NCBI RefSeq assembly: GCF_024172085.1
Contig: NZ_JAMZDZ010000001.1
Coordinates: 124,001-188,000 of the forward strand
DNA: 64,000 nucleotides
Direction of reading: 5' to 3'
Source: Hamadaea flava
Lineage (GTDB): Bacteria > Actinomycetota > Actinomycetes > Mycobacteriales > Micromonosporaceae
The translations under genes and the position numbers were made by a program. This document shows positions 1-64,000 of the stretch, one piece after another. A model generated the notes under the pieces. It had not been told where the DNA came from, ran no database searches, and saw only the letters and a list, made by a program, of their open reading frames with translations. Each line of letters begins with the position of its first letter. The stretch's first letter is position 1.

Positions 1-1
1 C

Positions 2-193
2 GGAGCGTCCGGCGGGGCGGCGGGCGGCGGCTACTTCACCCCGCCGGTCGCACCCATGACCGGCGGAGCCGGCGCGGGCGGCGACGGACCGGGCGGCGGA
101 CGCGTACCGCACTGGCTCACCGAACCCGAGCCGGACGTGGTGTTCGGCGTACCGCTGCAGGCGGTCGCTCCGGTCATCGGAGCGGCCGGATGA
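2..193 (+). CDS. C-terminal part of a Gly/Pro-rich protein (5' end outside window)
   Basis: An open frame enters from the left edge and ends at TGA 191-193, giving 63 residues. The first part is Gly/Ala/Pro-rich (low complexity, GGYFTPPVAPMTGG) and the end reads VPHWLTEPEPDVVFG followed by APVIGAAG. A linker followed by a short acidic tail ending in a PxVIG-like sequence is the kind of C-terminus I associate with PPE/WXG100-like proteins near type VII secretion genes of actinomycetes, but this is a resemblance of a short tail only. No domain is visible, and the function cannot be assigned without the missing N-terminus. Confidence 0.6.
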   Translation, partial: GASGGAAGGGYFTPPVAPMTGGAGAGGDGPGGGRVPHWLTEPEPDVVFGVPLQAVAPVIGAAG

Positions 194-271
194 AAACACT
201 GAACCGGTTCCTCATCCACGCCCGCCCGGCGTGCGTACCACCACTAGGTGGGGCACGGGAGGGGAGCCGTC

Positions 272-1024
272 GTGAGCGTGGGGTGGTACCTGTACGCATT
301 CGTGGATCCGGCCGACGCGGGCGGGCTGGTGTTGCCGCCGGGGATCGACCGGACTCCGGTGCAGCTCGTCCGGGACGGCGCGTACGCGGCGGTGGCGTCC
401 GAGGTGGACACCGCGCCGTTCGACCTGACGCTGTCCGACGCCGACCTGACCGAGGACGGCTGGCTCGCGCACGCCGTGCGTACGCACGACCAGGTGGTCC
501 ACGCCGTGTTCAACCGGGCGCCGGTCCTGCCGATGCGTTTCGGCGGCCTGTACGCGACCCGAGCCGGGCTGGTCGGCCTGCTGCGGACCGAACACGCCTG
601 GCTCGTCGACGCCTTCGGCCGGATCCGCGAGGCGACCGAGTGGCACGTGCGGATCACCGAAGACCGGTTGTCCTCGGCGGAACCGGGCAAGGCGGCGGGC
701 GGGCCGGTCTGGCCGTGCCGACGCCGCCACGACCGGTCCACCTCGGACGAACTGTGGACCCGGATGCACGCCGACCTCGCCCCGCACGCCGTACGCAGTC
801 ACCAGCGCCCGGCTGCGATGGGGCGGGCATACCTGGTCCGGCGAGAGTCCGAACGCGCCTTCATCCGGGCCGCGGCCGGGCTCACCCGGCTGGTCACCGG
901 GCGGCGGCTGCGCATCGAGATCGTCGGGCCACTGCCGGCCTACCACTTCGTGGACGTGGACTCGCACCGGTTCGCGGGCTTCGCGGCCCGATCGGCGGTT
1001 GGCCGCGGGCGCACCGGCCGGTAG
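272..1024 (+). CDS. GvpF/GvpL-family gas vesicle protein
   Basis: This 250-residue protein starts MSVGWYLYAFVDP and carries VLPMRFGGLYAT mid-protein and GPLPAYHFVDVD near the C-terminus, the hallmarks of GvpL/GvpF proteins (N-terminal WYLYG/A-like strand, conserved PxRFG, C-terminal GPWPxYxF). In gas vesicle clusters GvpF/L are accessory proteins that bind the shell protein GvpA during assembly. GTG 272 is chosen because a GGGAGGGG ribosome site lies just upstream; an in-frame GTG at 248 has none. The family length is about 250 residues, so the protein looks complete. No gvpA, gvpN or other gvp gene is in the window to the right, so it is either the end of a cluster lying to the left or an orphan. 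The next gene begins 17 nt downstream. Confidence 0.85.
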   Translation: MSVGWYLYAFVDPADAGGLVLPPGIDRTPVQLVRDGAYAAVASEVDTAPFDLTLSDADLTEDGWLAHAVRTHDQVVHAVFNRAPVLPMRFGGLYATRAGLVGLLRTEHAWLVDAFGRIREATEWHVRITEDRLSSAEPGKAAGGPVWPCRRRHDRSTSDELWTRMHADLAPHAVRSHQRPAAMGRAYLVRRESERAFIRAAAGLTRLVTGRRLRIEIVGPLPAYHFVDVDSHRFAGFAARSAVGRGRTGR

Positions 1025-1040
1025 CCTCCGAGGAGTAGCC

Positions 1041-1991
1041 ATGGATGCACATGTCGCTGATCTTCTCGGGGCGTGGGCGCTCGACGCGTGTGACGGCGTC
1101 GAAGCGGCCGCGATCGAAGCGCACCTCACGCAGTGCGCCCCCTGTTCGGCAGAGGCGTGGAAGCTGCGCGCCGCATCGGCATGGCTGGGAATAGAGCACG
1201 TCATGGAACCACCACCCGGACTACGTGGACAGATCCTGGAACGGGCGCGCAGCCGTCGCCCACCCGTCCTGCTGCGCACCCTCGTCGAGGCGTACGCGAG
1301 CCAGGTCGCGCTGCTCGACCGGGCGCTGCGCGGGCTGAACCCCGCCGACTGGCGTACGCCCGATCCCCGGCACCACGACCTGGCCGGGCTGATGGTGCAC
1401 CTGACCCGCAACGACGCCATGCTCGCCACCGACCTCACGTTGCCGGTGACGAAGCTGCCGGAGCCGATCAGGTCCGGTGGGACGCCGGGCCCGGCCGTGC
1501 ACGAGGTCTGGCGCGCCCAGGCCGACTCGCTGGTCACCGGGCTCGCGTCCGGCGAGGACCTGGATCGCGACGTCTCCCTCGCCGGCCGGGACGGCCCCGG
1601 GCGCGGACCGCTGCGCGATGCCCTGGTGCAGCGCGCCTTCGAGACCTGGATCCACCTCGACGACATCAGCGCGCACGTCGGCCGCCGGCTGAGCCAGCCG
1701 CCGCCCGAGCAGGTCCGGCGGATCATCTCGCTGGCGGTCGGGCTGTTGCCGGGGGCGCTGGCCGCACACGGGGTGGACCAGCCGGGCGCCGGACGGCTCG
1801 TGCTCTCCGGACCCGCGGGCGGCGAATGGGAACTGCCGCTGGGGCCGTTAACCGTGCGGGCCGACGCCGTCACCTTCGCCCGGCTGGTCGCCAACCGGCG
1901 CTCGCCGGACACCGCGGCGTACGCGATCGAAGGCGACCGGCAGCTGGCCGGGTCGGTCCTGCGAGCGGCCGCCACCCTGGGATGTGATTGA
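1041..1991 (+). CDS. Anti-sigma factor: zinc-finger domain fused to a maleylpyruvate-isomerase-like (mycothiol/DinB) domain
   Basis: 316 residues. The N-terminus (about 1-60) has the anti-sigma zinc-finger pattern HLTQCAPC (H-x3-C-x2-C) after MDAHVADLLGAWALDA, typical of proteins that hold an ECF sigma factor inactive. From about residue 80 (LVEAYASQVALLDRAL, HDLAGLMVHLTRND, FETWIHLDDI) the protein resembles the metal-binding four-helix maleylpyruvate isomerase N domain of the DinB/mycothiol-transferase group. ATG 1041 follows AGGAG at 1031-1035. The stop overlaps the start region of the sigma factor gene, so the two are almost certainly co-translated. A thiol-linked sensor function is inference. 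Confidence 0.8.
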   Translation: MDAHVADLLGAWALDACDGVEAAAIEAHLTQCAPCSAEAWKLRAASAWLGIEHVMEPPPGLRGQILERARSRRPPVLLRTLVEAYASQVALLDRALRGLNPADWRTPDPRHHDLAGLMVHLTRNDAMLATDLTLPVTKLPEPIRSGGTPGPAVHEVWRAQADSLVTGLASGEDLDRDVSLAGRDGPGRGPLRDALVQRAFETWIHLDDISAHVGRRLSQPPPEQVRRIISLAVGLLPGALAAHGVDQPGAGRLVLSGPAGGEWELPLGPLTVRADAVTFARLVANRRSPDTAAYAIEGDRQLAGSVLRAAATLGCD

Positions 1992-1993
1992 GG

Positions 1994-2551
1994 GTGCGGA
2001 CGGGGGACTCGGACGCACGGTTGCACGAGCGCCTCGTCGGCGGCGACGACGACGCCCTGGCCGAGATCTACGACAGCTGGTCGGCCCTGGTCTTCTCGTT
2101 GGCCGTCCGGATCACCCGCGACCGGGCCGGCGCGCAGGACGTCACGCAGGACGTCTTCGTCCACCTCTGGGAGCGGCCGGGGGCCTACGACCCAGGGCGC
2201 GGCTCGCTGCGTACCTGGTTGTGCGTGACCACGCGGGGCCGGGCGCTGGACTGGATTCGGCGTACCGAGACGCGCCGCCGCTATCAGGCCGCGGCCGCCC
2301 CGCCGGAGGTCGCCGAGGCCGGGGTGGACGAGAGCATCCTCTGGCAGACCGAGGTCAAAGCGGTACGCGCGGCGGTGCAGGCATTGCCCGCCCCGCAGCG
2401 GGAGGCCGTCACGTTGGCGTACTTTCATGAGCGGACGTACCGCGAGGTCGCTCGTGACCTGAGCATTCCGGAGGGCACGGCCAAATCCCGGCTGCGCGTG
2501 GGACTCGCCCACCTCGCCGACCTGCTCAAAGCCGAGGGAATCATCGACTAA
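1994..2551 (+). CDS. ECF-family RNA polymerase sigma factor (sigma-70 regions 2 and 4)
   Basis: About 185 residues. Region 2 is at residues 15-85 (DALAEIYDSWSALVFSLAVR, AQDVTQDVFVHLW), with the YDPGRGSLRTWL segment typical of SigK/SigM-type group IV factors. Region 4 (ALPAPQREAVTLAYF, then TYREVARDLSIPEGTAKSRL) contains the helix-turn-helix that reads the -35 element. The start is GTG 1994, or TTG 1988 which overlaps the preceding TGA; no ATG is available. The anti-sigma gene lies directly upstream, the reverse of the more common sigma-first order. It likely controls its own operon under a stress signal sensed by the anti-sigma partner. Confidence 0.92.
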   Translation: MRTGDSDARLHERLVGGDDDALAEIYDSWSALVFSLAVRITRDRAGAQDVTQDVFVHLWERPGAYDPGRGSLRTWLCVTTRGRALDWIRRTETRRRYQAAAAPPEVAEAGVDESILWQTEVKAVRAAVQALPAPQREAVTLAYFHERTYREVARDLSIPEGTAKSRLRVGLAHLADLLKAEGIID

Positions 2552-2561
2552 CGTCCAGGTC

Positions 2562-3113
2562 ATGAGCAGCCCAGCCACGAGCAGCGGCCCGGACGGCGAG
2601 CCGAGCCCGGCCGACACCACCAACCTCGACCGCTACGGCAGCCCGCCGCTGGACTGGGCGCGGGCCCGGGACGCGCTCGCCGCCGTGCCCGGTCCGGAGA
2701 TCACCCATTTCCTCGGCACCGCCCGCCCCGACGGTACGCCGCACGCCGCCGGCGTCGGCGCGCAGTGGCTCGCCGGCGCGATGTACTTCACCAGCAGCCC
2801 CACCACCCGCAAGGCGCGCGACCTCGCCCGGAATCCGATGTGCACGATCTCGGCCCGGCTGCCCGGCATCGACGTCGTCCTCGAAGGAGTGGCCGCCCGG
2901 GTGACCGATCCGGAGACCCTGGAGCGGGTCGCCGAGGGCTACCGGGTCGGCGGCTGGCCGTGCGAAGTGGACGGCGACGCGCTCACCGCGGCGTACAGCG
3001 CGCCGAGCGCCGGGCCGCCGCCGTGGCACGTGTACCGGTTCACCATCCACACGGTCGTCGGGGTCGCGACCGCCGAGCCCTACGGCGCGACCCGGTGGCG
3101 CTTCGAACGCTGA
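2562..3113 (+). CDS. Pyridoxamine 5'-phosphate oxidase-family (FMN/F420-binding split barrel) protein
   Basis: 183 residues. The core THFLGTARPDGTPHAAGVGA, followed by MYFTSSPTTRKARDLARNPM and CTISARLPGIDVVLEG, is the PPOX/FDOR split-barrel pattern, in which the flavin or F420 phosphate is bound by the R/K-x-x-x-L-xx-NP segment. The C-terminal WHVYRFTIHTVVGVATAEP is the usual last strand. Actinomycetes carry many such proteins acting as F420H2- or FMN-dependent reductases or haem-degrading relatives; the cofactor is not decidable here. It follows the sigma factor by 10 nt and may be part of its operon. Confidence 0.85.
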   Translation: MSSPATSSGPDGEPSPADTTNLDRYGSPPLDWARARDALAAVPGPEITHFLGTARPDGTPHAAGVGAQWLAGAMYFTSSPTTRKARDLARNPMCTISARLPGIDVVLEGVAARVTDPETLERVAEGYRVGGWPCEVDGDALTAAYSAPSAGPPPWHVYRFTIHTVVGVATAEPYGATRWRFER

Positions 3114-3132
3114 TCAAGCCTCGAAATGCTGA

Positions 3133-3999
3133 TCACTGTGGAGACACGGCCAGCCCCTCGATGCCGGGCTGGAAGATCTCCCGGCCGAAGAAGGCCCACC
3201 AGTCGGTTCCCTGATCGATGGGACGGAAGTCGGCCCACCACTCGACCAGGGTCGTCGCCGTGCCCGGGATCTCGATGACCCGCATCGTCGCCCGGTAATC
3301 CTCGACGGCGTACGGGCTGCGGACGAACTCGTACGCGAGAGTCCGGTGCTGTTCGTCGAGCGCGACGAGCCGTTCCTCGATGACCGCCCCGTCGGCGGTA
3401 ACCAGATGGCGTACCCGTCCGGTGGAGTCCAGTGCGGACTTCGCGATCCGCGGATGCCACCCGGCGATGTCGCCGAACCGGGCGACGTCGCGCCACACGT
3501 CGGCGACCGGACGCGGGATGGTGCCGCTGGCGTACGAGCGGATGAGCGTGCCGGAGACCGGCGCGGCCGCCGGCAGCAGCCGGAAGTCGTCGTAGTGGAA
3601 GCCCGGCGCGACCACGCAGCTGACCAGGACCTCCTGGCCGCCGGCGGGCCGCGCGGCCTGCCAGACGCCGGCCGGGACCAGCAGCTGAGGCCGTTCGCCC
3701 GCGGCGATGTCCGGGCCGAGCCGCACGACGACCGGATGGGCCGGCTCATCGCCGTCGCCGCCGAAGATCAGCTCCAGTGGGCCGCCGCGATGCCAGAGCC
3801 ACAACTCGTCCGAGCGCACGGTGTGCCACCGGGACTCCTCGCCCGGCCGCAACAGGAAGTAGATCGCGCCCGAGGCCGCCCGGGGGCCCGGGTACCCCTC
3901 GGGCAGGAACTGCTGCGACGTCGTCCAGGTCTCGGCGAACCACCCGCCCTCCGGGTGCGGCTGCAGCCCGAGGACACGGGCGAGGTCCGGCTGAGTCAT
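3133..3999 (-). CDS. Cupin (DUF985-type) fused to SRPBCC polyketide-cyclase/START-like domain
   Basis: 288 residues. Residues 1-140 form a DUF985-type cupin: LGLQPHPEGGWFAETW, AIYFLLRPGEESRWHTVRSD, ELWLWHRGGPLELIF, VPAGVWQAARP. From about 150 to the end is a second fold: SGTIPRPVADVWRDVARF, GDIAGWHPRI, FVRSPYAVEDYRATMRV, TTLVEWWADF, the pattern of SRPBCC hydrophobic-ligand domains. The two are continuous in one frame with no stop between. Start ATG 3999 has AAGGAGA upstream; an earlier in-frame ATG has no such site. DUF985 proteins are sugar-epimerase-like cupins of unclear role, and SRPBCC domains bind hydrophobic ligands. The substrate is unknown. Confidence 0.85.
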   Translation of the reverse strand: MTQPDLARVLGLQPHPEGGWFAETWTTSQQFLPEGYPGPRAASGAIYFLLRPGEESRWHTVRSDELWLWHRGGPLELIFGGDGDEPAHPVVVRLGPDIAAGERPQLLVPAGVWQAARPAGGQEVLVSCVVAPGFHYDDFRLLPAAAPVSGTLIRSYASGTIPRPVADVWRDVARFGDIAGWHPRIAKSALDSTGRVRHLVTADGAVIEERLVALDEQHRTLAYEFVRSPYAVEDYRATMRVIEIPGTATTLVEWWADFRPIDQGTDWWAFFGREIFQPGIEGLAVSPQ

Positions 4000-4166
4000 C
4001 GAGGTCTCCTTCTCATCCGCACGTCCGGGCCAGCACATCACACGTCGTGATGCCGGGCGGGCGCGGCCGGCGAACTATTTCGCCGACGAGACGGGGATCG
4101 GTGCGACCAGTTCGATCCGACCATCTGCGACGGGCTGATCTCAGTGCGGTGACCAGGGGAGCGGAC

Positions 4167-4658
4167 CTACTGGAGCGGCTGGTACATCACGTGCAGGCCG
4201 ACCAGCCCGTGCCGCGGATGCCGGAACGCGTCCGGGACGGTGCCGATGATCTGGAAGCCCAGCGACTGCCACAGGTGGACGGCCGCCTCGTTGGTCTCGA
4301 CCACCGCGTTGAACTGCATGCCGTGATAGCCCTGCTCGCGCGCCCACGTCAGCGCGTACGCCCCGAGCGCCCGCCCGACGCCGCGCCCCTGCGCGGCCGG
4401 GTTCACCATGAAGCTGGCGGTCGAGATGTGCGCGCCGCGGGCCGGCCGGTTCGGCCCGAACTTCGCCGAGCCGAGCACCGTGCCGTCCTCGTCGACGGCC
4501 ACGACGGTCTGCGCGGGCGGCGTCTCCATCCACAGCGGACGCGCCGAGTCCGGTGTCAGATCCTCCGGGTACGCGTAGGTCTCCCCGGCGGCGACGATGT
4601 CGGAGAAGAACGGCCAGATCTGCGGCCAGTCGCCGGGGACGGCATCTCGAATGATCAC
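4167..4658 (-). CDS. GNAT-family N-acetyltransferase
   Basis: 163 residues starting MIIRDAVPGDWPQIWPFF. The acetyl-CoA pyrophosphate-binding motif A is clear: ASFMVNPAAQGRGVGRALG (Q/R-x-x-G-x-G/A), followed by motif B NAVVETNEAAVHLWQSLGF and the terminal strand YQPLQ. The layout matches the phosphinothricin-acetyltransferase-like subgroup (GETYAYPEDLT, then VVAVDEDGTVLGSAKF). The substrate cannot be read from sequence. It stands alone, divergent from the gene at 4700 and with about 170 nt of non-coding DNA before its left neighbour. Confidence 0.9.
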   Translation of the reverse strand: MIIRDAVPGDWPQIWPFFSDIVAAGETYAYPEDLTPDSARPLWMETPPAQTVVAVDEDGTVLGSAKFGPNRPARGAHISTASFMVNPAAQGRGVGRALGAYALTWAREQGYHGMQFNAVVETNEAAVHLWQSLGFQIIGTVPDAFRHPRHGLVGLHVMYQPLQ

Positions 4659-4699
4659 GGTCTGACATTACCGGGGCCGGAACCGATATCCTTCCGCGC

Positions 4700-5221
4700 A
4701 TGTTCGCGCGCTTGTTCGAGGGCGTACGCCGTTGGTATTGGCTGGCCGGCGGTGGCCTGATCCTGATCGTGATCGCTGCCTTCGTGCTCTGGCCGGGTGG
4801 TGAGGAGGAACCGCGGTCACGCCAGTACCGCGACGTCAGCGCCTGCCTGCTGACCGACTCGGCGGGGATCAACTCGGCGGAGGCGAAACCGGTGTGGGCG
4901 GGGATGCAGGACGCCTCGCTGAAGACGCTCGGCCAGGTCCGCTTCCTGTCCATCGCCGGGCCGCAGGACGTGACGAACGGGCGTACCTTCGTCAACACGC
5001 TGGTCCTGGGCAAGTGCGCGGTGATCGTCGCGGCCGGGAAGCTGCCGGTGGAGACGGTCAGCGCGGTGGCCCGGGAGAGCCCGAACCAGAAGTTCGTCAT
5101 CGTCGTCTCGAGCGGCTCGACGCCCGAGCCCGGCGTGGGCAACGTGTCGGTGGTCTCCGCCTCGGGCGACGACGCGACGCGTACCGCAGTGAGCAGCGCC
5201 GTCGCCGACTCCCTGAGTTAG
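4700..5221 (+). CDS. Membrane-anchored hypothetical protein with BMP-like (basic membrane protein) periplasmic-binding features
   Basis: 173 residues. One transmembrane helix at about 13-32 (WYWLAGGGLILIVIAAFVLW) is followed by an extracytoplasmic domain: VSACLLTDSAGINSAEAKPV, then SLKTLGQVRFLSIAGP, FVNTLVLGKCAVIVAAG and NQKFVIVVSSGS. The order of short strands and the CLLTDSAGIN start recall the first lobe of BMP-family nucleoside-binding proteins, truncated to one lobe; this is a weak resemblance. It converges with the MarR gene, and the two stop codons overlap by 4 nt. Confidence 0.7.
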   Translation: MFARLFEGVRRWYWLAGGGLILIVIAAFVLWPGGEEEPRSRQYRDVSACLLTDSAGINSAEAKPVWAGMQDASLKTLGQVRFLSIAGPQDVTNGRTFVNTLVLGKCAVIVAAGKLPVETVSAVARESPNQKFVIVVSSGSTPEPGVGNVSVVSASGDDATRTAVSSAVADSLS

Positions 5222-5640
5222 CTCTCGACCGTGGAGAGGGCGGTGACGATCTTCGTCAGTGCGCTCTCCAAGTGCGACAGTTCGGCCGGCGTCACCGCCG
5301 CGAGCGCCCGTGCCGCGATCTCTCGGCGGGCTTCGGCGATGGGCGCCTCGGCGGCCCGTGCCTTCGGGGTGAGGTAGAGCCGGACGAGCCGGCGATCGTC
5401 CGGGTCGCGGCGGCGTTCGAGCAGGCCCGCGGCCTCCATACGGGCGGCGGTGTTGACCACGGTCGGGGTGGCGACGTCGAGCCTGGTCGCGAGGTCGCCC
5501 GGGGTCAGCCCGTCGGTGTCCCAGAGCACTTCGAGGACCAGGTTCTGGCCGATGCGTACGCCGTGTTCCTGCATCGCGGCGTCGGTGGTGGTGCGCAGCA
5601 GCTTCTGGGCTCGGGTGAGCAGCCGGATCACGTCGGTCAC
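5218..5640 (-). CDS. MarR-family transcriptional regulator
   Basis: 140 residues with a GTG start. The winged helix-turn-helix runs over about 40-100: LTPGDLATRLDVATPTVVNT (recognition helix), MEAAGLLERRRDPDDRRLVR (wing with the DxRD/R signature), LTPKARA. Flanking helices at both ends form the dimer interface. It is divergent from the epimerase gene at 5689, and a perfect palindrome lies in the shared 48-nt region, so it most likely represses both itself and the epimerase until a small ligand binds. Confidence 0.92.
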   Translation of the reverse strand: MTDVIRLLTRAQKLLRTTTDAAMQEHGVRIGQNLVLEVLWDTDGLTPGDLATRLDVATPTVVNTAARMEAAGLLERRRDPDDRRLVRLYLTPKARAAEAPIAEARREIAARALAAVTPAELSHLESALTKIVTALSTVES

Positions 5641-5654
5641 CTGCTCAGTGTATG

Positions 5655-5674
5655 ATCGTTAGCAGGCTAACGAT
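5655..5674. promoter_or_regulatory. Perfect inverted-repeat operator between marR and epimerase genes
   Basis: ATCGTTAGC (5655-5663), 2-nt spacer AG, GCTAACGAT (5666-5674). Both 9-bp arms match exactly. The size and AT content are typical of MarR dimer sites, and its position 15 nt from the regulator start and 15 nt from the epimerase start would block both promoters. Confidence 0.8.
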
Positions 5675-5688
5675 TTGGAGCACCCCTC

Positions 5689-6555
5689 ATGATCCTGGTA
5701 ACCGGTGGCGGCGGCTTCCTCGGCACGCACGTCACTCAAGCGCTGCGTGATCTGGGCGAGGACGTGGTGATCGCGCAGCGGCGCGGACCGTCGCCCGTGG
5801 ACGTGACCGACCCGGCAAGTGTGCGCGAGCTGGGCCGACGCTTCCCGATCACCCGCGTCGTCCACCTCGCCGCCGCCGGCCTCGGCGACGGGTCCACTCT
5901 CGACAAGCTCTGGGCCGACACACTCGCGCTGTTCACCGTGCTGCGGGCGGCGTACGAGTGGAACGTCGAGCGCGTCGTGCTGGCGAGCAGTATCGGCGTC
6001 TACGCGGGCGTTACGCCCGACGACGGGTACTACCGCGAGGACGTCCCGCTGCCGGTCGCGAGCCCGCACGCCATCCCGGCCGCGAAGAAGATCATGGAGA
6101 CGGTGGCCGCGGTCCAGCGCGAGGTCCCGTCGGTCACGGCCCGCGTCGGCGCGATCTGGGGACCGCTCGGCCGGCCCGCGTCGCCCTTCTTCGCCGCGCC
6201 CCAGATGATTCACCAAGTCGTCCGCGGACAGCAGCCGGCCGCACCCGCGGACGACGCCATAGACATGTTGTACGCCAAGGACTGCGGCACCGCCGTGGCC
6301 CGCTTGGTCACCACCGCCGAACTGCGCCATTCGGCGTACAACATCGGCAGCGGCCGGGTGACCTCGAACCGGGAGCTGGCGGCGGCGATCACGCGCGTGG
6401 TGCCCGGAGCCCGGATCGCGCTGACGGACGGCGGCGAGACGCAGGCCGCGCTGGACGTGGCGCGACTGCGCGCGGACACCGGGTTCGAGCCCGAGTACGC
6501 CCTGGACCGCGCGGTGGCCGACTACGCCGCCTGGCTGGCCGACCACGAGAAGTGA
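5689..6555 (+). CDS. NAD-dependent epimerase/dehydratase-family protein (extended SDR fold)
   Basis: 288 residues. N-terminal nucleotide-binding motif VTGGGGFLGTHV (TGxxGxxG) and VVHLAAAGLGDGS follow the extended SDR pattern; SSIGVYAG supplies the active-site Ser region and YNIGSGRVTSNRELAAAI the C-terminal substrate part. At the place of the catalytic YxxxK the sequence reads A-I-P-A-A-K-K, so the usual Tyr appears to be Ile while Lys is kept. It may therefore be a binding or sensor protein, or use a different residue. GGAG lies 9 nt before ATG. Likely repressed by the divergent MarR. Confidence 0.85.
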   Translation: MILVTGGGGFLGTHVTQALRDLGEDVVIAQRRGPSPVDVTDPASVRELGRRFPITRVVHLAAAGLGDGSTLDKLWADTLALFTVLRAAYEWNVERVVLASSIGVYAGVTPDDGYYREDVPLPVASPHAIPAAKKIMETVAAVQREVPSVTARVGAIWGPLGRPASPFFAAPQMIHQVVRGQQPAAPADDAIDMLYAKDCGTAVARLVTTAELRHSAYNIGSGRVTSNRELAAAITRVVPGARIALTDGGETQAALDVARLRADTGFEPEYALDRAVADYAAWLADHEK

Positions 6556-6559
6556 GCGG

Positions 6560-6874
6560 TCAGGGGTGGCGGGGCCAGCCGTGGTCGAAGATCGGGTAGC
6601 GCTCGGCCGGGGTCGCCGACCCGTGGAACGTGGCGGCATCGGGGCTGCCCAGGTCGTCGTCGGTGTCGTCCTGCCACAGCGGCGACCATTCGATGCGGAA
6701 GGCCCGGTGCGCGCGCCGGGCGATCGCGTAGGCGATCTCCGGGATGTCGGCCTGGTCGAACTGGTCCTGGCGCAGCGAGAACTGGTCGTACAACTCGCAC
6801 GAGATGAGGTTGCGCAGCCGGGCGAGGTCGGCCGGCATGTCTTCGTCGAGATCCGGCGTGGTCATGCCCTTCAC
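6560..6874 (-). CDS. Small acidic hypothetical protein
   Basis: 104 residues if GTG 6874 is used; ATG 6865 is an alternative giving 101. The sequence (ADLARLRNLISCELYDQFSL, AIARRAHRAFRIEWSPLW, DDTDDDLGSPDAATF) is soluble, acidic and without membrane segments. Codon use is normal for this genome. I recognise no family. It converges with the epimerase gene 4 nt away. Confidence 0.6.
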   Translation of the reverse strand: MKGMTTPDLDEDMPADLARLRNLISCELYDQFSLRQDQFDQADIPEIAYAIARRAHRAFRIEWSPLWQDDTDDDLGSPDAATFHGSATPAERYPIFDHGWPRHP

Positions 6875-6941
6875 GGTCGGCCTGCCGTCGCGCTCCGGTC
6901 AAGCACGCGAGACTCTTCCCACAAGCCGTCTCCGGGCAAGG

Positions 6942-6963
6942 GACCCTGAGGAAGCTCAGGGTC
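6942..6963. promoter_or_regulatory. Short perfect hairpin in the dedA upstream region
   Basis: GACCCTGAG (6942-6950), loop GAAG, CTCAGGGTC (6955-6963): a perfect 9-bp stem closed by a 4-nt loop, 54 nt before the DedA start. No gene ends here (both flanking genes start here), so it is not an ordinary 3' terminator; it may be a leader attenuator, mRNA-stabilising stem or operator. Confidence 0.5.
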
Positions 6964-7017
6964 GGGACCGACCTTCGGCGGGGGCAGCGGCTCGCCAAGA
7001 TCCATAGCGTCGGTCGC

Positions 7018-7656
7018 ATGATGCACATCCTGGAGTCGGCGGCCGCCTCGCCCTGGGTCTACCTGGTGCTGTTCGCGGTCGCCGTGCTGGACGCGTTCTT
7101 CCCGGTGGTGCCGGCCGAGACGATGGTGATCACCGCCGGGGGACAGCCCAACCTGGCGCTGGTGATCCTGGTCGCCGCGGCGGGCGCGTTCGCGGGCGAC
7201 CACGTCTCGTACCAGATCGGCCGGACCGCCGGGCAGGGCCTGCTGCGCCGGATGCCGCCGGACAGCAAGCGGCGGGCGGCGTACGAGTGGGCGTCGAGGG
7301 CGCTCCAGGAACGTGGGGGACTCCTGCTGGTCGTCGCCCGGTACATCCCCGGCGGCCGGACGGCGGCCACCATGACGACCGGTGCGGCGGCGTACCCACG
7401 CCGGAGGTTCGCCTTGTTCGACGCGATCGCCGCGGTGTCCTGGGCGCTCTATTCGGGGCTGATCGGGTATCTCGGCGGGCGGGCCTTCGAGGACGATCCG
7501 CTGCGCGGGTTGCTGCTCGGGCTCGGGATCGCCGTCTCGATCACCGTGGCGGTGGAGGCGATCCGTCTCCAGCGCCGCCGGACAGCCCGGCCTCGTACGC
7601 CAGAATCGCGGCCTGCACCCGGTTACGCAGACCGAGTCGAGTCAAGATCGAACTGA
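7018..7656 (+). CDS. DedA/VTT-family integral membrane protein
   Basis: 212 residues with about five membrane segments. DedA signatures: AVLDAFFPVVPAETMVITAG near the N-terminus, AGAFAGDHVSYQIGR (re-entrant loop with acidic residue), VVARYIPGGRTAATMTTGA (the RxxPGxR element) and a final helix LLLGLGIAVSITVAVEAI. The family is implicated in flipping of undecaprenyl phosphate or phospholipids and membrane homeostasis. The last 39 codons overlap the 3' end of the convergent response-regulator gene, and the extra Arg/Pro-rich tail after residue 180 lies inside that overlap. Confidence 0.9.
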   Translation: MMHILESAAASPWVYLVLFAVAVLDAFFPVVPAETMVITAGGQPNLALVILVAAAGAFAGDHVSYQIGRTAGQGLLRRMPPDSKRRAAYEWASRALQERGGLLLVVARYIPGGRTAATMTTGAAAYPRRRFALFDAIAAVSWALYSGLIGYLGGRAFEDDPLRGLLLGLGIAVSITVAVEAIRLQRRRTARPRTPESRPAPGYADRVESRSN

Positions 7657-8224
7657 CGTGGGTCTTGACCGTGCCCGCCCCGAGGAACAGCCGCTCGCCG
7701 ATCTCCTGATTGGACAGTCCGGCGCCGATCAGGGCGAGCACCTCCCGTTCCCGGCCGGACAGCTGAAGCACCCGGGCGCGGGCCTCGGTGACCCGGCCGA
7801 GCTGGTCGCCGCCGAGGTGGGCGATGACCCTTCGCGCGACGCGGGGCGACAGGAACGCCGCGCCCTCCGCCGCCGCGCGTACGCCGGCCGGCAGTTCCCG
7901 GGGATCGCCGGACTTGAGCAGGAAACCGGCCGCGCCGGCTGCCAGCGCGCCGGAGATGTAGTCGTCCTCGCCGAAGGTGGTCAGCATCAGGACGGCGATC
8001 TGCGGCGTTCCGCGCCGGATCTCGCGGGCCGCGGCCAGCCCGTCGAGCCTCGGCATCCGGATGTCCAGCAGCGCCACGTCGGGCCGGTGCCGCTGGGCCA
8101 GCTCGACGGCCTCGCGCCCGTCGGCCGCCTCGGCGACGATCTCGATGCCCGGGTCGGTGGCCAGGATCGCGCGTACGCCGGACCGGAACATCGGCTCGTC
8201 GTCGGCGACCAGCAGCCGGATCAC
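7541..8224 (-). CDS. NarL/FixJ-family response regulator
   Basis: 227 residues. Receiver domain 1-120: acidic pair D8/D9, phospho-acceptor D54 (VALLDIRMPRLDG), conserved T/K positions (LMLTTFGEDDYI, LLKSGDP). LuxR-type HTH at 150-210: LSGREREVLALIGAGLSNQE, LFLGAGTVKTHVSSILTRLG. It is paired with the sensor kinase immediately upstream (4-nt overlap). The gene runs 116 nt into the convergent dedA gene; the protein has a Gly/Pro-rich tail after the HTH. Confidence 0.95.
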   Translation of the reverse strand: MIRLLVADDEPMFRSGVRAILATDPGIEIVAEAADGREAVELAQRHRPDVALLDIRMPRLDGLAAAREIRRGTPQIAVLMLTTFGEDDYISGALAAGAAGFLLKSGDPRELPAGVRAAAEGAAFLSPRVARRVIAHLGGDQLGRVTEARARVLQLSGREREVLALIGAGLSNQEIGERLFLGAGTVKTHVSSILTRLGLRNRVQAAILAYEAGLSGGAGDGSPPPPR

Positions 8225-9816
8225 TCAGCGACTCCGGGGGTCTCAGTGACTCCGGGGGTCTCAGTGACTCCGGGGGTCTCAGTGACTCCGGGGAGGTGGT
8301 CCTTGCCGACGAGCCGCCCGTCGCGGAAGCACAGCCGGTAGACGTCGATCGGGCCGCCGAACAGGTCGTCGCTCACCCGGTAATACTCGCATTCCGCCCC
8401 GGCAGGGATCGGCGGCTCCGGCACGTCCGGCCGTCCGTCGACCTCGTGCGCGGGCAGGTTCAGCTCGGCCCGCGCCTGCCCCAGCTGAAACGACCGGTAG
8501 GTCTCGCCATCCACTAAGGACGTCGTCACCTCGTGCACGCGTAGGCCGAGCACGATGACGCCGATCACCGTGAACGCCGCGAGCTGCACAGCCAGGCCAC
8601 CCCACAGCGTCCGGCGCACGGATCGGCGCGCCGACTCCCGCGCTGGTGGCGGCTGTTCCGGCACCGGCGGCCCGCCGTGCACGGGCAACTCGGCGATCAC
8701 CTCGAAACCGCCGCCGCGCGGCTCGGCGCGCAACGTCCCGCCTGCCAGCCGCGCCCGTTCCCGCAGGCCAGCCAGCCCCATGCCGCCCGGCTCCACGGAC
8801 GCCGGCCCGCCCGGACCATTACGCACGGTCACCGTCACCCGATCTCCCACGCGCCGCGTGTCGACGGTCACGGCCGCGCCCGGCGCGTGTTTCGCCGCGT
8901 TGGTCAAGCCTTCTTGCACTATGCGGTACGCCGAGAGCCGTCCCATCGCCGGCAAGTCGTCGACCGCGGTGCCGCTGAGCGACACCGCCATCCCGGAGTC
9001 GCGCGTACGCCGGACGAGGTCGGCCAGGTCCGGCACGTGCGGCTCGGTCGGCGCGGGCTCAGGACCTGCGCCGCCGCTACCGGGCCGGCCACCGAGCACG
9101 CCGATGATCTCCCGGAGCCGATCGGTGGCGTCCGCGGCGGCGACGCGTACGTCGGCCGCGGCCGCTCGATGATCGTCGGACAGCCGCGGATCGATCTCGA
9201 GCGCGCCCGCCCGCATCGCGATCAGACTGAGATCGTGCCCGAGCGAGTCGTGCATGTCCCGGGCGATCCGGTTCCGTTCCCGCAGCCGGGCTTCCTCGGC
9301 GACCAGCTGCCGTTCGCGTTCGAGCTGGTCGGCACGCTGCCAACCGGCTTCCACGAGCGCGGCTCGCTGCCGGGCGTACTGCCCGGCCCACCAGGGCAGC
9401 ACCGCAAACACGGCCAGGGGCACGAGTGTGTCGATCCACGCCCAGAGGTCGCCCAGCGCGGCGGCGGCGAGGACGAGCCCGGCCATGGCCACCAGCCCGA
9501 AGACGGCAGCGGCGGGGGCGGTCCGGTCCATCCGGCGGCCGGCGGCCAGCGCGGTGAGCACCGACAGCACGACCGGCCAGGCCGGCAGCTCGGACGAGCC
9601 GATCGGGATCGCCAGAATCGCCGCAGAACCCGCCGCCAGGGTCCAGCCCGGGGCGCGCCGGGCGGCCGCGTACGCGATCGCGGTCAGCCCGAGGCCGACC
9701 AGCAGCCGCAGCCAGTCGATGCCGGCCCCGGCCTTCAGCAGCTCGACCACCAGCAGCACGATCACGAGGAGGGCGGCTGCACCGTCGCGCAGGCGGGCGC
9801 GTACGGAGCTGGGCAT
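8221..9816 (-). CDS. Sensor histidine kinase (HisKA_3) with an added C-terminal transmembrane and extracytoplasmic segment
   Basis: 531 residues. Residues 10-145 form about five membrane helices; 160-250 hold the dimerisation/phospho-acceptor domain with H189 (RDMHDSLGHDLSLI); 295-378 is the HATPase (N box EGLTNAAKHA, G box GGMGLAGLRERA). Most family members end here, but this one continues with a linker, a clear transmembrane helix at 404-425 (LWGGLAVQLAAFTVIGVIVL) and about 85 outside residues with two cysteines (C476, C496), ending in four TPGVTE-like repeats encoded by an 18-bp tandem repeat. The kinase gene ends inside the start of its response-regulator gene (ATGA overlap). A signal read by the C-terminal tail is inference. 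Confidence 0.92.
   Translation of the reverse strand: MPSSVRARLRDGAAALLVIVLLVVELLKAGAGIDWLRLLVGLGLTAIAYAAARRAPGWTLAAGSAAILAIPIGSSELPAWPVVLSVLTALAAGRRMDRTAPAAAVFGLVAMAGLVLAAAALGDLWAWIDTLVPLAVFAVLPWWAGQYARQRAALVEAGWQRADQLERERQLVAEEARLRERNRIARDMHDSLGHDLSLIAMRAGALEIDPRLSDDHRAAAADVRVAAADATDRLREIIGVLGGRPGSGGAGPEPAPTEPHVPDLADLVRRTRDSGMAVSLSGTAVDDLPAMGRLSAYRIVQEGLTNAAKHAPGAAVTVDTRRVGDRVTVTVRNGPGGPASVEPGGMGLAGLRERARLAGGTLRAEPRGGGFEVIAELPVHGGPPVPEQPPPARESARRSVRRTLWGGLAVQLAAFTVIGVIVLGLRVHEVTTSLVDGETYRSFQLGQARAELNLPAHEVDGRPDVPEPPIPAGAECEYYRVSDDLFGGPIDVYRLCFRDGRLVGKDHLPGVTETPGVTETPGVTETPGVAE
8226..8294. repeat. 18-bp tandem repeat inside the 3' end of the histidine kinase gene
   Basis: Copies at 8226-8243, 8244-8261 and 8262-8279 plus a partial copy at 8280-8294 (unit CAGTGACTCCGGGGGTCT; the first copy has one change). 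18 bp keeps the frame and encodes the hexapeptide TPGVTE on the minus strand. The near-identity at third positions indicates recent slippage, so copy number probably varies between strains. Confidence 0.9.
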
Positions 9817-9853
9817 GAATCCACCGTAGCGGGCGGGCGGCTAGGGTGGGGCG

Positions 9854-10627
9854 ATGAAGATCGCGATCACCGGCAGCACTGGCCGGGTGGGCGGGCGGGT
9901 CGCCCAGAGGCTCGCGGCGGCCGGTGGTGTGCACGAGGTCATCGGGCTGACCCGGCGCGAGGCTCCGTACGACGACGTCGCGGCGCTGCGTACCGCGCTG
10001 ACCGGAGTCGACACCCTGGTCTTCGTCTCGAGCGACGGCGAAGCCGCGAAGGTGATCCTGCACCACCAGAACGTGCTGCGGGCGGCGGTGGAGGCCGAAG
10101 TCGGCCACGTCGTGCTGCTCAGCGGGCTGGACGCCGATCTGGACTCCCCGTTCTGCTACGCGCACACGAACGGCTACTCCGAGCAGGTCCTGCGGTCGAG
10201 CGGGCTGCGGTACTCCATCGCCCGCGCGGGGCTGTTCGCCGAGTTCCTCGGCGGGCTCGTCCGGCAGGTCGCCGTGGACGGCACGGTCCGGCTGCCCACC
10301 GGCGGCGGCCGGATGTCGCTGGTGGCCCGGGACGACGTCGCCGACTGCCTGGCCGCCCTCGCGCTGGCCGGGCCGACCGACCGGCACCACGACCTGACCG
10401 GCGCGGAGAGCCTCACCGGCCTCGACGTCGCCAAAGCGGCCGGGTACGCCTTCGAGGAGTGCGCCGACGCCGACTTCGCCGCCGCGCTGACGCTCGCCGG
10501 CGAGGAACCCTGGTGGGTGTACGCCTACAGCTCGATGTTCGCCGCGATCCGGCAGGACCGCTGGTCGCCGGTGAGTGACGAGGTGAGCCGCCTGCTGGGC
10601 CGCCCACCGGCAGGCATCATGCGCTGA
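9854..10627 (+). CDS. NmrA-like NAD(P)-binding protein (atypical SDR, quinone-oxidoreductase QorB/YtfG type)
   Basis: 257 residues. N-terminal MKIAITGSTGRVGGRVAQRL (GxxGxxG), then VIGLTRREAPYDD and DTLVFVSSDGEAAKVILHHQ match the QorB/NmrA group, in which a parallel set of strands binds NADP(H) and residues around the HxxN segment line the quinone site. VVLLSGLDAD and YSEQVLRSSGLRYSIARAG replace the usual YxxxK. The C-terminal half (DLTGAESLTGLDVAKAAGYA) matches the substrate lobe. It stands alone, divergent from the kinase gene by 37 nt. Confidence 0.85.
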   Translation: MKIAITGSTGRVGGRVAQRLAAAGGVHEVIGLTRREAPYDDVAALRTALTGVDTLVFVSSDGEAAKVILHHQNVLRAAVEAEVGHVVLLSGLDADLDSPFCYAHTNGYSEQVLRSSGLRYSIARAGLFAEFLGGLVRQVAVDGTVRLPTGGGRMSLVARDDVADCLAALALAGPTDRHHDLTGAESLTGLDVAKAAGYAFEECADADFAAALTLAGEEPWWVYAYSSMFAAIRQDRWSPVSDEVSRLLGRPPAGIMR

Positions 10628-10667
10628 AGAACTGGGTATGGGATGGTTCGGTGGGGAAGGGAGAAGC

Positions 10668-11591
10668 GTGTCGGATCCGATCACGGTGGACGAGTTGCGG
10701 CCGGGCGATCACGCCTGCCTGACGTACTCGGACAGCGACGAACGGCTGGACATCGTGGCCGCGTTCGTCGCCGACGGCCTGGATCGCGGCGACAAGATCA
10801 TCTGTTACACCGAGGAACTGTCCGCCGACCAGATGGCGGCCGAGCTGGTCAGCCGCGAGGTGACCGGTGCCCGTGACGGGCAGCTCATCATCGCCCCGAG
10901 CCGCGACGTCGGCCTGGTCGGCGTCGGCGCGCAGCCCGTCGTCGACGTGCTCGGCGCGGAGCTGGCCGTCTCGGTCGAGCAGGGCTATCCAGGGCTGCGT
11001 GTGTCGGCCGACATGTGCTGGGCGGTCGCGCCGTCTCCGGCGGTCGAGCGGCTGGCCGAGTTCGAGACCGCACTGGGCAGTCTGTTCACCTCCGGCAAGC
11101 TGACCGCGATCTGCGAGTACGACCGGGACCGGTTCGACCCGGTGACCCTGTCCTTCGCCGCCCGGTCGCACGCCAAGACGGTCGCGGCGCTGGCGTACCA
11201 CGACGATCCGGTACTGCGGATCTGCCGTCAGCACCGGCCCCCCGGCGTACGCATCGCCGGCGAGCTGGACTTCACCCATCGCGACCCGCTGGAACAGGCG
11301 TTGTCCGAGGCTGTGCGGCTCGACCGGCACCTCTACCTGAACCTGGCCAAGCTCCATTTCATCGATGTCGCCTGCGCGACGCTCGTGGCGAAGACGGCGT
11401 TCTCCCTGCCGCCGGGCCGCACGATGACGATCGTGGCCTCTTCGATGGTGACCTCGGTGCTGCGCCTGCTCGGCGTCGAGGACTCCGGCGCGTCGCTGAC
11501 GGGTGGCCGGTCGTCCGGCGGTTCGTTCTCGGACGGCTCCGTGGGCGGCGACGTTCGGCTCAGATTGATAGAAGCCGATGAGCGCCCCTGA
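10668..11591 (+). CDS. MEDS-domain sensory protein with C-terminal STAS-like (anti-anti-sigma) domain
   Basis: 307 residues from GTG 10668, which is preceded by GGAAGGGAG; the upstream ATG 10638 lacks a site. The N-terminal MEDS domain (DcmR/MEthanogen-type sensory) shows LRPGDHACLTYSDSDERLDI, AAFVADGLDRGDKIICYTEE, GKLTAICEYDRDRFDP. About 190-285 has the STAS layout: GVRIAGELDFTHRDPLEQAL, LYLNLAKLHFIDVACATLVA, MTIVASSMVTSVLRLLGVED. A Gly/Ser-rich tail follows. It overlaps the next gene, an RsbW-like ATPase, by 14 nt. Together they look like a partner-switch pair reporting a small-molecule or redox signal to a sigma factor; the sigma partner is not next to them. Confidence 0.85.
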   Translation: MSDPITVDELRPGDHACLTYSDSDERLDIVAAFVADGLDRGDKIICYTEELSADQMAAELVSREVTGARDGQLIIAPSRDVGLVGVGAQPVVDVLGAELAVSVEQGYPGLRVSADMCWAVAPSPAVERLAEFETALGSLFTSGKLTAICEYDRDRFDPVTLSFAARSHAKTVAALAYHDDPVLRICRQHRPPGVRIAGELDFTHRDPLEQALSEAVRLDRHLYLNLAKLHFIDVACATLVAKTAFSLPPGRTMTIVASSMVTSVLRLLGVEDSGASLTGGRSSGGSFSDGSVGGDVRLRLIEADERP

Positions 11592-12006
11592 CCTGCGCCC
11601 TCCCGACCGCGACCGGCCTGACGTCGCGGCCGAACTGCTCGAGCAGCAGTTCGACGCGGCGGGCTTGTATTCGCTGCGCTCGGCGATCGCCGCCCACGCC
11701 TCGGAGTTGGGCGCCGACAGCCGAAGGGCGGGCGAGATCGTGCTGGCCTGCCACGAACTGGCGATCAACGCCGTACGCCACGGTGGCGGCCGGGGCCGGC
11801 TGCGCCTGTGGCGCTCCGGTGACCTGCTCTACTGCGAGGTCACCGACGACGGCCCCGGGCTGTCCGACCCGGACGCCGGCTCCCAGCCGGTGCCGCTCGC
11901 CGAACCGGGCGGTCGCGGACTCTGGATCGTCCGGCGGCTCGCCGAGAGCATCGAGATCGCCAACCATCAGGGCACGACGATCACCGTCGCGTTCGCCCTC
12001 CACTAG
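11578..12006 (+). CDS. RsbW-like ATP-binding anti-sigma/serine kinase (HATPase_c_2)
   Basis: 142 residues. The GHKL ATP-binding fold is visible: VLACHELAINAVRHGGGRG (N box), VTDDGPGLSDP (G1), GGRGLWIVRRLAESIEI (G2). This is the short Streptomyces/Micromonospora-type serine kinase that phosphorylates STAS proteins or binds sigma factors. Its overlap with the MEDS-STAS gene points to a direct partner relationship, with the STAS domain as substrate. Confidence 0.88.
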   Translation: MSAPDLRPPDRDRPDVAAELLEQQFDAAGLYSLRSAIAAHASELGADSRRAGEIVLACHELAINAVRHGGGRGRLRLWRSGDLLYCEVTDDGPGLSDPDAGSQPVPLAEPGGRGLWIVRRLAESIEIANHQGTTITVAFALH

Positions 12007-12077
12007 GCCCGGCTTATCGTTTGTCGGCTGCACGTCGCTTTCATGGGACTGCGATACCATGACGGTACCGTGATCGC

Positions 12078-12719
12078 ATGAACATACTCATCTCTCCCAC
12101 TGGCCCCCGTAGCCGGCTGCTCGGGGTGATCGCGGCAACCGTCGGCCTGACCACAGCGGGTCTGGCGGTCGCGGGCTGCGGCCCGGCCGGCGGCACCACG
12201 GCCGCCCCGTCCGCCCAGACCGTCGTGACCGAGGCTCCGTCCGGGCCGGTCGCGACCGGCGAATCGTCCGCGCCGGCCGAGCCCGGCGCGCATGACGGCA
12301 TCCCGGCGCTGTGCCTCGACGAGGCGACCATCGCCGCCGCCGTCGGCTTCGCCGTGCATGTCGAACGCCCGACGATCAAGCAGAACGGTGACGCCGTCAA
12401 CTGCACCTTCCTGGCCGACGACCAGCAGGCCCGGCCGGGTGCGAACGTCAGCGTCCTGGTCGCCCCGGCCGCGTACGCCGAGCAGGCGCGCACGGACATC
12501 AAGAGCAGCGCCACGCGGGCCGGCGTCGGCACCGCACCCGTCGGTGTCGGGCAGGACGGCCTCGCGTACGAGTCGGCGCAGCGCAGTGCGGCGGCCACGG
12601 TGGTCGGCGGCAGGCTCGTCGCCGTGACCGCCGACGGCATGGGACTCTCGTCGCCCGGGGTCGGGCGGCGGGCGGTCGAGAAGCTGGTCGCCGCCGTCGC
12701 CGCCAAGATCGGGGGCTGA
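12078..12719 (+). CDS. Secreted lipoprotein, DUF3558-like
   Basis: 213 residues. A signal peptide (RLLGVIAATVGLTTAGLAVA) ends in lipobox LAVAGC with the modified Cys near residue 34, followed by a Thr/Ala/Pro-rich linker and a folded domain with two further cysteines (LCLDEATIAAAVGFAV, NCTFLADDQQARPGAN). This arrangement is that of DUF3558-type mycobacterial and actinomycete cell-surface lipoproteins of unknown role. A 10-bp palindrome ACGGTACCGT lies 6 nt before the ATG. It is followed after 1 nt by a second lipoprotein gene. Confidence 0.8.
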   Translation: MNILISPTGPRSRLLGVIAATVGLTTAGLAVAGCGPAGGTTAAPSAQTVVTEAPSGPVATGESSAPAEPGAHDGIPALCLDEATIAAAVGFAVHVERPTIKQNGDAVNCTFLADDQQARPGANVSVLVAPAAYAEQARTDIKSSATRAGVGTAPVGVGQDGLAYESAQRSAAATVVGGRLVAVTADGMGLSSPGVGRRAVEKLVAAVAAKIGG

Positions 12720-12720
12720 C

Positions 12721-13431
12721 ATGCGCCGGAATGTGCGGGCGAGGGCGGCCCTGCTCGTCATCGTCCTGAGTGGATTGGGTGGCTTCGGACTGAGCGGATG
12801 CGGTGACTCGGCCTCGTCGGGCCTCGACGGGGGCCAACGCTCGGCAGTCACCACCGCGCCGACACCCGAGCCGTCGGCGACCGGCGATCCGATCGGCAGT
12901 CCGCCCGGTGGCTCGCCGACCCGCAAAGGCAGTCCCAGCAAGGCTTCCGGCACGCCGACCGGCCGGTCTTCGGGAGCGCCGTCGGGTATGCCTTCGGGGT
13001 CGCCGAAGGGCTCGGGCAAACCGCGCGGTGCGCTGGTGTTCGACCCGTTCGCGAAGATCTCCTGCACCTGGGTGCCACGCTTGTTCGTCGACCTGTCCGG
13101 GCACGCCAAACCGGGTGTCGCGGTACGCGTACCGGTGTGGGCGTCGAACCTGGCGGCCGGGGTCACCCTGACGATCCGGGCCGAGCTGAACGGGTCGAGT
13201 TATCGGACGACCACGACGGTCACGGCGGCCGCGCCGGAGTGGCGGGGCACCGCCCAGCTGGCCATGGCGCTGCCCGAGTCCGGCGACTTCTTCAGCACTG
13301 CGATCGAACTCGACAGCACCGGCAAGCTGGCCGGGAAGACCACGGACAACTCACGGCGTACCGTCGCGGGCACGCTGCCCAGCCCGCGACCGTCCAGCGA
13401 GGAACCGATCACCTGCCCGACGGTGACCTGA
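12721..13431 (+). CDS. Secreted lipoprotein with Ser/Pro/Gly linker and Ig-like C-terminal domain
   Basis: 236 residues. Signal peptide (ALLVIVLSGLGGFGLSGC) with Cys of the lipobox near residue 22; a long linker of about 75 residues in which SGxPxG-like steps recur (TGRSSGAPSGMPSGSPKG); then a beta-rich domain beginning with CTWVPRLFVDLSGHAKPG and containing VTLTIRAELNGSSYRTTTTV, ending in a Cys. It starts 1 nt after the preceding lipoprotein stop, so the two are translationally coupled. No family assignment. Confidence 0.78.
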   Translation: MRRNVRARAALLVIVLSGLGGFGLSGCGDSASSGLDGGQRSAVTTAPTPEPSATGDPIGSPPGGSPTRKGSPSKASGTPTGRSSGAPSGMPSGSPKGSGKPRGALVFDPFAKISCTWVPRLFVDLSGHAKPGVAVRVPVWASNLAAGVTLTIRAELNGSSYRTTTTVTAAAPEWRGTAQLAMALPESGDFFSTAIELDSTGKLAGKTTDNSRRTVAGTLPSPRPSSEEPITCPTVT

Positions 13432-13492
13432 AGCGGGGCGACCTGAGCGGGGTGACCTGAGCGGGGCGACCTGAGCGGGGCGACCTGAGCGG
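13422..13492. repeat. 14-bp tandem repeat at a gene 3' end
   Basis: Five adjacent copies of GGYGACCTGAGCGG: 13422-13436 (one extra A), 13437-13450, 13451-13464, 13465-13478, 13479-13492. The first copy contains the stop codon of the lipoprotein gene. The unit is not self-complementary, so it is not a terminator by itself. 14 bp would break frame, consistent with its position after the stop. Confidence 0.9.
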
Positions 13493-13513
13493 CGGCGGCC
13501 CGGCGGTACGATC

Positions 13514-14107
13514 ATGCCGATGTCCATGCCCTATGAGGCGACCGGCCGGGTCGGCCAGAAGGCCCGCACCCGGCAGGCCCTCGTCGACGCGACCCGGCGA
13601 TTGCTCGCCGAGGGCCAGACGCCGCAGGTCGAGGAGGCCGCCGAGGCGGCGGGGATCTCGCGTACCACGGCGTACCGCTACTTCCCGAATCAGCGGGTGC
13701 TGCTCATGGCGGCGCACCCGGAGATCTCGCCCGACACGTTGCTCGGCCCGGACGCGCCCGCCACCCTGCCCGAACGGCTCGACGCGTTCGTCGCGGCGTT
13801 CTGCGAATACAACTTCACCTGGGAGCATCAACTGCGCGCTGCTTTACGCGTATCCCTTGGGCCGGATGCGGAACGGCCGACGTTGCGGCAGGGCCGCGCG
13901 GTGGCCTGGGTCGAGGATGCGTTGGCGCCCTTGCGCGTGACGCATCCGGCGGTGGACGTGCACGCGCTGGCGATCGCGATCCGCTCGGCGATCGGCATCG
14001 AGACGCTGATCTGGCTGTCGGATGTGGCCGGATACGACGAGGCCCAAGCCGCGCGGACAGTACGCCAGACTGCCCGCGCCCTGCTCGACGCGGCCACCGG
14101 TCGGTAG
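13514..14107 (+). CDS. TetR-family transcriptional regulator
   Basis: 197 residues. HTH at about 20-65: RQALVDATRRLLAEGQTPQV, EEAAEAAGISRTTAYRYFPN. The C-terminal helical ligand domain (LPERLDAFVAAFCEYNFTWE, ALAIAIRSAIGIETLIWLSD) is unassigned. ATG codons lie at 13514, 13520 and 13526; a TACGAT -10-like hexamer at 13507-13512 would place transcription start near 13519, so a leaderless message starting at ATG 13520 is plausible. It converges with the ABC-2 permease gene and could regulate it, but no operator is evident. Confidence 0.9.
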   Translation: MPMSMPYEATGRVGQKARTRQALVDATRRLLAEGQTPQVEEAAEAAGISRTTAYRYFPNQRVLLMAAHPEISPDTLLGPDAPATLPERLDAFVAAFCEYNFTWEHQLRAALRVSLGPDAERPTLRQGRAVAWVEDALAPLRVTHPAVDVHALAIAIRSAIGIETLIWLSDVAGYDEAQAARTVRQTARALLDAATGR

Positions 14108-14143
14108 CGGCGAAGGCAGGGCGCGGGCGGGTCGGGAAGCGGG

Positions 14144-14875
14144 TCAGGACCAGCGGAAGAACCGGGCGGCCGCGGTCCACGCCACCGCCGCGTAGGCGCA
14201 GAGCACCACGATGTGCAGCGCCTGCGGCCAGTGACCGGCCGCCGCGTCCTGCATGACCTGGACGCCCGCGCCGAGCGGGGTGAACTCGCCGATGCGCTGC
14301 AGCGTCTTCGGCATCACCTCGAGCGGCACCCACAGGCCGGCGAAGAACATCAGGGGGAAGAAGGTCAGCGACCCGAGGCCCTGCGTCAGCTTCGCCGAGC
14401 CCACCGAGGCCAGCAGCAGCCCGAAGCCGAACAGGCAGGCCGCGACGAGCAGGAAGCCGAGCACGAACGCCAGCGGGTTGCCCGGCAGGTCGACCCCGTA
14501 CGCCAGCCAGCCGACCCCGAGCACCAGCAGCACTCCGATGCCCAGCACGGTGAGGTGGGCGAACGCCTGCGCGGTGAGCAGGTCGCGGGGCCGGGCCGGA
14601 GTGGCCGCCAGCCGGCGCAGGATGCCGCGTTCCCGGTAGGTCGCCAGCTGCGCCGGCAGCATGCTGAGCGCGACCATCGCCACCGCCATGGTGAGCATGA
14701 TCGGCACATAGACCGAGAGCGTCGAACGCCCGCCGAGCGCGGGGTTGGCCTCCCGGAAGGCCGGCACGCTGCCCAGGATCGCCAAGATGGCCGGGGCGAG
14801 CAGGATGCCGAAGACGACGGCCGCGATGTCGCGGAAGTAGAGGCGCAGCTCGGTGCGGAACATGGTGACGTTCAT
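14144..14875 (-). CDS. ABC-2 type transporter permease
   Basis: 243 residues and six membrane segments. Signatures: LYFRDIAAVVFGILLAPAIL, the cytoplasmic loop LPAQLATYRERGILRRLAAT (elbow helix shared by DrrB-like permeases), FGFGLLLASVGSAKLTQGLG, FFPLMFFAGLWVPLEVMP. With the ATPase encoded directly upstream (4-nt ATGA overlap) it forms a two-gene exporter of the DrrAB/antibiotic or lipid type. It is divergent from a kinase/regulator pair at 15956-18528 that probably controls it. Confidence 0.92.
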   Translation of the reverse strand: MNVTMFRTELRLYFRDIAAVVFGILLAPAILAILGSVPAFREANPALGGRSTLSVYVPIMLTMAVAMVALSMLPAQLATYRERGILRRLAATPARPRDLLTAQAFAHLTVLGIGVLLVLGVGWLAYGVDLPGNPLAFVLGFLLVAACLFGFGLLLASVGSAKLTQGLGSLTFFPLMFFAGLWVPLEVMPKTLQRIGEFTPLGAGVQVMQDAAAGHWPQALHIVVLCAYAAVAWTAAARFFRWS

Positions 14876-15822
14876 CGGTTCGCTCCATCGATAGCGTCGG
14901 GAGTGGCGGTTTCGGTGCTGGCGGAGACTGCGGTGAGCTGCACGAACGCGTCGTCGAGTGTGGACTGCTCGACGCGCAGGCCCAGCGGGGCCAAGCCCTG
15001 CCGCGACAGTTCGGCGACGACGGCCGGCAGTGCTTCCTCCGTGCCTCGCACGGTGACGTGCTCGCCGTCGACGGCGACGTCGCTGACGCCGGGCAGCCCG
15101 TCGAGGGTGACGGGCCGGGCGACGCGGAAGGTGAGCACCTGGCCGGTCGCGACCAGCGCGGTGAGGCCGGCCGGGGTGTCGAGGGCGGCGATCCGCCCGT
15201 CGTGGATCACCGCGACCCGGTCACACAGCCGCTCGGCCTCGTCCATGAAGTGCGTGACCAGGAGAATCGTCACGCCCCGGTCGCGGATGTCGGAGATGAG
15301 CTGCCACGTGTCGCGCCGGGCCTGCGGGTCGAGACCGGTCGTCAGCTCGTCCAGGATCGCCAGCCGCGGATTGCCGACCAGCGCCAGCGCGATCGACAGC
15401 CGCTGCTTCTGCCCGCCCGACAGCTTCGCGTACGCCGTGTTCGCCGAGCCGGTCAGCCCCAGGTCGTCGAGCAGCTGCTCCGGCCGGGCCGGGTTCGGAT
15501 AGAACGAGGCGAACAGGTGCAGCGCCTCGCCGGCCGTGATGCGATCCTGCAGGCTGGACTCCTGCAGCTGCATGCCGAGGATCCGGCGCAGCCGTTCCCG
15601 GTCGCGCTGCGGATCCAGGCCCAGCACCCGGATGTCGCCCCGGTCGGGCGTACGCAGTCCGCCGACGCATTCGACGGTGGTGGTCTTGCCGGCGCCGTTG
15701 CGCCCGAGGATGCCGAAGATCTCGCCGCGCTCGACGGAGAAGGTCACGTCTTCGACGGCCACGCGCTCGCCGTAGCGCTTGTGCAGGTTCGTGACTTCGA
15801 GGACTTTCGGAGTGGCTGTCAT
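14872..15822 (-). CDS. ABC transporter ATP-binding protein (DrrA-like)
   Basis: 316 residues. Walker A GILGRNGAGKTTTVE near 38-50, Q loop LGMQLQESSLQDRITAGEAL, signature KLSGGQKQRLSIALALVGNP, Walker B RLAILDELTTGLDPQARR, H loop LLVTHFMDEAERLCDRV. The C-terminal 90 residues (VLTFRVARPVTLDGLPGV, LPAVVAELSRQGLAPLGLRV) are the usual DrrA-type regulatory extension. It pairs with the downstream permease to export a hydrophobic compound; the substrate is not readable. Confidence 0.95.
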   Translation of the reverse strand: MTATPKVLEVTNLHKRYGERVAVEDVTFSVERGEIFGILGRNGAGKTTTVECVGGLRTPDRGDIRVLGLDPQRDRERLRRILGMQLQESSLQDRITAGEALHLFASFYPNPARPEQLLDDLGLTGSANTAYAKLSGGQKQRLSIALALVGNPRLAILDELTTGLDPQARRDTWQLISDIRDRGVTILLVTHFMDEAERLCDRVAVIHDGRIAALDTPAGLTALVATGQVLTFRVARPVTLDGLPGVSDVAVDGEHVTVRGTEEALPAVVAELSRQGLAPLGLRVEQSTLDDAFVQLTAVSASTETATPDAIDGANR

Positions 15823-15955
15823 GCCTGTAGACGCTAGAAATCGGCGGCGTCGCCCAGAATCCGTTCAGCCCTCCGCTTGGGGTAGACCTAGCCCCACCCC
15901 GGCCGGAAGTCAGCCCCAATGCGGTCCGGGCCGGTGACCGGCCAGACTGGGGGGC

Positions 15956-17926
15956 ATGACGGCAAGGTTGCGCGCGTTCGCGGCAGGTCTGGAGCTCTAC
16001 GCCCTGAGCCTGTTCGGCCTGCTGTGCCTCGGCCCGGTACTGGTCGTCTTCACCCCGGGCCTGCTGCTTGGTCTAGTCTTCCTCATCCCCGGCCCGATGG
16101 TGGCCGTGCGACGGTTGACCGGGTTGGTGCGGCGGCGTACTCGGGACCTGGCGGGCATCGAGGTGCGGAGTCCCTACGCGCCCGAGCCGCCCCCGCCGCA
16201 ACCCCAGGCCGATGGCTGGTACCGGCGCGATCGTCAGCTGTTCAAGAGGGCCTGGTGGCCGCGGATGGCCGATCGCATCGACTGGGTTCTGGGCGACAAC
16301 GCGACCTGGCGCGACCTCGGCTGGATGTTCCTCGCCCCGATCGGCGCGCTGCCCGGCGTGCTGCCGCTCGTGTTGCCCGCCGCGGCCTTGTGGGTTGCCG
16401 CGTCCGCACAGCTGCCAGACGCCGCAATCGGCAGCCTGGTCGCGGTCACCGCGCTGGCCGGGCTCGCGCTCGCGCCGTCCGGTCTGCGGTCGTCGGCCCG
16501 GTTCCACCGCCGCCTGCTGGGCGGCCGGGTGCTGCGCTCCGACGTCCACGACGTCCAGGCAGACCATCGAGTACGCCGCTGGGTCGGCAAGGCGTCCTCA
16601 CCAGTGGTCCGCCTGGCCCTTCTGCTGCTCACAAGTGCCATCGCGATCCCGGTGTTCGTCGCGACGGTGGCCGCGCTGGTCCTCGGCTACGGGCTCGGCC
16701 TGATCTTCCTCGTCCCCTGGGGGCAGGCCGATCTGCGCTGGCTGGCGGACTGGCGGCGGTCGCTGGCCCAGTGGTCGGGCGTGTCGATCCCGAGTCCCTA
16801 TCGGCCGTTGCCGCCCCTGGTGCAGCGGCCCGACGGCATGTACCGAGTGGGCAAGAACCTCTACAAGACACCGCGCTGGGCGCTGTGGACCCAGCGGTTC
16901 TACTGGGTGCAGACCGATCCGGCGACCTGGCGGGAACTGGTGTGGCGGGGGAGCGATCCGATCGTCGGCGGACTGATCGCCGGAGTTCCGGTGCTCCTGG
17001 TGGTCTACGGGATCTGGGGCCAGATCCTGCCCCGAATCGTGCACTTCTTCGTCGGCGAGTCGCCCGCGAACTTCTGGTACGGCACCTTCATCGGCCATCC
17101 CGCCGCCGCGATCCCGGGCGGGCTGGCGCTGGCGGCGCTCGGGGTGGCGATCGCCCCCGCCGCGCTGCGGCTGCACGGGCGCTGGAGCCGGCTGCTGCTC
17201 AAGCCATCCGGTGACACCGCGCTCGCGCAGCGGGTCGAGCAGCTGACGCTGTCCCGCGCCGACGCCAGTGACGCCGCCGCTCGCGAGCTGCGGCGCATCG
17301 AACGCGACCTGCACGACGGCCCGCAGGCCCGGCTGGTCGCGCTCGGTCTGCGCCTCGGCACGATCGAGGCGCTCATCGACACCGATCCGGCCGCGGCCAA
17401 GGAACACACCGTGCAGACCCAGGAGGCGGCCGCGCACGCGCTGCGCGAACTCCGCGAGGTCGTCCGGGGCATCCATCCGCCGGTGCTGGCCGAACGCGGC
17501 CTGGCCGACGCAGTACGCGCGCTGGCGCTGGACAGTCCGCTCACCGTGACCGTCGACATCGACCTGCAGGTGCGGCTGCCCGAGCCGATCGAGGCGGCGG
17601 CGTACTTCTCCGTGGCGGAGGCGTTGGGCAACGCCGCGAAGCACGCCCGCGCCCGGACCGTCGCCGTCCGGCTCGACCTGCTCCCGGCCGGTGGCGCCGA
17701 CCCGGCCGCCAACGGCGACGTGCTGCGGATGATCGTCCGCGACGACGGCCGGGGCGGCGCGGATCCGGCCAATGGCAGTGGCCTGCGCGGCCTGGCGCGT
17801 CGGCTCGGTATCTTCGACGGGACCGTCACGCTGTCGAGCCCGCCCGGCGGCCCCACCGAGCTGATCATGGAGCTGCCATGCGCGTCGTCCTCGCCGAGGA
17901 CCTCTACCTCCTCCGGGAGGGACTGA
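15956..17926 (+). CDS. Sensor histidine kinase with two putative-sensor (PF13796-like) membrane modules
   Basis: 656 residues. The N-terminal half contains two copies of a membrane sensor module, each followed by a conserved stretch (WPRMADRIDWVLGDNATWRD and WALWTQRFYWVQTDPATWRE, each led by a P-x-x-DGxYR motif), together about eight membrane helices. The dimerisation helix holds H453 (RRIERDLHDGPQARLVALGL), followed by GIHPPVLAERGLADAV and the HATPase (AEALGNAAKHARARTVAV, DDGRGGADPANGSGLRGLAR). The gene overlaps the response regulator by 49 nt. Placed back-to-back with the ABC exporter genes, it is probably an envelope-stress or antibiotic-sensing kinase. Confidence 0.93.
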   Translation: MTARLRAFAAGLELYALSLFGLLCLGPVLVVFTPGLLLGLVFLIPGPMVAVRRLTGLVRRRTRDLAGIEVRSPYAPEPPPPQPQADGWYRRDRQLFKRAWWPRMADRIDWVLGDNATWRDLGWMFLAPIGALPGVLPLVLPAAALWVAASAQLPDAAIGSLVAVTALAGLALAPSGLRSSARFHRRLLGGRVLRSDVHDVQADHRVRRWVGKASSPVVRLALLLLTSAIAIPVFVATVAALVLGYGLGLIFLVPWGQADLRWLADWRRSLAQWSGVSIPSPYRPLPPLVQRPDGMYRVGKNLYKTPRWALWTQRFYWVQTDPATWRELVWRGSDPIVGGLIAGVPVLLVVYGIWGQILPRIVHFFVGESPANFWYGTFIGHPAAAIPGGLALAALGVAIAPAALRLHGRWSRLLLKPSGDTALAQRVEQLTLSRADASDAAARELRRIERDLHDGPQARLVALGLRLGTIEALIDTDPAAAKEHTVQTQEAAAHALRELREVVRGIHPPVLAERGLADAVRALALDSPLTVTVDIDLQVRLPEPIEAAAYFSVAEALGNAAKHARARTVAVRLDLLPAGGADPAANGDVLRMIVRDDGRGGADPANGSGLRGLARRLGIFDGTVTLSSPPGGPTELIMELPCASSSPRTSTSSGRD

Positions 17927-18528
17927 TCCAGCTGCTGACGGCGCACGGGTTCACCGTCGTCGCGGCGGCCGAGACGGGTCCTGAGCTGGCGGCGGCGTTG
18001 GCCGAGCACGAGCCCGACATCGCGATCGTGGACGTACGCCTGCCCCCGACCAACACCGACGAAGGACTGCGGATCGCGTTGGAGGCCCGACGCCGGCGCC
18101 CCGGTCTGCCGGTCCTGGTGCTGTCCCAGCACGTCGAGCAGCTGTACGCCCGCGAACTGCTCGAAGACGGCTCGGGCGGAGTCGGCTACCTGCTCAAGGA
18201 CCGGGTGCTCAACGCCGGTCAGTTCGTCGACGCGATCCGTCGCGTGGCGGCGGGCGGCACCGCGATGGACCCCGACGTCATCGCGAAGCTCCTCACGCGG
18301 GCCCGGCCGGACAGCCCGGTCGACCAGCTGACCCCCCGGGAGAAGGAAGTCCTCGGGCTGATGGCCGAAGGCCGGTCGAACGCCGCGATCGCCCAGCGGC
18401 TGTTCATGAGCGAGGGCGCGGTCGGCAAGCACACCGCCGGAATCTTCGGCAAACTCGGGCTCGGCCCGTCCGACGACGACAACCGGCGAGTGCTGGCGGT
18501 GCTGGCGTACCTGAACAGCGGCCGCTAA
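17878..18528 (+). CDS. NarL/LuxR-family response regulator
   Basis: 216 residues. Receiver: E7/D8, phospho-acceptor D52 (IAIVDVRLPPTNTDEGLRIA), VLVLSQHVEQLYA, GVGYLLKDRV. C-terminal HTH: LTPREKEVLGLMAEGRSNAA, AQRLFMSEGAVGKHTAGIFG. The DVRLPP-TxxDEG loop is the variant used by partners of the sensor-module kinases. Its start lies 49 nt inside the kinase gene, ensuring coupled production. The stop overlaps that of the convergent methyltransferase. Confidence 0.95.
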   Translation: MRVVLAEDLYLLREGLIQLLTAHGFTVVAAAETGPELAAALAEHEPDIAIVDVRLPPTNTDEGLRIALEARRRRPGLPVLVLSQHVEQLYARELLEDGSGGVGYLLKDRVLNAGQFVDAIRRVAAGGTAMDPDVIAKLLTRARPDSPVDQLTPREKEVLGLMAEGRSNAAIAQRLFMSEGAVGKHTAGIFGKLGLGPSDDDNRRVLAVLAYLNSGR

Positions 18529-19346
18529 ACCGACGGTTTGTGGGCGACGACCAACATCCGCTGGGCGTGCGACTCGAACCGGCCATGCCGCTGGATGTGC
18601 TCGTGCAGCGCCAGCAACGTGTCGTGGTACTTCTCGACGGTGAAGTCCGGCACCGCCCAGATCACCTTGCGGATGAAGTAGACCACCGCGCCGACGTCGG
18701 CGAACGTGACCACCAGCGATTCGGCCCGCAGCTCGTCGAGGACGAGACCGGCGGCCGTCAGCTCCCGCCGGGCGGTCTCCGGCTCGCGCTCCGGCCCGTA
18801 GGTCTGCGGCCCGAGGAAGAACTCCGTCAGCTCGCGATTGGACCCCGGCCCGATCTGTTGGCTGAAGTAGACCCCGCCCGGCTGCAGTACCCGGGCGACC
18901 TCGGCCCACCCGACGACGTTCGGATGACGGCTGACCACCAGGTCGAACGTCTCGTCCGGGAAGGGGAGCGGACCGTCCTCGGCCGCCTCGACGACCGACA
19001 CGCCTAACGGCTGGAGCGTACGCCGGGCCAGCGCCAGGTTCGGCGGCCAGCCCTCGGTCGCGTACGTCGTGGGGGCGAGCGCCGGGACCTCGGCCAGCAC
19101 CTCGCCGCCGCCGGTCTGGACGTCGACGGCGACCCGGGCCCCGGCCATCAACGCCGACATCCGCCGCAAGTATCCCCAGGACGGCCGCTGCTCGGTCGCC
19201 CGGCCGTCCAGCCAGGAGAAGTCCCAGCCGTCCACGTCGGCCTCGGCCGCTTCGGCGAGCAGCTCGTCGAACGGCCTCCCGGCGGTCGTCCGGGGATCGG
19301 CTGTCCGGGCTGCGTCGGCAGGCGGTTCAGCGGATGCGGCGGTCAT
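18525..19346 (-). CDS. SAM-dependent methyltransferase (class I)
   Basis: 273 residues. Motif I is degenerate but placed correctly (ARVAVDVQTGGGEVLAEV); LARRTLQPLGVSVVEAAEDG, PFPDETFDLVVSRHPNVVGW and VARVLQPGGVYFSQQIGPGS are motifs II to IV of the Methyltransf_11 type. The PxWGYLRRMSAL lead-in and the C-terminal AVVYFIRKVIWAVPDF fit a family of actinomycete proteins of unknown substrate, including RlmA-like proteins. ATG 19346 preferred over upstream codons because similarity-like structure begins only there. Confidence 0.85.
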   Translation of the reverse strand: MTAASAEPPADAARTADPRTTAGRPFDELLAEAAEADVDGWDFSWLDGRATEQRPSWGYLRRMSALMAGARVAVDVQTGGGEVLAEVPALAPTTYATEGWPPNLALARRTLQPLGVSVVEAAEDGPLPFPDETFDLVVSRHPNVVGWAEVARVLQPGGVYFSQQIGPGSNRELTEFFLGPQTYGPEREPETARRELTAAGLVLDELRAESLVVTFADVGAVVYFIRKVIWAVPDFTVEKYHDTLLALHEHIQRHGRFESHAQRMLVVAHKPSV

Positions 19347-19464
19347 GGCCTCAGCGTCCCAAGGGCGGCCGTCCCGGGCAAGTGATCCACACCGGCGAGT
19401 GGAAAGCGCTGCGGTATCAGGTTTCCGACAGTCGCCGAACAGTGGGCCTACGGCGGTTGGTCTC

Positions 19465-19815
19465 ATGTCGACGGTGATCTACTCTTCGGGCGTGGCTGAA
19501 CTCCTCCGCTTCGAATCCGACTTCGGCACTGTGTACGTCGAAGAGCGCGACGACAGCGGGCTGGAGCGCGTCGGCGTGTTCAGCCGCGCCAAGCCCGCCA
19601 AGGAGAAGCTCGAGGTCGCCCTGGCCCAAGTCCGGCCGGCCTTCCAAGCCGCGATCACGGCCCTGTCCGACCTTCCGGTCGCACCGGACGAGTTCGAGAT
19701 CGAGGTCGGCCTGACACTGACCGCCGAGGCCGGTGCGCTCATCGCGCGTACCGCCGCGGAGGGACATCTGGTCGTGCGGGCGGTGTGGCGTAACCCGGTG
19801 GCGGGACGGGAGTGA
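19465..19815 (+). CDS. Trypco1 (CU044_2847-family) conflict-system protein
   Basis: 116 residues. The body AELLRFESDFGTVYVEERDD, KEKLEVALAQVRPAFQAAIT, DEFEIEVGLTLTAEAGALIA and GHLVVRAVWRNP follows the CU044_2847/Trypco1 family, a small beta-rich domain found next to trypsin-like proteases in actinobacterial NTP-dependent conflict systems. ATG 19465 is taken; GTG 19492 is a shorter alternative with no better ribosome site. The stop overlaps the GTG of the protease gene by 4 nt, so the two are co-translated. Its molecular role is not established. Confidence 0.8.
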   Translation: MSTVIYSSGVAELLRFESDFGTVYVEERDDSGLERVGVFSRAKPAKEKLEVALAQVRPAFQAAITALSDLPVAPDEFEIEVGLTLTAEAGALIARTAAEGHLVVRAVWRNPVAGRE

Positions 19816-20732
19816 CCGGGCAGCCCACGCTGGCCGGCCGGGTCCGGGTGCTGGCAGGTGACCCGGAGCGGATCGTGGGCGCGGGGGTCGCGTTGTCCGC
19901 GCGCCGCGTCCTGACCTGCTGGCACGTGGTCTCCGACGAACCGGCCGACGCCCTGGCCGTCGCCGAGCCGTCCGGCGTGCCCATCGAAGCGGACGTGACC
20001 TGGTCGGCCCCGATCGGCCCGCACGGCGAAGGAGACCTGGCGGTGCTGACCACCCGCGCGCCGCTGACCGGGCCGCCCGCCCGCCTGGCCGACTGCGGCG
20101 ACGCCGAATTCGACGTACGCGTCATCGGCAACCCCGCCCAGTCCCCGGCGCAGATCCTGGCCCGGGCGCGGCTGGTCGGCCCGGCCGACCCGGTCACCGG
20201 CTGGCGGCAGCTGGACCGGCTGTCCACCGCGACCGTCGCCGTCGACCGCGGCTTCAGCGGAGCGGGCGTGTTCGACCCGGACGGCCGCGTCGTCGGCCTC
20301 ACCGTCGCACGTTCGCAACTCGGCCAGCAGACCGTGGGCTGGATGATCCCAGTGGCCGCCTGGCGCCGCCTGCTCCCCGCCGACCTCGCCCCAGCGGTGA
20401 CCGCCGCGCCCCGGACCGAGCCACTGAGCCCCACCGAACGCAGTACGCTCGCCCGCGCCCTCGCCACCGTCCCCACCATGCTCGACCCGTTGGCGCGAGC
20501 CGAGCTGATCGCCGCACTGCCCGACGCCATCCGGCTCCGCGTACGCGTGACGCATCGCCTGCTCCTCGACTGCCGCGAACTGATCACCACCACACTCGAC
20601 ACGGACGGCGGATTCCCGGCCCTCTATGGGCGACTGTCCGAGCGGGAGGATCCCGATAGCATCTCTTTGCGGGAGTTCCGTGCACTCGCGGCGTCGATGC
20701 GGCTCCTGCCGGCACCGGACGAAGAGGACTGA
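19812..20732 (+). CDS. Trypsin-like serine protease with C-terminal effector-associated (death-like) region
   Basis: 306 residues. The chymotrypsin-fold catalytic triad is complete: H38 (VLTCWHVV), D75 (GEGDLAVL), S149 (DRGFSGAGVFD). No signal peptide precedes it, so it acts in the cytoplasm. Residues about 200-306 (TERSTLARALATVPTMLDPL, AELIAALPDAIRLRVRVTHR, then GGFPALYGRLSEREDPDSIS) form an all-helical region with the look of the EAD adaptors that link proteases and other effectors to NB-ARC proteins. The next gene begins 2 nt downstream and has a similar helical region at its N-terminus, so the protease is probably recruited and activated by that protein. Confidence 0.87.
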   Translation: MTGQPTLAGRVRVLAGDPERIVGAGVALSARRVLTCWHVVSDEPADALAVAEPSGVPIEADVTWSAPIGPHGEGDLAVLTTRAPLTGPPARLADCGDAEFDVRVIGNPAQSPAQILARARLVGPADPVTGWRQLDRLSTATVAVDRGFSGAGVFDPDGRVVGLTVARSQLGQQTVGWMIPVAAWRRLLPADLAPAVTAAPRTEPLSPTERSTLARALATVPTMLDPLARAELIAALPDAIRLRVRVTHRLLLDCRELITTTLDTDGGFPALYGRLSEREDPDSISLREFRALAASMRLLPAPDEED

Positions 20733-20734
20733 TC

Positions 20735-23700
20735 ATGCCCCGCCTGTTGCTTCAGCAAGCCACCGAACTGCGGGACGTGCTCCTGTCGGTGGGAGTGCTG
20801 AAGAACGCGGACGAACGTCAGTTGTGCCTCGACGCCGTCCACACCGAACTCGGTCGGCAGATCGTCAGTGACAACCGGAAGACCACGGCGCACAAGACCG
20901 ATCTGATGGTCATCGTCCAGGCACTGTCGGCCGAGCCCGAAGGCCTGCCCACGTTGCTGCGTGCGGCGGAGGCGTTCGGCGAGCCGGGTGACGTCGTGCC
21001 CGCGTGGCGTGTTCTCGCCCGCCTGGACCTGGCGGACCTGCTCGACGGGGTTCGGCCCGATGTCGTCGCGGAGGTCGCCGGTCAGGTGATGGACGCCCGG
21101 GTGGACGTCGACAAGCCGGATGTCGTCCTCCAGCAGGTCGGTTGGCAGCGAGCCGAGGCTTGGGGCGCGTCCGCGATGATCGCCTTCGTGGTCCTGCTGC
21201 TGGAGCGGCTGTCGGGGGAGGCGGGCGGTGCCGGGGCGAATCCGGCCAGTGGTGCGGTCTCCGGTCGGGAAGGCAACACTGCCAGGATCGAGACCTGGCT
21301 CACCGGCGGACGGTATGCTTTTGGGTTGACCGGTGCTGACCTGGACAACGCTCGCCGTGTGGCGCGATTGATCAGTGCGGCCGCGGGACCCGGCTCGAAC
21401 ACAGGTTTGCCGGCGCATGAGGAAGGTCCCGACGTGGGTACCACGACGATCATCAAGGTCACCGACTCGGGGACCGCGCAACCGCCTGCCCTGGTCTGGG
21501 GCGGTGTACCGGCCCGCAATCAGTACTTCGTGGGCCGCCGCGAAAGCCTGACCACTCTCGACGCCGCACTGACCCAGCAGGCTCGGGCGTCGGTCCTGCC
21601 GAAGGCCAGCGTGCGCGGCGCCGGCGGGGTGGGCAAGACCCAGCTCGCCGTCGAGTACACCTACCTGAACCAGAGCCGGTACCAGATCATCTGGTGGATC
21701 AACGCGGAGAACATCGCGACCGTCCGCGCGTCGCTGTCCGCCCTGGCCGACCGCGTCAACATTCCGCCGAATCCCAGCATGGAGCAGCGAATCCGCGCCC
21801 TGCTGGATCACCTGGCGACGACGTCACAGGACTGGCTGCTGGTCTACGACAACGCGACCGATCCGGCCGAACTGGCCCCGCTCATGCCGACCGCGAACGT
21901 CGTCGGCGAACTCGGGCACGTGATCGTGACCACGCGCAACACCGCGTGGGCGGCCGAGGGCGCCACCCTGGAGCTGGACGTCTTCAGCCGGTCGGAATCC
22001 CTGGAACTGCTCCAGGCGCGGGTGCCCGACACCACCGACCGCGAGGCTCACGACCTGGCCGAGAAGCTGGACGACCTGCCGCTGGCTTTGGAACAGGCTG
22101 CGAGTTGGCTGCTGACCATGCCGTCCTCCGTGGACGAGTACCTGCAGGATCTGGAGAGCCGGGCGACGACGTTGCTCGCCGAGGGCCGGCCCCGCGAGTA
22201 CAACGGGACGGTGCTGACCGTCGTCTCGCTGGCGTTGCCGCAGCTGGCCGAGCGGTCGGCCGCTGCCGTCCAGCTGCTCGAACTGCTGGTGCACCTCGCT
22301 CCGGAGCCGATCTCGACACGGCTGCTCTGGGAGGGCCGGCGCGCCGCCGGCCTACCCGAACCGTTGCGGTCGGTGCTCCAGGAGCGCAACGACATCTCCC
22401 GGACCGTGCGGCATCTGGGTTCGCTGGGGCTGGCGCGGATCGACAACGCGAACAAGCGGGTGCAGATCCACCGGCTGGTGCACCTGGTCGTCCGGGAGGG
22501 GCTGACCAGCGCCGAACCGCTGCTGAACGCCCAGCGGCTGCTGTCGGCGGCCAACCCCGGTTTCCCCGACGACCGCGGCACCTGGCCCCGGCATTCGGAA
22601 ATCGCCCCGCATCTGCAGGCCGCACACATGAACGACGGCGATGTGGACGCTCGCCGGACGGTGTTGGACCAGGTGCGGTACCTCTACAACACGGGCGACT
22701 ACGAGAGCTGCCGAGTACTCGTCGAGGAGGCGCTCGCCGCCTGGGACGTGCCCGACACGGACGGTCGCCCCAGCTCCGACGCGCTGACCCTGCTGGCGCT
22801 GCGCCGCTACGGCGACGCGTTGCGGCAGCTGAACGATCAGCAGGCAGCCACCGTCACGCTGGCGGCGTACGAGCGAATGGTCGAGGCGCTCGGCGAGGAG
22901 CACGAGTACACCATGGGCGCGGCGAACAGCGTCGGCGCCGACATGCGCCGGGCGGGCCGCGTGACCGAGGCGCGGGAACTGGACGCCCGCACCCTGGAAA
23001 CGCAGCGACGGGTCCTCGGCGACGCCGACCCCAGCACGCTGCGCATCATGAACTCGCTCGCGATGGATCTGCGGCTGACCGGCGACTTCGCCGCCTCGTA
23101 CGCGCTGAACGTCGAGGTCGAGGAGCACGCCCGCACTCTGGAGGACGGGGCGATCCCGATCGTCCTCGCCCAGGAGGCCCAGGCCCGCGACCTCTACCTC
23201 CTCGGCCGGTACGCCGACGCCGCCGCACTGCTGGAGGGCTCGCTTCCGATCCAGCGCAACCTGCTCGGGGCCGACCACCTCACCGTGCTCCGCGCGACCT
23301 GTGTCTACGTGGCGAGCCTGCGCAAACTCGGCCGGCTCGACGAGGCGGTGGCCGAGGGCCGGGCCAACCATCTGCTCGCCACCCGCCGGTTCGGGCCCGA
23401 TCATCTGATGACCGCCGAGTGCGGGATGACGGCGGCCAACGCGTTGCGGGCGCGTGGCGACGCCAGGGACGCCCACACCTACGCCATGCGCAGCCTGCAG
23501 CTGTTCCGCGGGATCTACGGCGAGGACCACCCGCTGGTGTGGTGCGCGTCGGTCAACGTCGCGGCCATCCTGCGTGCTCGCGACCTCGACCAGGACGCGG
23601 AGGAGCTGAACCTGCGCACCCTCGACGGTCTGCGGCGCACGCTCCCAGGCGAGCACCCGTACCTGCTCAGCGCGCGTACCGGGGTGGTCATGAACCTCGT

Positions 23701-23977
23701 CCGCGCCCATCGGATCGCCGAGGCCCAGCCGCTGTCCGCGGAGATCCTCGCCGACTCGCAGCGGGTGCGCGGCCCCGAACACGCCTACACGTACTACTGC
23801 ATGGTCAACGCCGCGGTGGACCAGATCCAGAGCGGACAGACTGAGACCGGCCTCCCGCTGCTCGCCGAGGCCACCCGGCTGCTGATCGAGAAGTTCGGCG
23901 CCGACCACCCCGAGGTCGAGGCGGCCCGCAACCGCCGCCGCATCGAGTGCGACATCGAGACGATCAGCCTGATCTGA
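20735..23977 (+). CDS. NB-ARC (STAND) ATPase with N-terminal effector-associated domain and C-terminal TPRs, FxsT-like
   Basis: 1080 residues. About 1-90 is a helical adaptor (QATELRDVLLSVGVLKNADE, LPTLLRAAEAFGEPGDVVPA) akin to the C-terminus of the upstream protease. NB-ARC at about 265-560: lead-in ARNQYFVGRRESLTTLD, P-loop G295-T302 (GAGGVGKT), WWINAENIATVRASL, Walker B 366-373 (DWLLVYDN), VIVTTRNTAWA, and LDDLPLALEQAASWLL (the GLPL position). Residues about 630-1070 are tandem TPR units. The VGRRExL lead-in and WWI-x-AE strand match proteins NCBI names FxSxx-COOH system TPR proteins. It is expected to sense a ligand through the TPRs, oligomerise on nucleotide exchange and activate the protease. 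Frame intact. Confidence 0.88.
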   Translation: MPRLLLQQATELRDVLLSVGVLKNADERQLCLDAVHTELGRQIVSDNRKTTAHKTDLMVIVQALSAEPEGLPTLLRAAEAFGEPGDVVPAWRVLARLDLADLLDGVRPDVVAEVAGQVMDARVDVDKPDVVLQQVGWQRAEAWGASAMIAFVVLLLERLSGEAGGAGANPASGAVSGREGNTARIETWLTGGRYAFGLTGADLDNARRVARLISAAAGPGSNTGLPAHEEGPDVGTTTIIKVTDSGTAQPPALVWGGVPARNQYFVGRRESLTTLDAALTQQARASVLPKASVRGAGGVGKTQLAVEYTYLNQSRYQIIWWINAENIATVRASLSALADRVNIPPNPSMEQRIRALLDHLATTSQDWLLVYDNATDPAELAPLMPTANVVGELGHVIVTTRNTAWAAEGATLELDVFSRSESLELLQARVPDTTDREAHDLAEKLDDLPLALEQAASWLLTMPSSVDEYLQDLESRATTLLAEGRPREYNGTVLTVVSLALPQLAERSAAAVQLLELLVHLAPEPISTRLLWEGRRAAGLPEPLRSVLQERNDISRTVRHLGSLGLARIDNANKRVQIHRLVHLVVREGLTSAEPLLNAQRLLSAANPGFPDDRGTWPRHSEIAPHLQAAHMNDGDVDARRTVLDQVRYLYNTGDYESCRVLVEEALAAWDVPDTDGRPSSDALTLLALRRYGDALRQLNDQQAATVTLAAYERMVEALGEEHEYTMGAANSVGADMRRAGRVTEARELDARTLETQRRVLGDADPSTLRIMNSLAMDLRLTGDFAASYALNVEVEEHARTLEDGAIPIVLAQEAQARDLYLLGRYADAAALLEGSLPIQRNLLGADHLTVLRATCVYVASLRKLGRLDEAVAEGRANHLLATRRFGPDHLMTAECGMTAANALRARGDARDAHTYAMRSLQLFRGIYGEDHPLVWCASVNVAAILRARDLDQDAEELNLRTLDGLRRTLPGEHPYLLSARTGVVMNLVRAHRIAEAQPLSAEILADSQRVRGPEHAYTYYCMVNAAVDQIQSGQTETGLPLLAEATRLLIEKFGADHPEVEAARNRRRIECDIETISLI

Positions 23978-23979
23978 GG

Positions 23980-25017
23980 TCAGCTCGATGCGAAGTCACG
24001 CGCCGCGAGCGTCGCGCACAACAACAGGCCCGCGTCGGTCAGGCTCGCGGCCCGGTCCAGCTCCGCGAAAGCCTGGTCCAGCTGTCCGCGTACCTCGGCC
24101 AGGCGCGCCTCGGCTCGCTCTGCCAGCTCATCTTGTACGCGGAAAGCAGCCCACAGGTCTGCCACGGCGGTGAAGGCGTACGCCCCGTGCAGCAGACCCG
24201 TGATCGGCCGGGGATCGGCGCGCCACGGCGACCGGTACCAACCCCGGTCGGCCGGGTCGAACAGGTCGGCCAGATGCATGACCACGCTGAGCTTGCTGTG
24301 CTGGAACTCGTGGACCATCGCGACGGCCAACTCGACCGCGCCAAGCCCAGGCTCGCTGGCGAACGCGCCGAACGCGTCGGAGTGCGTGACACTGTGATTG
24401 CCCGCCCCAGCGTCGCCCAGCGGGACGAACGTCGTCAACCCGAATGCCAGCTCGTCGGCGTACGCCGGAGCAAGGTCCGCCAGCAGCCGCCATGCAGAGT
24501 CGAATGTGGACTTTGCGGCGGCGTGCCCTGCGTCGGTCAGCCGACCGGCCAACTGCAGGCCATAGCAGTCCCGCATCGGATCGGCATCGTCCACCGTCAA
24601 GTGCAGACTGCGCCCGTTACGCCGAAGGCTGTAGCGGGTCAACGTCGGCCAGTCGTCCACCGCGCCGGAATCCATTCCCGCGCGATTCGCGGCTCGCCGG
24701 GCGATCGCATCCAGATAGCCGACGGACGCCGACGCCACACCCCGCGTACGCTGCGTCGCCCAAACGCCGAGCCACGGCAGCCGCAACACCTCGCGCACAG
24801 CGCCCGGATCCACCTCGTACGCCCGCCCGATCATTGTCGCAGCGGGCACCAGATCCGCATCGGTGGCGACGAGATGGCGGATCAGCAGCAGCGTCCGGGT
24901 CAGTTGAACATCCCGCAGCTTCTCGATCTGCTCCCGGTCGGCAGCCCCCCGAGCCAGCCCCCGTAACTCGCCGGCGGTCAGTCCGAGACGGGGCGCGTCT
25001 CGAGAAAGCTGTTCCAT
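23980..25017 (-). CDS. aKG-HExxH-type peptide beta-hydroxylase (stand-alone HEXXH protein)
   Basis: 345 residues. The diagnostic stretch is VAMVHEFQHSKLSVVMHLAD with H236-E237-x-x-H240 binding iron, followed by YRSPWRADPRPITGLLHGAY and AFTAVADLW, the conserved block of the family NCBI calls aKG-HExxH peptide beta-hydroxylase (known from FxSxx/FxsB-type RiPP loci, where it is often fused to a radical SAM enzyme). Here it stands alone and no radical SAM gene is in the window. ATG 25017 lies inside the 65-codon peptide gene, with GGAGAGG 11 nt upstream, so the two are co-translated and the peptide is the obvious candidate substrate. The gene ends 2 nt from the stop of the convergent NB-ARC gene. 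Confidence 0.82.
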   Translation of the reverse strand: MEQLSRDAPRLGLTAGELRGLARGAADREQIEKLRDVQLTRTLLLIRHLVATDADLVPAATMIGRAYEVDPGAVREVLRLPWLGVWATQRTRGVASASVGYLDAIARRAANRAGMDSGAVDDWPTLTRYSLRRNGRSLHLTVDDADPMRDCYGLQLAGRLTDAGHAAAKSTFDSAWRLLADLAPAYADELAFGLTTFVPLGDAGAGNHSVTHSDAFGAFASEPGLGAVELAVAMVHEFQHSKLSVVMHLADLFDPADRGWYRSPWRADPRPITGLLHGAYAFTAVADLWAAFRVQDELAERAEARLAEVRGQLDQAFAELDRAASLTDAGLLLCATLAARDFASS

Positions 25018-25175
25018 CCCGCGAGCGTCCTCTCCGGATGCGAATGCACCAGCGCGACCAGGTCCGCGACGGCCGCCGTCAGCGCTGGATCATCGCCGAG
25101 CAGCAGCCGGTTCAGGCGATCGCCGGAGATGTCGGGCAGCGGCGCCCGGCTCGGCAGGGGTCTTTCGTCATCCAT
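24978..25175 (-). CDS. Putative RiPP precursor peptide, variant of the FxSxx-COOH (FxsA) type
   Basis: 65 residues from ATG 25175. The leader-like part APLPDISGDRLNRLLLGDDP and ALTAAVADLVALVHSHPE resembles FxSxx-COOH peptides (LPDLxGxxLxxL, then DDPxL, then a short helix); the end AGWNSFLETRPVSD has W-N-S-F-L where FxSxx peptides have F-x-S-x-x, with seven extra residues. Usually the FxSxx motif is the very C-terminus, so this is an altered form. The last 40 nt are shared, in another frame, with the start of the aKG-HExxH gene; the conserved-looking WNSFL region is thus doubly coding. Candidate hydroxylation sites (Asn, Asp, Phe, Trp) are inference. It could instead be an unrelated small partner protein. 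Confidence 0.6.
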   Translation of the reverse strand: MDDERPLPSRAPLPDISGDRLNRLLLGDDPALTAAVADLVALVHSHPERTLAGWNSFLETRPVSD

Positions 25176-25242
25176 CGGTTTCCCGCAAGCGACGGCGAAG
25201 TAAGTCCCCACCAGTCTCTCACAATGCCGCAACACGAATGCC

Positions 25243-25268
25243 CCTTGTGACCAGTGCTTGTCACAAGG
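25243..25268. terminator. Perfect 9-bp inverted repeat, likely terminator of the DUF222/HNH gene
   Basis: CCTTGTGAC (25243-25251), 8-nt loop, GTCACAAGG (25260-25268). It lies 36 nt past the stop of the leftward HNH gene and 68 nt before the start of the peptide gene. A Rho-independent stop is the simplest reading; since it also sits in the promoter region of the peptide gene, an operator role is possible. Confidence 0.6.
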
Positions 25269-25303
25269 TCCCGTCTATTTCGCTCCGCCGTGGCCAGCGC
25301 AGT

Positions 25304-26659
25304 TCAGCATCTGCGGTGGAGGGTGTTGCGGACTGCTCGTCGTTGTGGGTCGACGAAGGTCGGTGGGAGGAATTCGGGGAAGCCGTCTGGTCTGATGCGG
25401 ACTTCCCAGTGCCCGTGGTGGATTTCGCGATGGTGGAACCCGCAGAGTAGGACGCTGTTGGTGAGGCAGGTGTCGCCGCCGTCTGCCCATGATCGGATGT
25501 GGTGGCCGTGGCACCACTGGGGTGGCCGGTCGCAGCCGGGGAACGCGCAGCCCTTGTCCCGCAACACCAGCGCACGCCGGAGCGGTCCGTCGATAAGCCT
25601 GCGGGCGCGGCCGACGTCGAGGACTTGGCCGTCGCCGCCGAGCACGGCCGGGATGATCATCGCGTCGCACGCGAGTCGTCGCACGGTTTCCGGGGTGAGT
25701 AGGTCGCCGGTGTCGAGCAAGCCTGCGCCGACTTTGGCTTGGAGGGCGTCCCAGGGCAGGGTGATCGTCAGGTGTGGTTTCTCGCCGCCGTTGTCGGGCA
25801 GCTCACCGGCATTCATGATCCGCTGGCACACCTCGACCAGCGCATCGGCTCGTCGAGCGCCGGCCGAGCGCAGATCCGGTTCACCTGGCAGCACCCGGGC
25901 CGCACCGCGACCGCCATCTGCCGCATCAGCGCCACGTCCCGCGCCCGCGCTGTCGACGGGCGCAGCCGCAGCTGTCGGTGCGGGCTTGCGTGGCCCGGAC
26001 AGCGGGTCCAATGCGGTCCGCACGATCGCGGCCATCTCCGTATCCAGGATGCCGCGGATCCGGTATTCGCCTTCGCCGTAGGGGATGAGGGTGAAGTCGC
26101 GCCGGTCGTTGGCGGAGCGTTCGGCGCGTTCCAGGTCGCGGCGCAGGCGTTCCTCGGCGATCTCGGGCGCGACCAGTTCCAGGATCTGCGACCGGTGGTT
26201 CTCCAGGGTCTCCGGCCGCAGTCGGTCGTCGGCAGCAAGCTTCGTCAACACGTCAGCGGCTTTCGCCTTACCCGCATCGCCGACGGCCGACGGCAGGGCG
26301 TGCACCGTTTTGGCGATCACGCGCGCCTGGTCGACGGTGACCCGCCCCGCAACGAGGGCTTCCTCGACCACCGGCGTCTCAGGCAACAGCTTGGCCAGCT
26401 TCGTCCAACCGACAGCATCCTTGTGCCGCATGGCCAGGAGGTAGGTCAGCCAGTTCGCGGTGCCGGTCGCACCGGCGTTGTGGGGGATCTCGCGACTGTC
26501 GGCGGTGCCGATCAACGCCAGGAACCGGCCCGACAGGGCTTGGATCGCGACGTGGACTCGGCGGACCTCGTCGGTGATCTCGGCGTCCGAAAGTGCCCAC
26601 AGGGGACCAGCCGCCAGCTCGGCGACATCCGCCTCCACCTGCGCCAACACCCCGCCCAT
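25304..26659 (-). CDS. DUF222 (13E12 repeat-type) protein with C-terminal HNH endonuclease domain
   Basis: 451 residues. The N-terminal three-quarters is a DUF222 domain (AIQALSGRFLALIGTADSRE, ATGTANWLTYLLAMRHKDAV, VTVDQARVIAKTVHALPSAV). The C-terminus carries an HNH nuclease with its zinc cysteines: CAFPGCDRPPQWCHGHHIRS, then NSVLLCGFHHREIH, the two CxxC/H pairs framing the catalytic His. A Pro/Ala-rich insert sits mid-protein. Such genes occur in many copies in actinomycetes (REP13E12 in mycobacteria) and spread with mobile DNA, but no flanking repeat or integrase is visible. Cellular role unknown. Confidence 0.93.
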   Translation of the reverse strand: MGGVLAQVEADVAELAAGPLWALSDAEITDEVRRVHVAIQALSGRFLALIGTADSREIPHNAGATGTANWLTYLLAMRHKDAVGWTKLAKLLPETPVVEEALVAGRVTVDQARVIAKTVHALPSAVGDAGKAKAADVLTKLAADDRLRPETLENHRSQILELVAPEIAEERLRRDLERAERSANDRRDFTLIPYGEGEYRIRGILDTEMAAIVRTALDPLSGPRKPAPTAAAAPVDSAGAGRGADAADGGRGAARVLPGEPDLRSAGARRADALVEVCQRIMNAGELPDNGGEKPHLTITLPWDALQAKVGAGLLDTGDLLTPETVRRLACDAMIIPAVLGGDGQVLDVGRARRLIDGPLRRALVLRDKGCAFPGCDRPPQWCHGHHIRSWADGGDTCLTNSVLLCGFHHREIHHGHWEVRIRPDGFPEFLPPTFVDPQRRAVRNTLHRRC

Positions 26660-26984
26660 GGATCAACATTAGAACGAAGGTACGACACCTTCCAGGGGGT
26701 CAAGGTCACGAGAATGTGCCACGATCCAACCACCCGAACGTCCACAAGCGACACGCGCCGCAATGCGCCCTACAGATGCGATTTCGGGTCCGATTCCGTG
26801 AGCATGCGCCAGCGCGAAACGGCCGCTGACCGCACACCATCGGCGCATGATCTTGCGAACCGGCTAGAAGTCGCGCACCAAAGGGCGCATAACGCGCAGG
26901 CGCGCCCTAGTGGGCGCACACGCAGAAGGCGCGGGCGCACATGCAGAAGGGCACGGGCGCAGAACGCTCGGGCCGTCAACAAGC
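26660..26984. other. Non-coding stretch with GGGCGCA-led repeats
   Basis: 325 nt without a credible gene. It contains the upstream region of the HNH gene and, at 26912-26932, 26933-26954 and 26955-26963, a degenerate tandem unit beginning GGGCGCA and containing GCAGAAGG; a further GGGCGCA occurs at 26884-26890. The base composition at 26680-26900 is less GC-rich than the genes around it. No hairpin or RNA gene is recognised. Confidence 0.5.
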
Positions 26985-27911
26985 TCAGGAAGTCGTGGGA
27001 ATCCGCTCGTGGCGTTCGATCAGGAGCCGGATGCCGTCTGGTTCGAGGGCGAGCAGGCTCGGCACGATCTCGCCGGCGGCGTATGGGGAGTCGAGGACGG
27101 CGTGCTGCAGGAAGTCCACCCAACCGGAGTCCTGCCTGGTCACGAGGAGGGTGTCGGGGTCGGGGAGGGCTACGAGCAGTTGGTCGCCGCCGAGTGAGCG
27201 GCTCATCTGTTCGTGGAAGTCGGGCAGGGCCAGTGCGGATGAGGCGAACGAGCCTTCGCGGCGCAGGGTCAGGAACAGGCCGCGCTCGGGGCGGTCGCGG
27301 TCTTCGCCGACGTCGACGCGCAGGCCCGCGACGAGTGCGCCGTACGCCGTCGCGAGCACTTCTTCGAAGGGCTGCGTACCGAGTTTGGCGTGGGTCAGGT
27401 GGTTCATGCCGATGCGGCCTTGCGGGGTGAGGGCGACTGCGGCGACGGTCACGTGCAGGCGACCTGGGACGACGTCGCGATGGGGGAGGTGCTGGAGGAG
27501 GTCGATCGTGGGCGACGACCAGCTCCACAGGACGGGGAGGAGTTGGCCGTTCTCGGCGACGTGTTCCATGTTGTCCACGGCCTGTGCCGCCGCGTGCTGG
27601 CGTTCTGCCTGCTCCATGGTCTGCCGGACGTCGGCGTACGCCGCCTCCCAGCCGCCGGGTCCGGGCCGGTCGAAGCTGTAGGTGACCGCCGCCCGGGGGA
27701 AGGTGCGCCCGATGAACTCCTCGTCCACCGCCGACGGCTGCCACTCCGAGTAGATGCGGCTGACCTCGGCCGCGGCCCGGCGCTCGACCGGAACCGCGAA
27801 CCAGGCCTGCTGTACGCAGTCGTCGGCCTGGGTCGGCCCGCTCGAGATGAACGGCTCGGGGTAGCCGGGGATCTCGAAGACCACCATGTTGGTCGTGGGG
27901 TCGGTGTTCAC
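26985..27911 (-). CDS. Hypothetical protein, weakly DUF1444/YtpQ-like
   Basis: 308 residues from GTG 27911, which follows a strong AAGGAGG; an upstream in-frame start has no such site. The middle and C-terminus (IGMNHLTHAKLGTQPFEEVL, SSALALPDFHEQMSRSLGGD, LLVALPDPDTLLVTRQDSGW) follow the order of YtpQ/DUF1444 proteins: a helix pair, a strand with LxLPxF, then LGGDxLVAxPxxDxLLV. I treat this as tentative. It is soluble with no signal peptide. Confidence 0.75.
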   Translation of the reverse strand: MNTDPTTNMVVFEIPGYPEPFISSGPTQADDCVQQAWFAVPVERRAAAEVSRIYSEWQPSAVDEEFIGRTFPRAAVTYSFDRPGPGGWEAAYADVRQTMEQAERQHAAAQAVDNMEHVAENGQLLPVLWSWSSPTIDLLQHLPHRDVVPGRLHVTVAAVALTPQGRIGMNHLTHAKLGTQPFEEVLATAYGALVAGLRVDVGEDRDRPERGLFLTLRREGSFASSALALPDFHEQMSRSLGGDQLLVALPDPDTLLVTRQDSGWVDFLQHAVLDSPYAAGEIVPSLLALEPDGIRLLIERHERIPTTS

Positions 27912-28002
27912 GCGTCCTCCTTGGGCAAGCGCGTCCTCCCAATGACGCAAGATCGTCAGGGACGGTACCACTGTCCGGCAAGACCGCACGCGGGCGGACT
28001 GA

Positions 28003-28743
28003 TCACAGTAGACGGTTGCGGCCCCAGCCTCGGGCCATCCGCCACGCGGCGAACGCGCCGAGCACGGCGGCTACGGCGAGCAGCACTCCCGCGTCGCGGA
28101 GGGTCGCGGTTGCGTCGCCGGTCAGGGCGGCGGTCAGCGCGTGCAGCGCCCAGTATCCCGGCGACGCGGGGGCGGCGGCCCGCAGCCACGTCGGCATCAG
28201 CGCCAGCGGCACCATCGCGCCGCCGAGCACGGTGAAGAACATCCCGCCGAGGTCGTTCACCGCGCTCAGCTCGCTCTGGCTGCGTACCACTGTGGCAAGC
28301 GCGGCCCCCGCGCACAGCAAGGTCACCGCCCAGCTCACGCCCGCGACCAGCAGGAGGTCTGGTCGCGGCACGCGCAGCCCCAAGAAGATCATCGAGTACG
28401 CGATGAGGGCGGCCTGTTGCGCGAGTAACACGGTGCCGAGCGGAACGGCCTTGCCGACCAGGATCTGTGCGGGGCGGGCGGGGGTGGCGCGGAGCCGGTC
28501 GAGCGTGTGCCAGGAGCGTTCGGTGAGGATGCCCCCGGCGATGATGTTGAGGCCGAGCAGGGAGAACAGCACGAGCATGCCCGTGACCGCCTGGGTGAGC
28601 CCGGCGGACCCGAGGGCGGCCGCGTAGAGCGGGCGCAGTGCGGTGATCAGCACCAGCGGCATGCCGACGCGGCTGAGGGCCGGGCCGGGTTCGGCGCGCA
28701 GCAGAGCGAAGTTGTGCCGGATCAGGACGGTCGCGGCGCTCAT
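28003..28743 (-). CDS. ABC-2 type transporter permease
   Basis: 246 residues, six membrane helices. The cytoplasmic elbow (LTERSWHTLDRLRATPARPA) and QSELSAVNDLGGMFFTVLGG (conserved before membrane segment 5) identify the ABC2_membrane type. ATG 28743 overlaps the stop of the upstream ATPase gene by 4 nt. Together they form a two-component exporter controlled by the divergent TetR protein. Confidence 0.92.
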   Translation of the reverse strand: MSAATVLIRHNFALLRAEPGPALSRVGMPLVLITALRPLYAAALGSAGLTQAVTGMLVLFSLLGLNIIAGGILTERSWHTLDRLRATPARPAQILVGKAVPLGTVLLAQQAALIAYSMIFLGLRVPRPDLLLVAGVSWAVTLLCAGAALATVVRSQSELSAVNDLGGMFFTVLGGAMVPLALMPTWLRAAAPASPGYWALHALTAALTGDATATLRDAGVLLAVAAVLGAFAAWRMARGWGRNRLL

Positions 28744-29582
28744 CGGGTCACCGCCAGGCTGTGGTAGAGATCGTCGAGGGTGGCCGGGCGGATGTCCACT
28801 GCCGACGGCCGTACGCCCGCCGCGAGCAGCCGGGCCAGTTCGGCGGTCGGGTCGGGCGTGGTGATCTGGTCGACGCTGCCGTCGGGCCGGGTGATGTCGA
28901 GATGGCCGGGCAGTCCGGCCAGCAGGCTGTCCTGGTCGCCTCGGGCGATCACGCGACCGGCCGAGCACAGCGCGAGCGTCGCACCGAGGTCGACCAGTTC
29001 GGGCAGGTAGTGCGTGGTGTAGCAGACGGCGGTCCCGGTCGCCGCGACCTCTTTGATCAGGTCGAGCAAGGCGGCTCGCGTTTCGGGGTCGGCCCCGACG
29101 GTCGGTTCGTCGAGCAAGAGCAGCCGGGGGCGGTGGAGTAACGCGGTCGCGGCCTGGGCTCGGCGGCGCTGGCCACCCGACAGTAGCCCGACCGGCCGGT
29201 CCAGACAGTCGGTGAGCAGCAGGCGTTCGGCCGTCTGCGTGATCGCCGCGCGCAGGGATCGTCCGCGCAGCCCGGCGAGTCCGCCGAACAGGCGCAGGTT
29301 CTGCCGCAGGGTCGCCGGCAGGTAGAGCGCCAGCTCCTGCGGGGCCAGCCCGATGCGGTCGCGAGCCTGAGCGGGTGTCCGGCCGTCGACGGTGACCACG
29401 CCCGCGTCGGGCCGGATGAGTCCGGTGACGATCTCGACGAAGGTCGTCTTGCCGGCGCCGTTGTGGCCGATCAGCCCGCAGATCTCGCCGGGTGCGATCG
29501 AGAGGGTGAAGCCGTCGAGGGCGCGTCGGTCGCCGTACCGCTTGATCAGGTCTTCCGCCGAGAGCATCGCCGGGGAGTGCAT
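28740..29582 (-). CDS. ABC transporter ATP-binding protein
   Basis: 280 residues from ATG 29582, which has AAGGAGG at the right distance. Walker A GLIGHNGAGKTTFVE, Q loop IGLAPQELALYLPATLRQNL, signature PVGLLSGGQRRRAQAATALL, Walker B RLLLLDEPTVGADPETRAAL, H loop VCYTTHYLPELVDLG. The family is the multidrug/antibiotic DrrA-like group. The upstream region contains an inverted-repeat operator shared with the TetR gene, so the exporter is likely induced by its own substrate. Confidence 0.95.
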   Translation of the reverse strand: MHSPAMLSAEDLIKRYGDRRALDGFTLSIAPGEICGLIGHNGAGKTTFVEIVTGLIRPDAGVVTVDGRTPAQARDRIGLAPQELALYLPATLRQNLRLFGGLAGLRGRSLRAAITQTAERLLLTDCLDRPVGLLSGGQRRRAQAATALLHRPRLLLLDEPTVGADPETRAALLDLIKEVAATGTAVCYTTHYLPELVDLGATLALCSAGRVIARGDQDSLLAGLPGHLDITRPDGSVDQITTPDPTAELARLLAAGVRPSAVDIRPATLDDLYHSLAVTR

Positions 29583-29602
29583 CGGAGCGCCTCCTTTGTG
29601 AT

Positions 29603-29628
29603 CTACGTTGTATAGATCTACACTGTAG
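29603..29628. promoter_or_regulatory. Imperfect palindrome, probable TetR operator with overlapping -10 elements
   Basis: CTACGTTGTA (29603-29612), 6-nt centre TAGATC, TACACTGTAG (29619-29628): 8 of 10 positions pair. It lies between the exporter ATPase start (29582) and the TetR start (29631). TATAGA at 29611-29616 reads as a rightward -10 element and TATACA on the opposite strand as a leftward one, so repressor binding would block both promoters. Confidence 0.75.
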
Positions 29629-29630
29629 AG

Positions 29631-30257
29631 GTGCCTGACGACGATCGCAAGCGACGGATTCTGGACGCCGCGCTGGAGCTGGCCGACGAGCGCGGCCTGG
29701 CCGGTGTGACCATGCGCGCCCTGGCGCAGAAACTCGGGGTCACCGCGATGGCGCTCTATCCGCACATCGGGGACAAGGAGGGCCTGTTCGACGGGCTGGT
29801 CGATCGGATGCTCGCCGAGATGCTGCCCGCCGTGCCCACCGACGGCACCGCCGAGGAGCGGCTGCTGGCCGTCGGGCGGGCCGCGCGTGAGCTGTCCCGG
29901 CGGCACCCCTCGGCGTACGCGTTGCTGCTGGCCCGTCCGGCGGTCACGCCCGACGCCGTGCGCCTGGTCGACGCGATCTACGGCGCACTGCTGGATCTGG
30001 GCGTACCGGATGCTGAGGTGCCGCGCGTCGAACGGCTCATCACGACCTTCGCCCTCGGGTACGCCGCCAGCGAGGCCAGCGGCCGGTTCTCGGCGGGCAC
30101 GATCAATCCTCGGGGGAGGCGGGCGCAGTTCCCGGCCGACGAGGTGTCCGCCCATCGGCGGCTGAGCGAGGTGCTCGATCGGATGCCGGACTGGGACGCC
30201 GAATACGAGGCCGATCTGCAGGACCTGCTGCTGATGGTGCGAGCGCGCTGGTCCTGA
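29631..30257 (+). CDS. TetR-family regulator of the adjacent ABC exporter
   Basis: 208 residues from GTG 29631. HTH at 8-55: KRRILDAALELADERGLAGV, RALAQKLGVTAMALYPHIGD (TetR class with the LYxHxxxK motif). The C-terminal domain (RAARELSRRHPSAYALLLAR, then FALGYAASEASGRF) is the TetR_C tetracycline-repressor-like ligand part. The GTG is about 8 nt from the predicted transcription start, so the message is nearly leaderless. It most likely represses itself and the exporter through the palindrome at 29603-29628. Confidence 0.92.
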   Translation: MPDDDRKRRILDAALELADERGLAGVTMRALAQKLGVTAMALYPHIGDKEGLFDGLVDRMLAEMLPAVPTDGTAEERLLAVGRAARELSRRHPSAYALLLARPAVTPDAVRLVDAIYGALLDLGVPDAEVPRVERLITTFALGYAASEASGRFSAGTINPRGRRAQFPADEVSAHRRLSEVLDRMPDWDAEYEADLQDLLLMVRARWS

Positions 30258-30266
30258 CGGGCCGCG

Positions 30267-30935
30267 TCAGTCCGTGACCATCGCCAGGACGAAGCCGTCG
30301 TGGCCTTTGACGCCGACGGTCTGCACGGCAGTGGCCGTCAGCCGGGGCTCGGCGGCGATCAGCTCGGTGAAGCGGCGTACGCCGACGACTCGGGGATCGT
30401 CCTCGGTCGGGTCGGTGACGGCGCCTTCGCGGACGACGTTGTCGCCGATGATGACGCTGCCCGGCCGGGTGAGCCGTAGCGACCAGGCCAGGTAGTCCGG
30501 ATTGGACGGCTTGTCGGCGTCGATGAACACGAGATCGAACGGACCGGCTCCGTCGGCCTCCAACTGGGGCAGCGTGTCCAGGGCCTTGCCGACCAGGATG
30601 TCCACGAGGTGCCCGACGCCCGCCCGCGCGACATTGGCTCGGGCGATGGTGGCGGCGTGTTCGTCGACCTCCAGCGTCACCAGGCGGCCGTCCGCCGGCA
30701 GGGCGCGGGCCAGCCAGATGGTGCTGTAGCCGCCCAGTGTCCCGATTTCGAGGATCGACCGCGCTCCCCGAATGCGGGCGATCAGGTTCAGCAGCTTGCC
30801 CTGGTTGGGCGCGACCTGCAGGGCGCTGAGTCCCGCCGCGTCGCTGTCCTCGACGGCTGCGGTCAGCGCGGAGTCTTCTTTCACCAGCAGATCCGCGAAG
30901 TAGCCGTCGACCGCCGTCCAGGTGCTCTGCGTCAT
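30267..30935 (-). CDS. SAM-dependent O-methyltransferase (caffeoyl-CoA OMT/COMT family)
   Basis: 222 residues. Motif I ILEIGTLGGYSTIWLARALP, LVTLEVDEHAATIARANV, motif with metal-binding acids FDLVFIDADKPSNPDYL and IIGDNVVREGAV follow the cation-dependent methyltransferase_3 family. These methylate catechol-like hydroxyls in small molecules. GAGAGGAA precedes the ATG. It stands alone, converging with the TetR gene. The actual substrate is unknown. Confidence 0.93.
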   Translation of the reverse strand: MTQSTWTAVDGYFADLLVKEDSALTAAVEDSDAAGLSALQVAPNQGKLLNLIARIRGARSILEIGTLGGYSTIWLARALPADGRLVTLEVDEHAATIARANVARAGVGHLVDILVGKALDTLPQLEADGAGPFDLVFIDADKPSNPDYLAWSLRLTRPGSVIIGDNVVREGAVTDPTEDDPRVVGVRRFTELIAAEPRLTATAVQTVGVKGHDGFVLAMVTD

Positions 30936-31047
30936 GCGGGTTCCTCTCGGAGACTGAGCAGCGTGAGCGACGTTACCACCGGTGGCCGCCGATCAGGCTC
31001 AGCAAACCCCGTGTCCCGGGAAACTCCCGCGTTCAAGAAGACCGCGA

Positions 31048-31070
31048 CCCGCTGCCGGACGGGCAGCGGG
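31048..31070. terminator. Hairpin downstream of the alpha/beta hydrolase gene
   Basis: CCCGCTGCC (31048-31056), loop GGACG, GGCAGCGGG (31062-31070): a perfect 9-bp GC stem 27 nt beyond the stop of the leftward hydrolase gene. No U-run follows, as is usual in actinomycetes. Confidence 0.6.
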
Positions 31071-31096
31071 CCGTAGGCGTACGCGAGAACCGGGGC

Positions 31097-31924
31097 TCAG
31101 TTCTTCTCCTCGTCCAGGAAGTTGACCGCGACCGTGGCGAACAGCGGCGACAGGAACATGTTGTAGTGCGTCAGGCCGGGCAGGATGGCCAGCGCGTGCC
31201 CGCCCGCCGGGCGGCCCTCGGCCATCCAGCCGCCGTCGCGGTGCCCGCCGTCGAGCAGCCCGAAGACCTCGACGTAGTGGCTCGGGGGAGCCATGTCGGC
31301 GTCGGCGGCGACCACGAGGGTCGGCACCCGCATCGCGCGTACCTCTTCGCTGAAGTCGAAGTCCTTCGCCATCGCCGCGCCGATCTTGTCGAGCAGCTGG
31401 GGGAAGTCCTCCGGGCGCGGAGCCACCCGCTGGTACAGCTGGTACATCGGGGTGTCCTTCATGAACTCGGCCGCCGCCGCGCCGACCTGCTGCTGCTGGC
31501 CGAGCATCTCGGCGTAGATGGCGCTGCGCTTGATGTTCGCCGACGCCGTGACCAGGCGGCCGATCTTCTCGGGGTGACGGAAGCCGAGGTGCCACGCCAC
31601 GCCGCCGCCCAGCGAGTAGCCCACCACGTCGGGCCGGTCCAGACCCAGGTGGTCGATCAGCGCGGCGATGTCGTCGGCCATCAGCGCGACGTCGATCGGC
31701 CGGTCGATGTCGGCGGTCCGGCCGTGCCCCTGCAGGTCGACCAGGATCACCTGGTGGTGGTCGGCGAAGAGGGAGACGACCGGCCCGAACATCTCGCCGG
31801 ACCCGAGCCCGCCGTGCAGCAGGATCAGCGGGCGGCCCTCGCCGTAGGTCTCGTAGTAGAGGTTGATCCCGTTGACCTCGGCGTACTGGCCGTTGCCCGC
31901 GGTGTCGTTGCTCCAGCTCGTCAT
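31097..31924 (-). CDS. Alpha/beta-fold hydrolase
   Basis: 275 residues from ATG 31924 with AAGGAG upstream. Oxyanion-hole motif LILLHGGLGSGEMF, VILVDLQGHGRTADIDR, nucleophile elbow VVGYSLGGGVAWHLG (Ser), acid region TLVVAADADMAPPSHY and the terminal His (LTHYNMFL) are in order. The CAP insert contains a Gln-rich helix (EMLGQQQQVGAAAAEF). The family includes esterases, haloperoxidase-like enzymes and epoxide hydrolases; the substrate is unknown. Confidence 0.92.
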   Translation of the reverse strand: MTSWSNDTAGNGQYAEVNGINLYYETYGEGRPLILLHGGLGSGEMFGPVVSLFADHHQVILVDLQGHGRTADIDRPIDVALMADDIAALIDHLGLDRPDVVGYSLGGGVAWHLGFRHPEKIGRLVTASANIKRSAIYAEMLGQQQQVGAAAAEFMKDTPMYQLYQRVAPRPEDFPQLLDKIGAAMAKDFDFSEEVRAMRVPTLVVAADADMAPPSHYVEVFGLLDGGHRDGGWMAEGRPAGGHALAILPGLTHYNMFLSPLFATVAVNFLDEEKN

Positions 31925-32042
31925 GATCAGCTCCTTGAGGATTCCTTCAACGTCATCTGACACCACGTATGACGGTCGTCGCCGGCGAAAGTCATCGGTC
32001 CCGGCAGAAGTTTGTGAAAACCCTCGCGATAAGTTGATCGAC

Positions 32043-32852
32043 ATGGTGGGTTCGGTCGCGCAGTTGTGGCGTTATCCGGTGAAGTCGATGCTGGGCGAAC
32101 AGGTCGCCGAGGCCGACGTGACCGAGCGCGGCATGCTGGGGGACCGGCGCTGGGCGGTCCTCGACGAGGAGACGGGGAAGATCGCGAGCGCCAAGACCCC
32201 GCGGCTGTGGCGGGCACTGCTCAGCTGCCGGGCGACCGCCGGGCCGGACGGAGCGGTCGTCCTCGGCCCGGACGGGAGGGCGCTGGCCGACGACGGGCTC
32301 ACCGAACTACTCGGCCGGCCGGTCACGCTGGCCGACACGCCGCCGCCCGGGGCGTCGCTTGATCGGTCCAAGCCGGATCAGGTGCTCGCGCGAGGACTCG
32401 ACGCCGATGTGGAGGCCGATGTCGTCCGGTTCGGCTCGGCCGCGCCTGAGGGCACCTTCTTCGACTTCGCGCCCCTCCACCTCATCACCACCTCGACGCT
32501 GCGCAGCGTCGCCGCGCTCAGTCCGCGTACGGCGATCGAGGTTGAACGCTATCGGCCCAATCTGGTCATCGAGACGGCGGAACCCGGCTTTCCGGAGCAC
32601 TCCTGGGTGGGCGCCGAGCTGCGGATCGGCGACGGGCTCGTGCTCCGCGTCATCGCGTCCACTCCACGGTGTGCCATTCCGACGCTCGCTCACGGCGAAT
32701 TGCCCCGCGACACGTACGCGTTGCGCGTACTCGCTGAGCACAACCGGGTGCCGGCACTGCCGGGACTGAACCCCGAACCCTGTGCCGGAGTGTATGCGCA
32801 GGTGGTGACGCCGGGCCGGGTGCGGCCGGGCGATCACGTCGCGACGGGGTGA
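32043..32852 (+). CDS. MOSC-domain protein (MOSC_N + MOSC)
   Basis: 269 residues. The N-terminal beta-barrel QLWRYPVKSMLGEQVAEADV and LGDRRWAVLDEETGKIASAK is MOSC_N; the C-terminal MOSC domain shows DFAPLHLITTSTLRSVAAL, RYRPNLVIETAEPGFPEHSW, STPRCAIPTLAHGELPRD with the conserved Cys (RC-x-I/x-P) that in relatives binds the molybdenum cofactor sulfur. This group includes YcbX/mARC-like reductases of N-hydroxylated compounds. A ferredoxin domain is absent. Divergent from the hydrolase gene. Confidence 0.92.
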   Translation: MVGSVAQLWRYPVKSMLGEQVAEADVTERGMLGDRRWAVLDEETGKIASAKTPRLWRALLSCRATAGPDGAVVLGPDGRALADDGLTELLGRPVTLADTPPPGASLDRSKPDQVLARGLDADVEADVVRFGSAAPEGTFFDFAPLHLITTSTLRSVAALSPRTAIEVERYRPNLVIETAEPGFPEHSWVGAELRIGDGLVLRVIASTPRCAIPTLAHGELPRDTYALRVLAEHNRVPALPGLNPEPCAGVYAQVVTPGRVRPGDHVATG

Positions 32853-32904
32853 AGCTCCAGGTCGGCGACGGCCGTCACCACGTCCGGGAAAGCCGGCACG
32901 TGCG

Positions 32905-33147
32905 TCATCGTTTCAGGTCGACGAGGGCGCCGGACCGCTCGACGGTGCGCGTACGCCGACGGGCGGCGCGCGGGCGAGCGAGGAGGACCAGCGCCACCAG
33001 CGGGATCACCAGCATCGACTCGGCGAGCAGCACGGTGCCGAGCGTGACGAGGGTCCAGCCCAGCGCCCGCACCAGGGCCACCGCGATGCCGATGCCGCCG
33101 GCCGTTCCGACGACGGTGCCGTACCACGCTGGCAGCTGCCGAATCAC
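32905..33147 (-). CDS. Small two-helix membrane protein
   Basis: 80 residues from GTG 33147, which follows GGGGAGGGA; an upstream GTG (33192) has no ribosome site, and the strong site decides the start. Two membrane segments: YGTVVGTAGGIGIAVALVRA and then TLVTLGTVLLAESMLVIPLV with VALVLL; the C-terminus is Arg-rich and cytoplasmic. No family recognised. Confidence 0.7.
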   Translation of the reverse strand: MIRQLPAWYGTVVGTAGGIGIAVALVRALGWTLVTLGTVLLAESMLVIPLVALVLLARPRAARRRTRTVERSGALVDLKR

Positions 33148-33247
33148 AACGTCCCTCCCCAGGTCGCGGGAAGATCCTTTCAGATCCGACACCGTGATGC
33201 CAGGGCCACTGTACGTAGTTGAGTAGTCGGTGATCCCGAAGGACCGA

Positions 33248-33778
33248 TCACGATCTGACGGGGCGAGCCGTGAGACAGACCAGCGCCGACCGATGCGTGG
33301 AGCCGTAGACCGTGGTGACGTCGAAGCGCTGTTCGGTCAGGAAACCCGCCACGCGCTCCGCGATGGCCTGCGCGCGCCCGATCGCCGGCGGCTCGTAGGT
33401 CAGGAACATCGCCCCGGACGGCTTGAGTAGCCGCCGGATGATGTCGAGGTCGCTCGCCGACGACCGGACCCAGAACAGGTTGACGTTGACCGCGAAGACT
33501 TTGTCGAACCGCCGCCTCAGCAGGTCCGCCGCGTCCAGCGGAGCCGTCTGGAACGCCGCGCGACCGGCCGCCACATGCTCGGCGTTGCGCTGCTCGGCGT
33601 ACTTCACCATGGTCAGCGACCGGTCGATCGCCGTGATCTGCCCACTGCGCAACCGGTCGCACACCAGCGACACGGCCGCCCCCCGACCGCACCCGATCTC
33701 CAGGAGCCGGTCGCCGGGGCGTACGCCCATGGTGTCCACAGTCCAGCGAACCCGTTCCGGAATAGCACCCACCGCCAT
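33248..33778 (-). CDS. SAM-dependent methyltransferase (class I, short)
   Basis: 176 residues. Motif I RLLEIGCGRGAAVSLVCDRL, ITAIDRSLTMVKYAEQRN, DKVFAVNVNLFWVRS, IIRRLLKPSGAMFLTYEP. The core fold is present but the C-terminal strand pair is short. The NVN-x-F motif where N6-methylating enzymes have NPPY is only a loose likeness. Substrate unknown. GAGGG lies directly before the ATG. Confidence 0.85.
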   Translation of the reverse strand: MAVGAIPERVRWTVDTMGVRPGDRLLEIGCGRGAAVSLVCDRLRSGQITAIDRSLTMVKYAEQRNAEHVAAGRAAFQTAPLDAADLLRRRFDKVFAVNVNLFWVRSSASDLDIIRRLLKPSGAMFLTYEPPAIGRAQAIAERVAGFLTEQRFDVTTVYGSTHRSALVCLTARPVRS

Positions 33779-33910
33779 CCCTCTGTCTTACCAAACGGAC
33801 GCTCAGGCGGTAATCGGCCCCGGCTCGCTGTGGCCCCGGACGCTTGCTTCGGCCGGCGCGAATGGTCCGGGGACCACACCGGCGCTTGTGGCTGCGCATA
33901 TGGTGGGGTG

Positions 33911-34942
33911 ATGCCGGAGCGCGTGATCCTGGTCGTCGGCTACGACGGCGCCGAGCTGCTCGACATCGCCTGCGTCACGTCCAGCCTGGACATCGCCAAC
34001 CGGATCGGCGCGAGCCCGCCGTACCGGAGCGTGCTGGCGACCCCGGGCGGGCAGCCGATCACCTGCGACTCCGGCCTGCGACTGGCCGCTCAGGCCACCC
34101 TGGAGCAGTTCCGAGGCCCCATCGACACGCTGCTGGTCAGCGGCGGCCTCGGGCACCGCGACGCGGCCGAGAACCCGGTGGTGGTCGGCCACGTACGCCG
34201 CCTCGCCGCGCTGTCCCGCCGAGTGGCCTCGGTCTGCACCGGCGCCACCGTGCTCGCCGAGGCGGGCCTGCTCACCAACAAGCGCGTCACCACCCACTGG
34301 ATGTACGCCGAGCAACTCGCCCGGAACTATCCGGAGATCATCGTCGACCCCGATCCGATCTACGTCCGCGACGGCGACGTGGCCACCTCCGGCGGCGTCA
34401 CCAGCGCGCTCGACCTGACCCTGGCGTTCGTCGAGGACGACCACGGGATGGCGCTCGCCCGCGGAGTCGCGCTCGGCGTGGTGGCGTACCTGCAACGGCC
34501 GGGCGCGCAGGCGCAGCTGAGCATGTTCCTGACCCGCCGCGACGGCGACGACCTCGTGGTACGCCGGACGACCAGCCACATCGCCGGCAACCTCGCCGAC
34601 GACCTGACGGCGGGCGCTCTCGCCAAGCTGGCGGGGGTGAGCGAACGGCACCTGTCCCGGCTGTTCCTCACCTACGTCCGGGAGACCCCGGCGCAGTATG
34701 TACGCCGCGCGCGTACCGAAGCGGCCGCGCACCTGCTCGCCTCGACCGCGATGCCGCTGCCCGCCATCGCCCGGCGCTGCGGATTCGGCAGTACGGAGAC
34801 GATGCGGCAGGCGTTCGTGACGCACTACGGGGTGCCGCCGTCGGCGTACCGCAGGAATCCTGTCGGGCCGCCCACGGAATCGGACCCTCCGGTTCCAGCG
34901 CCCGGCTACGCGGTCGTCGGTGCGGCACGATCGGGATCGTGA
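33911..34942 (+). CDS. GlxA-type transcriptional regulator (DJ-1/PfpI domain + AraC HTH)
   Basis: 343 residues. About 1-180 is a DJ-1/PfpI-like amidotransferase fold: VILVVGYDGAELLDIACVTS, IDTLLVSGGLGHRDAAENPV, and VASVCTGATVLAEAGLLTNK, where the nucleophile-elbow Cys (VCTGA) is kept. Two AraC helix-turn-helices follow at 225-320: AGALAKLAGVSERHLSRLFL, and PLPAIARRCGFGSTETMRQA with YGVPPSAYR. It is co-translated with a membrane protein gene by a GTGA overlap. Ligand unknown; relatives respond to nitrogenous compounds or amines. Confidence 0.93.
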   Translation: MPERVILVVGYDGAELLDIACVTSSLDIANRIGASPPYRSVLATPGGQPITCDSGLRLAAQATLEQFRGPIDTLLVSGGLGHRDAAENPVVVGHVRRLAALSRRVASVCTGATVLAEAGLLTNKRVTTHWMYAEQLARNYPEIIVDPDPIYVRDGDVATSGGVTSALDLTLAFVEDDHGMALARGVALGVVAYLQRPGAQAQLSMFLTRRDGDDLVVRRTTSHIAGNLADDLTAGALAKLAGVSERHLSRLFLTYVRETPAQYVRRARTEAAAHLLASTAMPLPAIARRCGFGSTETMRQAFVTHYGVPPSAYRRNPVGPPTESDPPVPAPGYAVVGAARSGS

Positions 34943-35502
34943 CTCGCATCCTGGATCGCTGGCCCTCGGCGCTCGGCCTGGTCTCCATCGCCGGCGCGGT
35001 GGCCGTCCTCGTCCTCAGCTCCCGCGACGAGCTGCCGTTCGGCCCGGCCGACCTGTTCGGCCCGGCCATCGCCACGATGGCGGGGATCTACCTGATGGCG
35101 TACGCCCTCGGCAAGCCGTGGACGGCCTGGCTCGCCTTCGTGGTGCTGAGCGTCGCGGTCAGCGTCTTTCACGTCCTCTACCTGCGTACGGGTGCGCCGA
35201 ACCCGGCCGTCGGGATGGCCGCTGTCCTCGTCGTGCTGTGGATCTGGGTGGTGGCCGCCGGGCGACGGCTCTCGCTACAGACCGCGGGCATGGTCTTCTT
35301 CGGTACGCTCAGCCTGCTCTGCGCCGCGGTGGAACCGCCGCTGGCGGTGGCCTTCGCCGGACTCGGCTTCCTGTTCCACGGGGCTTGGGACGCGTACCAC
35401 TTCAAGGTGGACCGTGTGGTGAACCGGCCGTGGTCCGAATACTGCGGGGTGGTGGACCTGGGGGTCGGGGTCGCGTTGCTGGTGACCGCCGCCAATGGGT
35501 GA
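34939..35502 (+). CDS. Hypothetical integral membrane protein
   Basis: 187 residues from GTG 34939, overlapping the regulator stop. Five to six membrane helices (ALGLVSIAGAVAVLVLSS, PAIATMAGIYLMAYALG, WLAFVVLSVAVSVFHVLYL, AAVLVVLWIWVVAA, LSLLCAAVEPPLAVAFAGLG). Conserved-looking polar loop WDAYHFKVDRVVNRPWSEYC near the end suggests a functional site with His/Asp. I do not recognise the family. Confidence 0.8.
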   Translation: MTRILDRWPSALGLVSIAGAVAVLVLSSRDELPFGPADLFGPAIATMAGIYLMAYALGKPWTAWLAFVVLSVAVSVFHVLYLRTGAPNPAVGMAAVLVVLWIWVVAAGRRLSLQTAGMVFFGTLSLLCAAVEPPLAVAFAGLGFLFHGAWDAYHFKVDRVVNRPWSEYCGVVDLGVGVALLVTAANG

Positions 35503-35574
35503 CGCCCCGCGCGTTCGCCCCGGGCGTTCGCCCCGCGTTGCCGCCCCCTGGCGCATGGGTGACCCTCGATCGCC

Positions 35575-35621
35575 GGAACGCTGTGCACCTGACACGAGCC
35601 GGGTCAGGTGCACAGCGTTCC
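35575..35621. terminator. Perfect 19-bp inverted repeat, bidirectional terminator
   Basis: Arms 35575-35593 and 35603-35621 (GGAACGCTGTGCACCTGAC and its exact complement) with a 9-nt loop. A second, smaller stem CGGGGG-A-CCCCCG follows at 35628-35640. They lie between the convergent membrane protein gene and the glycoside hydrolase gene, marking the left edge of the carbohydrate cluster. The preceding 60 nt contain a doubled GCGTTCGCCCCG. Confidence 0.85.
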
Positions 35622-35658
35622 AGTAGTCGGGGGACCCCCGTGCCAAAAAGCGGGGGCG

Positions 35659-37752
35659 TCAGGCAGCGAGGGTCACGAGCGTCCCGGGGGAGGGGACGAC
35701 CACCTCGACGGTCCGGTCGTCGCCGACCGAGACGGTCAACGTGGGCGACGAGCCGACCTGAACCCGAACGGTGTCGCCGGCCGACGACGGGACCCCGAGC
35801 CGCAGCGGGCCGTCCGATGACACCACCGCAGACACGAGGCCGGAGCTACGCGAGTAGTCCGACACCACCGTGGCGGGCGACGCGTCGACCAAGACAAGCG
35901 AGTCCAGCGCCACGCGCAGCCGGTCGTCGGCGTACAGGCTGAGTCGGCCTTCGCGCAGGTTGAGGTTGGTCAGCGTCGCCGCGCGCCCGGGGTGGGCGAA
36001 GCGCCAGCCGCCGGGCCGGGCGTCGGCCATCTGCTGCATCGCCAGGTACGCCAGCAGGTTGCCCCAGCTGAGCAGGAAGTCCGACCGCGCCTCGAACGGG
36101 TGGATGTCCTCGTCCGGGCTGGAGAAGTAGTTCTCGTGGACGTGGCTGTGCTCCTCCCATTCCACGCGGAACATGCCGAGCAGTTCGTCGGTGATCCGCG
36201 CGACCTGCTCGTAGAGCCCGTAGCGGCGTAGCCCCTCGACGGTGAGGAAGGCGACCGGCCCCCAGACGCGCCCGCGCATGTAGTGCCGGTTGTAGCCGGG
36301 GTCGCTGCGCGAGACGCTGGGCAGCGGCGGCGATCCGCCGAGCAGCTCCGGCGTGAGCAGGGTCTCGACCGAGCGCCGCGCCCGTTCCGGGGTGGACGCC
36401 CCGGCCAGCAGCGGGTACAGCATGCTCGGCGCGAGGTGGATGTCGAACGAGCCGTCGGCACGCAGGTTCCGGTAGTGGCCGGCGTCCTCGTCCCAGAACC
36501 GCTCTTCCAGGGCCGTCCGGGTGACCGCCAGCTCGTCGAGCAGCCGGGTCGCGTCCTCCGTGCGGCCGAGCCGCGACGCGATAGCGGCCAGCGCCTCCCC
36601 GTCAGCGGCGTGCAACGCGTTGAGCGCCACGTCGGTCAGGTCCATCGTGTGCGTCTTCGGGTCGTACTGGATCTCGTCGAACATGGGGGAGTCGTCCATG
36701 CCCGACTCGCGGCGCGTACTGTCCACGGTGGCCGACTTAGGGTCGTTCGTCGGGTCAGAACCCCAGGTGAGCAGGCCCAGCGGACCAACCCGATCCTGGG
36801 TCCACCAGTCGTGCCAGCCGAGCAGCCGGTCGTACGCGTCGCTGAGCAGGGTGGCGTCGCGGGTCTCGTCGGACAACCCGGTGCTCAGATACGACTTGAA
36901 CACCGTGTACGCCCCGACCGGCGGCTGCGATCGGTCGTCGGTACGCCCGCGCTCGTCGGAGACGCGGTTGGGCACCATGCCGCGGTCGGTGGCCTGCTCC
37001 AGCATCTGGTCGTAGATGCCCCGGGCATAGTCGTGATCGATCCACGTCGCGGTGAGTCCACAGAAGAACGTGTCCCAGCCGTGCAGCGCCCAGGTGCCGT
37101 AGAACCCGCGGCGGCCGGCATGCACGAAGTCCCGCGAGGTCGGCGTGATCACCCGGGCCAGGTCGGTCCGGATCACGGTGTTCCAGGTGAGCGCGCGCTG
37201 GTAGCCCTCGGCCGACCGGCCCAGCCAGCCGGAGCTGCCGATCGCCCGGGACTCGGCGGCGGTCCGGGCCGCGTCGAAGTCCACCTCGGGGACCGCCACG
37301 CCGACCGGCGCCCAGGTGAACGTCCCGCCCGCGCCCGGCAGCGTGACGACGCCGTCGCCGAGCTCCGAGCCCTCCGGCAGCGTCGGCTGCCACCGAGCGA
37401 GGTCGACCGGCTTCGCCTCGGGCAGCTTGTCCACGATGAGCCGCACCCGGGTGCCGTCGGGCGTACCGGGGAGCAGCTCGGCCAGTCCGGCCAGGACGTT
37501 CGCCGCCGGGTTGGTGAAGACCAGTCGTAGCAGCGCTTCCCCGGCCCGGACGGTGACCTCGGCGTACTCGCCGTCGACGGTGTGGTGCCCCAGCCGCTCC
37601 AGGCCCTCACGCCAGGTGAAACCGTCGGTCACGGTGCCGTCGGGCGACACGATCGCGGCGCGGACGCGCAGGCCGGACGGCAGATGCGCGGCAGCTGTGT
37701 GGTACTGCGTGTCCCAGGTGTTCCAGTCTTGGGGGACGGGATGTTGCGTCAT
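35659..37752 (-). CDS. Glycoside hydrolase of the GH63/MGH1-like (alpha/alpha)6-barrel group
   Basis: 697 residues from ATG 37752 with GGAGA upstream. After an N-terminal beta domain (TDGFTWREGLERLGHHTVDG), the barrel shows FYGTWALHGWDTFFCGLTAT (the WDTFF motif of GH63/trehalase-like enzymes), GMVPNRVSDERGRTDDRSQP, LLTWGSDPTNDPKSATVDST, DIHLAPSMLYPLLAG, NRHYMRGRVWGPVAFLTVEG and EWEEHSHVHENYFSSPDED. Catalytic acids probably lie in the WD and HEN motifs. No signal peptide: it works inside the cell on imported oligosaccharides. Its start overlaps the stop of the GH127 gene by 4 nt, placing it last in a four-gene operon. Confidence 0.88.
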   Translation of the reverse strand: MTQHPVPQDWNTWDTQYHTAAAHLPSGLRVRAAIVSPDGTVTDGFTWREGLERLGHHTVDGEYAEVTVRAGEALLRLVFTNPAANVLAGLAELLPGTPDGTRVRLIVDKLPEAKPVDLARWQPTLPEGSELGDGVVTLPGAGGTFTWAPVGVAVPEVDFDAARTAAESRAIGSSGWLGRSAEGYQRALTWNTVIRTDLARVITPTSRDFVHAGRRGFYGTWALHGWDTFFCGLTATWIDHDYARGIYDQMLEQATDRGMVPNRVSDERGRTDDRSQPPVGAYTVFKSYLSTGLSDETRDATLLSDAYDRLLGWHDWWTQDRVGPLGLLTWGSDPTNDPKSATVDSTRRESGMDDSPMFDEIQYDPKTHTMDLTDVALNALHAADGEALAAIASRLGRTEDATRLLDELAVTRTALEERFWDEDAGHYRNLRADGSFDIHLAPSMLYPLLAGASTPERARRSVETLLTPELLGGSPPLPSVSRSDPGYNRHYMRGRVWGPVAFLTVEGLRRYGLYEQVARITDELLGMFRVEWEEHSHVHENYFSSPDEDIHPFEARSDFLLSWGNLLAYLAMQQMADARPGGWRFAHPGRAATLTNLNLREGRLSLYADDRLRVALDSLVLVDASPATVVSDYSRSSGLVSAVVSSDGPLRLGVPSSAGDTVRVQVGSSPTLTVSVGDDRTVEVVVPSPGTLVTLAA

Positions 37753-39551
37753 CGGTGGTTCTCCAGGGTCGGTAGCCAGATCCGCATCGCGTGCGGGCCG
37801 CGATTGGCCCACGCGTAATACGGGATGAGCGTCAGGTCCGCGCTGCGCAGCACGGTCACGCCGCTGAGCAGGTCGGGCCGGGGTTCGGGATGGATCGGCG
37901 CGGCCGGATCGAGCCGCAGGTCCTCGATGACCGCGTCCGGGTGCTCCGGCTGCTCCACCGCGTACACGAGCGGTCCGCGGGCCACCGCGACGCAGCCTCG
38001 TGTCGCGTCCACCCGCTGGTCGGCGACGATCAGGCGCGGCGTCAGGTCCAGCTCCAGCACCACCTGGTCGCCCGGCCGGAACACGCGCGAGGTCCGCGCG
38101 TACCCACCCGCCGCGACGCGCTCACCGTCCACAGTGGCTTCACTCCACTGTGGTACGCGTAAAGCGAGTTCGACGGGGTGCGCCGGAGCCTCCCGGACGG
38201 TCACGACGACTCGGCCGTCCCAGGGGTACGCGGTCCGCACGTCGACCGCGAAGTCCCCCGATCGCAGGGCGCCTTCGGCGTACTGGTGGATCTGGAGCTG
38301 GTCCAGCGAACCGGTCGCGACGTACGCGGGCAGGCTCGCCAGCGTACGCATGATGTTGGGCGGGCAGCACGCGCAGTTGAACCAGGGCCGCCGCCCGTTG
38401 GACGGGGAGCGCTGGACGTCCGGTCGTGCCCCGGTACGCCGGTGCAACGTGTTGACGTAGAAGTACTCCGCCTCGGTCAGCGACACTGCCGGCAGCACGG
38501 CGTTGTAGAGGATGCGTTCCATCTGATCGGCGTACTTCGCCTCGCCGGTGGCCAGCAGCAGCCGCCAGGCCCACTGGAGCATGCCGATCGCCGCACACGT
38601 CTCGGCGTACGCCCGGTCGGGCGGCAGTTCGTAGTCGTCGCCGAACGCCTCACCGTCCCATCGGGACCCGACGCCGCCGGTGACATGCTGTTTCCGGGCG
38701 GCCGTCGCGTCGAACAACCGGCGTACGGCGTCGAACAGCTCGGCGTCGCCGGTCTCGATCGCGACGTCGGTCGCGCCGAGCGCGAAGTACACCGCCCGGA
38801 CGGCGTGACCCTCCAGATTGGCCGCCTCCCGGATCGGCACCCGGTCGGCATAGTGCGCGGGGTCGGCGTAGTGCGACGGGTCGAAGCCGGGCTTGGTGGC
38901 CCGGCCGTGCCCGCGCGCGTCGATGAAGTACGCCGCCAGGTCGAGATACCGCCGTTCGTCGGTCTCCCGGTACAGCTCGACCAGGCCGGTCTCCACGCCG
39001 GGATGCCCCTCCAGTTCGCCGCGCTCGCCGGGGCCGAACGTGTCGGCGAGGTGGTCGGCGAAGCGTACGGCGACGTCGAGCAGCGTGTTGTCGCCAGTTG
39101 CTCGGGCCGCCGCGACCGCGGCCTGGAACAGGTGCCCCGCGTTGTACAGCTCGTGGCTCATCCAGAGCTGGGTGTAGCGCGGTTCACCCCGCAGCCGCAG
39201 GACGGAGTTGAGGTAGCCGTCGCCGTCTTGGGCCGCCGCCACCGTCGCGGTCAGCTCGCTCAGGTGGCCCCGCAGCTCCGGGTCGGGGCTGCGGGCGTAC
39301 TCCCAGGCGGCGGCCTCCATCCACTTGAAGACGTCGGAGTCCCAGAAGACCGCGCCGCGCGCCGCACCGGCCTGTTCGCCGGCGGCGACCCGGAGGTTGC
39401 CGATGTTGCCCGCCTCGACCAGGCGCTGCCGGCCGACCGGGATCGCCGCCTGGTTGGCAGCGATCCGGTCGGCCCAGAACCCGCCGGTGATCCGGCTGTC
39501 CGGCAGGCCCAAGGGGTGCAACGCGACCCCCGACCTCGGAGCTGTGATCAC
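37749..39551 (-). CDS. GH127-family glycoside hydrolase (beta-L-arabinofuranosidase type, DUF1680)
   Basis: 600 residues from GTG 39551, overlapping the upstream stop. Motifs: GVFWDSDVFKWMEAA-like AVFWDSDVFKWMEAAAWEYA, QDGDGYLNSVL, GHLFQAAVAAARATGDNTLL, HVTGGVGSRWDGEAFGDDYE. The zinc-bound cysteine site of GH127 is complete: E317 and C319 (AETCA), C395 and C396 (FNCACCPPNIM); in the Bifidobacterium enzyme the equivalent residues hold Zn and the second Cys is the nucleophile. C-terminal beta domains follow. No signal peptide. Known members release beta-L-arabinofuranose; some act on other furanosides or rhamnogalacturonan side chains. Confidence 0.92.
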   Translation of the reverse strand: MITAPRSGVALHPLGLPDSRITGGFWADRIAANQAAIPVGRQRLVEAGNIGNLRVAAGEQAGAARGAVFWDSDVFKWMEAAAWEYARSPDPELRGHLSELTATVAAAQDGDGYLNSVLRLRGEPRYTQLWMSHELYNAGHLFQAAVAAARATGDNTLLDVAVRFADHLADTFGPGERGELEGHPGVETGLVELYRETDERRYLDLAAYFIDARGHGRATKPGFDPSHYADPAHYADRVPIREAANLEGHAVRAVYFALGATDVAIETGDAELFDAVRRLFDATAARKQHVTGGVGSRWDGEAFGDDYELPPDRAYAETCAAIGMLQWAWRLLLATGEAKYADQMERILYNAVLPAVSLTEAEYFYVNTLHRRTGARPDVQRSPSNGRRPWFNCACCPPNIMRTLASLPAYVATGSLDQLQIHQYAEGALRSGDFAVDVRTAYPWDGRVVVTVREAPAHPVELALRVPQWSEATVDGERVAAGGYARTSRVFRPGDQVVLELDLTPRLIVADQRVDATRGCVAVARGPLVYAVEQPEHPDAVIEDLRLDPAAPIHPEPRPDLLSGVTVLRSADLTLIPYYAWANRGPHAMRIWLPTLENHR

Positions 39552-41686
39552 TGAGCCGACCCCGGGGCCGGTTGCCGCCGGAACCGTACGCCGTCGGCGA
39601 TGACCACGCCGTCGGCCGCGTCGGTCAGCTCCACGTATCCGTCGAGACCGGCCCGGAACGGGAAGGTGCCGAGCGACACCCATTCGCCCATGCGGACGTC
39701 GGCGACGCCGTGGAGCTTCTGGTTGACCGTGACGGTGGACGTGCCCTCGGCGTGATGCACCGTGTAGGGCGCGTTGCCGGCCCGGTTCGGGTCGGCTGCG
39801 TACGAGATGAGCACCTCATAGCGGTCGTCCCCGGGGAGCGCGGGCAGCCAGCGGGCGCTGTTGGCCCCGGTGCCCTTCGCGTGGGTGAGGTAGTTGAAGC
39901 CGTAGTAGCCGAAGACGCCGCGGCTGCTCGGCCAGGTGCCCGTGACCGCGAAGCCGAGGCCGCCGTTGTCGACGGCGTAGTCCTCGCGGACGTCCGCCGC
40001 GTGCGGCGCGGTGACGAGGCTGAGCTGGTCGAGCGAGACGGCCGTGCCGCCGCCACGGCCGGGACCGGCCAGGGTGAAGCGGATCGTGTGCCGCCCTGGC
40101 CGCAGCCGGCCGGTACGCAGCAGCGCGGTGTCGTAGCCGTCGCCCCGAGAGGACGTGAGATCCAGTGTGGACGTACGCGGTGCCTCGCCGTCGACGGTGA
40201 CGGTGATCAGCCCGCCGTCGGCGGATCGGAAGTAGCGCAGCCAGAGTTCATAGTCGCCGCCCGGCGCGACGGTGAACGGGTACTCCACGTAGTCGCCGGT
40301 CGCGGCTGGTGTCCACACCGCGCGGGCGCCGTCCTGGGCGGTCGCCTCCGCCAGCACCGTGAGCGTGCCGCCGGAGACCGTCGCCTGCTGGGCCGTCTTC
40401 CCGAGATCCTGCGTAAGCGTCTCGTCGACGCCGGGTCCGGTTGCGAGGCTGTCCCGGCCCCGGGTGAGCCATTCGAGGTTGAACCGGGCCAGCGCCACCC
40501 GGCGCGGGCTGCCGTCGAGGTCGCCGTCGCAGCCGTAGAGCAGCACGATCGTGCCGTCGGACAGCCGCGCGAGGTCGGAGTAGAACGCCCGGATCGGGCT
40601 GAGCGAGCGGCTGTAGCGGAAGGACTGGCCCTCGTCATAGCTGACCGCGACGGTCATGTTCCAGCGCATCGGCGAGTCCGGGAAGCTGAACAGCATCCGG
40701 TCGGGCTCGGCGGGGCCATGCTGACCGCGACGGGGTCCGCCGGTGTAGCGGATCAGGCTCGTGTCGCAGCCGTTGAACAGCCCGGCGTTGAAGTCCATCC
40801 GGGGCTTTGACCAGGTCACACCGCCATCCTCGCTGACGGCGACGGCTCGCGGCCAGTCGTTGCCGGACCCGGGCCGGGTGTTCATGACGACCGCGCCGTC
40901 GGACCGCTGCACCAGCCGGGCTTCGCCCGCTACCGGCAGCCCGGCCGCCATCGGGATCTCCCCGCCGGCCACCCAGGTACGCCCATGGTCGTCGCTGTAG
41001 ATCGTCGACGCGCCGTAGTTCCGGTCAGTCGTCGGTACGCCGGTGATGACCGTGCGATGCGAGCAGGACAGGATGAGCCGCCCGGAGTCGAGCTGGATGC
41101 CGTGCCCCGGACCCGGGCCGTGCATCGCCCAGTTGTACGGGAAGTGGTCGAACAGCCCGGCCAGGCTCCGGCGCTCGCTCCAGGTCTGGCCCCCGTCGGT
41201 GCTGGACACCACGTAGACCGTGCTGGAGTCGGCCGAGCAACTCGTGTTCTCGGGCAGCTGCTCGCACAGGTTGTGGAAGAGGAAGACCTCGCCGGTGATC
41301 TTGTCCACGACGAACGTCGGGTTTGCCCAGATCTGACCGTCGACCGACTGCTCGACGACCTGGGTGGGGCTCCAGGTCTGGCCGCCGTCGACGCTGCGCC
41401 GGACGAGGATGTCGTGCGGGCCGGCGTCACAGGTCTCGTGGCGGCCCTCGGTGCAGGCCAGGATCGTGTCGTCGGGCAGGACGGCCAAGGCGTGCACGTG
41501 GTAGCTGGACAACCCGTCGACGGTGTTGTCCCACAGCGTGGTCTCGGTGAAGAACGGCTCCTGCGGCGCGGCTTTCTCCAGGGCTACGGCGGTTTCAGCG
41601 GTTGCGGGGGAGGTGGGCAGGGCGAGCGCGGAGGCGCCGGCGACGGCGCCGAGGGTGAACGCTCGCCGGCTGATCCGGTGGGACAT
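39548..41686 (-). CDS. Secreted sialidase-fold (GH33-like, BNR/Asp-box) enzyme with CBM-like and golvesin-like C-terminal domains
   Basis: 712 residues. Tat-type signal (SRRAFTLGAVAGASALAL, cleavage near A30). Six-bladed propeller at 45-410 with Asp boxes SVDGGQTW, SSTDGGQTW, SDDHGRTW, SEDGGVTW. Sialidase active-site equivalents: Glu E255 (GEARL), arginines R271 (MNTRP) and R341 (SPMRWNM), nucleophile Y369 (FYSDL), probable acid D87. The first arginine of the triad, normally in the RIP motif, is replaced: the sequence reads Y-H63-V-H65-A. Then a beta-sandwich carbohydrate-binding-like domain (YELWLRYFRSADGGLITVTV, 420-560) and a golvesin-like domain (VTGTWPSSRGVFGYYGFNYL to GVRFRR, 565-705). 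AAGGAGA precedes ATG. Substrate need not be sialic acid. Confidence 0.88.
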   Translation of the reverse strand: MSHRISRRAFTLGAVAGASALALPTSPATAETAVALEKAAPQEPFFTETTLWDNTVDGLSSYHVHALAVLPDDTILACTEGRHETCDAGPHDILVRRSVDGGQTWSPTQVVEQSVDGQIWANPTFVVDKITGEVFLFHNLCEQLPENTSCSADSSTVYVVSSTDGGQTWSERRSLAGLFDHFPYNWAMHGPGPGHGIQLDSGRLILSCSHRTVITGVPTTDRNYGASTIYSDDHGRTWVAGGEIPMAAGLPVAGEARLVQRSDGAVVMNTRPGSGNDWPRAVAVSEDGGVTWSKPRMDFNAGLFNGCDTSLIRYTGGPRRGQHGPAEPDRMLFSFPDSPMRWNMTVAVSYDEGQSFRYSRSLSPIRAFYSDLARLSDGTIVLLYGCDGDLDGSPRRVALARFNLEWLTRGRDSLATGPGVDETLTQDLGKTAQQATVSGGTLTVLAEATAQDGARAVWTPAATGDYVEYPFTVAPGGDYELWLRYFRSADGGLITVTVDGEAPRTSTLDLTSSRGDGYDTALLRTGRLRPGRHTIRFTLAGPGRGGGTAVSLDQLSLVTAPHAADVREDYAVDNGGLGFAVTGTWPSSRGVFGYYGFNYLTHAKGTGANSARWLPALPGDDRYEVLISYAADPNRAGNAPYTVHHAEGTSTVTVNQKLHGVADVRMGEWVSLGTFPFRAGLDGYVELTDAADGVVIADGVRFRRQPAPGSAQ

Positions 41687-41719
41687 GCGGCTCTCCTTGA
41701 CTGTCTTTCGAAGCGGACG

Positions 41720-41773
41720 GTCTTCCGGGGCGGAGCTGTCTTCCGGGGCTGAGCTGTCTTCCGGGCTGGGCAT
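41720..41773. repeat. 18-bp tandem repeat upstream of the sialidase-like gene
   Basis: Copies GTCTTCCGGGGCGGAGCT (41720-41737), GTCTTCCGGGGCTGAGCT (41738-41755) and a diverged third from 41756; a weaker GTGGAGCTGTCGTTTCG follows at 41784-41800. It lies between the aldolase stop and the ribosome site of the sialidase-like gene, within the operon leader. No coding function is apparent. Confidence 0.75.
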
Positions 41774-41898
41774 TTTGTGCGGGGTGGAGCTGTCGTTTCG
41801 CGCTGGATCAGGGATGTGGGTCGAATCTTGGGTGGAGATTCGGCCGGGAACCGTGATCCATCGCCGTCGGGGTGGGCTGCTAGGGGGTGGGCCTCGGG

Positions 41899-42861
41899 TC
41901 AGGCCCGGCGCAGCACGTCGCTCAGGCCGTCGAGCGCGGTACGCAGTGCGGCGAGTTCGTCGTCGGTGCACGGCAGGAACGGCTCGGCGGCTGTCGCCGG
42001 GCAGAGCCCGAGCAGGTGCAACGCGGTCTTCATGATCACGACGCCGCTGGCGCCGGGGCGGATGGCGAAGAGGGCGGCCAGCCGGTTCACGTCCTGCTGG
42101 AGCGCGGTCGCGGTGGCGTCGTCGCCACTGCTGCCGGCGCGGAACAGGTCGACGCACAGGGCGGGGGCGAGCATGCCGACCCCGGGCACGGTGCCGGCCG
42201 CACCGAGGCGCAGCGCGACGTCCAGTTGCCGTTCGATGCCCTGGGCGACGCCGAATCCGGGCCGCTTCCGGGCCAGCTCGCAGAACTGGCCGAATTGCGC
42301 GGTATCACCGGAGTTGTCCTTCAAGCCGACGATCCCCGGCTCGTCGAGCAGGCGGCGTACGAGGCTGACCGGGACGGGGTTGCCCGTGTAGGCGGGGCTG
42401 TTGTAGACGACGACCGGGCGGTCCAGCGCGGCCGCCGCCTGGAAGTGCGCCAGCAGCTCCCGTTCGGTGTGTTTGAAGTAGAACGGGGCCAGCACCACGA
42501 CCGCGTCGAGGTCGACGCCGTCCAGCGCCTCGAGGCGCTGCCGGGTCTCCCGGGTGCCGGGGCCGGTCGCGGCCACCATGACCGTCGCGGCCTCGCCGAC
42601 GAGCGCCCGCCAGCGCGCGGTCACCTCGGTGGCGTACCGACGGACGCCGTCGCCGGGCAGCAACGGGCCCTCGCCGTTCGTCCCGGCCAGCAGCAGCGAC
42701 GTCACGCCGCCCTCGGCCAAGTAGGCCAACAGCGGCTCGACGGCTTCGGCATCCGGCCGCCCTTGGGCGTCCAGCGCGGTGACCAACGGAATGACCGTGC
42801 CGCTGACCAGCGGTTTTACCGAGCCGCCGGTGGTCGGGCGGCTGTTTTGCCTGGTAGACAT
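41899..42861 (-). CDS. DapA/NanA-family (TIM-barrel Schiff-base) aldolase or dehydratase
   Basis: 320 residues. Schiff-base lysine K181 (GIVGLKDNSGD), catalytic Tyr Y153 (VVVYNSPAYTG), and the carboxylate-binding GTNGEG motif at 60-65 (DapA: GTTGE; N-acetylneuraminate lyase: GSTGE). In this carbohydrate operon it should cleave or dehydrate a 2-keto acid sugar such as N-acetylneuraminate, 2-keto-3-deoxy-gluconate or 2-keto-3-deoxy-arabonate rather than make dihydrodipicolinate. It is first in the leftward operon, divergent from the LacI regulator gene, and presumably controlled by it. Confidence 0.9.
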   Translation of the reverse strand: MSTRQNSRPTTGGSVKPLVSGTVIPLVTALDAQGRPDAEAVEPLLAYLAEGGVTSLLLAGTNGEGPLLPGDGVRRYATEVTARWRALVGEAATVMVAATGPGTRETRQRLEALDGVDLDAVVVLAPFYFKHTERELLAHFQAAAALDRPVVVYNSPAYTGNPVPVSLVRRLLDEPGIVGLKDNSGDTAQFGQFCELARKRPGFGVAQGIERQLDVALRLGAAGTVPGVGMLAPALCVDLFRAGSSGDDATATALQQDVNRLAALFAIRPGASGVVIMKTALHLLGLCPATAAEPFLPCTDDELAALRTALDGLSDVLRRA

Positions 42862-42920
42862 GGGACCTCCTGAGCGAGTGCTTCCGGACGGTACCGGCGA
42901 TCTTTACCGGACGCCAGACG

Positions 42921-42934
42921 CTAATAGGTATTAG
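42921..42934. promoter_or_regulatory. Perfect 14-bp palindrome, probable LacI-type operator
   Basis: CTAATA (42921-42926), GG, TATTAG (42929-42934). It lies 60 nt upstream of the aldolase gene and 127 nt upstream of the LacI gene, in an AT-richer patch (TAATAGGTATTAGTATTT) that on the minus strand offers TACTAA/TAATAC -10-like hexamers. Binding would cover the leftward promoter of the catabolic operon. Confidence 0.6.
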
Positions 42935-42976
42935 TATTTCGCCTTCGCTCTTCGGGATCGCGTACTGGATCACCCC

Positions 42977-43006
42977 TTGACATCCAGTCGTAGCCGGTGT
43001 GAAACT
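42977..43006 (+). promoter_or_regulatory. Candidate promoter of the LacI-transporter operon
   Basis: TTGACA (42977-42982) is an exact -35 consensus; TGAAAC (43000-43005) lies at 17-nt spacing as a poor -10. GTGAAACTTTGC here also has the shape of a degenerate LacI half-site pair. Confidence 0.4.
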
Positions 43007-43060
43007 TTGCGACCACCGAACACCCCCAGTTAGTAGGGCGCATTAGCAGGGAGGCGCACA

Positions 43061-44161
43061 GTGTCCCGAAGCCCCGTGCCACGCGGACCGGCGCGACGGC
43101 CCACCCAGGCCGACATCGCACGCCTGGCCGGCGTCAGCCAGGCGACGGTCTCGCTCGTGCTGAACGAGCGGGAGTCGGAGGTACGCATCAGCCCGGCGAC
43201 CCGGGACCGGGTGCTGGCCGCCATGCGCGAATGGGGTTACGTCGCGAACCCCTCGGCCCGCTCGCTGGCCGGCGGACGCAACCGGATCCTCGGCGTGCAC
43301 ACGTTCGAGCCGGTGTTCCCGACCAACAGCGTGGACTTCTACTTCCCGTTCCTCGTCGGCATCGAGCAGGAGGCCGCCGATCTCGGTCACGACCTGCTGC
43401 TGTTCACCAGCGCGGGCGGCCAGCGGCAGATCTTCCGCGACGGGTCCAGCCGGCTGTCGCTGGCCGACGGCGCGCTGCTGCTCGGCCGCAACCCCAACGT
43501 CGAGGAGATCGAGCGGCTGCGTGACTCCGGCTACCCATTCGTCTACATCGGACATCGTGAGGTCTCCGGCCCGCCGATCCCGTACGTCGCCGCCGACTAC
43601 GCCACCGCCACCCAGCAGCTCACCGAGCGGCTGTTCGGGCTGGGCCACCGGCGCGTCGCGTACGCCCGGATCGGCGACGGCGACGCCCAGCCCAGCCGCG
43701 ACCGGGAGAAGGGCTTCCGCCGGGCGGCGTCCCCGGACGGGCAACGGCGGCTGACCGGTCCGGTGTGGACGCTCGAATCCGGGGAGGACGTGCCCGGCCT
43801 GCTCGCCGAGATCCGCCACGGCGGCATCACCGCCATCGTGGCCGAGCAGCAGGTCCTGGCCGAGCGGATCCTCGCGTACGCCGAGGGGCAGAACCTGTCG
43901 ATCCCCGGCGACCTGAGCGTGGTCGTCCTCGGCGACTCGGCCGGAGCGCCGCAGACCGGCACCGACTGGACCGGACTCATCGTGCCCCGGGAGCAGATGG
44001 GCCGGCAGGCCACCCGGCTGCTCGTCCAGCTGCTCGAAGACCCGGATCTGCTGGACGATCCCGGTTCGGCGGACGCGGCCCCCGGTGACGGAGCGCCGCA
44101 CGAGAGCGTCGAATGCCTGCTCGCCGACGGCTCGACGGTCGGGCCGGTGACGCAGTCATGA
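43061..44161 (+). CDS. LacI-family transcriptional regulator
   Basis: 366 residues from GTG 43061, preceded by GGGAGG. HTH: TQADIARLAGVSQATVSLVL with hinge NPSARSLAGGRNRILGVHTF. The ligand domain is periplasmic-binding-like (YPFVYIGHREVSGPPIPYVA, GHRRVAYARIGDGDAQPSRD, ITAIVAEQQVLAERILAYAE, IPGDLSVVVLGDS). It is first of a rightward operon in which every junction overlaps or nearly so: permease, permease, binding protein, two ATPases, oxidoreductase. It probably represses both arms of the divergon and is released by the imported sugar. Confidence 0.93.
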   Translation: MSRSPVPRGPARRPTQADIARLAGVSQATVSLVLNERESEVRISPATRDRVLAAMREWGYVANPSARSLAGGRNRILGVHTFEPVFPTNSVDFYFPFLVGIEQEAADLGHDLLLFTSAGGQRQIFRDGSSRLSLADGALLLGRNPNVEEIERLRDSGYPFVYIGHREVSGPPIPYVAADYATATQQLTERLFGLGHRRVAYARIGDGDAQPSRDREKGFRRAASPDGQRRLTGPVWTLESGEDVPGLLAEIRHGGITAIVAEQQVLAERILAYAEGQNLSIPGDLSVVVLGDSAGAPQTGTDWTGLIVPREQMGRQATRLLVQLLEDPDLLDDPGSADAAPGDGAPHESVECLLADGSTVGPVTQS

Positions 44162-45087
44162 TGCGGCTCGTCGTCAAGCGCCTGCTCATCGGCGTCTTCG
44201 TGATGTGGGGCGCGGCCTCGCTCATCTTCCTCATCGTCCGGGTCGCGCCCGGCGATCCGGCCAGCATCATGCTCGGCCCGGACGCCGGCAGCGATCAGGT
44301 CGCGGAGCTGACCGCCCGGCTCGGCCTCGACAAGCCCCTGTACGCCCAGTACCTGAGCTACCTCGGCGACGTCGTCCGGCTGAACTTCGGCGACTCCTAC
44401 CGCCTCGGCACCGCCGCGATGCCGACGGTGTTCGAGCGGCTGCCCGCCACGGCCGAGCTGATGCTCGCCTCCACGGCGATCGCCGTCATCGTCGGGCTGA
44501 CCCTCGGCCTGCTCGCCGGAGCGCGGCCCGGCTCGATGGCCGACCGGATCGTCTCGGCGGTGTCGATCGCGTTGCAGTCGTTCCCCACGTTCTGGGTCGG
44601 CATCATGCTGATCCTGATCTTCGCCCAGGCACTGCGGCTGCTGCCCAGCGCCGGGGCGGGCAGTCCGCTCCATCTGATCCTCCCGGCGGTCACGCTGGCG
44701 TTGCCGTTCACCGCGGTGGTCGCCCGGCTGACCCGGACCAACGTCGCCGAGACGATGCGGGAGGCGTACATCCAGACGGCGCGGTCCAAGGGGCTGTCCG
44801 AACGGCAGGTGCTGCTCGGCCACGCCCTGCGCAACTCGCTCATCCCCGTCGTCACCGTGGTCGGCCTGCACATGGGCGGCCTCATGGGCGGCGCGGTCGT
44901 GGTCGAGAACGTCTTCGCCTGGCCCGGCGCGGGGTCGCTGGTCGTCGACGCGGTGTCCAACCGCGACTACGGCCTGGTCCAGGCGGCCACCTTCCTCATC
45001 GCCGGGATCGTCATGCTCTTCAACCTGATCACCGACCTGGTCTACTCCCAGCTCGACCCCCGCATCCGCCTGGACGGTGGGGCATGA
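44158..45087 (+). CDS. Dpp/Opp-type ABC transporter permease (DppB-like)
   Basis: 309 residues, six membrane helices. N-terminal KRLLIGVFVMWGAASLIFLI and RVAPGDPASIMLGPDA, the periplasmic loop LDKPLYAQYLSYLGDVVRLN and the EAA motif MREAYIQTARSKGLSERQVL with LLGHALRNSLIPVVTVVGL are diagnostic. ATG 44158 overlaps the LacI stop. In this context the importer probably carries an oligosaccharide rather than a peptide. Confidence 0.94.
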   Translation: MMRLVVKRLLIGVFVMWGAASLIFLIVRVAPGDPASIMLGPDAGSDQVAELTARLGLDKPLYAQYLSYLGDVVRLNFGDSYRLGTAAMPTVFERLPATAELMLASTAIAVIVGLTLGLLAGARPGSMADRIVSAVSIALQSFPTFWVGIMLILIFAQALRLLPSAGAGSPLHLILPAVTLALPFTAVVARLTRTNVAETMREAYIQTARSKGLSERQVLLGHALRNSLIPVVTVVGLHMGGLMGGAVVVENVFAWPGAGSLVVDAVSNRDYGLVQAATFLIAGIVMLFNLITDLVYSQLDPRIRLDGGA

Positions 45088-45968
45088 CCGCGGTGCTGGA
45101 GAAGACTCCGGCGACCTCGGCCGACGTACGCCGTCGTCGTCCGCGTCGCCGCTGGACGCGGTGGGTCCCGTACACGATCCTGGCGATCTACGCCCTGGTC
45201 GGCGGGGTCGGCCCGCTGCTGATCGACTACAACCCGGTGTACGTCTCGCTGCCCGATCGGCTGCTCAAGCCGGGGTCGCACGTGTCGACCGGCGGGATCG
45301 CCTGGCTGGGCACCGACGGCACCGGCCGGGACGTCCTGGCGCAGGTCGTCTACGGCGCGCGTACCTCGGTGCTCATCGGGATCGCGACCGTCGTCGTCTC
45401 CTGCGTCGTCGGCGTCGCGATCGGCACCGTCGCCGGATACTTCCGGGGCTGGCTGGACACGATCCTCGCCCGGGGCATCGACATCCTGCTCGCGTTCCCG
45501 GCGATCCTGCTCACCATCGTCATCGCGGGCGCCTTCGAGCGCAGCGTGCTCGTCGTGGTGGTCGCGTTGTCGGCGACCGCGTGGATCTCGTTCGCCCGGG
45601 TCACCCGGGGTGTCGCGCTGACCATCCGGGAACGGGCCTGGGTCGACGCGGCCCGGGTGCTCGGCGTACGCCCCCTGGCGATCCTGTGGCGGCACATCGT
45701 GCCGTTCACCGCCGGACCCGTCGTCGCCCTCGCGACCCTCGAATTCGCCCTCGTCGTCCTGGCCGAGGCCGGGCTGAGCTTCCTCGGCATCGGCCTGCCC
45801 AACTCGGCCGTGTCGTGGGGCCAGATCATCGCCAACGGCAAGCAGTACCTGGCGACCGCCTGGTGGATCTCCGCGATCCCCGGCATCGCGCTGTCCCTGC
45901 TGATCATCACCATCGGGATCCTCGGGGACCAGCTCACCGCCCGCTACGGACGCGGGCACGTCCGATGA
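45084..45968 (+). CDS. Dpp/Opp-type ABC transporter permease (DppC-like)
   Basis: 294 residues. A cytoplasmic Arg-rich start, first helix YTILAIYALVGGVGPLLIDY, then WLGTDGTGRDVLAQVVYGAR (the GTDxxGRDxxxR signature of DppC), EAA loop ERAWVDAARVLGVRPLAILW, and LAEAGLSFLGIGLPNSAVSW. Four-nucleotide overlap with the preceding permease gene. Complete. Confidence 0.94.
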   Translation: MTAVLEKTPATSADVRRRRPRRRWTRWVPYTILAIYALVGGVGPLLIDYNPVYVSLPDRLLKPGSHVSTGGIAWLGTDGTGRDVLAQVVYGARTSVLIGIATVVVSCVVGVAIGTVAGYFRGWLDTILARGIDILLAFPAILLTIVIAGAFERSVLVVVVALSATAWISFARVTRGVALTIRERAWVDAARVLGVRPLAILWRHIVPFTAGPVVALATLEFALVVLAEAGLSFLGIGLPNSAVSWGQIIANGKQYLATAWWISAIPGIALSLLIITIGILGDQLTARYGRGHVR

Positions 45969-46024
45969 ACCGCCCACCTCTGCAAGTCCCTTCCCTCATG
46001 ACCACTCCCACTTGGAAGGCATCG

Positions 46025-47563
46025 ATGACCAGATATCGTGCCCCGCGCGCCACCCGGCGTACGGCGCTGGCCGTGCTCGGCGCCGCGCTGTCCGCCTCGC
46101 TGGCCCTGACCGCCTGCAGCACCACCAGCGGCGGCTCCTCCGGCGGCGGCAAGGAGATCACCGTCGCCGGCACCTACTCGATCGAGAGCCTCGACCCGGC
46201 CAGCCCGTCGGGCGGCGGGGCCACCGGCACCCAGCTCACCTCGAAGGCGCTGTTCAGCCGCCTGGTCAAGCCCAAGGCCGACGGCAGCCTCGAAGGCGAC
46301 CTCGCCACCGAGTGGACGCCGGACGGCACCGCGACGCAGTGGACCTTCAAGCTGCGCTCGGGCGTCAAGTTCAGCGACGGCTCGGACGTCACCGCGGACG
46401 ACGTGGTCGCGTCGTTCCAGCGGTTCATCGACCTCAAGAGCACCAACGCCGCGAACTTCACCGGCTACACGATGACGGCGTCCTCGCCGACGGAGGTGGT
46501 GCTGAAGGCGACCAAGCCCGACGCCGCCATCCCGTACAAGCTGGCCGTCTTCTTCGTGATGCCCAAGAGCGTGCAGGGCGAGGACAAGGAGTTCTTCCAG
46601 CACCCGGTCGGCTCCGGCCCGTTCAAGCTGGAGAAGTTCGACTCGGCGGGCACCGTCGTGTTCGCCCCGAACAGCGGCTACTACGGCGGCGAGCCCAAGG
46701 TCACGAAGGTGACCATCAAGAAGATGCCGGAGCTGGCCGCCCGGCTGACCGCGCTGAAGACCGGCGAGGCCGACCTGATCTGGGGCATCCCAGACGACCA
46801 GCTGCCGCAGCTGCAGAGCGACTCGAACCTGACGGTTCAGACGGTGCCCAGCACCGCGGTCTTCACGATGTGGTTCAACTCGTCGATCCCGTCGCTCAAG
46901 GACGCCGCCGTACGCCGGGCGCTCTGGCAGGCCGTCGACTTCGCGACCATCATCAAGCAGCTGTACCCGCAGACGGGAACGCTGTCGGACGCGCCGGTGT
47001 CGCCGGTGACCCTCGGCTACTCGCAGCAGGAGGCCCAGAAGTACGACCCGGCGGCGGCCAAGGCGGCCCTGCAGGCGGCCGGCTTCGACTTCGCCAAGAA
47101 GCTGCGGCTCCAGTTCGCCAACGCCGAGTTCCGCCAGTTCAACCAGGCGGTCGTCTCCGACCTGGCGAAGATCGGCGTCCAGGTGGACCTGCTGGAGAAG
47201 GAGCAGGCCGTGTTCACCAAGGATCTACTGGCCCTGAACTGGGACATCAACTTCCAGCAGCTGTCCAACCCGACCTTCGACGGGGCGAACACGCTCGGCC
47301 GGCTCTACACCTGCGCCGCCAAGCGCAACGGCTACTGCAACCCGGACCTGGACAAGCTGCTCGCCGCGGCCGGCGCCAGCCCGGACAAGAACGAGCGCGT
47401 ACGCCTCTACGGCGAGGCCGGCAAGATCATCTGGTCGGACGCGGTCGGCATGTTCCCGATGGCCGTGAAGTTCGCGTACGCCTGGAACAAGAACCTGACC
47501 GGTGTCGCGCCGGACCCGAACGGGCTGCCGGACTTCTCGACGATCGGCGTCAGCGGATCATGA
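46025..47563 (+). CDS. ABC transporter substrate-binding lipoprotein (SBP_bac_5)
   Basis: 512 residues from ATG 46025 (GGAAGG 5 nt upstream); earlier in-frame ATGs at 45965 and 45998 would lengthen the signal unnaturally. Signal peptide ends with lipobox LTAC. Family motifs: TYSIESLDPASPSGG, LFSRLVKPKADGSLEGDLAT, WTFKLRSGVKFSDGSDVTAD, VGSGPFKLEKFD, VRRALWQAVDFATIIKQLYP. It captures the substrate outside the membrane for the two permeases encoded just upstream. The stop overlaps the first ATPase gene. Confidence 0.94.
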   Translation: MTRYRAPRATRRTALAVLGAALSASLALTACSTTSGGSSGGGKEITVAGTYSIESLDPASPSGGGATGTQLTSKALFSRLVKPKADGSLEGDLATEWTPDGTATQWTFKLRSGVKFSDGSDVTADDVVASFQRFIDLKSTNAANFTGYTMTASSPTEVVLKATKPDAAIPYKLAVFFVMPKSVQGEDKEFFQHPVGSGPFKLEKFDSAGTVVFAPNSGYYGGEPKVTKVTIKKMPELAARLTALKTGEADLIWGIPDDQLPQLQSDSNLTVQTVPSTAVFTMWFNSSIPSLKDAAVRRALWQAVDFATIIKQLYPQTGTLSDAPVSPVTLGYSQQEAQKYDPAAAKAALQAAGFDFAKKLRLQFANAEFRQFNQAVVSDLAKIGVQVDLLEKEQAVFTKDLLALNWDINFQQLSNPTFDGANTLGRLYTCAAKRNGYCNPDLDKLLAAAGASPDKNERVRLYGEAGKIIWSDAVGMFPMAVKFAYAWNKNLTGVAPDPNGLPDFSTIGVSGS

Positions 47564-48624
47564 CCACGCGAATGCCGTCTCACGCCGGCCGCCCTGAGGC
47601 GGCTCGGCAAGCGACCCGGCAAACGCGTTTGCTGGAGGTGTCCGGGCTGGTCGTCGACCTGCCCGGCCCCGCCGGCGGCACGGATTTCGTGCGCGTCGTC
47701 GACGGGGTGTCGTTCGACGTCCCGCCGGCGACGACCGTGGGACTGATCGGCGAGTCGGGCAGCGGCAAGACGATGACGGCCAACGCCCTCATCGGCCTGC
47801 TGCCCGACGGCGCCGAGACCGGCGGCGAGCTGCGCTGGCGCGGGGAGGATCTGCTCAAGGCCACCCCGGCCCGGCGACGCGCCCTGCGCGGCCACGAGAT
47901 CGCGATGATCTTCCAGGATCCGCTCGCCGCCCTCAATCCGACCCAGACGATCGCCCGGCAGGTCGGCGAGATCCTGCGCCGGTCCGGCCGCCCGCGCGAC
48001 GAGGTACGCCGCCGCGTGGTCGAACTGCTCGACCGGGCGGGTGTGCCCGACCCGGCGACCCGGGCCGACAGCTACCCGCACGAGTTCTCGGGCGGTCTGC
48101 GGCAGCGCGCCGTCATCGCGATGGCGCTCGCGGGCAGTCCCGCGCTGCTGCTGGCCGATGAGCCGACGACCGCGCTGGACGTGACGGTGCAGTCGCGCAT
48201 CCTGCGGCTGCTGCGGTCCCTTCAGGACGACGATGGGCTCGCCATGGTCCTGGTCAGCCACGATCTGCGGGTCGTGGCGCACGTCGCGCAGGAGACCGTC
48301 GTCATGTACGCCGGGCGGGTGGCCGAACGCGGGCCGACCGCCGCCGTGCTGCACCGACCGGCCCACCCGTACACCCGGGCGCTGGTGCAGAGCGTGCCCG
48401 CGGTGCGGACGCGGACGGCGCTCGCCTCGCCGTTGCCGGGCACGCCCGCGACCCCGGCGAACCGGCCGTCCGGTTGCGCCTTCCACCCGCGCTGCCCGCT
48501 GGCCCGCGACCGCTGCAAGGTGGAGCGACCGGTCGTCCGCGAGATCGCGCCCGGCCAATGGGCGGCCTGCCACTTCGCCGAGGAAGTACTGAGTACCGAG
48601 GAGGTGCGGCATGACGCTGCTTGA
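47560..48624 (+). CDS. ABC transporter ATP-binding protein (DppD-like)
   Basis: 354 residues. Walker A GLIGESGSGKTMTANALIG, Q loop IAMIFQDPLAALNPTQTIAR, signature HEFSGGLRQRAVIAMALA, Walker B LLLADEPTTALDVTVQSRIL, H loop VLVSHDLRVVAHVAQETVVM. The C-terminal oligopeptide-type cysteine cluster CAFHPRCPLARDRC, with a further C near AACHF, is the iron-sulfur site found in DppD/OppD relatives. It overlaps the DppF-like gene by 14 nt. Confidence 0.95.
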   Translation: MTTRMPSHAGRPEAARQATRQTRLLEVSGLVVDLPGPAGGTDFVRVVDGVSFDVPPATTVGLIGESGSGKTMTANALIGLLPDGAETGGELRWRGEDLLKATPARRRALRGHEIAMIFQDPLAALNPTQTIARQVGEILRRSGRPRDEVRRRVVELLDRAGVPDPATRADSYPHEFSGGLRQRAVIAMALAGSPALLLADEPTTALDVTVQSRILRLLRSLQDDDGLAMVLVSHDLRVVAHVAQETVVMYAGRVAERGPTAAVLHRPAHPYTRALVQSVPAVRTRTALASPLPGTPATPANRPSGCAFHPRCPLARDRCKVERPVVREIAPGQWAACHFAEEVLSTEEVRHDAA

Positions 48625-49375
48625 CGTACGCGATCTCCGGATCACCTTCGGCCGCCGCACCAAGGTCGTCGCGGTCGACGGGGTGAGCCTCTCGGTCGCG
48701 CCGGACGAGACGGTCGGCCTCGTGGGCGAGTCCGGCTCCGGCAAGACCACTGTGGCCCGCGCGGTCGTCGGCCTGGTCCGGCCGGACTCGGGCGCGATCG
48801 TCCTGGATGGACAGCCGCTGGGCCGGATCGGGCGGCGTTCCGCGGCGGCGCATCGTGCTGTGCAGATGGTCTTCCAGGATCCGCGGTCGTCGCTCAACCC
48901 GCGCATGACGGTCGCCGCGGTGATCGACGAGGTGTGGCGTACGCATCCGGTCACCGCGCCGGAGGGCGATCGCACGGCCGCGCTGCACGGCCTGCTCGAC
49001 GACGTCGGGCTGGACGCGAGCGTCGCCCGGCAACGGCCGAGCGAGCTGTCCGGCGGCCAGTGCCAGCGGGTCAGCATCGCCCGCGCACTGGCCGCCAAGC
49101 CCCGGCTGCTGGTCTGCGACGAAGCGGTGTCCGCACTGGACGTCTCGGTGCAGGCGCAGGTGCTGCGGCTGCTCGTGGACCTGCGGGAGAAGCACCATCT
49201 GTCCATGTTGTTCATCTCGCACGACCTCGGCGTCGTGCACCAGATCGCCGATCGGATCGCCGTCATGCGGCGCGGCGAACTCGTCGAGGAGGGCCCGGCC
49301 GCCGACGTCCTGGGCGCCCCGCAGCACGAGTACACCCAGAGCCTGCTCGACGCGGCGCTCGAACTGAACGAATGA
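48611..49375 (+). CDS. ABC transporter ATP-binding protein (DppF-like)
   Basis: 254 residues. Walker A GLVGESGSGKTTVARAVVG, Q loop VQMVFQDPRSSLNPRMTVAA, signature PSELSGGQCQRVSIARALAA, Walker B RLLVCDEAVSALDVSVQAQV, H loop LFISHDLGVVHQIADRIAVM. It is shorter than many DppF proteins: the C-terminal cysteine cluster is missing. Forms the heterodimeric ATPase with the preceding gene product. Confidence 0.95.
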   Translation: MTLLDVRDLRITFGRRTKVVAVDGVSLSVAPDETVGLVGESGSGKTTVARAVVGLVRPDSGAIVLDGQPLGRIGRRSAAAHRAVQMVFQDPRSSLNPRMTVAAVIDEVWRTHPVTAPEGDRTAALHGLLDDVGLDASVARQRPSELSGGQCQRVSIARALAAKPRLLVCDEAVSALDVSVQAQVLRLLVDLREKHHLSMLFISHDLGVVHQIADRIAVMRRGELVEEGPAADVLGAPQHEYTQSLLDAALELNE

Positions 49376-49419
49376 ACCAACCCGCACAACCAAAGGCAAG
49401 ACCTGGGGAGGAAACACCA

Positions 49420-51042
49420 ATGACGGACGGCTCATCCCGCGTACCAGCAAATGCTGACGTGCTGGTGGTCGGCGGGGGTCTCGGGGGAGTCGCCGCCGCG
49501 CTCGCCGCGTTACGCCGGGGCCGCACGGTCCTGCTGACCGAGCCCACCGACTGGCTGGGCGGCCAGCTGACCAGCCAGGGCGTCCCGCCGGACGAGCACC
49601 CGTGGATCGAGCAGTTCGGCGCGACCCGCTCGTTCCGCGCGCTCCGCGAGGCGATCCGCGATCACTACCGCCGGTGGTACCCGCTCACGCCGGCCGCGCG
49701 CGCCACGACCGACCTCAACCCCGGCCTCGGCCGGGTCAGTCGGCTCTGTCACGAGCCGCGCGTGGCGGCCACCGTGCTCGCGGCGATGGTCGGGCCGCAT
49801 CTGGCCGCGGGGCGGTTGACCATCTGGTACGCACACCGGCCGATCGCCGTCCAGAGCGACGGTGACCGGGTCACGTCGGTGCTGTTCGAGGGACCGGACG
49901 GCACCCGGGTCGAGGCGAGCGCGCCGTACGTGCTCGACGCCACCGAGCTGGGCGATCTGTTGCCGATGGCCGGTGTCGAGCACGTGACCGGCTTCGAGTC
50001 CCGGGACGAGACGGGGGAGCCGAGCGCGCCGGCCGTCGCGCAGCCGGACAACATGCAGGCGTTCTCCTGGGTGTTCGCGGTCGACCATCGGGACGGCGAG
50101 GACCACACCATCGACCGCCCGGACCAGTACGGCTTCTGGCGCGACTACCAGCCGCCGTTCTGGCCGGACCGGCTGCTGAGCCTGGTCGCCCCCGATCCTC
50201 GTACGCTGGAGCCGGTCGCCCGCACGTTCGTCCCGAACGCCGCCTCCGGCCCGGTCGTGGCCGATCAGAGCCGGGATCCCGGCGACAAGGACCTGTGGAT
50301 CTTCCGGCGCGTCCTGGCCCGGGAGCAGTTCCAGCCGGGGTTCCTGACCAGCGACGTCACCATCGTCAACTGGCCGATGATCGACTACCTGCCCGGACCG
50401 CTGATCGGAGTGTCCGACGAGGAGCGCGACAAGCACCTCGACGGCTCCCGGCAGCTGGCGCTGAGCATGTTCTACTGGCTGCAGACCGAGGCTCCGCGCC
50501 CGGACGGCGGCACGGGCTGGCGAGGACTGCGCCTGCGGCCCGACGTGATGGGCACCGCCGACGGCCTGGCCAAGACGCCCTACATCCGGGAGTCGCGGCG
50601 CATCCGGGCCCGCCGGACGGTGGTCGAGCAGGACCTGTCGCTGGCTGTCCGCGGAGAGCACGGCGCTGTGTCCTATCCAGACAGTGTCGGCGTCGGCATG
50701 TACCGCATCGACCTGCACCCGTCGACCGGTGGCGACAACTACATCGACGTCGGCAGCAGCCCGTTCCAGATCCCGCTCGGCGCCCTGCTGCCGGTACGCG
50801 TCCGCAACCTGCTCGCGGCGGGCAAGAACATGGGCACCACGCACATCACCAACGGCTGCTACCGGCTGCACCCGGTCGAGTGGAACGCCGGTGAGGCTGC
50901 CGGGGCGCTGGCCGCGCACTGCCTGGCGAACGGGCTGGAGCCGGCCCAGGTGCACGAGAGCCCGGAGCTGCTCGAACGCTTCCAGAACGAACTGGTCGCG
51001 GACGGCTTCGAGCTGGCCTGGCCGCAGATCCGCGGCTACTAG
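49420..51042 (+). CDS. FAD-dependent oxidoreductase (FAD_oxidored, PF12831-like)
   Basis: 540 residues from ATG 49420 with GGGGAGGA at the right distance; an in-frame ATG at 49372 overlaps the upstream stop but lacks a site. N-terminal FAD motif ADVLVVGGGLGGVAAALAAL, VLLTEPTDWLGGQLTSQGVP (with GGQ of this family), then AGRLTIWYAHRPIAV, YVLDATELGDLLPMAGVEHV, and C-terminal RVRNLLAAGKNMGTTHITNG with YRLHPVEWNAGEAAGALAA (flavin-binding). Such proteins are common companions of glycoside hydrolases and probably oxidise or isomerise an unusual sugar. Last gene of the rightward operon. Confidence 0.9.
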   Translation: MTDGSSRVPANADVLVVGGGLGGVAAALAALRRGRTVLLTEPTDWLGGQLTSQGVPPDEHPWIEQFGATRSFRALREAIRDHYRRWYPLTPAARATTDLNPGLGRVSRLCHEPRVAATVLAAMVGPHLAAGRLTIWYAHRPIAVQSDGDRVTSVLFEGPDGTRVEASAPYVLDATELGDLLPMAGVEHVTGFESRDETGEPSAPAVAQPDNMQAFSWVFAVDHRDGEDHTIDRPDQYGFWRDYQPPFWPDRLLSLVAPDPRTLEPVARTFVPNAASGPVVADQSRDPGDKDLWIFRRVLAREQFQPGFLTSDVTIVNWPMIDYLPGPLIGVSDEERDKHLDGSRQLALSMFYWLQTEAPRPDGGTGWRGLRLRPDVMGTADGLAKTPYIRESRRIRARRTVVEQDLSLAVRGEHGAVSYPDSVGVGMYRIDLHPSTGGDNYIDVGSSPFQIPLGALLPVRVRNLLAAGKNMGTTHITNGCYRLHPVEWNAGEAAGALAAHCLANGLEPAQVHESPELLERFQNELVADGFELAWPQIRGY

Positions 51043-51058
51043 AAAATCCAGTTACGCC

Positions 51059-51090
51059 CATGCGCCGCAGGGACTACCCTGCGGCGCATG
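51059..51090. terminator. Perfect 14-bp inverted repeat after the oxidoreductase gene
   Basis: CATGCGCCGCAGGG (51059-51072), loop ACTA, CCCTGCGGCGCATG (51077-51090), starting 17 nt after the stop codon. A strong stem that should end the rightward operon and forms the right boundary of the carbohydrate cluster. Confidence 0.85.
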
Positions 51091-51230
51091 ACCATGGCCG
51101 TGTTCGGCCAGGGCACCCGGTAGACCGCGCGTACACCGGGGCGCCGCTTTCCGGCGCACACATGCCCTGACGCAGGTAAGTCCACAGACGACGCGCCTGC
51201 CTTCGCCGTACCCTCCATCCGGAGACCGCC

Positions 51231-52016
51231 ATGGCCGCCGTGCCCGTCAGCGCACGCGATCCGCGCATCAGCGCGTTCCTGTCCACCCGGACCCCGTCCG
51301 GATCCGTCCTGGCCGAAGGACTCTGGGCGCACCAGTGTCTGCTCCAGTCCGACGCCGACCTCGACGTCCTCGTGATCTGCCCCGACCTGATGGAACCGTC
51401 CGCCGGTCGGCTCGCCCACGACCTGACCGCGCGGGCGCGTACCGCCGTCGAAGTGTCCGCCAAGACGTTCGCCCGCATCAGCCGCCGCACGAAGCCGTCC
51501 GGCCTGGCCTCCCTGGTACGCCTGCCGCGCTGGCCGGTCAGCCCGGGCAGGATCGGCGACCGGCCGATCGACGCCGCCACCCGAGTGCTCGTCGCCGACG
51601 GGATCGAGTACGCCACCAACCTGGGCGCGCTGATCCGCATCGTCGACGCCAGCGGCACCGGGGCACTGCTGCTCACGAATCGTCAAGCGCGTCTGGAACA
51701 TCCCGATGTGTTCACCGCCAGCCGGGGCACGCTGCTGACCACGCCGGTCGTCGACTTCGGCGAGCCGTCGTCGGCGGCGGACTGGCTGCTGCGGGCGGGG
51801 TTCACGATCCGGCTCGCGTTGCCGGGCGCGCCCGGCGGCTTCCGTACGCCCGCCGGCGACCCGTCCGGCCCGACCGCGATCGTGGTCGGCTCCGAGGGCC
51901 GGGGCGTGTCCCCGCAATGGCGATCGGTGCCGCACGAGCCGATCTCGATCCCGATGCGCGGCCGGGCCGACTCGCTCAACGTGGCCGTCGCCGCCGGAGT
52001 GCTCCTGTTCGCCTGA
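51231..52016 (+). CDS. SpoU/TrmH-family RNA 2'-O-ribose methyltransferase
   Basis: 261 residues. An N-terminal substrate-binding part (GSVLAEGLWAHQCLLQSDAD) precedes the SPOUT knot: motif 1 VLVADGIEYATNLGALIRIV (normally N-P-x-N-x-G-x-x-x-R), motif 2 AIVVGSEGRGVSPQWRS (GxEGxG), motif 3 ISIPMRGRADSLNVAVAAGV (IPM-x-G-x-x-x-SLNVS-like). The conserved Arg, Glu and Asn are present. It should methylate tRNA or 23S rRNA; in actinomycetes relatives also give ribosome-antibiotic (thiostrepton-type) resistance, which cannot be decided here. Confidence 0.92.
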   Translation: MAAVPVSARDPRISAFLSTRTPSGSVLAEGLWAHQCLLQSDADLDVLVICPDLMEPSAGRLAHDLTARARTAVEVSAKTFARISRRTKPSGLASLVRLPRWPVSPGRIGDRPIDAATRVLVADGIEYATNLGALIRIVDASGTGALLLTNRQARLEHPDVFTASRGTLLTTPVVDFGEPSSAADWLLRAGFTIRLALPGAPGGFRTPAGDPSGPTAIVVGSEGRGVSPQWRSVPHEPISIPMRGRADSLNVAVAAGVLLFA

Positions 52017-52113
52017 TCATTCCCTGATCTTGGTGCCGAATGACGAACGAACCCGGCCTGTATGGGCCGTAGCGTGGGTATTCGCACAGCTCACGAACCG
52101 AAGGAGAACGATC

Positions 52114-52644
52114 ATGAGCACCAACGCGCCAGCCGGCTACACGACCGTCGCGCCGTGGATCGTGACGCCCGACACCGGCCGGTTGCTGGACTTCGTCACC
52201 GCGGTATTCGACGGGGTGGAGCAGGGCCGGGTGCCGCTGGAGGACGGAACCATCGGCCACGCCGAGATCCGCGTCGGCGACACCGTCCTGCTCGCCTTCG
52301 ACCAGCGACCGGACTGGCCGGCGATGCCATCGCTGTTGCGGGTGTTCGTCGCCGACGCCGACGCCGCGATCGAACGCGCGGTCGCGGCCGGGGCGCGGGT
52401 GGTCACCGGGGCGGCCACCCACGCTTTCGGTCAGCGGGGCGGCCGCGTACGCGACGAATTCGGCAACATCTGGTGGATCAGCGCGGTGGTCGAAGACGTG
52501 CCGCCGGAGGTCGGGATGCGCCGGCTCGCCGAACCCCAGTACGCCGCGGCGATGCGAGACGCGCAGGAGACCCTGGATCGCGAACTGAGCGGGTCGGCAG
52601 ACAGCACGGTGAGCCCGGTAGACCTCACCGGGCGGCCGGACTGA
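52114..52644 (+). CDS. VOC-family (glyoxalase/PhnB-like) protein
   Basis: 176 residues, AAGGAG upstream. VAPWIVTPDTGRLLDFVTAV, IGHAEIRVGDTVLLAFDQ, LLRVFVADADAAIERAVAAG, QRGGRVRDEFGNIWWISAVV follow the paired beta-alpha-beta-beta-beta modules of YhdE/PhnB-like VOC proteins. Metal-binding residues H and E positions are partly kept (GHAEI). A helical C-terminal extension (QYAAAMRDAQETLDRELSGS) is present. Function unknown. Confidence 0.9.
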   Translation: MSTNAPAGYTTVAPWIVTPDTGRLLDFVTAVFDGVEQGRVPLEDGTIGHAEIRVGDTVLLAFDQRPDWPAMPSLLRVFVADADAAIERAVAAGARVVTGAATHAFGQRGGRVRDEFGNIWWISAVVEDVPPEVGMRRLAEPQYAAAMRDAQETLDRELSGSADSTVSPVDLTGRPD

Positions 52645-52671
52645 ACTCAGCCGATGAGCCGGCTGGCGGCG

Positions 52672-52691
52672 GTCAGCCGGATTCGGCTGAC
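52672..52691. terminator. 8-bp hairpin between convergent genes
   Basis: GTCAGCCG (52672-52679), loop GATT, CGGCTGAC (52684-52691). It covers the stop codon of the leftward gene and lies 28 nt after the VOC gene stop, so it could end transcription from both sides. Confidence 0.55.
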
Positions 52692-53458
52692 TCGGCGGCG
52701 GGCTCGGTCCAACCGCCGGATATCGGGAGTGTGAAGGTGAGCCACTCCAGCGCCTCCCGAGTCTCCGCCGTGTCGCCATCGAGATCTGCCGCGAGCCGGG
52801 CCTCGACGGAGGCCCGCAACTCCGACCCGTTGAGCCAGTCCACCACCGGACGGTCCCGGTGACCCCAGTACGCGTTGCTCGGCCGCAGGCGGCCACGCCG
52901 ATCCACCCGGCAGCCGTACTCGACGAAGCCGCGCAGGGCCATGATCAGGTCCGGCCGGTCGAGGTTGTCCGTCCATGGTGCGAGGTACGCCGTGAGGTCG
53001 TCCTCGGCGTTGCCGATGGCGCACAGCGCCGCGTCGTAGTCGACCACCGGTTCGTCGGCGAAGAGCGCGTCCGTCCACATCGCCTGGAAGTACGCCCGGA
53101 CGGCACCCTGCTCGCCTTGCGGCCACGAGGTCCAGCCCGCGCGTGGCAGTCGGCCGATCAGACCTTCCAGCTCGGGATAGTTGAAGGTCTCCATGGTCGC
53201 GATCTCGACGATGCGAGGCAGGAAGTAGCGCAAGTCCGCCACGTCGCCGACCGTGAGCATGACGTCGGCGGCGTACGGGCGCATCACATCGATCGGGACC
53301 TGCCGCAACGGAACCGGGGCCAGCACCGCCCGTTCCTCGTCCGACGTGAAGCAGCATGGGCAGTAGTCGAGCGAATGAGGTCGGGGGTTCGCGGCGAACT
53401 CGTCATAGAGCCGGTCGATCGCGCTCGTCAGCGCTTTCCTCAGCGGTGGCGTCCTCAT
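52673..53458 (-). CDS. Hypothetical protein with an N-terminal CPxC-type cysteine pair
   Basis: 261 residues. Near the N-terminus SLDYCPCCFTSDEERAVL gives a possible metal-binding C-x-C-C cluster; the rest is helical with many aromatic residues (ADVMLTVGDVADLRYFLPRI, AYFQAMWTDALFADEPVVDY, WTDNLDRPDLIMALRGFVEY). No membrane segment. Overlaps the stop of the gene encoded upstream (53455-53458, ATGA), so the two form an operon. I do not recognise the family; helical proteins of this kind are frequent among uncharacterised immunity-like proteins, which is only a suggestion. Confidence 0.75.
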   Translation of the reverse strand: MRTPPLRKALTSAIDRLYDEFAANPRPHSLDYCPCCFTSDEERAVLAPVPLRQVPIDVMRPYAADVMLTVGDVADLRYFLPRIVEIATMETFNYPELEGLIGRLPRAGWTSWPQGEQGAVRAYFQAMWTDALFADEPVVDYDAALCAIGNAEDDLTAYLAPWTDNLDRPDLIMALRGFVEYGCRVDRRGRLRPSNAYWGHRDRPVVDWLNGSELRASVEARLAADLDGDTAETREALEWLTFTLPISGGWTEPAAESAESG

Positions 53459-54120
53459 TTGCGGCGGCTTGCGATCCGGGCGGTGGTGACTCCGGCGGAG
53501 CGGAGCTCGCCGACCAGGATGCGCAGGAGCGTCCCAGCCATGAGCGGGTACGCCTCGCCCTTGCAGTCCAGCCAGATCGACCAGCCGCCGTCCGGCTGTG
53601 GTTCGGGGTCCGAGACGTAGTTGGGGGAGTAGTCGGCGTCGAGCACCTCGTCGATGTCGGCGTACTCGGTGCCGTCGTCGCCGACGAGGAACATCCGGAG
53701 CTGGGCGTTGGCCAGTGCGACGGTGACGGCCTCGCCCGGCTCGCCGGCGACGTGGACCCGGAAGGCCTGCGTGGGAAAGTACTCGTCACCGTTCACGGCG
53801 ACGAGCGGAAAGCTGCCAGGATCGACCACGACATCCTCGACCCCGCCCCACTCGGCCTCGATCGCAGCGCGCTGGCGTTCGATGGCGACGCGGGCCGAAT
53901 GCCTCGTGGCGAGCTGCGCGAGTCGCCACTGCATCGGCACGTCCCCCAACTGTGCGGCGCGACGCAGCCACGCTTCGGCCGCGTTCGCGTCGCGCATGCC
54001 TTCGCGGGTCAGCGCGCATTCGGCGATCCGGTACGCCGCCTCGGCGTCGCCTCGATTGGCCGCCTCGGCCCAGCGCGGAATCAGCTCAGTGATCGGTTCG
54101 CTGATCGGCTCGTCGCCCAT
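53455..54120 (-). CDS. Hypothetical protein with N-terminal Sel1/TPR-like repeat
   Basis: 221 residues. Residues 10-65 (IPRWAEAANRGDAEAAYRIA, NAAEAWLRRAAQLGDVPMQW) have the A-x2-W-x-x-x-A-A-x-x-G pattern of Sel1-like repeats; the remainder is a beta-rich domain (GDEYFPTQAFRVHVAGEPGE, LRMFLVGDDGTEYADIDEVL, GGWSIWLDCKGEAYPLMAGT). First gene of a two-gene leftward operon. No family named. Confidence 0.78.
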   Translation of the reverse strand: MGDEPISEPITELIPRWAEAANRGDAEAAYRIAECALTREGMRDANAAEAWLRRAAQLGDVPMQWRLAQLATRHSARVAIERQRAAIEAEWGGVEDVVVDPGSFPLVAVNGDEYFPTQAFRVHVAGEPGEAVTVALANAQLRMFLVGDDGTEYADIDEVLDADYSPNYVSDPEPQPDGGWSIWLDCKGEAYPLMAGTLLRILVGELRSAGVTTARIASRRK

Positions 54121-54234
54121 CGGTCCATCATGGGGCTTGCCGTCCGGTGAGGCTGGCCCTTCGGCGAGGGCCGGGAGCTGGCGGTCAGCTGATCATCGCG
54201 GTGCACGGTCAGCGACGTCGGCGAAACGCCTTCG

Positions 54235-54903
54235 TCAGCCGGAGGTGGCTTCCGGCGCGGGCGGCGTCCGCTGCGCCGCGCGCAACACACCGATGACGGC
54301 GCCGATGAGCCACAGCGAGAAGGCCGCTGACCCCAGGCCCGCGGTCCAGAAGCCGGACAGGCACAGGGCAGCGACGGCGTAGGACAGCCAGACGGCCCAC
54401 GTCGGCAGGGCGTGCGCCCGCTGGGCGATCCGTGTCGTGACGGCGACCAGCACTGCGCCGCCGATCAGCCCGGTGAGCCCGATGACAGCTCCCGCCGTGC
54501 CGAGCACGCGGACGGTGTTCGGGTCGGGGGTGAACTCATCCGTCAATGCCGTGACCGCGCTCGACACGTCGAGCCCGACCGCCGTGATCGTCACTCCGCC
54601 GAACAGGGCCGCCGCCGGCACGGCCGTGTGTGCGAGCAGGTCGCCGCCGGACAGCCGGTCCAGCACGCGGCGCAGCCCGGTGGTGAACCAGAGCAGCAGC
54701 GCGACCCCGACGGCGATCACCGGCAGCCCGATGCCGGCGGCGGTCTGCCGCGCGCCGTCGTCGATCCTCGCGAGGATCTCGGCGTCGGACACGCTCGGGT
54801 CGTCGACGCCGGCCAACGCGGTCAGTGTCACCCCGAGCGCGAGCAGCACGACCGAAGCGGCACCCGCCCATCCCGCGCGTCGAAGTGCTCGTGACTCGTC
54901 CAT
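54235..54903 (-). CDS. Hypothetical integral membrane protein
   Basis: 222 residues from ATG 54903, preceded by AGGAGG. Five to six membrane helices (ASVVLLALGVTLTALAGV, GIGLPVIAVGVALLLWFTTG, AVPAAALFGGVTITAVGL, AVIGLTGLIGGAVLVAVTTR, WLSYAVAALCLSGFWTAGLG, FSLWLIGAVIGVLRAA). Periplasmic loops are acidic (DDPSVSDAEILARIDDG). No domain recognised. Confidence 0.82.
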   Translation of the reverse strand: MDESRALRRAGWAGAASVVLLALGVTLTALAGVDDPSVSDAEILARIDDGARQTAAGIGLPVIAVGVALLLWFTTGLRRVLDRLSGGDLLAHTAVPAAALFGGVTITAVGLDVSSAVTALTDEFTPDPNTVRVLGTAGAVIGLTGLIGGAVLVAVTTRIAQRAHALPTWAVWLSYAVAALCLSGFWTAGLGSAAFSLWLIGAVIGVLRAAQRTPPAPEATSG

Positions 54904-55031
54904 GCCGCCTCCTGCGGTCGGGACCACTGGTGGATGAGGGGTGGTGAGAGCAGCCCGAGTGTCCACCCGCGCCGGGCCGCCGGCAAGGAGCCGCGCGGTC
55001 GCAGGTGGCTGCCGTCCGGTAAGAAGGGCGG

Positions 55032-56528
55032 ATGCAATACGTCCTGTTCCCCGGCCGCCACCACCTGCTGACCCGCTTCCAAGCGGACTATCTACGCAGC
55101 CTGCCGAAAAGTGACGGCGGGACGGTCGTCTGGGCGGTGACATCGGCGAACCATGCGAACACCCGGCGCAACCCGGTGGCGTACCACCGGCGGGAGGCGG
55201 CCATCGAGCGGTTCAGCGTGATGACCGGGCTGCGGTCGCTGGTGGTGCCGGTGTTCGACACCGCGCCGACGGATCGGTTCGCCGAGGTGACCATCAAGAA
55301 CATCGCGACCGAGACCGGGATCGGCCTGACTCCGGCGAACACCGTGGTCGCCTGTTCCACGCCGGAGGTTGCGGCGCTCTACGCGAGGCTCGGGTTCGAG
55401 ATCGCGACCGTCGAGCAGGAGACGGGCGCCGAGCGTCCGTGGGACGTGCTGATCAGGCTGGCGAACGGGGACGAGTCCTGGCGTGAGCTGGCCCACCCGG
55501 CCACGGTGGACGTCTTCGACCGATATCAGCTGGCCGACGCTGTGCGTACCGTCGTGAACGATCCAGTCGTGGGCGACGAGGGTGGCCTGACCGCGACGCG
55601 GGACTACCGCAGCTACGCGGAGTCGTTCGCCGACAGCGCGGCGCGCAAGTGGTCCGCGGTACGCGAGTACGTCCGCCCTGGTCGCATCGTGGACATCGGC
55701 TGTGGCGCGGGAGCGGTCCTCGAACTCGCCGACCGCGAGCCCGCCCTGCGGGAGAGCGATCTGGTCGGGGTGGAGGTCGCCCGGCACCTGTTCGACGAGT
55801 GCGTCCACAAGAAGGCCCAGGGCGTGTTCGCCAATCCGAACGTGTTCTTCTACCGCCGCAACGTCCTCGGCGGAGCGGTCTTCCCGCCGCGCTCGGTCGA
55901 CACGACGCTGACTTTCGCGCTGACCCACGAGATCTGGTCGTACGGCGAGCGGGCCTCGTCGCTGCGCGCGTTCGTCCAGGCGATCTACGACCACACCGCG
56001 CCCGGCGGCGTGTGGATCAACAGCGACGTCTGCGGTCCCGACGATCGCGGCCGGCCGGTGTTGCTGCGGCTGGACCGCACCGACGGCGAGAACCCCGTCG
56101 AACCCCGGCGCGACCTGGCCGAACGTCCGCCGGCCGAGGTGGCGGCGTACGTGGCGGGGCTGTCGACGCGGGCCCGGTTCGATCAGTTCGCCGTCGACTA
56201 CCGCTTCCCCGTGGAGTACAAAGTCGACGGAGACGCCCTCCGGCTGTCGTTCGGCGACGCGATGGACTACCTGACCCGCAAGGACTACACCGCCAACTGG
56301 CTTTCGGAGACGCAGGAGCAGTTCTGCGGACTCGAGTACGCCGACTGGAAGAGCCTGCTCGCCGACGTCGGGTTCGAGGTCGACTCGGCTTCGCGTACGC
56401 TGCGCAACGACTGGGTCGTCGACAACCGGATCGCGCCGGTGGCCTCGCTCACCGACCTCGACGGCCGGCCGCTGGACTGGCCGATCACGCACGTGCTCCT
56501 GGTGGCCCGGCGGCCGCTGAACACCTGA
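55032..56528 (+). CDS. Fusion of a nucleotidyltransferase-like (NMN adenylyltransferase fold) domain and a SAM methyltransferase
   Basis: 498 residues. The N-terminus (1-150: YVLFPGRHHLLTRFQADYLR, VVWAVTSANHANTRRNPVAY, HRREAAIERFSVMTGL, VVACSTPEVAALYARLGFEI) follows the HUP/nucleotidyltransferase order: FPGR with HH near the place of the HxGH motif, then NP..Y..R. From about 200 a class I methyltransferase: RIVDIGCGAGAVLELADR (I220-G226 region), ESDLVGVEVARHLFDECVHK, VDTTLTFALTHEIWSYGERA, APGGVWINSDVCGP. One unbroken frame. The first domain seems degenerate (no exact HxGH). Role unknown; a tailoring enzyme for a nucleotide-linked compound is one guess. Confidence 0.82.
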   Translation: MQYVLFPGRHHLLTRFQADYLRSLPKSDGGTVVWAVTSANHANTRRNPVAYHRREAAIERFSVMTGLRSLVVPVFDTAPTDRFAEVTIKNIATETGIGLTPANTVVACSTPEVAALYARLGFEIATVEQETGAERPWDVLIRLANGDESWRELAHPATVDVFDRYQLADAVRTVVNDPVVGDEGGLTATRDYRSYAESFADSAARKWSAVREYVRPGRIVDIGCGAGAVLELADREPALRESDLVGVEVARHLFDECVHKKAQGVFANPNVFFYRRNVLGGAVFPPRSVDTTLTFALTHEIWSYGERASSLRAFVQAIYDHTAPGGVWINSDVCGPDDRGRPVLLRLDRTDGENPVEPRRDLAERPPAEVAAYVAGLSTRARFDQFAVDYRFPVEYKVDGDALRLSFGDAMDYLTRKDYTANWLSETQEQFCGLEYADWKSLLADVGFEVDSASRTLRNDWVVDNRIAPVASLTDLDGRPLDWPITHVLLVARRPLNT

Positions 56529-56598
56529 CGGTCGGCACGCCGAAACTCAGCGGCACCTGGCTCGCGAGCCGCGATGGGTGATCGGGCATGATCTGACG

Positions 56599-57393
56599 AT
56601 GGCCGTACTCGATCAAGTCCGCCCGCTGCTGGCCGACCCGCTGTTCTGGGCGCGCTACTTCTACGCCCACGCGGACGGACCCGGCGCCGATCGGCTCGGC
56701 GACCTCGCCGGCAAGGTCGCGGACGCGTACGAGTCCGAGGACGACGATGACCTCGACGAAGACGACCTTGACGACGACGGCCTCGATGACGACCTCGAGG
56801 ATGAAGACGACGACGAAGAGGTCGGCGAGTTCCAGTACCAGCTGCGGTTCGACGTCGGCGACGGGTACGGACTGCTCCTCGACTTCGACGTCTCGCTGGA
56901 CTCCTACAACCTGGCCGCGTACGGCCCGGGGCGGCCGGAGGCCGAACTCGGCTGGGACGATCTGGCCCACTGGCACCCGTACGCCCTGCGCTGGTCCGAG
57001 CTGGAGCTGATCTGCCGGGCGCTGGCGGCGAAGGACGGCGAGCTGCCGCAGCCCGGTCCGGCGTTGGCGCTGCTGTGCCGGTTCGCGGCGGTGTTCGAGG
57101 ACGACGACGTCGACTCGGCGGTGGCCGCGGTCGAGGCGGCGTACGCGTCACTGCGCCCGGCCGGATGGACGGGCTACTGGCCGCGGGGCGCGGACTGGCT
57201 GGAGCGGTCGGACTTCCGCGGCCGGCGCGTGACGTGGCACAGCGACGAGTCCGGCAACCGGTGGGGTGAGCAGGCGGAGGGCGCCGGTCGTGACTTCTAC
57301 TCGATCCGCAGCGCTCGCCCCGAGCCGGGAGCGAACGGGTTCCCGCACGATTTGCTGCGCACGATCCTCACGAAGGCGGCCGCTGCCGTCTAG
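56599..57393 (+). CDS. Hypothetical protein with an internal Asp/Glu-rich run
   Basis: 264 residues from ATG 56599. Residues 47-75 are almost all Asp, Glu and Leu (DDDDLDEDDLDDDGLDDDL and on), encoded by GACGAC-type codon runs. The flanking parts are folded: LLADPLFWARYFYAHADGPG, FQYQLRFDVGDGYGLLLDFD, HWHPYALRWSELELICRALA, and VTWHSDESGNRWGEQ. No membrane segment. No family recognised; the acidic run may bind cations or a basic partner. Confidence 0.8.
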   Translation: MAVLDQVRPLLADPLFWARYFYAHADGPGADRLGDLAGKVADAYESEDDDDLDEDDLDDDGLDDDLEDEDDDEEVGEFQYQLRFDVGDGYGLLLDFDVSLDSYNLAAYGPGRPEAELGWDDLAHWHPYALRWSELELICRALAAKDGELPQPGPALALLCRFAAVFEDDDVDSAVAAVEAAYASLRPAGWTGYWPRGADWLERSDFRGRRVTWHSDESGNRWGEQAEGAGRDFYSIRSARPEPGANGFPHDLLRTILTKAAAAV

Positions 57394-57457
57394 TCGCGCC
57401 CGAGCCGGGCGTCGGTGATGAACCGAGTCGGTCGCCCTTCGCGGAACTCGGGCTCGG

Positions 57458-58762
57458 TCAAGCGCGGCGACCGGATCGCGGCCGGACGGGATCGTGCGGC
57501 CGGTTGTCGCGCAACGTCTCCCCGAAGGCCGGCATGATCCGCCGTACGCACGGCAGGTTCCGCTTGCGCAGCAGCGTCCGATACAGGTGACGCAGGTCGG
57601 ATCGGGCAGTCGCCGAGTCGATCGCGGCGGTCGTCGTGATCGCCGGTTCGGCGACCTCGCAGGCCAGGTCCAGATGGTCGGCTCCGGCGAAACTCAGGGC
57701 CAGCCGGGCTCCGTAGCGGGCCCGCAGCCGCTGCGACTCCGGGGCCAGTCGGGCGTACTCGCCGGTCAGGATCGTCGCCGCTTCCAGGGAACGGCCCAGT
57801 TCGTGGAACGACCAGGCGCGGACGAACGACAGCGACCCCGGCGTCGTGCTGCCCAGTGGGGGACCGTCGCCGGTCGGTGAACCCGCCAGCCGGGAGGCCC
57901 GATCGAGGGCCGTCAGGGTCGCGTACTCGTCGCCCTGCAGCGCGTATCCCTGCGCCTCGCGTTGCGCGCCGAGTTCCCGGACGCGGTTGCTCCGGGCGGC
58001 TTGCGCACGCCGGGCGAGCTGGATCGCGTCGGTGAAGTTGTCCCGATACAACGCGATCTCAGCCTTGCGGACCAGGGCGTAGTCGGCCATGTCCTGATCG
58101 CCGCCGAACTCGGCCAGCAGCCCGGCCTGATCCGTCCACCAGGTCGCGGCCCGTTCGTCGCCCGCCTCCTGTGCCATCCAGCCGGCGTACTCGACGAATC
58201 GGGCCGCCAGCCGGAACGCCTCGTCGCGGGCCCGCCCGGACGCGGCCATCGCCATGGTCCGCAGCGAGTTGGCCGAGGGGATCACGATCTGGAGCATGGC
58301 CGACGGCGGCAGCACCTGACCCATGCGCCGGACGTCGGCCAGCAGGTGGGTCAGCACCGGGAGGCTGGCCGGCAGCGACGTGTTCCGGGGGGCCGCGATG
58401 GACCAGGTGGCGGCGTCGGCGTCGGGATCGGCGGGATCGTGCGAGCGGAAGACGAGCTGACCGTCCGGCGGTAGACGCAACGACCACTCGTCCGTGAGCG
58501 ACGGTCCGTGCGATGCGCCCGGTGGGGCGTCGCGGGCCACTGTGGGCACCAGTTCGCTGAGTACTCCGGGAAGCCCGAGCGCGGCTTCGAGCCGGCGTGC
58601 GAGATCCACGCTGGGCTGCTTCGCGCCCGCCTCAATGTTGCTCAGATGGCCCTTGCTGTAGTTCGCCAGCTTCGCCAGGCGGCCCAGGCTGAGCCCGACC
58701 CGCGTACGCAGCAGCCGCAACCGCGGGCCGAATCTGGGGGGAAGTGGATCGTTGTCGTCCAT
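57458..58762 (-). CDS. XRE-family HTH regulator with TPR-like C-terminal domain
   Basis: 434 residues from ATG 58762. HTH at 13-65: RLRLLRTRVGLSLGRLAKLA, NYSKGHLSNIEAGAKQPSVD. The C-terminal 350 residues are helical repeats (AASGRARDEAFRLAARFVEY, WWTDQAGLLAEFGGDQDMAD, RDNFTDAIQLARRAQAARSN, AWSFHELGRSLEAATILTGE) resembling TPRs, as in actinomycete regulators that bind peptide or protein ligands. It is divergent from the TIR operon across 540 nt and may regulate it. Confidence 0.9.
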   Translation of the reverse strand: MDDNDPLPPRFGPRLRLLRTRVGLSLGRLAKLANYSKGHLSNIEAGAKQPSVDLARRLEAALGLPGVLSELVPTVARDAPPGASHGPSLTDEWSLRLPPDGQLVFRSHDPADPDADAATWSIAAPRNTSLPASLPVLTHLLADVRRMGQVLPPSAMLQIVIPSANSLRTMAMAASGRARDEAFRLAARFVEYAGWMAQEAGDERAATWWTDQAGLLAEFGGDQDMADYALVRKAEIALYRDNFTDAIQLARRAQAARSNRVRELGAQREAQGYALQGDEYATLTALDRASRLAGSPTGDGPPLGSTTPGSLSFVRAWSFHELGRSLEAATILTGEYARLAPESQRLRARYGARLALSFAGADHLDLACEVAEPAITTTAAIDSATARSDLRHLYRTLLRKRNLPCVRRIMPAFGETLRDNRPHDPVRPRSGRRA

Positions 58763-59302
58763 GATGGCTGATCTCCGCTCGGACGTAGCCGGCTGACCTG
58801 CCGAAAGCCTAATACCCGTCGTCAGTGGACAGATCCGCTGATCGGCTCGCGACCATGACACTCCCGGCATCGGCGGCGGACCGCGCCCGCGTGCCGGCGG
58901 CCGGTCGGGCGGCCGGCGTGAGCACGAAAGCTCGTGTCGATGGACCAACGCACGTCCACGAAAGGGAGACGCCCGAACGGGAGACGCCGTCGCGACTGCG
59001 CCCGCCCGTCGTGGCCGTTCCGGCCGGGTGACTCGTCGTCGTGGTGAGCGCGGCCGTCGCCGGACGGTGACCGGGGGCACGCCGGGCCGCCCCGCGCACG
59101 CCGATCGGCTGCCGTGGCGAACCCACTCCGGCGGTTGTCCGTTGTCCACGCCGATCGGTGAAGACAACACCATTGCCGCGGCCCGAAATCCGCTGCGACG
59201 CTTCCCCCGATCTCGGTGAAGGCCGCCATCTGGTCCCTCGTGACCAGGTCCGCGGCGATCGGGACCTTCGGCCAGCCGGCCTACGGCGGAAACGGGTGGG
59301 CA
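58763..59302. other. 540-nt intergenic region between XRE regulator and TIR operon
   Basis: No convincing gene on either strand: short open frames here are Arg/Pro-rich and lack ribosome sites. An AT-rich patch CCTAATACCC lies 46 nt before the XRE start. A direct repeat CGGGAGACGCC / AGGGAGACGCC occurs at about 58963-58989, and CGCCGATCGG twice at 59098-59108 and 59149-59158. The region may hold a long 5' leader or regulatory sites for the TIR operon; no classical promoter or RNA gene is recognised. Confidence 0.5.
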
Positions 59303-59878
59303 ATGACGGACATCTTCATCAACTACCGATCGGACGACGATCCGTTCGCGGCAGCGCTCATCGACGAGCGCATGACCCAGGCGTTCGGGCCGGAGCGCGT
59401 GTTCCGGGATGCCCGCGCGCTGCATCCCGGAGTGGACTTCGAACCCGAGTTGTGGGCCCGGCTCCGGTCGAGCCGAGTCTGCCTCGTCCTCATCGGCGCC
59501 CGCTGGCTCGGGCTCACCGACGAGCGCGGGAACCGGCGGATCGATCGCGCGGACGACTTCGTCGCCCAGGAGATCGCCGAGGCGCTGCGGTGCGGCCTGG
59601 CCGTCCTGCCGGTGCTGCTCAACGAGGCGGACCTGCCGACACCCGGCCAACTGCCGGAGTCCGTACGCGAACTCGCCGGGCGGCAGTTCGCCCGGCTGCG
59701 GCAACGGCACGCCGAAAGCGATCTGCGGGACCTCGTCGACGCCGTCGCGCGCTGGGTGACGCCGTCGCCGGTGGTGCCCCAGCAGCCGACAGGGAAGTCC
59801 TTCACCGCGTCGTCCAACAGCGGCAACGCGTACAGCGCGGAGACCATGACCTTCAACGAGCAGGGACCACATCGATGA
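59303..59878 (+). CDS. TIR-domain effector with a C-terminal SGNAY-type motif
   Basis: 191 residues. TIR fold at 1-145: MTDIFINYRSDDDPFAAALI (box 1), VFRDARALHPGVDFEPELWA (BB-loop region), SSRVCLVLIGARWLGLTD, and DDFVAQEIAEALRCGLAVLP, where the Glu in QEIAEAL sits at the place of the NADase catalytic Glu (WCxxE of eukaryotic TIRs). A short linker leads to F-T-A-S-S-N then SGNAYSAETMTF and a 6-residue end. This last motif recurs near the N-terminus of the next protein. ATG 59303 is internal to a longer frame whose extra N-terminus has no TIR features. It likely depletes NAD or makes a nucleotide signal on activation. Confidence 0.87.
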   Translation: MTDIFINYRSDDDPFAAALIDERMTQAFGPERVFRDARALHPGVDFEPELWARLRSSRVCLVLIGARWLGLTDERGNRRIDRADDFVAQEIAEALRCGLAVLPVLLNEADLPTPGQLPESVRELAGRQFARLRQRHAESDLRDLVDAVARWVTPSPVVPQQPTGKSFTASSNSGNAYSAETMTFNEQGPHR

Positions 59879-59970
59879 CGACGACCGACTCGGGCGCTGA
59901 GCGCACCGTCTACCAATTCCTCGCCACCAGCCAGAGCGGCAACGCGTACACCGCGGAGCAGATGACCTTC
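59801..59970. repeat. Direct repeat of a 54-nt coding motif across two adjacent genes
   Basis: Copies 59801-59854 (3' end of the TIR gene) and 59917-59970 (5' end of the next gene), in frame in both. The core 36 nt (59819-59854 and 59935-59970) differ at 4 positions. Encoded peptides: F-T-A-S-S-N-SGNAYSAETMTF and F-L-A-T-S-Q-SGNAYTAEQMTF, 13 of 18 identical. Confidence 0.85.
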
Positions 59971-60204
59971 CTGATGGCGGCGGCGGACCACTTCGCCGGC
60001 GGCGTACAGGCGCTGGAGCGGAAGCTGTATCCGCAGGCCGTGGCCCGGTTCACCGACTTTCTGACGACCGTCACCCAGAGCCAGGGCCCGGCCCTCGACG
60101 CCGCGACCGTCCGCGAGCTGGGCCATCGGCAGACGCAGGCGCACTTCCTCGCCGCGGTGTCCCTCCTCGGCGGTGCGGCGGTGGGAACAAGTCACCGCAG
60201 GTGA
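59875..60204 (+). CDS. Small helical protein with N-terminal SGNAY-type motif
   Basis: 109 residues; ATGA overlap with the TIR gene. Residues 15-32 are the motif shared with the TIR C-terminus (SGNAYTAEQMTF), then helices FLMAAADHFAGGVQALERKL, YPQAVARFTDFLTTVTQSQG, VRELGHRQTQAHFLAAVSLL, resembling half of a TPR-like helical adaptor. No enzymatic motif. The shared motif suggests it contacts the TIR protein, acting as sensor, adaptor or inhibitor. Ends with a GTGA overlap into the third gene. Confidence 0.78.
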   Translation: MTTTDSGAERTVYQFLATSQSGNAYTAEQMTFLMAAADHFAGGVQALERKLYPQAVARFTDFLTTVTQSQGPALDAATVRELGHRQTQAHFLAAVSLLGGAAVGTSHRR

Positions 60205-61319
60205 TCGCACAGGTGGAGAACCATCTGGAGCAGGCCCGGTCGAGCATGGCCGAGGCGGACACCTTCCACCAGGCGAGTGTGTTGTGGGCGATCGTCAAGG
60301 AGGACAGCGCCAGCGACGGCATGTTCATCCGCCCGCCCGCGCCGGAGGAGCTGCGGCCGTCGCTGGAACACGTCTCCAGCGACCAGGCCGCTTTCCTGCT
60401 CACCCACCTCACCGGCGCGCGTGGGCAGACCTTCGCCGATCTGCGCAAGCGGTCGGGCTACACGCCGCCGCCCGCGGTGGCCGCGCCCCGGCCCGGCCCG
60501 ACCGCACAGGGGCGGCCCAAGGCCGGCACGAACTACTTCACGAAGCCGGTCGGCGCCCGGGAGATCTTGTGGGCCGTCGTCGGGGGATTCGGCGTCCTCC
60601 TGCTGCTGTTCGGCCTCGCCGCGGGCGACGCCGGAACGCTCGGCTGCATGACCGTCCTCTGTGGCATTCTCGTGATCACCGCCCTGGTGAAGACCATCCG
60701 GTACTTCCTGGCCTATCCGAAGCCCAGCGATCGCCAGATGGACGACTGGCTCACGAGCGACGTGCAGAACACCGTGATGCCTCGGGCGCTCGCGCAACTG
60801 CGCATCGATGGCCGGCCGGCGCACGAGGGCGGTGACCTGATCGTGCCGGCGCAGATCGTCGTCGGGGTCGCGTCGCCGCTGCGCGTCTTCGACGTCACCC
60901 GGACGCTTCTGCACTACGCGATCTTCCTGGGCTCGGACCGGCGCGTCCGGGCGTCCTACTACGACGTGCTCATCCTGTTCATGACCGACAAGATCGTCAG
61001 CGCGTACCAGGCGCTGCTCGACACCCGGACGGGACACCTGCTCCTCGACGCCACGCAGGAGCACCGCTACAGCGACATCGCCGGCGTCCACAGCCGCACG
61101 GTTCCGCTGAACATCGCGCCGAACCTGCGGCAGCAGATCCCGGCGGAGACCCTCGTGCGGCTGTCCGCCCAGCACGAGTTCTCGCTCGGGATCGTCAACG
61201 GCAACAGCCTGACGGTCACCGTGGACCTGCCGTCGCAGCAGGGCGGCGGCGTCGCCTGGAGCAACGAGCAGGCCCTGTCGATGATTCAGCGGATGATCCG
61301 GGGCAAGAAGGAAGCCTGA
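60201..61319 (+). CDS. Two-helix membrane protein of the TIR operon
   Basis: 372 residues from GTG 60201. A soluble helical N-terminus (1-100, ending in a Pro-rich linker), two close membrane helices at about 113-165 (WAVVGGFGVLLLLFGLAAG and TVLCGILVITALVKTIRYFL), and a 200-residue cytoplasmic domain (RQMDDWLTSDVQNTVMPRAL, IVPAQIVVGVASPLRVFDVT, ASYYDVLILFMTDKIVSAYQ, EFSLGIVNGNSLTVTVDL). The N-terminal helices continue the style of the preceding small protein. I do not recognise the large domain. As third gene of an overlapping operon it could anchor the TIR complex to the membrane. Confidence 0.78.
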   Translation: MIAQVENHLEQARSSMAEADTFHQASVLWAIVKEDSASDGMFIRPPAPEELRPSLEHVSSDQAAFLLTHLTGARGQTFADLRKRSGYTPPPAVAAPRPGPTAQGRPKAGTNYFTKPVGAREILWAVVGGFGVLLLLFGLAAGDAGTLGCMTVLCGILVITALVKTIRYFLAYPKPSDRQMDDWLTSDVQNTVMPRALAQLRIDGRPAHEGGDLIVPAQIVVGVASPLRVFDVTRTLLHYAIFLGSDRRVRASYYDVLILFMTDKIVSAYQALLDTRTGHLLLDATQEHRYSDIAGVHSRTVPLNIAPNLRQQIPAETLVRLSAQHEFSLGIVNGNSLTVTVDLPSQQGGGVAWSNEQALSMIQRMIRGKKEA

Positions 61320-61594
61320 CCGGGGAAGCCAGAAACCCGGTTGCGGCCGTGGCGGGCGTGACGATAGCGTCCCGGGTCATGTTCGCCACGGCTGGATTCG
61401 GCGCGCTCGCAGGCCTTCGCCTGCCGGGCGCCGTCGCCGTGCGCGCGAAGTCGGCCCGACTGGATAGCTGACTCTCCTCCACCCAAAACCGCCCAGCGCT
61501 TCGGCGCCGGTGCCGGCCTGGGCCCCAGGACACGGAGGAGAGTGCCGCACGCCGTCCTGAGCAATCCTCTCCTGCTGACTTCGAAGGAATCGTC

Positions 61595-62782
61595 ATGTCC
61601 AAGACCACGTTCGTCCGCGCCAAGCCGCATCTCAACATCGGGACGATGGGGCACGTCGACCACGGCAAGACGACGCTGACCGCCGCCATCACCAAGGTTC
61701 TCGCCGAACGGGACCCGTCGGCGAACCGCTTCGTCGCGTTCGACGGCATCGACCGTGCGCCGGAGGAGATCGCCCGCGGGATCACGATCACCATCGCGCA
61801 CGTCGAGTACGAGACGGCCACGCGTCACTACGCCCACGTCGACATGCCCGGCCACGCCGACTACGTGAAGAACATGATCACCGGCGCGGCCCAGGTGGAC
61901 GGCGCGATCCTCGTCGTGTCCGCCCTCGACGGCGCGATGCCGCAGACCCGCGAGCACGTGCTGCTCGCGCGGCGGGTCGGCGTGCCGCATCTGGTGGTCG
62001 CGATGAACAAGGCGGACGCGGTGAGCGACCCCGAACTGCTCGACCTCGTCGAGCTCGAGGTCCGCGAGCTGCTGACGGCCAACGGGTTCCCCGGCCAGGA
62101 GATCCCAGTGGTACGCGTATCGGCGCTCAAGGCGCTGGAAGGCGACCCGCGCTGGACGCAGTCCATCGTGGACCTGCTGGACGCGGTGGACACGTACGTG
62201 CCGGTGCCGCAGCGCGAACTGACGCAGCCGTTCCTGATGCCGATCGAGAACGTGCTGACGATCTCCGGCCGGGGCACCGTCGTGACCGGGGCGGTCGAGC
62301 GCGGCACGCTGTCGGTCGGCGAGACGGTCGAGGTCGTCGGCCTCGACCCGACCTTCACCGCGGTCGCGACCGGGCTGGAGACGTTCGGCAAGGCGCTGGA
62401 CCGCGCCGAGGCGGGCGACAACGCCGCCGTCCTGCTCCGGGGCGTCAAGCGCGACCAGGTACGCCGGGGGCAGGTCGTCGCGGCGGCCGGCAGCGTCCGC
62501 CCGTACTCGCGGTTCCGGGCGCGGCTGTACGCGCTGACCACCGCCGAAGGCGGGCGGCGTACGCCGTTCTACGCGAACTACCGGCCGCAGTTCTACTTCC
62601 GGACCACCGACGTGCCCGGATCGGTGGAACTGGGCGACGTCGTCGAGGTTCGCCCCGGCGACACCGTCGAGCTGACGGTCGACCTCGGCGCGCCGATCGC
62701 GATGGAGGCCGGCCTCGGCTTCGCCGTACGCGAAGGCGGCCGCACGGTCGCGGGCGGCACCGTCACCGAACTGCTGGCCTAG
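61595..62782 (+). CDS. tuf: Divergent elongation factor Tu paralogue
   Basis: 395 residues. GTPase motifs intact: G19-T26 (GHVDHGKT), RGITI (T64), DMPGH (84 region), NKAD (138-141), SALKALEG. Domains 2 and 3 follow ([50 protein letters not shown]). It differs from housekeeping EF-Tu: DMPG for DCPG, R127 for the Gln at E. coli position 124, N163 for Tyr160, A233 for Arg230. No fusA, rpsL or rpsG is adjacent, unlike the main tuf gene. It resembles Streptomyces tuf3-type or producer-resistance copies. Ribosome site GAAGGA is upstream; a 275-nt leader holds a possible TTGCGG-N16-GATAGC promoter at 61341-61368. Confidence 0.93.
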
Positions 62783-62814
62783 CGCGAGCAGCTGGCTCCA
62801 CACCGGACACAAAT

Positions 62815-62878
62815 TGATCCACATCCCGGAACGTGTCGGAATCCGCTCCGTCGGAGACACGTTTCGGGATGTGGATCA
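62815..62878. terminator. 23-bp near-perfect inverted repeat after tuf
   Basis: Arms 62815-62837 and 62856-62878 (TGATCCACATCCCG and its complement at the ends) pair with a single mismatch; the 18-nt loop contains a smaller TCCG/CGGA stem. It starts 33 nt after the tuf stop and should be an efficient terminator. Confidence 0.8.
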
Positions 62879-63024
62879 TCACAGCGGGGTTCAGCGAGCC
62901 GTCAGCCGGGTCGCCGGATCGGTGCACCACGCCAGCGCGGACGGCCATGGGCCGTAGCCGTCGGCGATCAGCAGGACCCCGCGGCGGGCAGAGCGGTGCC
63001 TCGTCGGCGGTTACCCTGCTGGGC

Positions 63025-63648
63025 ATGGCGCTGTATCTGCACGGATTCGGTCCGGCGGCCGGTCGACCGATCGTCGCGCTGCACAACATGACCGGCAACG
63101 GCGGACGATGGGCGGAGATCGCCAGGCGGCTCGACGGCTTCCGGGTGCTCGCCCCCGATCTGCGCGGATTCGGCCGGTCGCCGCAGGAGCCGCCGTGGAC
63201 GCTGGACTATCAGGTCGCCGATCTGCTCGCGACGCTCGACGCCGCTGGTGTCGATCGGGCCGACCTCGTCGGCCACTCGCTCGGCGGCTCGATCGCCGTG
63301 CACCTGGCCCGGTACGCGCCGGACCGCGTACGCCGGCTGGTGCTGCTCGATCCGGGCATCGGAGTGCCGCCGAGCATCGCCCTGGCCCAGGCGGCGGCCG
63401 AACGGCATCCGGCGACCGTGACGCTGTGGTCGGAGCTGGCTCGGCCCGCGGTGACTCCGCCGCAGGGTGTGCCGACGCTGCTGGTGCTCGCCATGCGCGA
63501 CCGGGACGCCGAGTTCGAGTACGTCGCCGGGTGGCGCGCCGAGTGCGGCAGCCTCACGGTGGCCCACCTCGACTGCGGGCACGCCATTCCGGAGGAGCGT
63601 CCCGACGAGACGGCAGACCTGATCCGGGCCTTCCTCGCCGAGTCCTGA
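63025..63648 (+). CDS. Alpha/beta-fold hydrolase
   Basis: 207 residues from ATG 63025. LYLHGFGPAAGRPIVALHNM (the HG of the oxyanion hole is replaced by HN), VLAPDLRGFGRSPQEPPW, nucleophile elbow LVGHSLGGSIAVHLARY, acid LLVLAMRDRDAEFEY and terminal His LDCGHAIPEE. The cap domain is nearly absent, making the protein short for the family (usual 250-300). Substrate unknown. Confidence 0.9.
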   Translation: MALYLHGFGPAAGRPIVALHNMTGNGGRWAEIARRLDGFRVLAPDLRGFGRSPQEPPWTLDYQVADLLATLDAAGVDRADLVGHSLGGSIAVHLARYAPDRVRRLVLLDPGIGVPPSIALAQAAAERHPATVTLWSELARPAVTPPQGVPTLLVLAMRDRDAEFEYVAGWRAECGSLTVAHLDCGHAIPEERPDETADLIRAFLAES

Positions 63649-63967
63649 GGATCGGCGGCCTGAGCTTACGAGGTGGAGTTCGCCGACGCCGACGCCGCAC
63701 ACTCGCCCTGATCACCGTCACGCCGGACGAGGTCGAGCCGATCGGCTGACCGGTAGACCGGCCCCACTCGTAGCCCTGGGCATTGTGAACGCGGCGCGAG
63801 CGGCTCAGGGGCGCCCTCGGGCAGCGCGGCCCGTGATCGACGGCGCGAAACTCCCGCATCTGCGGCGGCGAAACCGGAAACGACGGTAGGAACTCCCGTC
63901 TCGCCCCGGGGCCGGGCCGACCCGAGAAGGATTGGGGTTCTGCCCGACACGGCGAGGGGGATTCACC
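63649..63967. other. 319-nt intergenic region
   Basis: No credible gene: open frames here lack ribosome sites. It presumably carries the promoter of the gene starting at 63968. ACTCCCG occurs twice (63851-63857 and 63892-63898). No hairpin above 7 bp was noticed. Confidence 0.45.
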
Positions 63968-64000
63968 GTGGACACTGTGCAGGCGACCCGGTCGGGCGCA
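63968..64000 (+). CDS. Start of a gene running past the window edge
   Basis: GTG 63968 is preceded at 6-nt spacing by GAGGGGGA and opens a frame M-D-T-V-Q-A-T-R-S-G-A that continues beyond the last base. Eleven codons are too few for an assignment. Confidence 0.5.
   Translation, partial: MDTVQATRSGA

What the first reader, a model, noticed from the sequence alone, without database searches (positions are those of the whole stretch)
19465..25175. Candidate protease/NB-ARC conflict island joined to a one-enzyme peptide-modification module
Seen: Trypco1, trypsin-like protease with intact H38/D75/S149 and a helical C-terminus, NB-ARC/TPR protein with a similar helical N-terminus, then convergently an aKG-HExxH hydroxylase overlapping a 65-codon peptide gene. 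Known: FxSxx-COOH loci pair a small peptide, a radical SAM enzyme (often fused to the HExxH domain) and an NB-ARC/TPR protein (FxsT). Inference: this is a reduced variant in which hydroxylation alone modifies the peptide, and the modified peptide, or its loss, may be what the TPRs sense to unleash the cytoplasmic protease.
Basis: partly seen in the sequence, partly recalled or inferred. Interest (0 to 1): 0.85.

Follow-up and report, generated by a model that had tools for sequence, protein, structure and literature searches.

The report
Protease island with one-enzyme peptide partner
An actinomycete bacterium carries a compact five-gene set in which a cell-death-like protease and the ATPase switch that probably recruits it sit beside a tiny peptide and the single enzyme predicted to modify it, a trimmed-down relative of a known but poorly understood family of defence-like systems.

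Summary
Trypco1, trypsin-EAD2 (intact triad) and EAD2-NB-ARC-TPR (FxsT) face a stand-alone aKG-HExxH enzyme overlapping a 65-codon peptide. Both helical regions are EAD2, a predicted adaptor. The peptide is a divergent FxSxx relative: Trp for Phe plus seven extra residues (GWNSFL-ETRPVSD). Of 354 family genomes, 16 carry this peptide type: 15 of 16 beside HExxH, 0 of 16 beside radical SAM FxsB. The window's FxsT clade occurs in 13 genomes, each time beside the peptide. HExxH nests among radical-SAM-bearing FxSxx loci. Effectors vary: trypsin-EAD2, caspase-EAD2, TIR. In one orthologous locus HExxH is gone, the protease triad is destroyed and the motif's Asn is lost, linking enzyme to protease. 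FxsB exists elsewhere in the genome, so hydroxylation alone is likely, not shown; ABC transporter genes flank the peptide in Hamadaea only. TPR sensing is inference. PMC7159879 covers EAD-protease-NTPase systems and radical-SAM-less HExxH/peptide pairs of other types. A new variant of a known kind.

The parts
19465..19815 (+). Trypco1 (trypsin-co-occurring domain 1) protein, 116 aa; overlaps the protease start by 4 bases
   Evidence: PF19493 E 3.2e-20; 93% identical to G080
19812..20732 (+). Trypsin-like protease with C-terminal EAD2, 306 aa; triad His38/Asp75/Ser149; no signal peptide evident by eye
   Evidence: PF13365 1.7e-17 and PF19956 9.9e-8; in the 11-row alignment the triad is kept in every row that has the column: His 10 of 10, Asp 11 of 11, Ser 11 of 11 (L168 was not in it)
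20454..20693 (+). EAD2 adaptor domain of the protease (residues 215-294)
   Evidence: PF19956 32.6 bits, cut-off 23.8
20735..23977 (+). FxsT: EAD2-NB-ARC-TPR STAND NTPase, 1080 aa; Walker A GAGGVGKT
   Evidence: NF040586 705.9 bits, NB-ARC, TPR_12, EAD2; motif; AF2 model pLDDT 82.2, pTM 0.55
20774..20983 (+). EAD2 adaptor domain of FxsT (residues 14-83)
   Evidence: PF19956 29.3 bits, cut-off 23.8
23980..25017 (-). Stand-alone aKG-HExxH peptide beta-hydroxylase, 345 aa, convergent with FxsT (2 bp gap)
   Evidence: TIGR04267 147.8 bits; AF2 model pLDDT 92.7 matches SjiH-Ni 22ob (TM 0.86) and ChlH 8s5f (TM 0.72)
24298..24312 (-). HEFQH metal-binding motif (residues 236-240)
   Evidence: H236, E237, H240 invariant in 40 of 40 aligned enzymes
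24978..25175 (-). 65-residue precursor peptide ending TLAGWNSFLETRPVSD
   Evidence: TIGR04268 22.2 bits, below cut-off 28; conservation
25002..25019 (-). GWNSFL motif (residues 53-58); the hydroxylase ATG (25017) is nested in it in the +1 frame

Best explanation
A stand-alone, radical-SAM-less offshoot of the FxSxx peptide systems, wired as an apoptosome-like switch. FxsT (EAD2-NB-ARC-TPR) is the switch. The trypsin-EAD2 protease is its swappable effector, recruited by EAD2-EAD2 contact, with Trypco1 as the protease's partner. The small peptide is modified in the cytoplasm by the HExxH oxygenase, most likely beta-hydroxylation in GWNSFL, the invariant Asn being the best candidate. The peptide then acts inside the cell as the ligand whose state the TPR solenoid of FxsT reads, holding the protease off or releasing it. 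Shown: the genes, domains and intact catalytic motifs; recurrence of the set; nesting of the HExxH gene among radical-SAM-bearing loci; purifying selection on the peptide motif. Inferred: hydroxylation and its site, EAD2 pairing, TPR-peptide binding, intracellular action and the direction of control.
For: (1) Family assignments. (2) Whole family, 354 genomes: 16 carry the peptide at E < 1e-20 (8 of these peptides built the model), with HExxH adjacent in 15 of 16 and no radical SAM gene in the stretch read for any of the 16. The window's FxsT clade (>700 bits; next match 583) is in 13 genomes, each time beside the peptide. All 9 trypsins matching at 38% identity or more over nearly the full length lie in such loci. 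(3) EAD2 on both NTPase and effector, with the effector varying: trypsin-EAD2 in Hamadaea, Micromonospora and a third genus; caspase-EAD2 with an a/b-hydrolase in Catellatospora sichuanensis, in a divergent gene order; TIR in H. tsunoensis. (4) The window genome has only three EAD2 domains; two are in this operon. (5) Radical-SAM-less W group: SH-aLRT 86 for 16 rows; UFBoot/SH-aLRT 94/91 for 10 rows, 66/84 with L057. The FxsT tree groups its GWNSFL loci (8 rows, 100*). (6) L168 and L078 share three flanking genes (56-73%). L168 has lost HExxH, its protease triad (His to Gln, Ser to Gly) and the Asn of the motif (GWGNFV), while FxsT keeps Walker A. (7) FxsT model hits: a STAND-TPR protein, kinesin light chain TPR with peptides, APPBP2 with a C-degron, the apoptosome.
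Against: No biochemistry. FxsB exists in trans in 13 of 14 genomes tested. G254 keeps the peptide and HExxH with FxsT cut to 353 aa and no protease; G246 has no FxsT on its 17 kb contig, so the pair can persist without the switch. Trypco1 was not detected in L078 or L168. L056 and L057 FxsTs do not join the window's FxsT clade, so the W-peptide/HExxH pair goes with more than one FxsT; the FxsT EAD2 of L056 scores 23.0 bits, just under Pfam's 23.8, though 68 with my own model. Of 12 trypsin matches, three lie outside the nine: G019 (L168), G062 (inside a VMAP protein beside a radical SAM FxSxx locus) and G129 (no EAD2, no peptide nearby). L168 is one event, its losses may be mere decay, and G019 has two HExxH genes elsewhere. 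In Hamadaea an ABC transporter operon lies upstream of the peptide on its strand, which would fit export. Whole-chain TM of the FxsT model's 50 listed matches is 0.13-0.37. ChlBH is reported to need a preinstalled cyclophane (PMC12636437 passages).
Confidence: 0.5

Rival explanations
1. Full FxSxx chemistry in trans: FxsB from the genome's other FxSxx locus first crosslinks Trp and Ser of WNS into a cyclophane, then the local HExxH hydroxylates it.
For: FxsB over its cut-off elsewhere in 13 of 14 genomes tested; W-type peptides with radical SAM exist (L068, L098, L102, L103, L106); ChlBH hydroxylation depends on a cyclophane (PMC12636437 passages).
Against: G198 has the full cassette and no FxsB over the cut-off (350-contig draft). 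The three FxsBs of such genomes whose loci I read (G000, G080, G128) sit with their own peptides and FxsT. 0 of 16 W-peptide loci keep a radical SAM gene in the stretch read. Other HExxH enzymes, PflC and PosC, fully modify their peptides in vitro with Fe(II), ascorbate and oxoglutarate (passages).
Confidence: 0.25
2. Model of Kaur et al. for related loci: HExxH is a metallopeptidase that releases a C-terminal peptide, which is a toxin or signal (possibly exported) amplifying the response.
For: Stated for related loci in PMC7159879 section 24. PflC also shows proteolysis without leader and oxidative backbone cleavage. In the window an ABC-2 permease (28003-28968) and an ABC ATPase (28740-30155) lie upstream on the peptide's strand; in G080 the same genes follow the peptide directly.
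Against: The fold is that of ChlH, deposited as an oxoglutarate-dependent oxygenase, and SjiH. The transporter genes have no match at E 1e-3 in the stretches read for the 14 other genomes with this peptide type. The core is not evidently membrane-active (by eye).
Confidence: 0.15
3. The trypsin-like protease is the leader peptidase of the peptide rather than an effector.
For: Same locus; arginines flank the core (by eye).
Against: Caspase-EAD2 or TIR stands in its place in two loci, it is dead in L168, and it is missing in G254 and not seen in G246 while the peptide persists. It carries EAD2, an adaptor.
Confidence: 0.07
4. Two unrelated modules that happen to be neighbours.
For: The peptide/HExxH pair occurs without an intact switch in G254 and, on its contig, G246.
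Against: 13 of 13 FxsT-clade loci carry the peptide, across four genera; C. sichuanensis keeps an association of the same kind in a different gene order.
Confidence: 0.03

Closest known systems
FxSxx-COOH systems (NCBIfam TIGR04268 peptide, TIGR04269 FxsB, TIGR04267 HExxH, NF040586 FxsT)
   Same: FxsT over cut-off, HExxH over cut-off, peptide along the whole profile, HExxH convergent with FxsT as in the genome's own full locus
   Different: No radical SAM gene in the locus; peptide below cut-off, Trp for Phe, motif not at the C-terminus; adds an EAD2 protease with Trypco1
EAD-coupled NTP-dependent conflict systems, including VMAP ternary systems with peptide processing (Kaur et al. 2020, PMC7159879; section 24 and search passages read)
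   Same: Trypco1-trypsin and EAD2 pairing, AP-ATPase-TPR, zincin-like enzyme with small peptide; pairs without radical SAM are described there for RxD and acidic peptides
   Different: No VMAP, vWA or MoxR match among the nine proteins scanned here; FxSxx-type peptide without radical SAM, where that paper says a radical SAM gene is present; HExxH lies in another part of the tree than the RxD-type enzymes
STAND NTPase with EAD8 and neighbouring EAD8-trypsin (PMC10907252, search passages)
   Same: Adaptor shared by NTPase and protease
   Different: Different adaptor and sensor; no peptide module in the passages seen
ChlBH, SjiH and PflC/PosC aKG-HExxH enzymes
   Same: Fold and motif for ChlH and SjiH
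   Different: ChlBH is fused to radical SAM and PflC works with an MNIO fusion; not tied to a STAND NTPase in what I saw

Membership tests
FxSxx-COOH system | Precursor scores over TIGR04268 | tested here: not met
   22.2 bits against 28; the genome's canonical FxsA also falls short, 18.4
FxSxx-COOH system | F-x-S-x-x at the C-terminus | tested here: not met
   W-N-S-F-L plus seven residues
FxSxx-COOH system | Radical SAM FxsB in the locus | tested here: not met
   None in the window; the only over-cut-off FxsB is about 7.7 Mb away in contig coordinates
FxSxx-COOH system | FxsT (NF040586) | tested here: met
   705.9 bits, cut-off 300
aKG-HExxH peptide beta-hydroxylase (TIGR04267) | Profile, HExxH motif and fold | tested here: met
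   147.8 bits; motif; 22ob and 8s5f
aKG-HExxH peptide beta-hydroxylase (TIGR04267) | Oxoglutarate-dependent hydroxylation of the peptide | not testable with these tools
   Needs enzymology
EAD-coupled conflict system | Same EAD on NTPase and effector | tested here: met
   EAD2 over cut-off in both
VMAP ternary system | VMAP, vWA and MoxR proteins | tested here: not met
   No such Pfam match in the nine proteins scanned between 15956 and 26659
Trypsin-like protease, active | His-Asp-Ser triad | tested here: met
   Present and conserved; activity itself not testable
Anti-phage defence system | Protection against phage, or match to a known system | tested here: inconclusive
   PADLOC: only weak protease-domain hits among five proteins; no phage assay possible

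The most novel reading that the evidence does not exclude
A bacterial apoptosome gated by an oxygenase. The cell continuously makes and Asn-hydroxylates the GWNSFL peptide, and the hydroxylated peptide sits in the FxsT TPR groove as a keep-off signal. When translation, oxygen, iron or oxoglutarate fails, or an invader removes peptide or enzyme, the signal is lost, FxsT assembles and the EAD2-tethered protease (trypsin or caspase) kills the cell. This logic resembles oxygen-dependent Asn hydroxylation in animals (recalled). L168 fits: the one locus lacking the hydroxylase and the motif Asn has a dead protease.
Probability: 0.13. Interest if true: 0.92.

Novelty: new variant of a known kind. Interest (0 to 1): 0.62.

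Why it matters
What FxSxx peptides and their FxsT partners do is not stated beyond prediction in the papers I could see. This cassette keeps peptide, modifier, NTPase switch and effector in five genes and about 5.7 kb, with one modifying enzyme and a protease whose activity can be measured. It makes the central question, whether the modified peptide controls the NTPase and its effector, testable in one plasmid. The natural locus without HExxH but with a dead protease gives a sharp prediction. If the hydroxylase works on the linear peptide, it also offers a stand-alone peptide oxygenase that bypasses radical SAM chemistry.

Tried and rejected
Chance neighbours: rejected by recurrence. Motif conservation as a by-product of the overlapping hydroxylase start: rejected, because variation falls only on third positions of the peptide frame and residues 1-8 of the hydroxylase are of very low confidence in the model. 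Phage or plasmid origin: no phage record matches and 4 plasmid records match distantly, none covering 80%. PADLOC naming gave nothing useful. Solved relatives of the protease by sequence: none at 0.001. Export operon: ABC transporter genes beside the peptide in the window and G080 have no match in the other stretches read, so I give it little weight. Papers: 'FxSxx' is held by 3 papers, only PMC7159879 relevant; searches for SjiH, ChlBH and FxsBH gave only PMC12636437 as relevant; I did not search for the GWNSFL string itself in papers. The Nature Chemistry 2024 ChlBH paper is not held, so its content is second-hand from PMC12636437. My automatic peptide labels are crude: L068 was labelled RxD although its peptide is AGWQSYVG..., the peptides of L062, L075 and L079 were not typed well, and the radical SAM gene counted for L157 may belong to a neighbouring system. 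Rows identical in sequence were dropped before the count. L086 carries a broken reading frame in protease and FxsT in that draft; described only. The NB-ARC Pfam match is weak or below cut-off in some FxsT relatives.
Full report
What is there. The five genes exist as described. Trypco1 (19465-19815) overlaps the protease (19812-20732) by four bases, and the NTPase follows two bases later (20735-23977): an operon-like row of three genes. Converging on it, two bases apart, is the HExxH gene (23980-25017), preceded by the 65-codon peptide (24978-25175). Pfam and NCBIfam confirm the assignments, the peptide only below its cut-off. The helical regions at the protease C-terminus and the NTPase N-terminus are both EAD2, an effector-associated domain predicted to pair with itself (PMC7159879, passages). 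The genome holds three EAD2 domains: these two and one on the FxsT of its other FxSxx locus.

The peptide is a gene and a distinct type. It aligns to the whole TIGR04268 model but below the cut-off (22.2 against 28). Its FxSxx slot reads WNSFL and is followed by seven residues. Relatives in Hamadaea, Micromonospora and a third genus read GWNSFL plus a short tail; the four of them that I scanned (one from its second residue) give no TIGR04268 match. The hydroxylase start codon (ATG at 25017) lies inside the motif in the +1 frame, so the motif could be a by-product of the overlap. The evidence is against that: in 13 distinct sequences the 18 motif bases vary at four columns, all third positions of the peptide frame, which are first positions of the hydroxylase frame. 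The hydroxylase residues coded there are of very low confidence in the model.

Co-occurrence. HExxH relatives were sought in 300 genomes of the family, the protease in 300, FxsT in 354 and the peptide in 354 (400 were asked for and 354 searched). Sixteen genomes carry the peptide with E below 1e-20; 8 of the 16 peptides built the model, and 14 further genomes have only weak matches (E 1e-9 to 1e-4, most with stops inside), among them L057 and L068. HExxH is adjacent in 15 of 16; the exception is G019. A radical SAM FxsB lies in the stretch read of 0 of 16 (stretches of 5.1 to 20.1 kb, some ended by the contig; G300 and G325 were equated with loci L088 and L086 by coordinates). FxsT of the window clade is present in 13 of 16 (in G325 its frame is broken), and those are all 13 genomes with a match over 700 bits; the next match has 583. 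Effectors: trypsin-EAD2 in 11 (broken frame in G325), catalytically dead trypsin-EAD2 in G019, caspase-EAD2 with an a/b-hydrolase in G128 (Catellatospora sichuanensis), TIR in G061 (Hamadaea tsunoensis), none in G254 (FxsT cut to 353 aa) and none seen in G246 (no FxsT on a 17 kb contig). The whole five-gene set with Trypco1 is in 10 of 16; Trypco1 was not detected in G145 or G019. In C. sichuanensis the two halves are divergent instead of convergent, with another FxsT whose EAD2 falls just under Pfam's cut-off (23.0 against 23.8; 68 bits with my model). Of the 12 trypsin matches, nine lie in HExxH/GWNSFL loci and one in the HExxH-less G019; the other two are a VMAP-fused protease beside a radical SAM FxSxx locus (G062) and a protease without EAD2 or peptide nearby (G129).

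Flanks. In the window a DUF222/HNH gene (25304-26659), an unassigned protein (26985-27989), an ABC-2 permease (28003-28968) and an ABC ATPase (28740-30155) follow on the peptide's strand. In G080 the last three (84-90% identical) stand directly beside the peptide and the DUF222 gene is absent. None of these flanking proteins has a match at E 1e-3 in the stretches read for the 14 other genomes with this peptide type. Export is thus possible in Hamadaea but not a shared trait.

Descent. The genome's other FxSxx locus (L014) has peptide, FxsB, HExxH and a convergent EAD2-bearing FxsT. The window has the same layout minus FxsB. In a tree of 108 HExxH sequences the radical-SAM-less W-peptide loci form one group (16 rows, SH-aLRT 86), next to L068 and L098, which have W peptides and radical SAM (83, drawn open), inside a starred group of 44 whose other 28 rows have radical SAM. 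A careful tree of 41 rows gives 94/91 for ten of them and 66/84 when the long-branched L057 is added. Roots are not inferred, so 'loss of radical SAM' rests on nesting. The RxD-type pairs without radical SAM, a type named by Kaur et al. (section 24), fall in another part of the tree. The FxsT tree groups its eight GWNSFL loci (100*), while L056 and L057 fall outside that clade. L098 combines a W peptide and radical SAM with trypsin-EAD2, VMAP-EAD2 and an AAA protein, so a VMAP ternary ancestry is possible.

The enzyme. The model (pLDDT 92.7) matches SjiH-Ni (22ob, TM 0.86) and ChlH (8s5f, TM 0.72), the latter deposited as an oxoglutarate-dependent oxygenase. H236, E237, H240, W265, R266, P269 and R270 are invariant in 40 of 40 relatives. 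Passages of PMC12636437 report that ChlBH hydroxylates Asp and His in a preformed cyclophane, while PflC and PosC hydroxylate Gln (and Asn in a PosA variant) and cleave backbone. The invariant Asn of GWNSFL is my candidate site; this is inference.

A natural experiment. G019 (L168) and G145 (L078) share three flanking genes at 56-73% identity, so their loci correspond. L078 has peptide, HExxH, FxsT and an intact trypsin-EAD2. In L168 the peptide lies 30 bp from FxsT with no HExxH between or in the 19.9 kb read. The protease keeps EAD2 but has Gln for His and Gly for Ser of the triad, and the motif reads GWGNFV. FxsT is full length with Walker A. Enzyme, protease activity and the Asn were lost together. 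That fits a hydroxylated peptide that matters only when the protease is live. It is one event; plain decay also explains it, and G019 has two other HExxH genes.

How it most likely works. FxsT is a STAND switch; its model (pLDDT 82.2, pTM 0.55) matches a STAND-TPR protein and the apoptosome, and its TPR part matches kinesin light chain with cargo peptides and APPBP2 with a C-terminal degron (whole-chain TM 0.13-0.37 over the 50 listed). Kinesin light chain TPRs read short Trp- or Tyr-acidic peptides (search listing with starts of abstracts), a suggestive parallel to a Trp motif followed in most relatives by an acidic residue. I take the peptide to be an intracellular ligand of FxsT, the HExxH enzyme to set its state, and the EAD2 protease to be the output. 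Direction (keep-off or trigger) is open. The asymmetry that the peptide/HExxH pair persists without the switch in 2 of 16 genomes, while the FxsT clade never lacks the peptide (13 of 13), leans to keep-off, weakly.

Limits. FxsB in trans is present in 13 of 14 genomes tested (G300, G325 and G019 were not tested), so a crosslink before hydroxylation is not excluded; G198 is the one exception and a draft. No activity was measured.

Known or new. Published: Trypco1-trypsin, EAD pairing, AP-ATPase-TPR, HExxH/peptide pairs, and their types without radical SAM, RxD and acidic (PMC7159879; I read section 24 and search passages, not its supplements). Not found in my searches among held papers: an FxSxx-type pair without radical SAM, stand-alone from VMAP, with swappable EAD2 proteases. 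Hence a new variant of a known kind.

Noticed in passing
L014 7485-10778 (G000:C1, about 7.87 Mb): The canonical FxsT of the same genome has an EAD2 but no EAD2 effector of its own; the window's protease is the only other EAD2 protein besides the window's FxsT, so cross-recruitment is possible.
   Followed up: partly
L168 9308-13608: Locus without HExxH and with a dead EAD2 protease but intact FxsT and a GWGNFV peptide; flanks match L078.
   Followed up: yes
window 25304-30155; L045 10468-13594: ABC permease and ATPase with an unassigned protein stand beside the peptide in G080; in the window a DUF222/HNH gene separates them, probably an insertion.
   Followed up: partly
L055 and L072; L139: Peptides ending in AGFNSAL or AGFNSSI beside HExxH with no radical SAM gene detected in the roughly 20 kb stretch: further FxSxx-type loci lacking radical SAM, outside the W group.
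   Followed up: no
[quoted passage not shown]
   Followed up: no
L058 7067-8662: TIR_2 protein and a small membrane-like protein in place of the protease in Hamadaea tsunoensis.
   Followed up: partly
L098 3690-9018: VMAP-type locus with trypsin-EAD2, W-type peptide, radical SAM and HExxH: a possible intermediate.
   Followed up: partly
window 25002-25019: The Trp codon of the motif, with the base before it, supplies the start codon of the hydroxylase, so the Phe-to-Trp change may be tied to translational coupling.
   Followed up: partly
L052 (Micromonospora foliorum PSH25): Peptide and HExxH intact beside a 353 aa FxsT remnant, protease genes gone.
   Followed up: partly
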